Origin: a virus
DNA length: 26,047 nt
Strand: one strand, 5' to 3'
IMG/VR virus record: IMGVR_UViG_3300009151_000328
Span: 1-26,047 of that record
Shown: positions 1 through 26,047 of the stretch, piece by piece
Layout of the letters: the number at the start of each line of letters is the position of its first letter
Numbering within the stretch: position 1 is the stretch's first letter
Notes under the pieces: generated by a model
What the model saw: only the letters and a program-made list of their open reading frames with translations
Databases searched by the model: none
Told to the model about the DNA's origin: nothing
Translations under genes and position numbers: made by a program

Positions 1-31
1 ACTCTATAGGAATAATAAGAACGAAAGACGT

Positions 32-1678
32 ATGAATGAAGCTAGAGGAAATCTTTCAAAAGAAGAATTCCTTAAAGGTGGAAGTCAAAAGGCACAGGAA
101 TACTTAAAAGAAAAAGTTGAAGTCGGCAAAGGATTATCTCAAGTTGATGAACGATACAAGATAAAGAATCCTGAAAAGACTGATAGAGAAAAGGATGCAG
201 ATTTCTTCGGTGTTGGTAAAGGTGTAATGTCAATACCTAGACCTAAACCAGATGAATCTCCGGTAGAACCAACTTCAACTGAATCTCCGATAGAACCAAT
301 AAACGTTCCTACTCCACCAACTGTCGATAATGAATCAGCGGCAGATTTTTCATCCATTGTGGATTCGTTGCGTGAAGTTATAACTAAATTATCTGATTCA
401 ATAGAACCAATGATTCATAGTGACGTTTCGACTGAAGATAAACTTGAAACACAAAGATCTACCAATGAATTCCAAAAGAACCAACTGGATCTAATGAGTA
501 AACAGAATAAGGTTCTTGATGATTCATTGAAAGTTCATAATTTGATTCTTGAAGAACTCAAAAAACGTACTGAAGAGATTGCCAAGAAAGCTGATGAGAA
601 TAAGAATCCAATTGATGAACTTAAAGATGCTGCTGAAGATAAACTTAAAGATGTATTAGAAAATAGAAAGGACAGAGAGGAACGTAATAAAAGACCTAAA
701 CCTACTAGAAATAATAGTAGAAAGCGTAGAAGTGGAATGGGCAAAAAAGGTCTATTTGGATTAGGAGCTGCGGCTGCTGGAGTCGGTGCCGCAGAGGCAA
801 TGGATGTTATTGATATTATTCCAAACACTCCAGACATCGTACCAAATAAAACTACAACTGTTCCAGAAACTCCTAAACCAGACACTACTGGAGATATTAA
901 ACCAGGCGATTCAAGACCAAAACCAGCTACACCAGAAACTCCGAAGAAAGCTGGATTCTTTGAACGTGCTAAAAATGCATTCAGCAAGGTTCCTGGTGTA
1001 ACTGCTGCTGGCGATGTAGGTTCTAAAATATCAGAATCGATTGCTAAACGATTACCTAAAGCTGCATTGAAAGGTGCTTTAAAATCCATTCCTGGTGTTG
1101 GGTTACTGTTAGGAGCAGGAGGAGCATTAGCAGCATTATCAGAAGGTGATATCGTTGGAGCTGGATTAGAAGCTGCAAGCGGTATGGGATCTGCATTGAC
1201 AGCTATTCCAGCAACTGCAGCATTAACGGCTAAAGAAGTTTATGAAGATGTGTATGGTATTAAACCTGAAGATGATCCAGAAGCAGGAAATCGTTTAACC
1301 GAAATTAAGGACAAAGTTGTATTAGAACTTCAAAAATTAGTTGGGGTGGAAGTTAAACCAGAAGCAAGTCAACCTGATGCTAGTAATTTATTAGAAGGAA
1401 TTGATAATAAGGCTAATGTTGCCCCAACAGGAACGTCTCAGGAAGTTAAACCAGAAGCAATTAAACCAGAAGCAAGTCAACCAAATGTTGCTAATGTAGT
1501 TTACGATAAATCTGCTGATGTTGCTCAAAGTACTGGAGGTTCATCTACTGTAGTAAACAATATATCAGCTCCGACTAATAATGTTTCGGCACCCACAAAA
1601 TCTGCACCTACTAAGTTTGATCCAAGAAATAATGATTCGACCGTAAGTAGATTATTTGCTAGTAGACAATTCTACTAG
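32..1678 (+). CDS. Probable virion structural protein, 548 aa
   Basis: I do not recognise a named family. The N-terminal 70 residues are charged; residues about 70-105 are rich in Pro, Ser and Glu; about 105-235 is strongly helical and charged and may form a coiled coil. A Lys/Arg-rich patch follows, then an Ala/Gly-rich segment near 245-260 and a longer Ala/Gly/Leu-rich one near 345-405 that could contact or cross a membrane. The C-terminal part has low-complexity repeats (EVKPEA, KPEASQP) and a VVNNISAPTNNVSAPT stretch, then ends in Arg-Gln-Phe-Tyr. Such tails are common in T4-like tail or baseplate-associated proteins, so a virion role is inferred. It is the only large plus-strand gene here and is followed directly by a strong terminator, which fits the end of a late structural operon. 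The start has only a weak AAGA ribosome-binding site. Confidence 0.75.
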   Translation: MNEARGNLSKEEFLKGGSQKAQEYLKEKVEVGKGLSQVDERYKIKNPEKTDREKDADFFGVGKGVMSIPRPKPDESPVEPTSTESPIEPINVPTPPTVDNESAADFSSIVDSLREVITKLSDSIEPMIHSDVSTEDKLETQRSTNEFQKNQLDLMSKQNKVLDDSLKVHNLILEELKKRTEEIAKKADENKNPIDELKDAAEDKLKDVLENRKDREERNKRPKPTRNNSRKRRSGMGKKGLFGLGAAAAGVGAAEAMDVIDIIPNTPDIVPNKTTTVPETPKPDTTGDIKPGDSRPKPATPETPKKAGFFERAKNAFSKVPGVTAAGDVGSKISESIAKRLPKAALKGALKSIPGVGLLLGAGGALAALSEGDIVGAGLEAASGMGSALTAIPATAALTAKEVYEDVYGIKPEDDPEAGNRLTEIKDKVVLELQKLVGVEVKPEASQPDASNLLEGIDNKANVAPTGTSQEVKPEAIKPEASQPNVANVVYDKSADVAQSTGGSSTVVNNISAPTNNVSAPTKSAPTKFDPRNNDSTVSRLFASRQFY

Positions 1679-1685
1679 ACAATAA

Positions 1686-1708
1686 AAAGGGGCCATTAAG
1701 GCCCCTTT
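1686..1708. terminator. Bidirectional intrinsic terminator
   Basis: A perfect 9-bp stem (AAAGGGGCC / GGCCCCTTT) encloses a 5-base loop, with an A-run on one side and a T-run on the other. It sits between the stop codons of two convergent genes, the plus-strand structural gene and minus-strand gp32, so it can end transcripts from both sides. Confidence 0.93.
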
Positions 1709-1724
1709 CTTATATCACAACTTA

Positions 1725-2642
1725 TTAATCCATTTCTGCAATCTGAGCAAAGTAGTTCATGATATCTTCGTCATCATCTACTGGAGCAGATTTAGCAGGA
1801 GTTGATTTGAAACTTGGAGCAGGAGCTGCTCTAGCAGGAGTAGGAGCTTCAATCGATTTCTCAGCAATCTGAGAAGCACTTACTGAACCACCTTCCCCAT
1901 TCAACACAGAATTCAACTTTCTCGATAATTCATCATAAGATTTGAAATTCTTTCTATCTAACAACTCAGCTAACTTATGTTGCTTATTAGCAATCTTCAG
2001 AATAGCTTCTTCATCACCTTTGAACAATTCAGAAGGAGATTCAAATTCCGATTTGTCATATGAAGGCCATCCATCAACTTGACGCATCTTGATTTTAAAG
2101 TTTGCTCCATCCCAGTAATCAAACACATTGACTGGAGCTTCATCTTCAAATGTTGGACGAGCTTTATCCATAATCATATCAAAGATACGCTTACCATATT
2201 TGAACAAGAATACTTTACCTTCATTCTCAGGATGTTTAGGATCACTAATAACCAGAATGTTGGAAGTATAATTCAACTTACGTTTTTGTTTAGTAGCAAT
2301 CTTCTTATCAGAATCATTACCAGAATTCCATAATTTAGAATTCAATTCACCTACTGGATCATTCTCATTCAGAGTAGTAAGAGAGTTTTCGATATACCAT
2401 TTACCAGTAGGACCTTGGAATCCATGTGTGAAGATACGAACCCATGGTAATTCATCATCTCCTACGACTGGCAAGAAACGAATGACTGCTGAAGCATTTC
2501 CTGCTTTGTCTTTTTCTAATTTCCAATAACGATCGTCACCAAATGAACCATTAGTAGACTGAGGATTGACAATTTTCTCAAATTCTGAAGTGATGCTAGC
2601 AAAGTTGTTGTTACGTGTTTTTCTTAAAGATGCGATATCCAT
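1725..2642 (-). CDS. 32: gp32-like single-stranded DNA-binding protein
   Basis: T4 gp32 family: coats single-stranded DNA at the replication fork and in recombination and repair, and contacts the helicase loader and polymerase. The 305 residues have the family layout. A basic N-terminal segment (RKTR, residues 7-10) stands where the T4 cooperativity motif lies. The core contains WYIENSLTTL, KLWNSG, NILVISDP, ENEGKVFLFKYGKRIFD and YWDGANFKIKMRQVDGW. A Pro/Ala-rich linker leads to an acidic tail (VDDDED), the usual partner-binding end. The protein has no cysteine, so the T4 zinc finger is absent; the core is continuous across that place. It is the last gene of a 33-59-32 operon but also has its own promoter. 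The ribosome-binding site is GGGA ahead of ATG. Confidence 0.97.
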   Translation of the reverse strand: MDIASLRKTRNNNFASITSEFEKIVNPQSTNGSFGDDRYWKLEKDKAGNASAVIRFLPVVGDDELPWVRIFTHGFQGPTGKWYIENSLTTLNENDPVGELNSKLWNSGNDSDKKIATKQKRKLNYTSNILVISDPKHPENEGKVFLFKYGKRIFDMIMDKARPTFEDEAPVNVFDYWDGANFKIKMRQVDGWPSYDKSEFESPSELFKGDEEAILKIANKQHKLAELLDRKNFKSYDELSRKLNSVLNGEGGSVSASQIAEKSIEAPTPARAAPAPSFKSTPAKSAPVDDDEDIMNYFAQIAEMD

Positions 2643-2653
2643 TTTTATATTCC

Positions 2654-2680
2654 CGAAGTATGTATTATGTACGAAGTATG
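2654..2680 (-). promoter_or_regulatory. Repeated leader upstream of gp32, possible autoregulatory site
   Basis: The A/T-rich leader carries two exact copies of CATACTTCG, 18 bases apart, just before the GGGA ribosome-binding site. In T4, gp32 represses its own translation by binding an unstructured leader next to a pseudoknot. That this repeat plays the same role is inference. Confidence 0.4.
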
Positions 2681-2691
2681 TTTTTGTGTCA

Positions 2692-2727
2692 CTAGGATAG
2701 TATCTCCTAGTATTGGTATTTAGTCAA
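2692..2727 (-). promoter_or_regulatory. Sigma70-like promoter for gp32 with overlapping palindrome
   Basis: On the minus strand, TTGACT (2722-2727) is followed after 17 bases by GATACT (2699-2704). A 6-bp inverted repeat CTAGGA/TCCTAG (2692-2697 and 2705-2710) brackets the -10. The spacer and -10 read ATACTAGGAGATACTAT, which closely resembles the promoter at 6074-6101. Confidence 0.65.
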
Positions 2728-2738
2728 CATTACGCCCC

Positions 2739-3329
2739 CTATAGTTCATTATAAATCACTGTGAGTTTATCCATATCAAATTTTACAAATTTCTTCAACT
2801 TCTCAATAACTAGAAACTCCTTACTCCATATAACAGAATGCTGAGGTTTCCATTCATCCAAGTAATTATTCATTTCGTTTAGAATGTGCATAGTTTCTAT
2901 AGTAACCTTTCCTCCCATATACAATTTGAACAATTCAGGAACGTCACCATTCTTACTGAGAAAGAGACTATCTTTGGATAATTGTCTCTTCTCAAGGTAC
3001 AATCCTAGTTGATCTAAGTCCTCTTTGAAGATGTTAGTGATACTCTGTTTTCGTTTATTCCATATAGTAATATTACGTTCACTGGTAGCAATATTATGAA
3101 TTGGATTATCATTCCTATAAGCATAATTTGCTACCAAGAACTGGATTGCGTCACGTTCATTATCAAACTTTCTTGCAACAGCATTATAAACATTATAATC
3201 TCGTTTAGCAAGAAACTTCTCAAATGAGGTACCAGCTACTGAACCCTTATACTCAAACACATTATACTTCTCTGTGGTAAAATGAAGTTTAGTAGCTCTA
3301 TCAAACTTGAATAACTGAAAACCGTTCAT
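2739..3329 (-). CDS. 59: gp59-like helicase loader
   Basis: A 196-residue protein resembling T4 gp59 (217 aa), which loads the replicative helicase gp41 onto gp32-covered forks. Family-like features: the N-terminal YNVFEYKG segment, then FEKFLAKRDYNVYNAVARKF, the LVANY segment matching the T4 'NLVAN' region, and a C-terminal helical domain that includes a WKPQHSVIW stretch. Gene order supports the call, since 33-59-32 is also the T4 order. Its ATG overlaps the last base of the gp33 stop codon (TAATG), which suggests translational coupling. Confidence 0.88.
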   Translation of the reverse strand: MNGFQLFKFDRATKLHFTTEKYNVFEYKGSVAGTSFEKFLAKRDYNVYNAVARKFDNERDAIQFLVANYAYRNDNPIHNIATSERNITIWNKRKQSITNIFKEDLDQLGLYLEKRQLSKDSLFLSKNGDVPELFKLYMGGKVTIETMHILNEMNNYLDEWKPQHSVIWSKEFLVIEKLKKFVKFDMDKLTVIYNEL

Positions 3330-3550
3330 TATAAAGTCATTGTAGTCGATTTTGGTAATCTGCCTTCCTGTTGCAATTCATACTCAATCTTATCTTTCAA
3401 AGATTTACTAATATGGGGAACTACTTCAACAGGATCGATGAAATTCTCAGCACAGTACTCAAGGATTGCTTCCATCTTAGAAAGATTCTTTTCACTGGCT
3501 AAGGTTTCAATAAACAAACTAAATTCATTAGCAGAAGTAATTCTATTCAT
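3329..3550 (-). CDS. 33: gp33-like late transcription co-activator
   Basis: A 73-residue protein resembling the C-terminal part of T4 gp33 (112 aa) and the short gp33 proteins of marine T4-like phages. In T4, gp33 binds the beta-flap of host RNA polymerase and links it to the sliding clamp gp45 so that TATAAATA late promoters are used. Seen here: FIETLASEKNLSKMEAILEYCAEN, PHISKSLKDKIEYELQ, and a short hydrophobic C-terminal end (MTL) where T4 gp33 has its clamp-binding tail. The gene overlaps both neighbours by a few bases, within the conserved 33-59-32 order. Late promoters of the matching type occur in this window. Confidence 0.87.
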   Translation of the reverse strand: MNRITSANEFSLFIETLASEKNLSKMEAILEYCAENFIDPVEVVPHISKSLKDKIEYELQQEGRLPKSTTMTL

Positions 3551-3807
3551 AATTTCTCCAAGTAATATCTTGTTACACGAACCAGGTTCAAGAAGTTCTC
3601 GTATTGATCAAACTTCTCATTGTATGGTTTTCTAACGTCAGAATTGTAAGGAGCATTAGACCATACTGAGTTTGAGAATGATTTAATATACCCATCGAAC
3701 CACTCGTTTAGATTATCAATATGGAGTTGGAGTTCATAGAATATTTCACGTAGCTGCTCTTTATCTTTCAAAGCGTAAAGAGTAGCAATTTCATTAACGG
3801 TATGCAT
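3547..3807 (-). CDS. Hypothetical protein, first gene of the 33-59-32 operon
   Basis: An 86-residue, probably helical and cytoplasmic protein with no motif I recognise. It overlaps the gp33 start by 4 bases (ATGA) and is the first gene after the promoter at 3845-3872. The position suggests a replication or late transcription accessory role, but that is guilt by association only. Ribosome-binding site AAAGGAA. Confidence 0.8.
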   Translation of the reverse strand: MHTVNEIATLYALKDKEQLREIFYELQLHIDNLNEWFDGYIKSFSNSVWSNAPYNSDVRKPYNEKFDQYENFLNLVRVTRYYLEKL

Positions 3808-3844
3808 AATTTAGATTCCTTTGGTGGGGTCAATTTAAAAACTT

Positions 3845-3872
3845 ATTATCCTACAAAACTCCAATTAGTCAA
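3845..3872 (-). promoter_or_regulatory. Sigma70-like promoter of the 33-59-32 operon
   Basis: On the minus strand TTGACT (3867-3872) and GATAAT (3845-3850) are spaced by 16 bases, the spacing of most early-type promoters in this window. It lacks the GTTAACC palindrome found after the others. Confidence 0.75.
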
Positions 3873-3883
3873 CATTTAAATCT

Positions 3884-3891
3884 TATAAATA
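3884..3891 (+). promoter_or_regulatory. T4-type late promoter (TATAAATA) for the broken homing endonuclease
   Basis: A perfect TATAAATA about 85 bases upstream of the endonuclease ATG. The intact relative at 7297 has the same element at a similar distance (7221-7228). Confidence 0.8.
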
Positions 3892-3904
3892 GATTGTGCA
3901 AAAT

Positions 3905-3940
3905 AAAAAAGCTGGTCACGGGATTGCCGTCCCTACCAGC
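3905..3940 (-). terminator. Intrinsic terminator, minus strand
   Basis: Read on the minus strand, GCTGGT pairs with ACCAGC, with an inner ACGG/CCGT stem, and six T follow. It would stop minus-strand transcripts coming from the clpP side before they enter the 33-59-32 operon. The same sequence lies in the 5' leader of the plus-strand endonuclease transcript, where it could fold as a leader hairpin. Confidence 0.6.
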
Positions 3941-3974
3941 ACTAATCATTCTTACAATAATTCAAGGAACTATC

Positions 3975-4680
3975 ATGACCAGCAAAACTATATATCTGCC
4001 ATATTTTTACATCATCCAACATAAATCCACTAGAAAGATGTATGCAGGATCAAGATGGGCTAAAGGGTGTCATCCTAATGAATTTATGCAGCCTCATGGG
4101 TATGGTACATCTTCTAAAGTAATAAACCAAATTATTATTCAAGAAGGTATCGATTCGTTTGAAATACTTCGAATCGATACCAATCTTGATGGATTATCGG
4201 CATACGAATACGAAACTTTATTTTTACAAACAATGGATTGTGCCAATTCTCATGATTGATATAATGGTCACAATAATACTGGGATTGCTCCAGCATTAGG
4301 TACCGAATGGTTTAAAAATACTATGAAATCAAAGTATGGTGTTGAATATACTATGCAAATGCCGGATTTCAAAAACAAACAACAAAAATCTAATAAAAAT
4401 ACTTTACTAGAAAGATATGGAGTAGTAAATACAAGTCAAATACAAGAAGTAAAAGATAAAAAGATTGATACTAATATGAAACGATCTGGCTTTGAAAATC
4501 CTAGTCAAGATCCAGAAATTAAAGCTAGAAGTAAAATAACAAGAAAAGCAACTATTGATGGAAACCTACGGAGTTGATAATCCAAATTTCGTAATGTTTC
4601 CATCAATAGTTGCTACTAGAAAATCCTATGCTAAAAATATTCTATCCAGATGTTATCCTGAATTTAAAATATATTACTAA
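3975..4680 (+). pseudogene. Broken GIY-YIG homing endonuclease gene
   Basis: The start (MTSKTIYLPYFYII, then MYAGSRWAKGCHP) is nearly identical to the intact gene at 7297-8190. Two lesions are visible. The Trp codon of the ANSxDWYNGHNN segment is TGA (4257-4259) where the intact gene has TGG. Near 4560 one extra G shifts the frame; after it the other frame reads ETYGVDNPN and ends in a tail like the intact protein (SIVATRKSYAKNI, ending IYY). Between the lesions the frame stays open and keeps the YGV/SQ repeat motifs of the DNA-binding half. The AAGGA ribosome-binding site and late promoter are kept, so a 94-residue N-terminal GIY-YIG fragment may still be made. The end overlaps convergent clpP by 4 bases. 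Confidence 0.88.
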
Positions 4681-5249
4681 TTTAGTTCTTTTATCTCGTC
4701 ACAAAGTCCATAATTCAAAGCTTCTTGTGGACTTAACCAACAATCTGACGCAGGTAAAAGAAATTTGTTGATTTGATCTTCATCCAAGTTAGAGCACTTC
4801 TTGTAATGATTCATAAGCATAGTACTAGTCAAATCAAATGCTTTAGTAGCGGCAATTAACTCATGAGATTTCCCTACTGATCCCCATGAGTATTGATGAG
4901 AAAGGATAGCAGTATTAGGAGTAAGAATTCTATGACCGTGGTATCCTGCCATGAATATCATTAGTCCAGCAGAAGCAATCTGACCAATCCCAATAGTTCT
5001 TACAGGAATATGAGAACCTCTAATAACATCTATTAAAGCAAATCCTGCATTGAGATCTCCTCCTGAAGAACATATCATCAAGTTAAGCATCTCAGCAGGC
5101 TCTTCTGAGAAATTCGAATCAATAATCCATTCTATACATGGTCTAATAGAATCATTCTCTATATCGTCCATGAGAAGGAAAAACGATTGTTGGTCGCGGT
5201 TACCCGAAAGTGATTCGTTAATCTTACTGAACATCTTGTTTGAAGCCAT
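4677..5249 (-). CDS. clpP: ClpP-like serine protease
   Basis: A 190-residue protein with the ClpP fold signature. ClpP forms a barrel-shaped peptidase fed by ATP-dependent unfoldases. Catalytic residues can be placed: Ser93 in GQIASAG, His118 in AILSHQY, Asp169 in ASDCWLSPQEALNYGL. The SSGGD loop (61-65) is the oxyanion and substrate-binding strand region. The length fits ClpP (about 190-200 aa). No Clp ATPase is visible in the window, so it may work with the host ClpX/ClpA or serve in head maturation or host takeover. Ribosome-binding site AAGGA; its own promoter lies at 5324-5352. Confidence 0.93.
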   Translation of the reverse strand: MASNKMFSKINESLSGNRDQQSFFLLMDDIENDSIRPCIEWIIDSNFSEEPAEMLNLMICSSGGDLNAGFALIDVIRGSHIPVRTIGIGQIASAGLMIFMAGYHGHRILTPNTAILSHQYSWGSVGKSHELIAATKAFDLTSTMLMNHYKKCSNLDEDQINKFLLPASDCWLSPQEALNYGLCDEIKELN

Positions 5250-5323
5250 ATTGAATTCCTTTTGAAGTTATAATGTAAACTCTATTTAACAGCTAACTAA
5301 TACCAATAGAAGCCATTAGGACT

Positions 5324-5352
5324 ATAATACTATAGAAGTCAACAAAAGACAA
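5324..5352 (-). promoter_or_regulatory. Putative sigma70-like promoter for clpP
   Basis: On the minus strand TTGTCT (5347-5352) is followed after 17 bases by TATTAT (5324-5329). A GATACTAGGAG motif like those in the gp32 and hydrolase promoters lies just upstream. A TTGACT inside the spacer is an alternative -35 without a good -10. Confidence 0.5.
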
Positions 5353-5521
5353 CACTCCTAGTATCCCATTGTTAATCAACAGGAATATAATTAAACGCCA
5401 GTTTCGTTAAATTTAATGGCATGAATGTACATATTCCTGAAAAAGTCAGAAAAATGGCTTCTAACTGATTGATTATAAAGCGGGTAAAATCCCGAAATAG
5501 CGTTATTTTAGAATTCTAATG
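5353..5521. other. Intergenic stretch without a convincing gene
   Basis: The 315 bases between clpP and the hydrolase gene hold the clpP promoter on one side and a terminator on the other. The middle has only very short frames. A small hairpin CGGG-TAAAAT-CCCG lies at 5481-5494. I see no tRNA. Confidence 0.6.
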
Positions 5522-5547
5522 AAAAAAAAGTCTTCCGAAGAAGACTT
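5522..5547 (-). terminator. Strong intrinsic terminator after the cell-wall hydrolase gene
   Basis: On the minus strand an 8-bp perfect stem AAGTCTTC/GAAGACTT closes a TTCG tetraloop and runs into eight T. It lies 18 bases past the hydrolase stop codon. Confidence 0.95.
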
Positions 5548-5564
5548 ATCGTAGACTGATTGGA

Positions 5565-6032
5565 TTAGGTTTTGATTGCTTTATAGAAAAAGTGATTTCC
5601 AATATGAATGGATCCACGTTTATGAGGTTTGTTTGGGAATGAATCAAATGAGTCTAGGTTGCCTATTGGGTTAGGTACCTTGCCATCTAATACATTTTCT
5701 GCTAGAGTCAGGAATACCATACGGTCCTTATTAGGAAGACGTTTTTGTGTGTATTGTTGTTTGACTACTGAGCAGGGTCTTTTGTGGAGTATTTTAGTTG
5801 ACCTGTTGACTATGGTATAGCCGACAGCATGCTTTCCTACTAAGGGTTCTCCTCTAGCTTCGGAATAAATGGTCTCAGCCGTACACTGAATATCACGTAC
5901 GTTAAAATACTTTGGTTTACTCGGAATGTGCTTCAAGAGCACAGAATGTGTTTGCTTTATCGGTTCCACTACTTCATTTCCTGTTAACTCAGTGGAAGCT
6001 GATAATAATAACATCAATATTAATAGTCGCAT
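5565..6032 (-). CDS. Exported SleB/CwlJ-type cell-wall hydrolase
   Basis: A 155-residue protein of the hydrolase_2 (SleB/CwlJ) type, which cuts peptidoglycan. Residues 1-19 are a signal peptide or signal anchor (MRLLILMLLLSASTELTG) with no lipobox Cys, so Sec export is likely. The catalytic domain starts near residue 48: CTAETIYSEARGEP holds the expected catalytic Glu58, VGYTIVNRS follows, and the domain ends with the typical aromatic HFFY (147-150). It has two upstream promoters, one sigma70-like (6074-6101) and one TATAAATA late element (6179-6186), and a strong terminator. A role in lysis is likely, since secretory endolysins work this way in other phages. AGGAG ribosome-binding site. Confidence 0.9.
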   Translation of the reverse strand: MRLLILMLLLSASTELTGNEVVEPIKQTHSVLLKHIPSKPKYFNVRDIQCTAETIYSEARGEPLVGKHAVGYTIVNRSTKILHKRPCSVVKQQYTQKRLPNKDRMVFLTLAENVLDGKVPNPIGNLDSFDSFPNKPHKRGSIHIGNHFFYKAIKT

Positions 6033-6073
6033 ATTGAAGTTCTCCTGTTTTCAGTGATACTATACCCAAAACG

Positions 6074-6101
6074 GATATAGTATTTCCCTAGTATCGGTCG
6101 A
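6074..6101 (-). promoter_or_regulatory. Putative promoter for the cell-wall hydrolase
   Basis: On the minus strand TCGACC (6096-6101) and TATATC (6074-6079) are 16 bases apart. The spacer contains ATACTAGGGAAATACTAT, very close to the gp32 promoter's ATACTAGGAGATACTAT. Confidence 0.5.
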
Positions 6102-6178
6102 CTTGTTTTGCCAGTTGATAATTTGTGGGAGTTGTGTATCGTAACCTTATAGGCTGCTCCTTTCTATTATTGGTAGTA

Positions 6179-6186
6179 TATTTATA
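6179..6186 (-). promoter_or_regulatory. T4-type late promoter inside the end of the upstream gene
   Basis: A perfect TATAAATA on the minus strand overlaps the last codons of the gene at 6182-6436 and lies about 150 bases before the cell-wall hydrolase ATG. It would give that hydrolase late expression. Confidence 0.65.
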
Positions 6187-6436
6187 TATTCCTGATCAGA
6201 ATAACTTGGCCCATAGCCGACCAGTACTGAATAGGACCGCCCCACATAATAGATATAGAATAAGCATCATCAGGGTTATAAGTATCAGATACCCAATACG
6301 ATCCTATTGAATGAGTAATCAGGAATAACTCATCCTTAGTAGGCAATCTCCATACAGAACCCAATTGCTCTAATGCTTTAATAGCATCAGTCTTATTAAC
6401 AGGATTAGAAGTTATTGCTAATCTTTCAATTGTCAT
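6182..6436 (-). CDS. Small DUF1566-like (Lcl-type) protein
   Basis: An 84-residue protein with the pattern WRLPTKDEL, then GSYWVSDTYNPDDAYSI, then a C-terminal VILIRNI. This matches the short DUF1566 module found in many T4-like phages, where only the 'WRLPT..EL' and 'YWxS' core is kept. Function unknown. Good ribosome-binding site (AGGAG, 6 bases before ATG). It is the third gene of the operon starting at the promoter at 7102-7156. Confidence 0.8.
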   Translation of the reverse strand: MTIERLAITSNPVNKTDAIKALEQLGSVWRLPTKDELFLITHSIGSYWVSDTYNPDDAYSISIMWGGPIQYWSAMGQVILIRNI

Positions 6437-6474
6437 CAGGAACTCCTATAAGGTTGTGTTTATGTCCACTCATA

Positions 6475-6684
6475 TTATTCTCCAGTGAAATTGTTCAGTT
6501 TTTCTTGACGGATAAAATCAAGTTCATGTTCAGTAATGTGGTATTCGTATTTACCACCTCTCCATGATACCTCTGCCTTACCTGCTTTAGTAGCTTCACC
6601 AAATGATGAAAAGATACCAATTACATAACTATGCGATTCTCTATCACCCCAGCGTAATGCTTCTACTACAAAGAACTTGCTCAT
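6475..6684 (-). CDS. Small conserved phage protein, 69 aa
   Basis: The protein reads as a compact alpha/beta domain: MSKFFVVEALRW, SYVIGIFSSFGEATKAG, then WRGGKYEYHITEHELD. The 'VG(I/V)FSS..EA' and 'RGGKYE' pattern recalls a small family of phage proteins of unknown function (possibly DUF7336). It overlaps the gene before it by 4 bases (ATGA), so the two are probably translated together. Confidence 0.8.
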   Translation of the reverse strand: MSKFFVVEALRWGDRESHSYVIGIFSSFGEATKAGKAEVSWRGGKYEYHITEHELDFIRQEKLNNFTGE

Positions 6685-7079
6685 TTAACTTCTCCTAATA
6701 CAAATACTGAATTGGTTGAGTACATATTGGATTCTGACATCTCGTTACCTTCAGCATCACGACCATAAGCAACTTGATATGCGCCCATTGAATCGTCATA
6801 CTTGTCATCTATTTTATCAATGAATACCATAGGACCAATAGTAGACGAACCAATAGTACCAATGGATTGGTCATCGATTACAAATTGAGTTTTAGTAACG
6901 TATTTGAGTTTGAAGCCTGCATCAGTAAAGCGTTTAGCATCCGCTTTTTTACGGTACACTTTGTTGATGTTTACTTCGTTGATCACAGGATAGACGCGAG
7001 CAAGCGCCAATTCCTCAGAAGTTGCGATTGCTGCGAAAGTAGCAGAAGGAATAAAAAAGTAGTTGGTTTGTGTATCCAT
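6681..7079 (-). CDS. Hypothetical early protein, 132 aa
   Basis: First gene behind the early promoter at 7102-7156. I place the start at ATG 7079 (MDTQTNYFF) because GAGGA lies 8 bases upstream; a TTG six codons earlier overlaps that site and is unlikely. Residues 5-20 are hydrophobic/aromatic, and the rest is a soluble domain with KKADAKRFTDAGFKLKYV in the middle. No family recognised. Confidence 0.8.
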   Translation of the reverse strand: MDTQTNYFFIPSATFAAIATSEELALARVYPVINEVNINKVYRKKADAKRFTDAGFKLKYVTKTQFVIDDQSIGTIGSSTIGPMVFIDKIDDKYDDSMGAYQVAYGRDAEGNEMSESNMYSTNSVFVLGEVK

Positions 7080-7101
7080 GATATAAATCCTCTTCAAATT
7101 T

Positions 7102-7156
7102 GTTAACCGAATTGGTTAACTTACGGCTATTATCCATCATAATAGCCAAAGGTCAA
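7102..7156 (-). promoter_or_regulatory. Early promoter module with GTTAACC palindrome (copy A)
   Basis: On the minus strand: TTGACC (7151-7156), 16 bases, GATAAT (7129-7134), the conserved block AGCCGTAA, then the inverted repeat GTTAACC-AATTC-GGTTAAC (7102-7120). The leader continues with AATTTGAAGAGGA to the ATG. Bases 7157-7220, up to the late promoter of the next plus-strand gene, hold no gene. Confidence 0.85.
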
Positions 7157-7220
7157 CAGGGGAAGCAAAATAAATTTAATAATATGGAGAAGGCTCCAAA
7201 TAAGGGGCAATTCTATTTTA

Positions 7221-7228
7221 TATAAATA
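7221..7228 (+). promoter_or_regulatory. T4-type late promoter for the intact homing endonuclease
   Basis: Perfect TATAAATA 69 bases before the ATG. The leader shares CTAATCATTCTT and ACAATAA with the leader of the broken copy at 3975. Confidence 0.85.
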
Positions 7229-7296
7229 GTTATAGGTCGCGATGTATCAGCATCCACCTATCCTAATCATTCTTTACAATAAACAAGGAGTCTACC

Positions 7297-8190
7297 ATGA
7301 CCAGCAAAACTATATATCTGCCGTATTTTTATATCATCCGCCACAAATCCACTGGAAAGATGTATGCAGGAGCAAAGTGGGCTAAAGGGTGTCATCCCGA
7401 CGAGTTCATGCAAGTTAATGGTTACACTACATCTTCATCAACAATAAACCAAATCATAGAACAAGAAGGACTTGATTCCTTTGAAGTACTTACGATCGAT
7501 ACCAATCTTGATGGATTATCAGCTTATGAATACGAATCCTTATTCTTACAAACTATTAATTGTGCCAATTCTGATGATTGGTATAATGGTCATAACAATA
7601 GTGGTATGGCGTTTGGATTACCTCAATTCTATGAAAAATCTAGGGAAACCTTGATGTATAGATATGGCGTTATTCATCCTTCACAAACACACGATTTTAG
7701 AGACAAAGTGAAGTCTACGTGTGCGTCTCTATATGGAAATGAAAATTATAATAATATTGAACAAAATAAAGAAACGTGTTTTGAACGGTATGGTGATTGG
7801 GCAATTAACGTATCAAGAAATAAATTCTGTAATGATAATGGCGTAGATAACGTTTCTCAATTACCAGGGATATCAAAAAAAGTAGCTGATACAAAAGAAG
7901 AACGGTATGGGACATCAACTTACAATAATAGAGAACAGTGTCGTTCAACTTGCTTAGAGCGTTATGGTGTTGAAAATTACAATAATCCACAAATGAGTAA
8001 ACAAACTAAATTAGAGAAATATGGAGATAGTAACTATACTAATAGAGAACAAGCTAAAAATACTATGTTGTCCAATATTGGTTACGATAATGTATCTAAA
8101 GTGCCATTCCTATCAATAATAGAAACTAGGAAAACGTATGCAAAAAATATAATTTCCAGACGTTTTCCCGAGTTAAAAAAATATTATTAA
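7297..8190 (+). CDS. GIY-YIG homing endonuclease
   Basis: A 297-residue free-standing homing endonuclease. The N-terminal GIY-YIG domain shows YFYIIRH (the GIY strand), GKMYAGAKWAKG (the YIG strand and helix), AYEYESLFLQ with the probable catalytic Glu, and WYNGHNNSG. From residue 115 on, 20-30-residue repeats of the form 'ERYGVxNxxQ...K' occur about six times, a DNA-binding array common in phage homing endonucleases (DUF7487-like). It ends in RKTYAKNIISRRFPELKKYY. Such enzymes cut a phage lacking the gene so that repair copies it in. It has its own late promoter, an AAGGAG ribosome-binding site and a 4-base convergent overlap with phoH. Confidence 0.92.
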   Translation: MTSKTIYLPYFYIIRHKSTGKMYAGAKWAKGCHPDEFMQVNGYTTSSSTINQIIEQEGLDSFEVLTIDTNLDGLSAYEYESLFLQTINCANSDDWYNGHNNSGMAFGLPQFYEKSRETLMYRYGVIHPSQTHDFRDKVKSTCASLYGNENYNNIEQNKETCFERYGDWAINVSRNKFCNDNGVDNVSQLPGISKKVADTKEERYGTSTYNNREQCRSTCLERYGVENYNNPQMSKQTKLEKYGDSNYTNREQAKNTMLSNIGYDNVSKVPFLSIIETRKTYAKNIISRRFPELKKYY

Positions 8191-8945
8191 AGCCCAAATT
8201 TCTCGCAAGCCATAATCCAGGATTTTACTAGACTAGACCGAACAATATCATCAGGTGTGAAGTGTATTCTAGTAAATTCTGGCATAGATTCAGCAACTTT
8301 CAAAAATTCAAACATTCCAGATACTTCATTGGATTTTTTGGTCAAGTCATTCTGTTTAGTATCGCCAACAAAAATAATCTTTGATTGATGACCAATCCTA
8401 GTAATGACGGTAGAAAGTTCACCCCAAGTCATATTCTGCATTTCATCCACTATGACGATAGAATTATCAAAGCTCATTCCCCTAATTGCGGTGGTAGTAT
8501 TAAACTCGATATATCCCTGTTCTTTTAATCTTTGATACGCATCTTTCTTACCAAACAAGGTTGCTGCAATTTGTTCGTATGGAGATTCGTATATTGAAGT
8601 CTTTTCTTCAAGAGAACCTTTGAGGTAACCAACATCTCTCGTTTGTACAGCTGACCGGATAATGAGTACTTGGTTGAAACTATTTCCACGACACATGATT
8701 TCTTCAAGAGCCTTATACAAGGCTATGAAACTTTTACCTGTACCCGCCGAACCAGACAACATCATAAAATAATCACCTAACTTATAAGCATCAAAGAATG
8801 CTCTTTGGTTATCAGTCAGAGGTGAGAATGTTTTTAGATCTTCAATCCGCATCTTAATTCTATTAGAAGCAGTAGGAGTCTGTTTGATAGGTTCCTGTTT
8901 AAGATCATCAAAATGCTTTTCAATAATTCTGGGTTTTCTGGCCAT
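8187..8945 (-). CDS. phoH: PhoH-like ATPase
   Basis: A 252-residue PhoH-family P-loop ATPase. Walker A GSAGTGKS is at 65-72 and Walker B IVIVDEMQN at 163-171; TDNQRAFFDAY, IIRSAVQTRDVGYLKG and IIFVGDTKQNDL are further family motifs. PhoH-like proteins are frequent in marine and T4-like phages; their phage role is unsettled (RNA or phosphate-linked metabolism proposed). It heads a downstream set transcribed from the right. AGGA ribosome-binding site. Confidence 0.95.
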   Translation of the reverse strand: MARKPRIIEKHFDDLKQEPIKQTPTASNRIKMRIEDLKTFSPLTDNQRAFFDAYKLGDYFMMLSGSAGTGKSFIALYKALEEIMCRGNSFNQVLIIRSAVQTRDVGYLKGSLEEKTSIYESPYEQIAATLFGKKDAYQRLKEQGYIEFNTTTAIRGMSFDNSIVIVDEMQNMTWGELSTVITRIGHQSKIIFVGDTKQNDLTKKSNEVSGMFEFLKVAESMPEFTRIHFTPDDIVRSSLVKSWIMACEKFGL

Positions 8946-8965
8946 AAAATTCCTTTTTGGTTTGA

Positions 8966-9211
8966 TTAGATGTCGGTAGTTTTGTCTAGTATGCTACCTG
9001 ATGTTCTTTGGTGTATTCGAGAAAGTACTTCCTTAAAGGCTCCTCCTTTAGTCAAGCCTCCTGACATTCTTACTGAATTACATAATGCAGGAGTAGATAG
9101 TTGAATTTCTAAATGTGGGTTTGCTTTCTTAAATGAATCAAGTTCGGACATCTTGATAATCCGTTCTGTGACTTCACCTGTTTCCTTATTCTTGAAATCG
9201 TAGGTTGGCAT
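8966..9211 (-). CDS. Conserved T4-like protein with FmdB-like N-terminus
   Basis: 81 residues starting MPTYDFKNKETGEV, the opening of phage FmdB-type zinc-ribbon proteins, followed by MSELDSFKKANPHLEI and GGAFKEVLSRIHQRT. Only one Cys (in ALCNSV) remains, so no zinc site can form here. T4-like phages often carry this gene near phoH. Function unknown. The first base of its ATG is the last base of the next stop codon. Confidence 0.82.
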   Translation of the reverse strand: MPTYDFKNKETGEVTERIIKMSELDSFKKANPHLEIQLSTPALCNSVRMSGGLTKGGAFKEVLSRIHQRTSGSILDKTTDI

Positions 9212-9393
9212 TAAAATTCCTTCATTGAATATTGGTCTTTAGTTGGATCATAAAACTCACCCCGTTCTATACTGTAATACATTACTCTGCCATTTTTCCT
9301 GAAAGGACCAACGTGATTAGGAAGTTGTCCAAATCCGTCTAGCATAGCATACTGTTTATTGTCATCAGCTTTGATTGGAGTAAACTGGTACAT
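9211..9393 (-). CDS. Hypothetical protein, 60 aa
   Basis: A small soluble protein (MYQFTPIKADDNKQYAMLDG, then GPFRKNGRVMYYS). No family named. GAGGA lies 6 bases before the ATG. Part of the tightly packed small-gene run 8966-9939. Confidence 0.75.
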   Translation of the reverse strand: MYQFTPIKADDNKQYAMLDGFGQLPNHVGPFRKNGRVMYYSIERGEFYDPTKDQYSMKEF

Positions 9394-9395
9394 AC

Positions 9396-9548
9396 TTAAT
9401 CCTCTTGATCAAATTCAGGTTCAGTAGGTTTGGATTCCTTAGTAGGCTCCTTAGCTTTACTCCAATCAATTGCATCCCAATTGTCCCTGTATTTCTTCAT
9501 ATCGACTCGGTCTTTGTCGCCCTTACCACCTTCCCACTGTCCAGCCAT
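9396..9548 (-). CDS. Conserved small T4-like protein, 50 aa
   Basis: Minus-strand frame beginning MAGQWEGGKGDKDRVDMKKY and continuing RDNWDAIDWSK, then a Pro/Lys/Glu-rich tail. I recall this GQWEGGKGD...YxxNWD pattern as a short conserved protein of T4-like phages of unknown function. GGGAGG precedes the ATG by 4 bases. The start overlaps the previous stop (TGATG). Confidence 0.8.
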   Translation of the reverse strand: MAGQWEGGKGDKDRVDMKKYRDNWDAIDWSKAKEPTKESKPTEPEFDQED

Positions 9549-9685
9549 CAAACCTCCCTAGATTTATAATATTGATACAATTTAACATAATGAGCAAATT
9601 GTATTGGTTCCTGCTTATGATCAGGCAGGACTCCAAACATAGCAATCATTTCATCGTATATAGTTTGCATTTCAGTATCGCTCAT
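9548..9685 (-). CDS. Conserved small T4-like protein, 45 aa
   Basis: Minus-strand frame MSDTEMQTIYDEMIAMFG, then LPDHKQEPIQFAHYVKLYQYY. It looks like a small helical protein I recall from T4-like phages ('IYDEM...FG.LP...EP..FA.YVKLY'), of unknown role. It overlaps the preceding gene by ATGA and the following by TGATG, which supports real translation. Confidence 0.78.
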   Translation of the reverse strand: MSDTEMQTIYDEMIAMFGVLPDHKQEPIQFAHYVKLYQYYKSREV

Positions 9686-9939
9686 CCACAGAATCCTGAT
9701 AATGGTAGTTGTTCAGCGTACTTATCCGGATCAACAACAACAGCTTTTTTGACTGAAGTAATAGCATATTCGTAGATTTTGCCTAAATCGGGTTCATTAG
9801 TCCAATTGAGTTCACTAGCACGGATAGGCATATGAACATGACTGATAGTACCATCATTACAAATAGTACGGTAAACTACTACAGCATCATCTGATATAGG
9901 TTGAACGTCAGCAGTGTGTTTGATAAAATTGTATAGCAT
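9682..9939 (-). CDS. Hypothetical protein, 85 aa
   Basis: A soluble mixed protein (MLYNFIKHTADVQPIS, DDAVVVYRTICNDGTISHVH). No family recognised. GAGG ribosome-binding site. It overlaps the next gene by 4 bases. Confidence 0.75.
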   Translation of the reverse strand: MLYNFIKHTADVQPISDDAVVVYRTICNDGTISHVHMPIRASELNWTNEPDLGKIYEYAITSVKKAVVVDPDKYAEQLPLSGFCG

Positions 9940-9981
9940 TTGTGTCCCTCGGTTAGTAAAAATGTATCTATTGTTTAATTT

Positions 9982-10188
9982 TTAATGCTCCATATAACTA
10001 GTCATGAACCTAACATCGTCTGGATAAAATTCTCCATTAAGATAAGCATCTTTAAGATTTGACCACTCACTACTTACATCGATTTTGCTATCTAACATTC
10101 CTGCTACAGTGTAACTGAAAGGTTGGTCGTCATTATAATAAGCATATACGGCATGGATTAATTCTAAGTCACTTATAGTATTTTTCAT
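9982..10188 (-). CDS. Hypothetical early protein, 68 aa
   Basis: Start placed at ATG 10188 (MKNTISDLELIHAVYAYY), which has GGAGG upstream and begins one base after the previous stop. Acidic, helical, no known motif. Second gene behind early promoter copy B. Confidence 0.75.
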   Translation of the reverse strand: MKNTISDLELIHAVYAYYNDDQPFSYTVAGMLDSKIDVSSEWSNLKDAYLNGEFYPDDVRFMTSYMEH

Positions 10189-10189
10189 A

Positions 10190-10405
10190 TTACACATCCT
10201 CCGAAATTGATAAAATATCCAAACCATCACCGTGTTTGAAAATTGCTCTTGCTTTTGCATCTTCTTCATCAAACGCTACAATGTAGTCGAATCCGTGAAC
10301 AGTGTCTTTTTTGAAGAAGTAATCGAATTTTTCATATTCCACTTCAAAAGATTTCATATTAGCTGGAAGGGATTTGTCTAGTCTGTTTAAATTTATTGAT
10401 CTCAT
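10190..10405 (-). CDS. Hypothetical early protein, 71 aa
   Basis: Start at ATG 10405 (MRSINLNRLDKSLPANMKSF), with GAGGA 9 bases upstream in the common early leader; the TTG six codons earlier overlaps that site. The sequence DYIVAFDEEDAKARAIFKHGD looks like a small soluble fold. First gene behind promoter copy B. Confidence 0.75.
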   Translation of the reverse strand: MRSINLNRLDKSLPANMKSFEVEYEKFDYFFKKDTVHGFDYIVAFDEEDAKARAIFKHGDGLDILSISEDV

Positions 10406-10433
10406 TTTATAATTCCTCTTCAAGTTTAAATTT

Positions 10434-10488
10434 GTTAACCCGATTGGTTAACTTACGGCTATTATCCTTGATTATACCAAAAGGTCAA
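10434..10488 (-). promoter_or_regulatory. Early promoter module (copy B)
   Basis: Minus strand: TTGACC (10483-10488), 16 bases, GATAAT (10461-10466), AGCCGTAA, then GTTAACC-AATCG-GGTTAAC (10434-10452). It is divergent from the late promoter at 10498. Confidence 0.87.
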
Positions 10489-10497
10489 CAATTATTT

Positions 10498-10505
10498 AAT
10501 AAATA
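10498..10505 (+). promoter_or_regulatory. Probable late promoter of the lysis cassette (AATAAATA variant)
   Basis: AATAAATA, one base from TATAAATA, 28 bases before the first plus-strand gene and back to back with early promoter B. Confidence 0.55.
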
Positions 10506-10532
10506 ATATGAAAGGAATTTAGGAGACGTAGC

Positions 10533-10823
10533 ATGGAAGGCGAGATCACTAGTTGGCTTGATTTAATTAGTAAAGTTGGATTCCCCATTGTTTCTGCTAT
10601 TGCAGCAGGATACTTCATTTTCTTAACTCTGAAATTTATCTTGGATGGTACGTTAAGTTCACTCAAGAATATATCGAGTATCATTATTCGGCTAGACCAT
10701 AGAATCGATATAATGTCGAACGACCTAATAAGAATTGATGTTCTTGTATCCAGTGCTCTTGGATTGAAGCCTGATACGAGCAGAATAGCACGTTCTGAAC
10801 AATCAGATCATAGAGGAGACTAG
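10533..10823 (+). CDS. Small membrane protein with coiled coil, lysis cassette
   Basis: 96 residues: a short N-terminal amphipathic part, one transmembrane segment at about 14-37 (VGFPIVSAIAAGYFIFLTL), then a helical region (IIIRLDHRIDIMSNDLIRID) likely to form a coiled coil in the cytoplasm. The 'xVGFPI' start recalls YvrJ-like and small holin-like phage proteins. It is clearly related to the next gene (shared GFPI, ND, and C-terminal LxLKG-type end). Strong GGAG ribosome-binding site. Confidence 0.8.
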   Translation: MEGEITSWLDLISKVGFPIVSAIAAGYFIFLTLKFILDGTLSSLKNISSIIIRLDHRIDIMSNDLIRIDVLVSSALGLKPDTSRIARSEQSDHRGD

Positions 10824-10824
10824 T

Positions 10825-11112
10825 ATGAGTCTTAATGATGTAGCAAAAGTTATCAATGAATATGGATTTCCTATTATCGAGACTATGGGCATTGCGTATA
10901 TTCTTTATTATGTGTGGGTTTGGACCACGACCAAAGTCAAGCCGGTAATATCAGAAGTTAATGCTGTTCTTATAGCACTCATCGACAGAGTCAGATTGTT
11001 GGATAATGATATGCTAAGGCTAACCCAGAAAGTAAACGTGGTTCTTCATCTGAAAGGAGTAGAACCATTCATGTATAAGGAAAAAGAAGATGAGCGAAAC
11101 GACAAAGGGTGA
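10825..11112 (+). CDS. Small membrane protein, paralogue of the gene before it
   Basis: 95 residues with the same plan: INEYGFPIIETMGIAYILYYVWVW as the membrane segment, then IALIDRVRLLDNDMLRLTQKV as a heptad-like helix. It probably arose by tandem duplication of the 10533 gene. It could be a holin, antiholin or membrane scaffold; the sequence does not decide. GGAG precedes the ATG, which starts one base after the previous gene. Confidence 0.8.
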   Translation: MSLNDVAKVINEYGFPIIETMGIAYILYYVWVWTTTKVKPVISEVNAVLIALIDRVRLLDNDMLRLTQKVNVVLHLKGVEPFMYKEKEDERNDKG

Positions 11113-11416
11113 ATTCATCGAAAAGATTGTATTTGCCGCAGTTCCTATTCTGTTCAGTTGTATTGTGTACCTAGTATCAGATTTGAATACTACCAAAACC
11201 AAATTGACTGAATTGGATAATAAGATTGCTATCGTAGTATCTCCAGAGAATATACCAAGACCAAACCAATCAGCAGAACTAGCAAGAGAAAAGTTAAGAT
11301 TGGATTTCGTTACTGAACAAAACGAGAGTCTAATAAGACATACACAGAACATCGGTCAGATTAATTTATTGAACTGGAGAGTAACTGAACTGGAGAAGTT
11401 AAATGGGAAAAAGTAA
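11090..11416 (+). CDS. Membrane-anchored coiled-coil protein, lysis cassette
   Basis: 108 residues: transmembrane segment at about 10-30 (EKIVFAAVPILFSCIVYLVSD), then a long charged helix to the end with heptad spacing (TKTKLTELDNKIA, NLLNWRVTELEKL). The topology resembles an inner-membrane spanin, but no partner outer-membrane lipoprotein is nested or adjacent, so spanin is only one possibility. It overlaps both neighbours. Confidence 0.78.
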   Translation: MSETTKGEFIEKIVFAAVPILFSCIVYLVSDLNTTKTKLTELDNKIAIVVSPENIPRPNQSAELAREKLRLDFVTEQNESLIRHTQNIGQINLLNWRVTELEKLNGKK

Positions 11417-11675
11417 AATATTAGAAGGTGGTTGGAGAACTGCTTTGGCGTGGAGTTATGTTTGGATTTGTATGTTTGATTTCTGTATTGGCCCAGTCAT
11501 CTATAATTTCCTACAATATTACAATCCAGGTCAACATGTAGAAATGTGGCAAGCAATAACCTTGCAGGGTGGAGGTTTATATCATCTTGCCATGGGTGCA
11601 ATCTTAGGCATTTCTGCTCACGGACGCACCCAGGAAAAATTAGCATCAACTAAAGAAAGTTCGGCTGAACTGTAA
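11403..11675 (+). CDS. Holin
   Basis: 90 residues. The sequence GWRTALAWSYVWICMFDF, then WQAITLQGGGLYHLAMGAILG and AHGRTQEKLA matches a phage holin family with this WRP-like start and the conserved TLQGGGL..LAMGAILG helix followed by RTQEK. Holins form pores in the inner membrane and time lysis. Two transmembrane segments are clear (about 14-35 and 54-72). It is the last gene of the cassette, with GGAG upstream, and its 3' end overlaps the convergent phosphoesterase gene by 30 bases. Confidence 0.87.
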   Translation: MGKSKILEGGWRTALAWSYVWICMFDFCIGPVIYNFLQYYNPGQHVEMWQAITLQGGGLYHLAMGAILGISAHGRTQEKLASTKESSAEL

Positions 11676-12158
11676 AATGTCGTCTAGCATTATAGGATAA
11701 TAATCAGTTTGTTCGACTGAAACATTCAAATAACGGGCATCATCAATAATTTTACTATGAAGATGTCCGTGTACATTCATCTTGTATCTGTGTTCTAACT
11801 GAGATGGATGTACTGGTATATGACTTAACAATACATTTTCCACTGTATGATAAGAACGGATATCTTTAAAATATTCCATGTATTCATCTACTCTAAAGAA
11901 ATCGTGATTGCCTTTGATGAGAATCAAATTCTTGCAATGTATCTGTTCAAGCATCTTCAATCCTGATCTGTTTAGTGCAACATCACCAAGTATGAAGCAT
12001 TCATCACCAAATTTTACTTTCTCGTTGAATCGTCTAACAAGCTCTTGGTTCATCTCATCGATATCATCCCAAGGTCTCATTTTGGTACCATCTTCATTCA
12101 AGAACTTTAGAACATTCTTGTGATTGAAGTGTTGGTCTGAAGTTATCCAAGTTGCCAT
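11646..12158 (-). CDS. Metallophosphoesterase (calcineurin-like)
   Basis: 170 residues with all family motifs in order: Asp8-x-His10 in SDQHFNH, GD at 58-59, GNHD at 83-86, SHIPVH at 112-117 and HGHLH at 130-134. These bind the two metal ions of calcineurin-like phosphoesterases. The substrate is unknown; phage versions may act on nucleotides or on ADP-ribose-type or polynucleotide ends. The short length shows a bare catalytic domain. Confidence 0.92.
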   Translation of the reverse strand: MATWITSDQHFNHKNVLKFLNEDGTKMRPWDDIDEMNQELVRRFNEKVKFGDECFILGDVALNRSGLKMLEQIHCKNLILIKGNHDFFRVDEYMEYFKDIRSYHTVENVLLSHIPVHPSQLEHRYKMNVHGHLHSKIIDDARYLNVSVEQTDYYPIMLDDILQFSRTFFS

Positions 12159-12159
12159 A

Positions 12160-12372
12160 TCATTCCGGTTTACGGTTTTGATAATAAGAAGTTTCTAAAG
12201 TATTTCCAACGATTCGTTTACAGTCATCATTACCACAGAAATCTTTAGCCCACACTCGTTTCACATCTTCTCTATGCACTTGTATATTTCTAAACTCTGG
12301 GTCCCATCCAACACTGAATCCAAATATAATACCCATTAGCCAATAATACCAACAGTCAAGAAACCTATCCAC
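12160..12372 (-). CDS. Hypothetical protein with N-terminal membrane segment, 70 aa
   Basis: I choose the GTG start at 12372 (GGAG 8 bases upstream, stop/start overlap TAGTG with the gene before). Residues 6-21 are hydrophobic (LDCWYYWLMGIIFGFSV); the rest is soluble with CGNDDCKRIVGNTLE, two Cys that could pair. No family recognised. Confidence 0.65.
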   Translation of the reverse strand: MDRFLDCWYYWLMGIIFGFSVGWDPEFRNIQVHREDVKRVWAKDFCGNDDCKRIVGNTLETSYYQNRKPE

Positions 12373-12569
12373 TACCAAGACTCCACGCCAGTAACAGGCA
12401 AAGTAACTGTTGCATCTAGGTCAACCAGTTTATAATTGAATTGAATATCCACGGTATTGCCAATGCCGTTAGTATGGTATAGCAAGGAAAAATTATTCAC
12501 GTCACTAAAACGGTCAAGTAACTTCACAATCTTTTCAAGTTCACTTCTGTGTAATCTAATTTCAGTCAT
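12372..12569 (-). CDS. Hypothetical protein, 65 aa
   Basis: Start at ATG 12569 (MTEIRLHRSELEKIVKLLDRF) with GGAG 6 bases before it. A helical N-terminus is followed by a beta-rich part (NTVDIQFNYKLVDLDATVTL). Function unknown. Confidence 0.72.
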   Translation of the reverse strand: MTEIRLHRSELEKIVKLLDRFSDVNNFSLLYHTNGIGNTVDIQFNYKLVDLDATVTLPVTGVESW

Positions 12570-12570
12570 C

Positions 12571-12816
12571 TTATTCTCCATTAGCAAATTGATTATGGAT
12601 AGACCATAGTACTGGTTCAGTTAAGTAGTTATCGCTATTTTTGTATCTTTTATCACTACGAAAAGTAAAGGTCTCAGTATATCCAACTCTAATCACAAGT
12701 TTATAATATTCGATTCCACCGTCGGCAGTTTCTTTGGTCATCATCATTGATGTTATTTTATCTATTGCTAATACAATATCACCGCCATTACAGTAGATTC
12801 TAATTCTGTTATTCAT
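12571..12816 (-). CDS. Hypothetical protein, 81 aa
   Basis: Start at ATG 12816 (MNNRIRIYCNGGDIVLAID) with AGGA upstream. Beta-rich small protein; YYKLVIRVGYTETFTFRSDKRY in the middle. It overlaps the stop of the preceding 48-residue gene (ATGA). Confidence 0.72.
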   Translation of the reverse strand: MNNRIRIYCNGGDIVLAIDKITSMMMTKETADGGIEYYKLVIRVGYTETFTFRSDKRYKNSDNYLTEPVLWSIHNQFANGE

Positions 12817-12959
12817 CTTGGTTTTCCTAAATTCCAAATCATATAAAGTGGTAAAATGATTGCTGCTACAATCGATATTCTAAAAGCTACTAGAGGTGCT
12901 ACCAATAATGTAAGAAAGAATAGTAGCAGGATAACCACAAACCAATTAGCAATATTCAT
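12813..12959 (-). CDS. Small double-spanning membrane protein, 48 aa
   Basis: Minus-strand frame MNIANWFVVILLLFFLTLLV, then APLVAFRISIVAAIILPLYM and a short basic end. Two transmembrane helices fill the protein. It fits exactly between its neighbours and overlaps the next start by 4 bases. No named family. Confidence 0.7.
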   Translation of the reverse strand: MNIANWFVVILLLFFLTLLVAPLVAFRISIVAAIILPLYMIWNLGKPR

Positions 12960-12964
12960 AAGTG

Positions 12965-13183
12965 TTATCCATTATAATGTTCAAATATTACCCAAGCACC
13001 ATTCAATGATATTATACCAATGATGATTAAGAGTCCTCTAAGAATGGTTCCTGGAAATCTCTTTTCAAGTGTCAATAAGATACTTGCTAGGAAATATCCA
13101 ATGGTGTAAATTATAACAATAGTTATCATTACTACAGACATATAATCTAGGAATGATAAATCTTCTGGTCTCATAGATCTCAT
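12965..13183 (-). CDS. Small membrane protein, 72 aa
   Basis: Two transmembrane segments: about 13-36 (DYMSVVMITIVIIYTIGYFL) and about 48-65 (LRGLLIIIGIISLNGAWVI). AGGA ribosome-binding site. One of several consecutive small membrane proteins (12813-13555), possibly envelope-modifying or superinfection-exclusion factors; function not shown. Confidence 0.75.
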   Translation of the reverse strand: MRSMRPEDLSFLDYMSVVMITIVIIYTIGYFLASILLTLEKRFPGTILRGLLIIIGIISLNGAWVIFEHYNG

Positions 13184-13184
13184 G

Positions 13185-13364
13185 TTATTTCCTGTTGTGC
13201 ATTATTGTCATAACTCTATCAGCTATTACAACAATGATTAATATTAGTATGGATAAACCGATAGGTGCAAGTATTGGTAAAGATATCAACCACCAAGACC
13301 AATCGATGTAATGGGTTAATTTAAGTCCAACAAACAGTACTGTTAAGGCTGCAAATATATTCAT
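13185..13364 (-). CDS. Small membrane protein of the 'Fragile-X-F' type, 59 aa
   Basis: Start at ATG 13364 (MNIFAALTVLFVGLKLTHYI) with AAGG upstream. The pattern 'LTxLFVxLKLxxxIxWSWWLxxLPIxxP' matches small two-helix phage proteins annotated as transmembrane Fragile-X-F proteins, whose role is unknown. It ends in a basic tail (DRVMTIMHNRK). Confidence 0.8.
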   Translation of the reverse strand: MNIFAALTVLFVGLKLTHYIDWSWWLISLPILAPIGLSILILIIVVIADRVMTIMHNRK

Positions 13365-13555
13365 TTGGTCACCTTTAGTTCTTGAGGAACACAATAGGAT
13401 TGGATTGAAAAATCTGTTTTAGATTTTAAATCGGGAACAATCAAGTGTGCAGCATACTCACAAGATTCTTTAGTAGCAAAGGCTTGTGGATCTATTGATT
13501 GTCCAATTCCAGCAGAAGTATTCCAGAAAAAGAAGTATAAGAGGTAACTATGCAC
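13361..13555 (-). CDS. Small exported protein with two cysteines, 64 aa
   Basis: I choose the GTG start at 13555, because GGAG stands 6 bases upstream; the TTG four codons earlier lies on that site. A hydrophobic N-terminus (SYLLYFFFWNTSAG) looks like a signal peptide, followed by FATKESCEYAAHLIVPDLKS and a second Cys near the end (SYCVPQ). The F-x-T-x(3)-CE pattern and the Cys spacing recur in the gene at 17752-17946. A periplasmic disulfide-bonded peptide is likely. Confidence 0.68.
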   Translation of the reverse strand: MHSYLLYFFFWNTSAGIGQSIDPQAFATKESCEYAAHLIVPDLKSKTDFSIQSYCVPQELKVTK

Positions 13556-13637
13556 AAGATTCTCCAAAAGTATTTAACCAACATTTTATGAGGTATAGTG
13601 ATACTGCTATTAGTACCACTGGTATAAATTCTAACAT
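13548..13637 (-). CDS. Very small membrane protein, 29 aa
   Basis: Minus-strand frame MLEFIPVVLIAVSLYLIKCW followed by a nine-residue tail. AAGGAG lies 7 bases before the ATG, and the end overlaps the next gene's GTG start. One transmembrane helix. It is the first reading frame after the structured RNA at 13652-13828. Confidence 0.6.
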   Translation of the reverse strand: MLEFIPVVLIAVSLYLIKCWLNTFGESCA

Positions 13638-13651
13638 TTTATTCTCCTTTT

Positions 13652-13828
13652 CAATTTTAAGTCTAAAGATTGCAGGAGTCGAACCTGAACTATAGAAACA
13701 CGCCTTTATACACAACCGATGTTCGTTCATTATAACATATAGGAATTGAACCTACTCATGGGCTTTCAGGTTTCCACTTTTACCAAAATAGTTATAAGAC
13801 GATTTACTAATCTTTAGGCTTAAAATTG
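13652..13828 (-). ncRNA. Structured RNA with nested tRNA-like parts (possible degenerate tRNAs)
   Basis: On the minus strand, 13809-13828 and 13652-13671 form a 20-bp stem with one mismatch (CAATTTTAAG...AAAGATT with AATCTTT...CTTAAAATTG). Inside are two T-arm-like hairpins: GTAGG-TTCAATT-CCTAT (13739-13755) and CAGG-TTCGACT-CCTG (13673-13687). The second is followed, as in a tRNA, by a 7-base strand AATCTTT plus A, and its partner AAAGATT lies about 130 bases upstream. A second 7-bp pair TTATAAC/GTTATAA (13791-13797, 13730-13736) brackets the first T-arm. I cannot draw a full cloverleaf for either, and no CCA is encoded. It could be a pair of decayed tRNAs, a tRNA disrupted by a second one, or a tRNA-mimicking RNA. 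Confidence 0.45.
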
Positions 13829-13832
13829 AAAG

Positions 13833-13897
13833 GGTTTAACTTCATTAACATCTATTATACTCTGTTTTTCCAAAAGTAAAGCTTTTTTAATATTTTA
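13833..13897 (-). repeat. 65-bp direct repeat, copy 1, with promoter-like -10
   Basis: Identical to 14255-14319 except for one base. On the minus strand it contains TATAAT (13854-13859) with a weak -35 (TTTACT or CTTTAC) 15-16 bases upstream, an A/T-rich AAAGCTTT palindrome, and the leader TTAATGAAGTTAAACC. It lies directly before the structured RNA and may be its promoter. Confidence 0.85.
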
Positions 13898-14228
13898 CTC
13901 GACTTTACGTTTTAAGAAGTGGTTGATATCAGAGTAATACTTAATATCTTCTCTGTCACGAGTACCAGCTTGGTAAGTATCGGCATACTTTAGTCTTTGC
14001 TCAGCATTTTCTTGGCGTTCAATATAATGTTCTTTACCATAAAACCCTTAGGCAACTTGTAATAAAGTGTAGGAAATATCTTCTGATACAGAATAGGTAT
14101 TTTCGATAAATTTTCTAATCGCTTTATGGTCAGAGTTGAATTGGTTTTTGATAACTTCTTCAGTCGCTTTTTCTTTGAACTCAGCGGCGATTAAAGCCAC
14201 TACTTCCTAATTTAATTTTTTCACTCAT
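13895..14228 (-). pseudogene. Broken gene for a 110-aa protein of unknown function
   Basis: From ATG 14228 (GGAG 8 bases upstream) the frame reads MSEKIKL and then stops after a frameshift. Removing one G just after that restores EVVALIAAEFKEKATEEV, then SDHKAIRKFIENTYS, and on to ISYTLLQVA; an in-frame TAA follows, and the frame continues GFYGKEHYIERQENAEQR to the end at KRKVE. The length is 3n+1, as one inserted base predicts. Two independent lesions make true decay more likely than a sequencing error. The restored protein is charged and helical; no family recognised. Confidence 0.75.
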
Positions 14229-14254
14229 TTTATACGCTCCGGATAATTCATTAA

Positions 14255-14319
14255 GGTTTAACTTCATTAATATCTATTATACTCTGTTTTTCCAAAAGTA
14301 AAGCTTTTTTAATATTTTA
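14255..14319 (-). repeat. 65-bp direct repeat, copy 2, with promoter-like -10
   Basis: Second copy of 13833-13897 (64 of 65 bases the same), with TATAAT at 14276-14281. It begins at the last two codons of the upstream gene and ends in the leader of the broken gene, whose promoter it may carry. The two copies flank the broken gene. Confidence 0.85.
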
Positions 14320-14497
14320 TAACAATTTCACCAACGCCATCGGTTTCAAATTCATTAGTGGTTAATTCGATAGTTACGAATCCATCCAATTCTATGTCAC
14401 AACAACCGTATAATTCAATTTGGTGAATTGCGTCACGCAACACCGCTAATATATCAGCGGCTGGTAAGTTCACATTATCTAAAGTTACTTCAGTCAT
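14309..14497 (-). CDS. Hypothetical small early protein, 62 aa
   Basis: Start placed at ATG 14497 (MTEVTLDNVNLPAADILAVL), since GGAG lies 6 bases upstream; an ATG two codons earlier touches that site. Short acidic protein with a helix (ILAVLRDAIHQIELYG) and a beta-like C-terminal half. Reads from early promoter copy C. Confidence 0.7.
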   Translation of the reverse strand: MTEVTLDNVNLPAADILAVLRDAIHQIELYGCCDIELDGFVTIELTTNEFETDGVGEIVIKY

Positions 14498-14549
14498 TTT
14501 CATCTCCGGTTTATCATTAAGGTTTAACTTCATTATCAAGTTTAAATAA

Positions 14550-14603
14550 GTTAACCAATCGTTTAACTTACGGCTATTATCAATCATTTGACCAAAAGGT
14601 CAA
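14550..14603 (-). promoter_or_regulatory. Early promoter module (copy C)
   Basis: Minus strand: TTGACC (14598-14603), 16 bases, GATAAT (14576-14581), AGCCGTAAG, then GTTAAAC-GATT-GGTTAAC (14550-14567), a palindrome with one changed base. The -35 overlaps the stop codon of the upstream gene. Confidence 0.85.
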
Positions 14604-14956
14604 CAATTATTTTTAAATTTTTTCGATTCTAAAGCGTCTAATCTAATTTCTTTTATCAAAGAATCGATCCATAATAAACGACATTGCTCTTTAGAAATTA
14701 ACTTGTGTTTAGTTAACACTTTGAATGCATTAATTTCTTCAGTAGATAATCGTTTGTGGTTTAATAATTCCAACTCAAATAAAAATTGGGTGTTTTTTTC
14801 TAAGTCAAATGCTCTACCGTTAAATTCAAACCAACACCGTTTAGAAACAGTTTCATAAAAATATCCGTCTCTGTTTAAGATAGGCGCAATTTCAGGTAAT
14901 TCATCGCTATAATGTAGTTCCATCCAATATTCAACTGGTAATACCTTTAAAGTCAT
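14600..14956 (-). CDS. Hypothetical early protein, 118 aa
   Basis: Start at ATG 14956 (MTLKVLPVEYWMELHYSDEL) with GAGGA 8 bases upstream in the common leader. The C-terminal half is helical and basic (LLWIDSLIKEIRLDALESKK). No family recognised. Single-gene unit between promoter copies D and C. Confidence 0.75.
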   Translation of the reverse strand: MTLKVLPVEYWMELHYSDELPEIAPILNRDGYFYETVSKRCWFEFNGRAFDLEKNTQFLFELELLNHKRLSTEEINAFKVLTKHKLISKEQCRLLWIDSLIKEIRLDALESKKFKNNC

Positions 14957-14985
14957 TTCAAAGTTCCTCATCAAGTTTAAATTAA

Positions 14986-15038
14986 TTAACCGATTGGTTA
15001 ACTTACGGCTATTATAACACATTGGTACCAATTGTCAA
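14986..15038 (-). promoter_or_regulatory. Early promoter module (copy D), near-consensus
   Basis: Minus strand: TTGACA (15033-15038), 16 bases, TATAAT (15011-15016), AGCCGTAAG, then TTAACC-AATC-GGTTAA (14986-15001). Both hexamers are perfect sigma70 consensus, so this is the strongest copy. Confidence 0.92.
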
Positions 15039-15062
15039 CCTTTATTTTACTCCAAGTGTTCT

Positions 15063-15458
15063 TTAACGTACCTCTATAATATCATTAAATTCTTCGGATG
15101 TAATCTTACCATTCAGCAATGTTTCTACTGCATCTAATCTTTGTAGTACATCAAATGTTCTTTTTAAATCGATAAGTGAACCAGGACTTGGTCGTTCACC
15201 TAAGGCAAGAATCGTCACATGCAAAGTAACATAAGCAGGATGGAAGAAATTAGAAATAAACATGATATCCTTTTCTCTATCAGTACAACCTAACTGCTCG
15301 AAAAGTTTTACATATTGAATGTCCTTATCAGCGAATGGTATATGCCATTCTTTAGGATTCATCTGGCTATAATAAGAATTAGAGTATTCCATCATTTCAG
15401 ATGCTTTGGTTGGTTTTTCTATTTCTTCAACCAGTTTGAATAGAGAATTGTGATTCAT
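15063..15458 (-). CDS. Hypothetical early protein, 131 aa
   Basis: Start at ATG 15458 (MNHNSLFKLVEEIEKPTKAS) with GAGGA 8 bases upstream; the leader GATGAGGAACTTTGAA is the same as that of the 14600 gene. Helical soluble protein (LIDLKRTFDVLQRLDAVETL). No family recognised. Confidence 0.75.
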   Translation of the reverse strand: MNHNSLFKLVEEIEKPTKASEMMEYSNSYYSQMNPKEWHIPFADKDIQYVKLFEQLGCTDREKDIMFISNFFHPAYVTLHVTILALGERPSPGSLIDLKRTFDVLQRLDAVETLLNGKITSEEFNDIIEVR

Positions 15459-15489
15459 TTCAAAGTTCCTCATCAAGTTAAGATAGTTT

Positions 15490-15517
15490 ATTATAACACA
15501 TTAATACCAATTGTAAA
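15490..15517 (-). promoter_or_regulatory. Early promoter without palindrome
   Basis: Minus strand: TTTACA (15512-15517), 16 bases, TATAAT (15490-15495). It shares spacing and downstream leader with copy D but lacks the GTTAACC repeat. Confidence 0.8.
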
Positions 15518-15525
15518 CATTTATT

Positions 15526-16035
15526 CTAACCTTTCTTGTACTCTGTCAGTACCAATGTGATATAGTTTATCGTCTCAGGATAATTCGGAATCTTTCTGTG
15601 GTGTCTAATCACAGCATTCTCTCCTGCATTATATCCTGCTAATGCCAACTTCTTATTACCATCAAAGGTATCTAATAGGAATCTAAGGAACCGTACACCA
15701 CCATAAATGTTCTCTTTGACATTGGTACGATCCGATACACCAAACCGTTCTGCAGTAGCAGGCATCAGTTGCATCAATCCTACTGCACCTTTCTTACTTA
15801 CAGCCTTGGTTCGATAAGTGCTTTCAGTTTTGATTACAGCACGAACCAGTTTTTCGTCCACCTGATACTTCAATGAAGCATTATGGATATAACGGTCAAT
15901 ATCTTTAGGAGTAATCTTCGGCTTAGTGGTAACCATTTGGTACGAATGGTTACTAAACTTGGCAGTCCCTGTACTTGTATAGATTTGAGTACCAGGAGCC
16001 ATCATTGATGATACTATCAGAATGGTCTTAATCAT
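15526..16035 (-). CDS. Exported lytic transglycosylase (SLT type)
   Basis: 169 residues. A short hydrophobic N-terminus (MIKTILIVSSMMAPG) acts as a signal peptide. The SLT domain has the catalytic Glu71 in IKTESTYR, then AVSKKGAVGLMQLMP (GLMQLMP at 86-92) and AGYNAGENAV (133-142). The enzyme cleaves the glycan strand of peptidoglycan with anhydro-muramic acid formation. Lying among early small genes rather than beside the holin, it could serve entry, lysis or another task. AAGG ribosome-binding site. Confidence 0.92.
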   Translation of the reverse strand: MIKTILIVSSMMAPGTQIYTSTGTAKFSNHSYQMVTTKPKITPKDIDRYIHNASLKYQVDEKLVRAVIKTESTYRTKAVSKKGAVGLMQLMPATAERFGVSDRTNVKENIYGGVRFLRFLLDTFDGNKKLALAGYNAGENAVIRHHRKIPNYPETINYITLVLTEYKKG

Positions 16036-16253
16036 TTCTTTGCCTTCTTAGGTTTGCCTTTAGGGCATTGCTCGGTAAGTTTAACATACTTCATGGGAGA
16101 ACATTTCTTATGAGTCTTGAAGAACTTCTTTTGACTAGCAATACTATCAAGGTATTGCTTTGTGTAGCAGTGTTCCATAAGATTAACGATATTGATGCAA
16201 TTAGCCTTTACGGGTAATGACACCAACATCATGATTAGGATTTTAGTTTTCAC
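16032..16253 (-). CDS. Small exported cysteine-containing protein, 73 aa
   Basis: GTG start at 16253 within the end of the previous gene; the ATG seven codons later is an alternative. N-terminal signal peptide (KILIMMLVSLPVKA), then a basic domain with four Cys (Cys19, Cys29, Cys51 and Cys63) and a Lys-rich tail (PKGKPKKAKK). It overlaps the transglycosylase gene by ATGA, so the two are coupled and may share a place in the periplasm. Confidence 0.62.
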   Translation of the reverse strand: MKTKILIMMLVSLPVKANCINIVNLMEHCYTKQYLDSIASQKKFFKTHKKCSPMKYVKLTEQCPKGKPKKAKK

Positions 16254-16689
16254 TGATTGTCTCGTAGATATGGTAGCAGTAAACTAAATCGATTATTGGT
16301 TCGTCATAAATGTATTCAGTAGTAGGAGTTTGTGTACCAATATAGTCGCCCCATTTGTGCCATCTCCAACCTTCATATCTTGGTTGACCAGATTTAGTGA
16401 TTTTATGCAATAGCACTACGAATTCGCGGTCAGGCAATAACAGTTCAGGAATGACTTCAAGTAAATTATCAATTCCATCACATACGCCATAATACCATGC
16501 AAAACTATTTGTTAAAAATTCAGGATCTCTGATATATGATTTAGAACGCTCTAGTGCATGTAACCGAGACGAATAATTGCTTATATATGATTTAGAACGC
16601 TCTAGTGCATGTAACTGAAACGAATAATCGCTTATATAAACGCCTTCTTGTAATTGATGTTCTTGTATAATCGGGTTACTCTTTAACAT
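16243..16689 (-). CDS. Hypothetical early protein with an internal 17-residue duplication
   Basis: 148 residues from ATG 16689 (GAGGA 9 bases upstream in the common leader). The N-terminal third holds two near-identical 17-residue units (LHALERSKSYI in each); the rest has the motif HKWGDYIGTQTPTTEYIYDE. No family recognised. Read from early promoter copy E. Confidence 0.75.
   Translation of the reverse strand: MLKSNPIIQEHQLQEGVYISDYSFQLHALERSKSYISNYSSRLHALERSKSYIRDPEFLTNSFAWYYGVCDGIDNLLEVIPELLLPDREFVVLLHKITKSGQPRYEGWRWHKWGDYIGTQTPTTEYIYDEPIIDLVYCYHIYETISEN
16532..16633 (-). repeat. Tandem 51-bp in-frame duplication
   Basis: Two head-to-tail units (16532-16582 and 16583-16633) share a long identical core that includes TTTAGAACGCTCTAG. 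The unit is 17 codons, so the reading frame is kept. The start of a third partial unit follows. Confidence 0.9.
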
Positions 16690-16710
16690 TTTATAATTCC
16701 TCTTCAATTG

Positions 16711-16765
16711 GTTGACCGAATTGATTAACTTACGGCTATTATCCTTGATTATAGGAAAAGGTCAA
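16711..16765 (-). promoter_or_regulatory. Early promoter module (copy E)
   Basis: Minus strand: TTGACC (16760-16765), 16 bases, GATAAT (16738-16743), AGCCGTAA, then GTTAATC-AATTC-GGTCAAC (16711-16729), where paired changes in the two arms keep G·U or A-T pairing possible. Confidence 0.85.
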
Positions 16766-16800
16766 CATTTATTTTCAAATTCTGTTATAAGCATTCATTA

Positions 16801-16881
16801 TTAGAAAACCACAAGTATTACACCAATGGTGTGTACTACAGTTGATAGTAATTCAAACAAGTTTGGTCCAATCTCAACCAT
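16801..16881 (-). CDS. Very small membrane peptide, 26 aa
   Basis: Minus-strand frame MVEIGPNLFELLSTVVHTIG followed by VILVVF. GGGAG lies 8 bases before the ATG, and start and previous stop overlap (TAATG). Short hydrophobic helix. The call rests on the ribosome-binding site and coupling only. Confidence 0.45.
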   Translation of the reverse strand: MVEIGPNLFELLSTVVHTIGVILVVF

Positions 16882-17657
16882 TACGCATTCTCCCAACTAA
16901 TAGTAATTACAGCATTGTTGGTGTCAAAACGTATTCCAGAACTTGCGTATGCTGCCATATCTGGTGACCTACTAGCAATACAGTTTGCTACATAACCATA
17001 TTCCGTCAATGTAGTTACTAGAATTCCAGCAATCTTATTGAACGTCTGGTCAGATAATCCATCAACTTTGTTAAAAGAAATTGTGTATTTTCCATTCTTA
17101 ATAGCATTATTAATCAATACTTGAATTTCTTGAAGAGCTTTGGTGATTTCCGTTTGTTTGATCTTGTTAAGGTCAGTTTCTACTTCTTTAGTTTTGGCAT
17201 AAGCCACTGCTGCATGTATCATGATGGGTGGTTCCTCTTTAGGGTTATCAAGTTCAGTTAGAAATTCATTCAAGCTACCATCTTTGTATACAACATACCA
17301 TTTCTCATCAACTTCAACATACAAATAGTTATATTCTTGACTATCATATCTCAGTCTGTAATGATCGAAAGATTCGTATATGTTAGTTTCATTATTTGCT
17401 TCTCCACGATCCCTTCCATAATAAACACAAGTTCCTTCTTCAGGATATGCAAATGTATGTAAATATCCATTTGGCTCAATTCTTTTGTTTAATGAAGACA
17501 GATTACCAAGGGAAACCAATTCCTTAGCTAACTCGGGAGTATTATAGAATTGTTTTAACATACTACCATTGTACTCGAGATATCCATCCCAGTGGCAATA
17601 GATTTGGTGAATGGTTCCATCGGTGTGTTGAACTGCAATAGTAGAATTTGTGCTCAT
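16881..17657 (-). CDS. Conserved phage protein, two-part, 258 aa
   Basis: Start at ATG 17657 with GAGGA in the common leader. The N-terminal 70 residues (MSTNSTIAVQHTDGTIHQIYCHWDGYLEYNG, LVSLGNLSSL) match a widespread phage protein family of unknown function whose opening is 'MSTxSTIAxxxxDGTxxQIYCHxDGY'. The C-terminal part from about 150 (MIHAAVAYAKTKEVETDL ... GIRFDTNNAVITISWENA) looks like a separate small phage domain fused to it. The product is soluble. Read from early promoter F. Confidence 0.85.
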   Translation of the reverse strand: MSTNSTIAVQHTDGTIHQIYCHWDGYLEYNGSMLKQFYNTPELAKELVSLGNLSSLNKRIEPNGYLHTFAYPEEGTCVYYGRDRGEANNETNIYESFDHYRLRYDSQEYNYLYVEVDEKWYVVYKDGSLNEFLTELDNPKEEPPIMIHAAVAYAKTKEVETDLNKIKQTEITKALQEIQVLINNAIKNGKYTISFNKVDGLSDQTFNKIAGILVTTLTEYGYVANCIASRSPDMAAYASSGIRFDTNNAVITISWENA

Positions 17658-17694
17658 GATATATTTCCTCTTCAAGTTTTATTAAGTTACAGCT

Positions 17695-17723
17695 ATTGTC
17701 CTATACTATTAGGAATGGGTCAA
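17695..17723 (-). promoter_or_regulatory. Early promoter, degenerate (copy F)
   Basis: Minus strand: TTGACC (17718-17723), 17 bases, GACAAT (17695-17700), then AGCTGTAA in place of AGCCGTAA. The palindrome is lost but the GAAGAGGA leader is kept. Confidence 0.65.
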
Positions 17724-17751
17724 CAATTTTATCAGGAATCTTTTCTAATCA

Positions 17752-17946
17752 TTATAACACCTCACATTTCATAGAATAGCCAAGTAATCCATCTTCCAGT
17801 TCTTTTTGAATTTCAGGAGTATGTTGTTCAATATAAAACTCACATTCTGCATACGTTTCAAATGTCATCTTAGTAACTTCAGGAGTCCCATGAGAAATCT
17901 GATCAACATTAAAGTACATCAGCATTGTTAAAATTGCACCAGTCAT
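17752..17946 (-). CDS. Small exported protein with two cysteines, 64 aa
   Basis: Hydrophobic N-terminus (MTGAILTMLMYFNV), then a domain with MTFETYAECEFYIEQHTPE and a final Cys in SMKCEVL. The arrangement F-x-T-x(3)-C-E and the C-terminal Cys match the 13361-13555 protein, so the two are likely relatives with one disulfide. GAGGA ribosome-binding site. Read from promoter G. Confidence 0.75.
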   Translation of the reverse strand: MTGAILTMLMYFNVDQISHGTPEVTKMTFETYAECEFYIEQHTPEIQKELEDGLLGYSMKCEVL

Positions 17947-17964
17947 TTCTATAATTCCTCTTCA

Positions 17965-18010
17965 ATTGGTTAACTTACGGCTATTATCCTTGGTTCTCTA
18001 TAAATGTCAA
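17965..18010 (-). promoter_or_regulatory. Early promoter module (copy G, half palindrome)
   Basis: Minus strand: TTGACA (18005-18010), 16 bases, GATAAT (17983-17988), AGCCGTAAGTTAACCAATTGAAGAGGA. Only one arm of the palindrome remains, and the leader follows at once, as if the second arm had been deleted. Confidence 0.85.
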
Positions 18011-18080
18011 CAGGGATATGAAATATATTTTAGAATGCTTTATAGGTTCTTATTGGTCCCCTTTAGCAAACCTTACGACC

Positions 18081-18109
18081 ATTATCCAGCATAAACAGAG
18101 ATAGGGCAA
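18081..18109 (-). promoter_or_regulatory. Degenerate early promoter (copy H)
   Basis: Minus strand: TTGCCC (18104-18109), 17 bases, GATAAT (18081-18086), then GGTCGTAAGG. It has no gene before promoter G, so it is either a tandem promoter or a relic. Confidence 0.5.
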
Positions 18110-18135
18110 CATTATATGAAAGAAATTTCTATAAT

Positions 18136-18169
18136 AAAAAAACCAGCACCAAGTTAATGATGCTGGTTT
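18136..18169 (-). terminator. Intrinsic terminator after the 18191 gene
   Basis: Minus strand: perfect 9-bp stem AAACCAGCA/TGCTGGTTT with a 12-base loop followed by seven T. It ends the operon that runs leftward from 22.4 kb. Confidence 0.88.
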
Positions 18170-18190
18170 TGGTATAATAGCTTGATGCTG

Positions 18191-18421
18191 CTATTGTTCC
18201 TTATAAGAGTTTAGGGCTTGCTGTTCAGCATCGAGCCAGTTTTGTTTTTCGTCATGTGACCCATTCAGCCACAAATAATAAGCAATCTCAGATACTAGTT
18301 TACGATGCTCTTCCATCTTCACTAATCCAGGACGCTTCCGGTACTCATTGCTAATTATAGGATATTCCATAACACAACCATTATCAAACATTTTAAGCCA
18401 ATTTTCGACTAGGGTTATCAT
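18191..18421 (-). CDS. DUF2934-like small protein, 76 aa
   Basis: The C-terminal part reads EIAYYLWLNGSHDEKQNWLDAEQQAL, which fits the DUF2934 pattern 'IAxxAYxxWxxxGxxxxxxxxDWxxAE', of unknown function. The ATG overlaps the stop of the preceding gene (ATGA) and has no clear ribosome-binding site, so translation is probably coupled. Confidence 0.75.
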   Translation of the reverse strand: MITLVENWLKMFDNGCVMEYPIISNEYRKRPGLVKMEEHRKLVSEIAYYLWLNGSHDEKQNWLDAEQQALNSYKEQ

Positions 18422-19311
18422 TTTCTTTTAGACAATTCATTATTCAAGTGTTCAAGTTCTTTAGTTATACTGTGAATCTCAGACTCGAGATTAGCTTTAG
18501 TATTACGTTGAGCTTTTTCCCAATTAGGATCTTCTTTTCCTATAGTAACAATATCACGGGTTCCTGTTTTACGTATATTAAGAGTTATTGATTTTGGCAA
18601 GTCTTTCAAACGAGATTCCAAATTAGACTTTTCTTGTTCAGTAGCTTTGATTCTAGCTTTCAATCCATCTAATGATACTTCTAAATTCTTATAGTTCACT
18701 CCAGAACAAGACTGAGTTTGGTATCCTACTCCTGGACGAGTAAACCCATGATGAGTCATGAGACCAGTCTTATCAATAGCAATATCACGCAAACACCATC
18801 CACAGGTTCCTCTGACTTGATTAGGATTAACTGGTTTGATAGCAACAGAAGGAGCTCTACCTTTAGTAGCATTAGTTTTCAAATGATCCATTATATCTTT
18901 CAATGGTGCATATTCAGAAGCAATTCTAATAGCATATCCAATCAATTCTGATTTGTCTGCTAATTTAGAATATTTCTTGATAATGCCATCCATATTTCTA
19001 AAACCTTTGTCTTTGTAATAGATATCTTCCTCTTCTTTGGCATAAGGAGAATCATCTCTAGCTTCACGAGACTGATTAAGAAAAGGATCTCGGTAATGCT
19101 TTTCCCAAGTAGCTTCACAAGAATTATTGAAAACGGTTTTCAGATTATCCAATTCTGCTTTACGAATGCTTCCTTGATCTATAGCATCACGAAGGTTAAT
19201 TAATGCAGTGTCAAATTTATCCTTATTCTTCTGAGTCAAAGAATCTAACGTCAATGTGAAGTTAGACGGGATTTGAGGCGATTCTGTTAGAAATTCGTAA
19301 AATGTTTTCAT
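18418..19311 (-). CDS. Probable internal head protein with zinc-site domain, 297 aa
   Basis: The N-terminus MKTFYEFLTES aligns residue by residue with the capsid-targeting sequence of T4 internal proteins (MKTYQEFIAEA), including the L-x-E (8-10) that the T4 prohead protease gp21 cuts after. The middle is helical. Residues 165-205 hold a conserved-looking Cys/His set: CGWC (170-173), HH (187-188), TRPGVGYQTQSC (Cys202), probably binding zinc. A coiled coil follows (ARIKATEQEKSNLESRLKDL; LESEIHSITKELEHLNNEL). Packaging in the head is inferred from the N-terminus; function after injection is unknown. Confidence 0.8.
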   Translation of the reverse strand: MKTFYEFLTESPQIPSNFTLTLDSLTQKNKDKFDTALINLRDAIDQGSIRKAELDNLKTVFNNSCEATWEKHYRDPFLNQSREARDDSPYAKEEEDIYYKDKGFRNMDGIIKKYSKLADKSELIGYAIRIASEYAPLKDIMDHLKTNATKGRAPSVAIKPVNPNQVRGTCGWCLRDIAIDKTGLMTHHGFTRPGVGYQTQSCSGVNYKNLEVSLDGLKARIKATEQEKSNLESRLKDLPKSITLNIRKTGTRDIVTIGKEDPNWEKAQRNTKANLESEIHSITKELEHLNNELSKRK

Positions 19312-19391
19312 TTGATCACTTTTAGTAAATTGTTGTAGTAAGTCATTATGGTCCTATTATATCACAGAACCATAATAAAGTATACTTTTTT

Positions 19392-19604
19392 CTACCCAAG
19401 TTTAGCATTACGATTAGCTAACTCAGCCTCGATATCCTGCTTCATCTGGAACTGTACTGTACCAGGAATAGCATTGGCAAGAAACGCTAGATGAGTAGTA
19501 AGCACATTAATATCTACTTTAGTCATATCGTCACCGATCTTGGCAACATCAGCAGATCCATCTTCCATTAATGATTGTTCTGTGTATTCTTTGAATGATA
19601 GCAT
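19392..19604 (-). CDS. Small protein with capsid-targeting-like N-terminus, 70 aa
   Basis: Starts MLSFKEYTEQSLMEDG. The opening is shared with the gene at 19613, and L12-M13-E14 gives a possible prohead-protease site. The remaining 56 residues are helical (VLTTHLAFLANAIPG, MKQDIEAELANRNAKLG). AGGA ribosome-binding site. Candidate internal or core protein. Confidence 0.78.
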   Translation of the reverse strand: MLSFKEYTEQSLMEDGSADVAKIGDDMTKVDINVLTTHLAFLANAIPGTVQFQMKQDIEAELANRNAKLG

Positions 19605-19612
19605 TTCGTTTC

Positions 19613-19948
19613 CTATGCATTTGGTGGAGGTAGAATCTTTTGTTTTACCAAAGATTTCAATATTTCAAAGTTGGCAGTGTGTCTACCATTTTTAGGTCCA
19701 TTTTCTATGACTGATTGTTTTGTTATCACTTGGTCTATTACTTGTTGAATGTCTTTCTTACAACTAGCACCGCATGTTTTTGTTAGATATTTCAATAATG
19801 CCTTTTTATAAATATCTTTATCACCTGCAGTTGTACTTGTGGTTGTCCATTTTGGATACAAAGCATCCATATCTGATAATAATCTAGCACCTTGCTCAGA
19901 TCCAGTCTCTTCGTTCAGATGGACTTTAAATTCTTTAAAACTTAACAT
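19613..19948 (-). CDS. Protein with capsid-targeting-like N-terminus, 111 aa
   Basis: Starts MLSFKEFKVHLNEETG, with L11-N12-E13 as possible cleavage site. The mature part contains TAGDKDIYKKALLKYL, two Cys in CGASCKKD, and a basic helical end (ILKSLVKQKILPPPNA). No known family. AAGGA ribosome-binding site and a late-promoter-like AATAAATA just upstream. Confidence 0.78.
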   Translation of the reverse strand: MLSFKEFKVHLNEETGSEQGARLLSDMDALYPKWTTTSTTAGDKDIYKKALLKYLTKTCGASCKKDIQQVIDQVITKQSVIENGPKNGRHTANFEILKSLVKQKILPPPNA

Positions 19949-19969
19949 TGTTATTCCTTAAAATAAACA

Positions 19970-19977
19970 TATTTATT
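19970..19977 (-). promoter_or_regulatory. Late-promoter-like AATAAATA
   Basis: In the 30-base gap between the endolysin and the 111-residue gene, minus strand AATAAATA is the same variant as at 10498-10505. Late expression would suit packaged head proteins. Confidence 0.4.
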
Positions 19978-19978
19978 A

Positions 19979-20584
19979 TTAAAGTACTTTCAATGCTTTA
20001 TGCCAGATTTCTTGGCGCTCAGGAAGTCCTGTAGTGCCACCATTAATCTTCTTAGTCAATGCTACAAAATCACCTGAATCAGCAACTTCATTTAGATTAT
20101 GAGTATTCCAGAAGTAGCAGGCAGACTCGATTGCTCCATTAATAGTTTCACAGTAGGCTACGGCTTCATCAATGGCCATATCAATACTCGAAGCAAACTT
20201 TGTGTAGTTTTCTTTACCCGTTAACTGAATTGCTCCTCTACCACAATATAAGAATCCTTCTCCAGAATCTTCTGGTCCATTACCCATTCTATCTGCATAG
20301 ACTTTATTAGCAATCTTTTCTGGGTTACGATGATAGGCTTTAGCTTCTGCTAGAGTGGGGAATCGTTTTGGCCATACTTTACAGAGTCCTTCTGCACTAT
20401 AATTGAGATTTTCTTTGAGGGTATTGAAGCTACCAGATTCATGACCAGTCTGAGCAAGGAATGCCGCTAGACGTTCTTTGGTGGTAATCTGATATTTGGG
20501 AAGAATGATATTAAGTGCTTTGGTTGTATCGTTTGGGTTTTTACAAGCTGGGAAGATTTGTTTGAATTTGTCAACAGTAATCAT
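19979..20584 (-). CDS. GH19 endolysin (chitinase-type lysozyme)
   Basis: 201 residues of glycoside hydrolase family 19. The motif AAFLAQTGHESGSFNTLKEN holds the probable catalytic acid Glu49; GEGFLYCGRGAIQLTGKENY (108-127) holds the second Glu109 and the family's YCGRG..QLTG strand. NGGTTGLPERQEIWHKAL at the end is also typical of phage GH19 endolysins. It cleaves the glycan backbone of peptidoglycan. No signal peptide is seen, so it would need the holin to reach the wall. AGGA ribosome-binding site. It sits within the set of head-targeted-like genes. Confidence 0.95.
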   Translation of the reverse strand: MITVDKFKQIFPACKNPNDTTKALNIILPKYQITTKERLAAFLAQTGHESGSFNTLKENLNYSAEGLCKVWPKRFPTLAEAKAYHRNPEKIANKVYADRMGNGPEDSGEGFLYCGRGAIQLTGKENYTKFASSIDMAIDEAVAYCETINGAIESACYFWNTHNLNEVADSGDFVALTKKINGGTTGLPERQEIWHKALKVL

Positions 20585-20592
20585 TTGGGTTC

Positions 20593-21873
20593 CTATTTCA
20601 TTTTTGTCAGTTTGTTAAGTAATGGACCTTTTTCCACATGAAGTTTATATGTTTTGCCACCGTCTCTTACTTCGAGTCTGAATCCCAATAATCGTTCATT
20701 AGAATTCGTATCTACAATTTCCATTCTAGGTAATTTATTGTCGGTTTTCAAAACTACACCTAACTTTATTTCGTGCAATTTGTCTTCTAAATTCTTAAAG
20801 GAGTACCTGTTAAATTCTCCTTTGTTGATATGAAGTACGATTACTGAATTATCATTATTAGTAGCATTGAGTTTAATTCCTTTTGCTAACGACATTATGA
20901 AGTTCTTTTCGTTAATATCATTACCTAATCTTGCTTCAATCTTACCAGCAACTTCATGGAACATATTGGTAAACCAAGGGATACTCTTTTCATAGCGATG
21001 TACATCTACTGGGATATCAAAGAAGTTCCAAAATTCAACTACTTTTTCTGGAGTAGCACCTTTTTGCGCCATAGTAACTGTATCTCCAGATTTCAGACCT
21101 AATGATAAGTGAGTGAGCTTTCTTAAATCTTTCTGATTATCATCTTTGATATTTCCGTAACCGACCCAAACAGCCATATCCACTTTGGTGCCCTTTTCAT
21201 TACTGACTCCATCTGACGAAACAACGACTGTGTCTATATGTTTGTTATCGTGTATCAATTGAGCATATCTTTGAACTGCTTTTGAGTTTGCATATTTTAT
21301 TGCGGCAGCATATTCAGCAGTAAGATCCTTTCTTAATGCTTTGTTAATAAAAGCTACAAATGAATTTTTCTTCAATTTTACTTCGAGTCTTATCAAATCA
21401 CCAGTACTATTATGAAGTTCAATTGTGTTTGATGTTGTTAGTTTATCTATAGTAGCATACACATCAGCAATATCAATTTGCTTGGAAGGATTAGCAAATT
21501 TTGTAGCTACAGTAGCGGCAATGATACCTTCCGATACATCACCTCGGTTAAATTTAGCACCAGTAGGTTTTCTAATTGCTGTCAATAATATAAATCCAGT
21601 ACCTAGTCTTTCATTATATACTTTAACAAATTTACTACCACCTTTTGTTATTACATCTTTAGATAATAGTTTTATGATATCAGAAGTATCCAAATCACCA
21701 ATTTTACCTTTAGTTTCTACGTCATCAAGCATAGTAGTTTTCTTATCAATGTTGAAATCTTTAGTATTGACATCATCGATAGAAACGTAATGATCAAACA
21801 CAGACACATCAGTATCGTGGTATGGCTTTGTCGATAGTCCTACCTCGACCAAAAAATCCCTAAAACCTAACAT
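20593..21873 (-). CDS. Probable internal head protein, possible nuclease fold, 426 aa
   Basis: The second ATG (21873) is chosen because GGGAG lies 5 bases from it. The N-terminus is then MLGFRDFLVEVG, aligned with the T4 capsid-targeting sequence and with L8-V9-E10 as likely cleavage site. The large mature part is soluble and alpha/beta. The order DVSEGIIAATVATKF (about 112-126), KVDMAVWVG (about 230-238) and HLSLGLKSGD (about 255-264) recalls the helix-Glu, Asp and xxK core of PD-(D/E)XK nucleases, but the acidic residue before the Lys is Gly, so this is tentative. No named family recognised. Confidence 0.8.
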   Translation of the reverse strand: MLGFRDFLVEVGLSTKPYHDTDVSVFDHYVSIDDVNTKDFNIDKKTTMLDDVETKGKIGDLDTSDIIKLLSKDVITKGGSKFVKVYNERLGTGFILLTAIRKPTGAKFNRGDVSEGIIAATVATKFANPSKQIDIADVYATIDKLTTSNTIELHNSTGDLIRLEVKLKKNSFVAFINKALRKDLTAEYAAAIKYANSKAVQRYAQLIHDNKHIDTVVVSSDGVSNEKGTKVDMAVWVGYGNIKDDNQKDLRKLTHLSLGLKSGDTVTMAQKGATPEKVVEFWNFFDIPVDVHRYEKSIPWFTNMFHEVAGKIEARLGNDINEKNFIMSLAKGIKLNATNNDNSVIVLHINKGEFNRYSFKNLEDKLHEIKLGVVLKTDNKLPRMEIVDTNSNERLLGFRLEVRDGGKTYKLHVEKGPLLNKLTKMK

Positions 21874-21882
21874 CATCTCTCC

Positions 21883-22443
21883 CTAATTCCATAAATTTCT
21901 AAAATATTTTCCGAAAAGTCTTAGTCCATTGTTTACTCGTTCTTGCATGAACTCGTATGCTTCTGAGTCGTTGAACTGTATTAGTACCATATGCTCCCAA
22001 TCATCATTTACAATGTGTTCGAATGCCCATATCATTTCTTCAAGAACATAATCCCACCGTTTAAAATAGAACTCATCGGTATCATAAGGTTCTTTGACTC
22101 TAGGTGCATTCATAGATTTAATGCTATCAGGTACGTCTGAATCATCAACATTAGGAGCACCATGAAGGTTCACTTTGAATTTCTTTAGCATCTTGAGAAT
22201 GATAGGGGCTAGAGTCTGATCCATACTCCAGGTATCCCAATCATCTATGTGAATTACTTCAGTTGGTTTTCTTAATGGATTATTTTCATATGCCCAATTG
22301 AGGAAATCATTAACCCAGGAATCTTCTAATTTGTTCCCAATCTCATCACACTTATCTTCAGACACACCAACGTACTTTAAAAGATCTGCTAGATGATAAG
22401 GTCCAAACCAAACATCTTTCGGTTTACCTAGATAAACTTTCAC
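21883..22443 (-). CDS. Conserved T4-like hypothetical protein, 186 aa
   Basis: GTG start overlapping the previous stop (GTGA), with GAAGG upstream. The protein contains GPYHLADLLKYVG, IDDWDTWSMDQTLAPIILKMLKKFK and HGAPNVDDSDVP. This set (GPY.ia..., D.W.MD.TLA.II.P.L, HG.P.VD..D.P) recurs in tailed phages as a protein of unknown function. Confidence 0.85.
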   Translation of the reverse strand: MKVYLGKPKDVWFGPYHLADLLKYVGVSEDKCDEIGNKLEDSWVNDFLNWAYENNPLRKPTEVIHIDDWDTWSMDQTLAPIILKMLKKFKVNLHGAPNVDDSDVPDSIKSMNAPRVKEPYDTDEFYFKRWDYVLEEMIWAFEHIVNDDWEHMVLIQFNDSEAYEFMQERVNNGLRLFGKYFRNLWN

Positions 22444-22565
22444 GATGCCTTCTTCTTAGGTCCAAAATGTAATACGACAATAGAACCATTGGGCATTACG
22501 CGAAAAATAGATTCATAGTTAGGATTTTGTTCGTGGATTGCTGGAGTAGTCTTTTCTTTATTCAT
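22440..22565 (-). CDS. Small hypothetical protein, 41 aa
   Basis: Minus-strand frame MNKEKTTPAIHEQNPNYESI continuing FRVMPNGSIVVLHFGPKKKAS. It overlaps the gene on each side by 4 bases (ATGA, GTGA) and keeps protein-like composition. Function unknown. Confidence 0.7.
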   Translation of the reverse strand: MNKEKTTPAIHEQNPNYESIFRVMPNGSIVVLHFGPKKKAS

Positions 22566-23356
22566 AGTTCTATAGTCTTAGGTTTATAGTTAATAGCAGT
22601 AGTCTCGTATCCAAAGTATCCTCTAGGATTACATATTAGTCTTGTATCACCGAGATAATGATCAAATGGGTCATGAGTATGGCCAGAAATCCATGCTTTG
22701 ATTTGTGGATGTCCTAATATGAAATAATCAAGATCGGAATGGTATGCCATATTTCTTATATTATTATCATTAAATGAACCAGATTGTCCTTTGGAAAATC
22801 GTTCACTGAGATTTTTAAAACTAGGAGAATGATGAGTAACCATGACCACTTTATGAAATGCTGGTACTGTTTTGTTGAAGTATTCCATAGTATTATAGTG
22901 CAATTCTACTGATTTACCTGCAGTAAACAATTTACCATCATAGTCAATGCATCTATAGTCATTCATCATTCTAGCAATGGTTTTCATTGCATAAGAATCA
23001 TTATTAAAGTTCGTCCAAAGTGTGCCCCCAATAAAAGCAGTATCACCGATAGCAATACTACTATTGTCGAGGAGATGAATATTCTTGAGGATATGGAACT
23101 TGTCTTTAAAAATTGTGGTCGCATTTAGAATATCACCATGATAGTGTTCGTGGTTACCCATAACATAGATGGCATCATCATAGTTATGAGATGCCATCTC
23201 GAAGAAATCTTTTATTCTGTTATCTTGAAACTCTTTTACTAATTCTGCAAGTACACAAATGTCGCCTGCCAAAACGAGAACATCGGCACCATTCTCGTTT
23301 ACTGGTTCATAGAATCCAAATTCAAGATGGACGTCACTGATAACATCTATTTTCAC
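22562..23356 (-). CDS. Metallophosphoesterase (calcineurin-like)
   Basis: 264 residues with the metal-binding motifs in order: Asp8-x-His10 in SDVHLEF, LAGD (29-32), GNHE (67-70), THHSPS (174-179) and SGHTH (224-228), then a C-terminal NPRGY typical of the YkuE/MPP phage subgroup. It is longer than and different from the phosphoesterase at 11646. Likely substrates are phosphodiesters; the actual one cannot be told. Confidence 0.93.
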   Translation of the reverse strand: MKIDVISDVHLEFGFYEPVNENGADVLVLAGDICVLAELVKEFQDNRIKDFFEMASHNYDDAIYVMGNHEHYHGDILNATTIFKDKFHILKNIHLLDNSSIAIGDTAFIGGTLWTNFNNDSYAMKTIARMMNDYRCIDYDGKLFTAGKSVELHYNTMEYFNKTVPAFHKVVMVTHHSPSFKNLSERFSKGQSGSFNDNNIRNMAYHSDLDYFILGHPQIKAWISGHTHDPFDHYLGDTRLICNPRGYFGYETTAINYKPKTIEL

Positions 23357-23580
23357 TCTAATTCCTCAACGACCGTAATTACTTTAATTTTACCTATCCT
23401 GACAGCCTCACAATCTTCAACACCGATCCATCGACCTGGATGATGGTCAACCAATTCGTAGGTATTTTCGGAATTTTTAGTTACCCAAAATTCTTCGCCA
23501 ATTTTACCAGCATACCAATATGTTTGCATACTAGATCTAGTGACTCTTATCTTTGTGGCTATCATTACAGTTTCGCACAT
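23353..23580 (-). CDS. Small hypothetical protein, 75 aa
   Basis: Beta-rich protein with SSMQTYWYAGKIGEEFWV and HHPGRWIGVEDCEAVRIG, which looks like a small SH3-like barrel of a phage family I cannot name. GAGGA before ATG; overlaps the next gene by 4 bases. Confidence 0.75.
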   Translation of the reverse strand: MCETVMIATKIRVTRSSMQTYWYAGKIGEEFWVTKNSENTYELVDHHPGRWIGVEDCEAVRIGKIKVITVVEELE

Positions 23581-23591
23581 AATATATTCCT

Positions 23592-23825
23592 CTATCCAAT
23601 AATTGCGGCTATTTCGTCTTCATGTACAACATACAACTCACCTGATACCCATTTGGCCTGTTTCCAATTCAAGATCAAGATATCACCTAATTCTACTAAT
23701 GTAACATCATCACCAAGATTCATTGCCTTTGCTTTGAGATTGTCGTCAGACTCTACACCTTGAATCAATCCGGTGTATTCTGGTTTTTGTTTCAAGACTA
23801 ATACGTTTTTGCCTAACACTTGCAT
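23592..23825 (-). CDS. GroES-like co-chaperonin, short form
   Basis: 77 residues that line up with GroES/gp31: GKNVLVLKQKPEYTGLI at the start, KAMNLGDDVTLVELGDILIL in the middle, and ELYVVHEDEIAAIIG at the end, equal to the GroES 'xxxxMSESDILAIV' end. GroES caps the GroEL folding chamber; in T4, gp31 replaces it so that the major capsid protein can fold. The protein is about 20 residues shorter than GroES and 35 shorter than gp31, with a short mobile loop (YTGLIQGVESDD). Confidence 0.72.
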   Translation of the reverse strand: MQVLGKNVLVLKQKPEYTGLIQGVESDDNLKAKAMNLGDDVTLVELGDILILNWKQAKWVSGELYVVHEDEIAAIIG

Positions 23826-23834
23826 TTTTATTCC

Positions 23835-23860
23835 TTATTATTTATTATTTATTATTTATT
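23835..23860 (-). repeat. 7-bp tandem repeat overlapping a gene end
   Basis: 3.7 copies of TTATTAT (plus strand), giving AATAAAT repeats on the minus strand between the 23852 gene and the GroES-like gene. It includes the stop codon of the former, puts TAA in several frames and contains AATAAATA three times, the late-promoter-like variant. Confidence 0.9.
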
Positions 23861-24115
23861 GTAGTCATTAAATGAACCAGTCAACAGGTTCATTCTGAAT
23901 TCTTCAATCATCCAAAGGGCAGTTTTTGAGTCAACCCCATTTGAAACTGTCAACAGCAATCCGTCTTTAGTATATGCTAGAGTAAGAGCCAAATCTATTT
24001 CATCTCTTAACTCGTGCATCTGTTCGTAGTATTCATCATCAAGTTGCTTTTGGAATTCAGCATCAGATGGTTTTTCTTTGTCTTTTTTACTTACTAATTG
24101 GATTAAATCACTCAT
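23852..24115 (-). CDS. Hypothetical protein, 87 aa
   Basis: Acidic helical protein: QLDDEYYEQMHELRDEIDLA, then a small hydrophobic strand region (LALTLAYTKDGLLLTVSNG) and ALWMIEEFRMNLL. No known family. The stop lies inside the 7-bp repeat. The start overlaps the preceding gene (ATGA), with AAGG upstream. Confidence 0.72.
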   Translation of the reverse strand: MSDLIQLVSKKDKEKPSDAEFQKQLDDEYYEQMHELRDEIDLALTLAYTKDGLLLTVSNGVDSKTALWMIEEFRMNLLTGSFNDYNK

Positions 24116-24213
24116 GAGAATACCTTTTTAAGTTTGGACATAATTTCAGTAAGGAATACCATCAACACAGTATACAGCACGATCTTTTCTAATGATTTGA
24201 TTATGAAAATCAT
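24112..24213 (-). CDS. Very small membrane protein, 33 aa
   Basis: Minus-strand frame MIFIIKSLEKIVLYTVLMVF, then LTEIMSKLKKVFS. One hydrophobic helix with a basic end. Overlaps both neighbours by ATGA, which supports coupling. Confidence 0.6.
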   Translation of the reverse strand: MIFIIKSLEKIVLYTVLMVFLTEIMSKLKKVFS

Positions 24214-24395
24214 AGCATCGATTCCGCCTTTTTCTTGAGTTTAACTTCCCATCTTACCAAATACTCTTCAAGTTTATCAGCATCCCAAACTCCATCTTTT
24301 GAAGGTGGAATATAACCAGAATATTCTGCCATCTCAACCTGAATTTTTGAGCAACCAAGTCTCTCCATTATCTCTTTTATTGATACGGTTTTCAT
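24210..24395 (-). CDS. Small helix-turn-helix protein (MerR/excisionase-like), 61 aa
   Basis: MKTVSIKEIMERLGCSKIQV, then EMAEYSGYIPPSKDGVWDADKLEEYL has the order of a winged-helix domain of the MerR/Xis kind: first helices with 'IKEIMERLGCS', the wing region 'GYIPPSKDGVWDADKL'. It may bind DNA as a regulator. Strong AAGGAG ribosome-binding site inside the preceding gene's 3' end, which it overlaps by 62 bases. Confidence 0.72.
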   Translation of the reverse strand: MKTVSIKEIMERLGCSKIQVEMAEYSGYIPPSKDGVWDADKLEEYLVRWEVKLKKKAESML

Positions 24396-24810
24396 TGTAC
24401 TCCTTGAACAAATTAACTATGATTTCAGATGCTTGCTGAGCATCATGTTTGTCTAAAAAAAGTAATCCATTTTTCAGTAAATTCTTGTCATACTCATCTT
24501 CTGACCAAGTATATCCATTGCTTCCGCCGCTGTATCCATTACCAATATCAGGAAACCAATATGGAGTTCCATGATATGGCTTTTCAGTCTCTGGAAATCC
24601 AAATGGTCTGTTAAGTTCTTTTACTAAATTATCATCCCAATTGCCTAGCCAACATATACCTAGCTCATTATAGTTATCATAAGTTCTTTCTGCACAATCA
24701 AAAGTGGTACCAATAAAGTTATAACCAGAATTGACGGTGTAATCTGTTGCTACAATAGCAACCTTAGTACCACTGTCAGTTACGTAAGTTTTTCCAATTT
24801 CAATTTTCAT
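24334..24810 (-). CDS. Hypothetical protein, 158 aa
   Basis: Starts with a beta-rich part (MKIEIGKTYVTDSGTKVAIV), then Trp/Gly-rich segments (ICWLGNWDD, LNRPFGFPE, GTPYWFPDIGNGYSGGSNGY) and a helix LLFLDKHDAQQASEIIVNLF. I recall similar single-domain phage proteins of unknown function. The last 20 residues overlap the next gene and look unrelated to the rest, so the original stop may have been lost. Confidence 0.75.
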   Translation of the reverse strand: MKIEIGKTYVTDSGTKVAIVATDYTVNSGYNFIGTTFDCAERTYDNYNELGICWLGNWDDNLVKELNRPFGFPETEKPYHGTPYWFPDIGNGYSGGSNGYTWSEDEYDKNLLKNGLLFLDKHDAQQASEIIVNLFKEYNENRINKRDNGETWLLKNSG

Positions 24811-25058
24811 AGTTTAGTATAGTTATGTTTGCTGATGGAATTGTAGCAATGTACACCATTGATCCAAGTAGGATCTGTAAACAGTGCATCATTGTGTTGT
24901 TTGTTTTGAACATCAATCAAATGGGTTACAGCATTTGCTTCTTTGATTTGAGTAAGCACTTGATTGAATTGCATAGTATTCACCATTGATTCTAGGTCTC
25001 GTATGTACTTGATATTACTATTGATAATGTAGTTAATTACCGTTGGATTTATTTTCAT
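24807..25058 (-). CDS. Hypothetical protein, 83 aa
   Basis: Start MKINPTVINYIINSNIKYIR with AAGGA 8 bases upstream, inside the end of the preceding gene (26 bases). Helical first half, polar second half ending SISKHNYTKL. No family recognised. Overlaps the next gene by 4 bases (ATGA). Confidence 0.72.
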   Translation of the reverse strand: MKINPTVINYIINSNIKYIRDLESMVNTMQFNQVLTQIKEANAVTHLIDVQNKQHNDALFTDPTWINGVHCYNSISKHNYTKL

Positions 25059-25236
25059 TCTTGAGTTCCTTTCCTAATTCATGTTCAACCAAACACTTAT
25101 CTATTTCCATTCTAAATATTTCATACTTCATTCGTTTTACTTCATCTTCAAGTCGAAACAATTGATCGTATTTGACTTGCAAGTTACAGTACAATCTGGA
25201 CTGTTCTTCTCTAAGTTTGTTAATTATATCAGACAT
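25033..25236 (-). CDS. Coiled-coil protein, 67 aa
   Basis: I prefer the ATG at 25236 (MSDIINKLREEQSRLYCNLQ), overlapping the previous stop by 8 bases, over an ATG 17-19 codons earlier that would overlap by about 60 bases. The whole chain has heptad spacing of Leu, Ile and Met with many charges, so a dimeric coiled coil is likely. Ribosome-binding site weak (AGAG). Confidence 0.62.
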   Translation of the reverse strand: MSDIINKLREEQSRLYCNLQVKYDQLFRLEDEVKRMKYEIFRMEIDKCLVEHELGKELKNENKSNGN

Positions 25237-25429
25237 CACATTTAGCTCTATACATTCTTGCTTTGAAATATTGTCGGATTCTAACATAATCAATTATTAT
25301 CTCGAGCAATATGATAATAAAGAATGCTGCAACCACAAAGAATCCTGAAGTAGCAATGTAATAGAAAAATGGTAGTATGGTAAGTACTAATAGACCATCA
25401 ATGAATCTGATAAGACGCAAGCCACTCAT
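25229..25429 (-). CDS. Small membrane protein, 66 aa
   Basis: ATG 25429 (MSGLRLIRFIDGLLVLTILP) with GGAG 9-10 bases upstream. Two hydrophobic segments (about 10-27 and 29-47) and a basic tail (VRIRQYFKARMYRAK). The start overlaps the stop of the preceding gene (TAATG). Confidence 0.7.
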   Translation of the reverse strand: MSGLRLIRFIDGLLVLTILPFFYYIATSGFFVVAAFFIIILLEIIIDYVRIRQYFKARMYRAKCDV

Positions 25430-25584
25430 TATTTTCTCTCCAATGCAGAAATTAAACCCCAAACACCAATAGCAATGCCAACGAAGGCTATAGCAAGTTC
25501 TGTTGGCATATCAACAATGCCTTCTAAGTTTACTGCACTGAATATAATAAACAGTGCTAGTATGAATCTGATTTGACCTTTCAT
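25429..25584 (-). CDS. Small membrane protein, 51 aa
   Basis: Minus-strand frame MKGQIRFILALFIIFSAVNL, then EGIVDMPTELAIAFVGIAIG and VWGLISALERK. Two transmembrane helices, the classic small phage membrane protein plan. AGGA ribosome-binding site. Fits exactly between its neighbours. Confidence 0.75.
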   Translation of the reverse strand: MKGQIRFILALFIIFSAVNLEGIVDMPTELAIAFVGIAIGVWGLISALERK

Positions 25585-25591
25585 ATGATTC

Positions 25592-25765
25592 CTAATTGTA
25601 GTGACTAAAATCTTCTAATTCTGATACCAATCCATCAAAGTCTTCTTCGTGGCCAAGGATATCAGAAAGTTCTTGAATGATATCTATGTCAACTCCAAAG
25701 TCTTCAGATAACGATTCTAAGTACTGATCGCGACTTTCAAAACCATATTCTGTGTATATGCTCAT
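25592..25765 (-). CDS. Small acidic protein, 57 aa
   Basis: Minus-strand frame MSIYTEYGFESRDQYLESLS, then EDFGVDIDIIQELSDILGHE and EDFDGLVSELEDFSHYN. Very acidic and helical, as in some phage DNA-mimic or inhibitor proteins, but nothing specific shows this. This 'YGFESRDxYLxxLAEDxG' pattern is frequent in phage small genes. GGAG ribosome-binding site. Confidence 0.75.
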   Translation of the reverse strand: MSIYTEYGFESRDQYLESLSEDFGVDIDIIQELSDILGHEEDFDGLVSELEDFSHYN

Positions 25766-25766
25766 C

Positions 25767-25901
25767 TTAGTTCTCCAACGACAACATAAATGCGATAATG
25801 TCTTTCACTTCTTCAGTAGTGATTCCTGCATCAAGAGCAATGTCTCTAACAGACATACCAGCAAAATACATATTGACTACTTCTTCTTGAAACTCTTTCA
25901 T
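25767..25901 (-). CDS. Small helix-turn-helix protein, 44 aa
   Basis: Minus-strand frame MKEFQEEVVNMYFAGMSVRD, then IALDAGITTEEVKDIIAFML. The 'VVNMYFAGMSVRDIALDAGITTEEV' part reads as a single helix-turn-helix of the resolvase/sigma-region-4 kind. It could bind DNA; its size suggests a small regulator. It starts one base after the previous stop codon region. Confidence 0.68.
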   Translation of the reverse strand: MKEFQEEVVNMYFAGMSVRDIALDAGITTEEVKDIIAFMLSLEN

Positions 25902-25902
25902 T

Positions 25903-26047
25903 TTAAGCACCAACCAATTTAGTGAATTTATCTACGGTATAATACGAGCAACCACCAAATGATATTCCATAAGAATACCAAACCGATAATTCTCCGTCAA
26001 TAATAGATTCAATTTTATTTTTTTTAGTTGATACTACTTTACCGACA
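25903..26047 (-). CDS. Partial hypothetical protein, cut by window end
   Basis: The C-terminal 47 residues of a minus-strand gene are present: KVVSTKKNKIESIIDGELSV, then WYSYGISFGGCSYYTVDKFTKLVGA and stop. Its start lies beyond the window. No family can be given. Confidence 0.68.
   Translation of the reverse strand, partial: VGKVVSTKKNKIESIIDGELSVWYSYGISFGGCSYYTVDKFTKLVGA

What the first reader, a model, noticed from the sequence alone, without database searches (positions are those of the whole stretch)
13652..13828. Structured RNA with a 20-bp closing stem and nested tRNA-like pieces
A 20-bp stem with one mismatch closes about 137 bases that hold two T-arm-like hairpins and two separate 7-bp acceptor-like pairs, one nested in the other. 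The outer acceptor pair is about 130 bases apart, too far for a normal tRNA. A promoter-like repeat lies just upstream. It may be one tRNA broken by another, two decayed tRNAs, or a tRNA-mimicking RNA, for example a decoy for host anticodon nucleases.
Basis: partly seen in the sequence, partly recalled or inferred. Interest (0 to 1): 0.72.

Follow-up and report, generated by a model that had tools for sequence, protein, structure and literature searches.

The report
Stem-clamped tRNA-mimic RNA in a phage
A bacterial virus carries a small RNA gene in which two pieces of transfer-RNA shape are locked inside a 26-base-pair clamp; RNAs built the same way turn up in several unrelated and partly cultured viruses and appear uncatalogued, so this looks like an overlooked kind of tRNA imitation that can now be tested in the laboratory.

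Summary
The inverted repeat is longer than reported: 26 nt, 24 paired, at 13646-13671/13809-13834. The only two exact T-arm motifs of the window lie inside it, both on that strand. It is not a canonical tRNA (ARAGORN none; RF00005 12.6 bits against a 29-bit cut-off), not an Rfam RNA, and no single deletion restores a tRNA. The closest relatives (about 95% identical flanks) lack it, so it is accessory and its own pairs cannot be tested by covariation. The architecture recurs: tRNA-like cores with two or three T-arms and a long closing stem abutting the last T-arm occur in unrelated phage contigs (enriched 17-27-fold over control placements). One homologous three-T-arm form is in 26 records of cultured Streptomyces phages, mostly unannotated; its closing stem keeps 100% pairing while all eight pairs change on both sides. 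Two phages of the window's own group carry tandem arrays of stem-closed RNAs with swapped cores. Best reading: an accessory tRNA-mimic RNA with a hyper-extended acceptor stem, released by dsRNA processing (inferred) and perhaps a decoy for tRNA-binding factors (untested). Main doubts: no direct homolog, and free folding hides one T-arm. Closest known: T4 RNAC, bacterial Y RNAs.

The parts
13833..13897 (-). Mobile promoter/leader module: TATAAT at 13854-13859, weak -35, then leader GTTAATGAAGTTAAACC
   Evidence: 65-nt, 98% duplicate of 14255-14319; same module before genes in L051-L053; not listed by the consensus promoter scan
13809..13834 (-). 5' arm of closing stem (extended acceptor, inner end AAAGATT)
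   Evidence: inverted repeat I1; pair probabilities about 1 over most of the stem
13791..13797 (-). 5' strand of inner acceptor-like pair (TTATAAC)
   Evidence: chance 0.7%
13778..13788 (-). D-arm-like TTTTGGTAAAA
   Evidence: sequence; RF00005 alignment of the inner unit 13731-13795, 12.6 bits; tRNA-Sec weak hit 14.1 bits
13739..13755 (-). T-arm A, GTAGG-TTCAATT-CCTAT
   Evidence: exact GGTTCRANTCC; pair probability 0.68-0.83
13730..13736 (-). 3' strand of inner acceptor-like pair (GTTATAA)
13701..13718 (-). CGGTTGTGTATAAAGGCG, D-loop/anticodon-like remnant upstream of T-arm B
   Evidence: sequence reading only
13673..13687 (-). T-arm B, CAGG-TTCGACT-CCTG, abutting the closing stem
   Evidence: exact GGTTCRANTCC; NOT formed in the free MFE fold
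13646..13671 (-). 3' arm of closing stem (starts AATCTTT)
   Evidence: inverted repeat I1; outermost bases overlap the Shine-Dalgarno AAGGAG at 13644-13649
13548..13637 (-). 29-aa ORF MLEFIPVVLIAVSLYLIKCWLNTFGESCA directly downstream, small membrane-protein-like
   Evidence: the ORF is kept in L005 with a different upstream region

Best explanation
The locus encodes an accessory non-coding RNA on the minus strand of a T4-type phage. It is transcribed from a duplicated promoter/leader module and folds into a tRNA-like core (two T-arms, one with an acceptor-like pair and a D-arm-like piece, no usable anticodon arm) locked by a closing stem that is in effect an acceptor stem extended from 7 to about 26 bp. 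The long AU-rich duplex isolates the core as a folding domain and is long enough to be cut by a dsRNA nuclease of the RNase III type, freeing a stable RNA with no aminoacylatable CCA end. With T-arms but no anticodon, it would engage tRNA elbow-binding host factors (modification enzymes, RNase P, or tRNA-targeting defence nucleases) without being decoded, i.e. act as a tRNA mimic or sponge. Shown: sequence anatomy, stem, T-arms, absence in near relatives, recurrence of the architecture, and covariation in one family of the same architecture. Inferred: transcription, processing, stability. Speculative: the target and the decoy role.
For: Stem and T-arms are far beyond chance. Of 315 distinct close-T-arm places in viral contigs, 5 have an enclosing long stem next to the last T-arm against 6 of 6300 control placements (Fisher p 9e-5). 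In 226 loci fetched only by T-arm spacing there are 47 intergenic long stems against 1 after local shuffling; 8 of 47 have a T-arm abutting the 3' arm, and they lie near tRNA genes (p 0.01). A three-T-arm, stem-closed RNA is shared by two uncultured phages and 26 records of Streptomyces phages, with 97.5% paired cells, 15 of 23 pairs changed on both sides, all 8 closing pairs covarying, covariation 0.791 against 0.209 shuffled. Two phages of the window's own PhoH group carry arrays of stem-closed RNAs (alpha folds as a three-hairpin cloverleaf, 100% paired in both versions with two double changes), and one stem type holds three unrelated cores, one tRNA-like. Phage tRNA genes themselves show leader:trailer-extended acceptor stems, 7 with 10 or more Watson-Crick pairs against 0.1 expected.
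Against: No sequence homolog of the window element was found, so its own pairs are untested and it is filed with the others by architecture only. The free fold prefers a helix that hides T-arm B, and the plus strand folds slightly better (z -6.7 against -4.4). Minus-strand mismatches in the stem become G.U on the plus strand. The element lies in the 5' leader of a small ORF, so it could be a leader structure. The 'class' is heterogeneous: true tRNAs with paired leader and trailer, multi-T-arm RNAs and cores without T-arms. No expression data, no host known.
Confidence: 0.5

Rival explanations
1. Decayed tRNA genes: two degenerate tRNA remnants left in a variable early region, between arms that arose by a fold-back or template-switch event, without function now.
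For: Both tRNA-like units are incomplete (12.6 bits for the inner, none for the outer); anticodon arms are unusable; the element is absent in close relatives; a frame-broken gene lies just upstream (13897-14228).
Against: A 26-nt arm pair and two exact T-loop consensus motifs are the parts that would decay first; the same combination recurs in unrelated phages and is under covariation in one family.
Confidence: 0.25
2. A structured 5' leader: the hairpin stabilises the mRNA of, or gates translation of, the 29-aa ORF whose Shine-Dalgarno overlaps the outer stem; T-arm likeness is incidental or serves to recruit a processing enzyme.
For: Promoter, element, Shine-Dalgarno (13644-13649) and ATG (13637) are in line on one strand, and the outermost stem pairs overlap the Shine-Dalgarno.
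Against: The ORF is kept in L005 with a different upstream region; related stem-closed RNAs in L021 and L038 sit in tRNA clusters, not as leaders of one conserved ORF.
Confidence: 0.17
3. A DNA-level feature: terminal inverted repeats of a small mobile element or recombination cassette, or an attP core carrying tRNA 3' ends.
For: The flanking promoter module is duplicated and the region is a hypervariable junction; T4-type phages shuffle genes by promoter/stem-loop cassettes (PeSL, cited in PMC4503421); identical stems hold different cores in L021/L038.
Against: No target duplication or empty site seen; no tyrosine integrase in the window or 13 related or analogous records; stems of the related RNAs prefer structure over sequence, with G.U and compensatory changes.
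Confidence: 0.06
4. A phage Y RNA: long stem for a Ro60/Rsr protein plus tRNA-like module.
For: Same general plan, a long terminal stem plus tRNA-like domain (YrlA; its tRNA-like domain is described in PMC7790460).
Against: YrlA model RF02553 has no match in the window even at E 10; no TROVE-domain protein in the window or 14 other records.
Confidence: 0.02

Closest known systems
Bacteriophage T4 RNAC (species 1 RNA) and RNAD
   Same: Small stable phage RNAs made from the tRNA region; RNAC ends in a perfect T-arm CCGGG-TTCGAAT-CCCGG; function unknown (PMC3014915), seen as late RNAs and validated by Northern blot (PMC9697503).
   Different: RNAC has one T-arm and only a short broken closing helix; no long inverted repeat in the T4 tRNA region; no sequence similarity to the window element.
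Bacterial Y RNA YrlA (RF02553)
   Same: Long stem formed by the two ends plus a tRNA-like domain with a T-arm; a competitive-inhibitor role against an anticodon nuclease has been suggested (PMC7790460).
   Different: No model match, no Ro60/Rsr protein; two or three T-arms instead of one module.
Phage tRNA genes with leader and trailer paired onto the acceptor stem
   Same: Acceptor stem extended to about 20 bp, abutting the T-arm (L207, L223, L126, L125, L132, L269).
   Different: Those hold complete tRNAs; the window core does not.
GOLLD and ROOL RNAs
   Same: Uncharacterised RNAs of phages and prophages, often near tRNA islands (PMC12286853).
   Different: Hundreds of nucleotides, other structures; no Rfam match here.
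T4-type PeSL promoter/stem-loop cassettes
   Same: Mobile promoter module in a hypervariable early region.
   Different: The stem here is 26 bp with a 137-nt tRNA-like interior, not a short terminator.

Membership tests
tRNA (RF00005) | Covariance score over the gathering cut-off and an ARAGORN call | tested here: not met
   12.6 bits against 29; ARAGORN none
tRNA (RF00005) | T-arm with GGTTCRANTCC loop | tested here: met
   two exact, the only two in the window
tRNA (RF00005) | 7-bp acceptor with free 3' end, 5-bp anticodon stem with 7-nt loop | tested here: not met
   outer acceptor runs on into a 26-nt stem; no anticodon arm; no single deletion restores one
YrlA Y RNA (RF02553) | Match to the covariance model | tested here: not met
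   no match in G000 at E 10
YrlA Y RNA (RF02553) | Ro60/Rsr (TROVE) partner encoded nearby | tested here: not met
   0 of 15 records; a host-encoded partner cannot be excluded
T4 RNAC-like phage stable RNA | Sequence homology to RNAC | tested here: not met
   blastn of the element against 50,697 phage records gives only weak unrelated matches
T4 RNAC-like phage stable RNA | Discrete stable RNA in infected cells | not testable with these tools
   no expression data for this phage
Stem-clamped multi-T-arm RNAs (described here) | Two or more T-arms on one strand at non-tRNA spacing | tested here: met
   T-arms 67 nt apart
Stem-clamped multi-T-arm RNAs (described here) | Long closing stem whose 3' arm abuts the last T-arm | tested here: met
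   one base between T-stem and closing stem
Stem-clamped multi-T-arm RNAs (described here) | Compensatory changes in the closing stem | tested here: inconclusive
   shown for the three-T-arm family; no homolog of the window copy to test
GOLLD / ROOL | Match to Rfam models | tested here: not met
   no Rfam family at gathering score in the window
attP of a temperate phage | Tyrosine integrase in the genome | tested here: not met
   PF00589 absent in 14 records; the window is a fragment

The most novel reading that the evidence does not exclude
Phages carry a previously uncatalogued class of RNAs made of one to three tRNA elbow units (T-arm, often with a UGGU D-loop-like piece) without anticodons, each locked by an extended acceptor stem of roughly 8-27 bp, arranged as swappable cassettes in and near tRNA clusters, and used as tRNA decoys or sponges against host tRNA-targeting defences or tRNA-binding factors; the window holds a solitary member.
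Probability: 0.35. Interest if true: 0.85.

Novelty: new variant of a known kind. Interest (0 to 1): 0.7.

Why it matters
Phage tRNA arrays are thought to answer tRNA-cleaving defences (for example Septu and phage tRNA-Tyr, PMC13096335). RNAs that copy the tRNA elbow but lack an anticodon would be a different solution, and they have been missed because tRNA finders skip or mis-call them (Comrade's 'tRNA-Ser') and Rfam has no model. The three-T-arm RNA is present in 26 records of cultured Streptomyces phages, which makes a long-standing question, what the non-tRNA RNAs of phage tRNA regions do (open for T4 RNAC/RNAD), directly testable.

Tried and rejected
Canonical tRNA or tmRNA: none. Rfam at gathering score and at E 10: nothing relevant. 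tRNA interrupted by one insert: 1845 deletions, no tRNA. Direct homologs: blastn in phages, T-arm plus arm pattern gave none; the arm pattern gave 13 stretches, only L038/L043 relevant, and that match could be chance although it follows a similar promoter. Neighbour protein 14309-14587 found only a short leader-region match. Homologs of the L164, L112, L021, L223 and L271 elements in named phages: none convincing. Many long stems in relatives are inside coding genes and were discarded. Y RNA and TROVE: negative. Integrase/attP: negative. Defence-protein models for neighbouring genes: nothing convincing. Close T-arms in cellular genomes: mostly without a stem; 1 of 124 with a long one. MAFFT alignment A5 was out of register at the stems, so covariation was counted on A6, in which linkers were cut out by hand and the 8-bp closing segments were chosen as pairing segments; that choice favours the 100% figure for helix 1, but not the number of different pair types.

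Full report
WHAT IS THERE. The window is a 26-kb IMG/VR fragment of a T4-type phage: a gp32-like single-strand-binding protein (phrog_224, E 3e-107) and PhoH. Most genes, and this element, are on the minus strand. Read 5' to 3' on that strand: a promoter-like module (13833-13897) that is a 98% copy of one at 14255-14319; the 5' arm 13834-13809; an inner tRNA-like unit 13797-13730 with a 7-bp acceptor-like pair, TTTTGGTAAAA (D-arm-like) and T-arm A; a stretch with remnants of a second unit; T-arm B (13687-13673); the 3' arm 13671-13646; then AAGGAG and the ATG of a 29-aa ORF. The stem reported as 20 bp is a 26-nt inverted repeat with two imperfect positions. The two T-arm motifs are the only exact ones in the window.

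IS IT MORE THAN CHANCE. Folding z-scores are -4.4 (minus) and -6.7 (plus), with no shuffle as good. An inverted-repeat scan of the window and related loci found the window stem, and none in shuffled windows. The inner 7-bp pair has a 0.7% chance by shuffling. Against: the free fold does not form T-arm B.

IT IS NOT A KNOWN RNA AND NOT A MENDABLE tRNA. ARAGORN finds nothing; Rfam nothing; RF00005 gives 12.6 bits for the inner unit. None of 1845 single deletions restores a tRNA.

RELATIVES. Two phages with about 95% identical flanks lose homology at the element: L005 matches to 13641 and again from 15069, L006 to 13211 and again from 15046, and the stretch holds other genes there. The element is therefore accessory, in a region with duplicated promoter modules, as in the PeSL shuffling of T4-type phages (cited in PMC4503421).

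THE SAME IDEA IN THE SAME PHAGE GROUP. A scan for the arm sequence led to L038/L043, and the PhoH search to L021. These carry, next to a GroES-like gene and tRNA genes, tandem RNAs each closed by a 16-22-bp AU-rich stem. Element alpha folds as a three-hairpin cloverleaf on a 19-bp stem; its two versions pair 100% with two double-sided changes, against 34-46% for slid controls, which is only two sequences. The stem AATAAAACACATT/AGTGTGTTTTATT holds three different cores, one of them tRNA-like with a D-arm-like and a T-arm (L038 2143-2278). Stems ending in CACAYT/AGTGTG recur in seven contigs, with none for nine control hexamers.

THE SAME ARCHITECTURE ELSEWHERE. Five have a long stem (score 14 or more) enclosing both T-arms and abutting the last one, against 6 of 6300 control placements: L271, L164, L112, L317 and L294; L318 is weaker by this score because its stem is interrupted. 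In loci chosen only by T-arms there are 47 intergenic long stems, 1 after local shuffling, 8 with a T-arm abutting the 3' arm, 41 within 1 kb of tRNA genes. Complete phage tRNAs, notably tRNA-His in five contigs, have paired leader and trailer that lengthen the acceptor stem.

THE PROOF CASE. L317 and L318 share a three-T-arm core with unrelated closing stems. L317 matched Streptomyces phages, and the Moab copy matched 26 phage records, mostly with no annotation. In Moab, Faust and others the RNA fills an unannotated gap beside tRNA-Arg; in Comrade its first part is annotated as tRNA-Ser. In a linker-free alignment of seven distinct copies 97.5% of cells pair, all eight closing pairs change on both sides, and covariation is 0.791 against 0.209 shuffled and at most 0.207 slid. 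The closing segments were selected as pairing segments, so the percentage is favoured; the variety of pair types is not. This shows that an RNA of several T-arms with a closing stem on the last T-arm is a real, conserved thing in phages. It does not by itself show that the window copy is functional.

HOW IT MOST LIKELY WORKS. Shown: anatomy, recurrence, covariation in one family. Inferred from established knowledge (mine, not looked up): a duplex above 20 bp is of substrate size for bacterial RNase III, so the clamp can be the processing signal; without a free CCA end the RNA is not charged; TruB and TrmA recognise the T-arm. Speculative: use as decoy. The YrlA tRNA-like domain has been proposed as a competitive inhibitor of an anticodon nuclease (PMC7790460), and phage tRNA-Tyr as a decoy or supplement against Septu (PMC13096335). 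Chain weights: tRNA-derived RNA element about 0.8; functional RNA about 0.6; decoy or sponge about 0.25.

KNOWN RELATIVES. T4 RNAC and RNAD are stable RNAs of unknown function from the T4 tRNA region (PMC3014915; PMC9697503); RNAC ends in a perfect T-arm but lacks the long clamp. YrlA is the nearest in plan but fails the model and partner tests. GOLLD and ROOL share the genomic habit only. Literature searches of the held library found no description of multi-T-arm clamped phage RNAs; most subscription papers are not held.

Noticed in passing
L382 about 1150-1325 (Patescibacteria MAG, JAGXAD010000044.1): A complete tRNA-Arg(tct), flanked by a 14-16-bp inverted repeat, sits in the variable loop of another tRNA-Arg; removing the inner unit makes ARAGORN call the outer tRNA-Arg(tct). 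A true tRNA inside a tRNA.
   Followed up: partly
L402 about 1915-2090; L400 760-1010 (genome contigs): Similar nested look: tRNA-Pro and tRNA-Asn with 13-16-bp flanking stems followed by a second T-arm; the outer tRNA of L402 was not called after removal.
   Followed up: partly
L439 4982-5063 (Streptomyces phage Comrade): Annotated tRNA-Ser is probably a misannotation: it is the first two T-arms of the conserved three-T-arm RNA.
   Followed up: yes
L207 4097-4170, L223 4054-4126, L126 1797-1869, L125 3261-3334, L269 6826-6901(-): Phage tRNA-His genes have 7-14 bp of leader:trailer pairing that continues the acceptor stem.
   Followed up: partly
L021 6653-7147 and L038 2143-3290(-): Tandem array of stem-closed RNAs (alpha to epsilon) beside GroES-like and tRNA genes; epsilon is almost identical in two phages and unknown to Rfam.
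   Followed up: partly
L089 804-898, L153 3185-3296, L172 8381-8497, L241 712-827, L135 8382-8486, L223 3704-3811: Recurrent RNA type with clamp consensus near CCATATTRAARCACAYT/ARTGTGYTTYAATATGG in phage tRNA arrays, cores unrelated.
   Followed up: partly
L021 6530-6606 (also L055): Phage tRNA with an 8-nt anticodon loop and a four-base anticodon call (gtat), a candidate frameshifting tRNA.
   Followed up: no
window 13897-14228 (-): Frame-broken gene between the two copies of the promoter module.
   Followed up: no
window 3894-4577 (+) and 7297-8190 (+): A broken and an intact copy of a GIY-YIG-looking gene (the intact one matches DUF7487) opposite to the main gene direction, perhaps homing endonucleases.
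   Followed up: no
window 14547-14566 / 14986-15005: 20-nt operator-like inverted repeat (TTAACC.AT.GTTAA) beside two promoter-like sites, one of them a perfect TTGACA-16-TATAAT.
   Followed up: no
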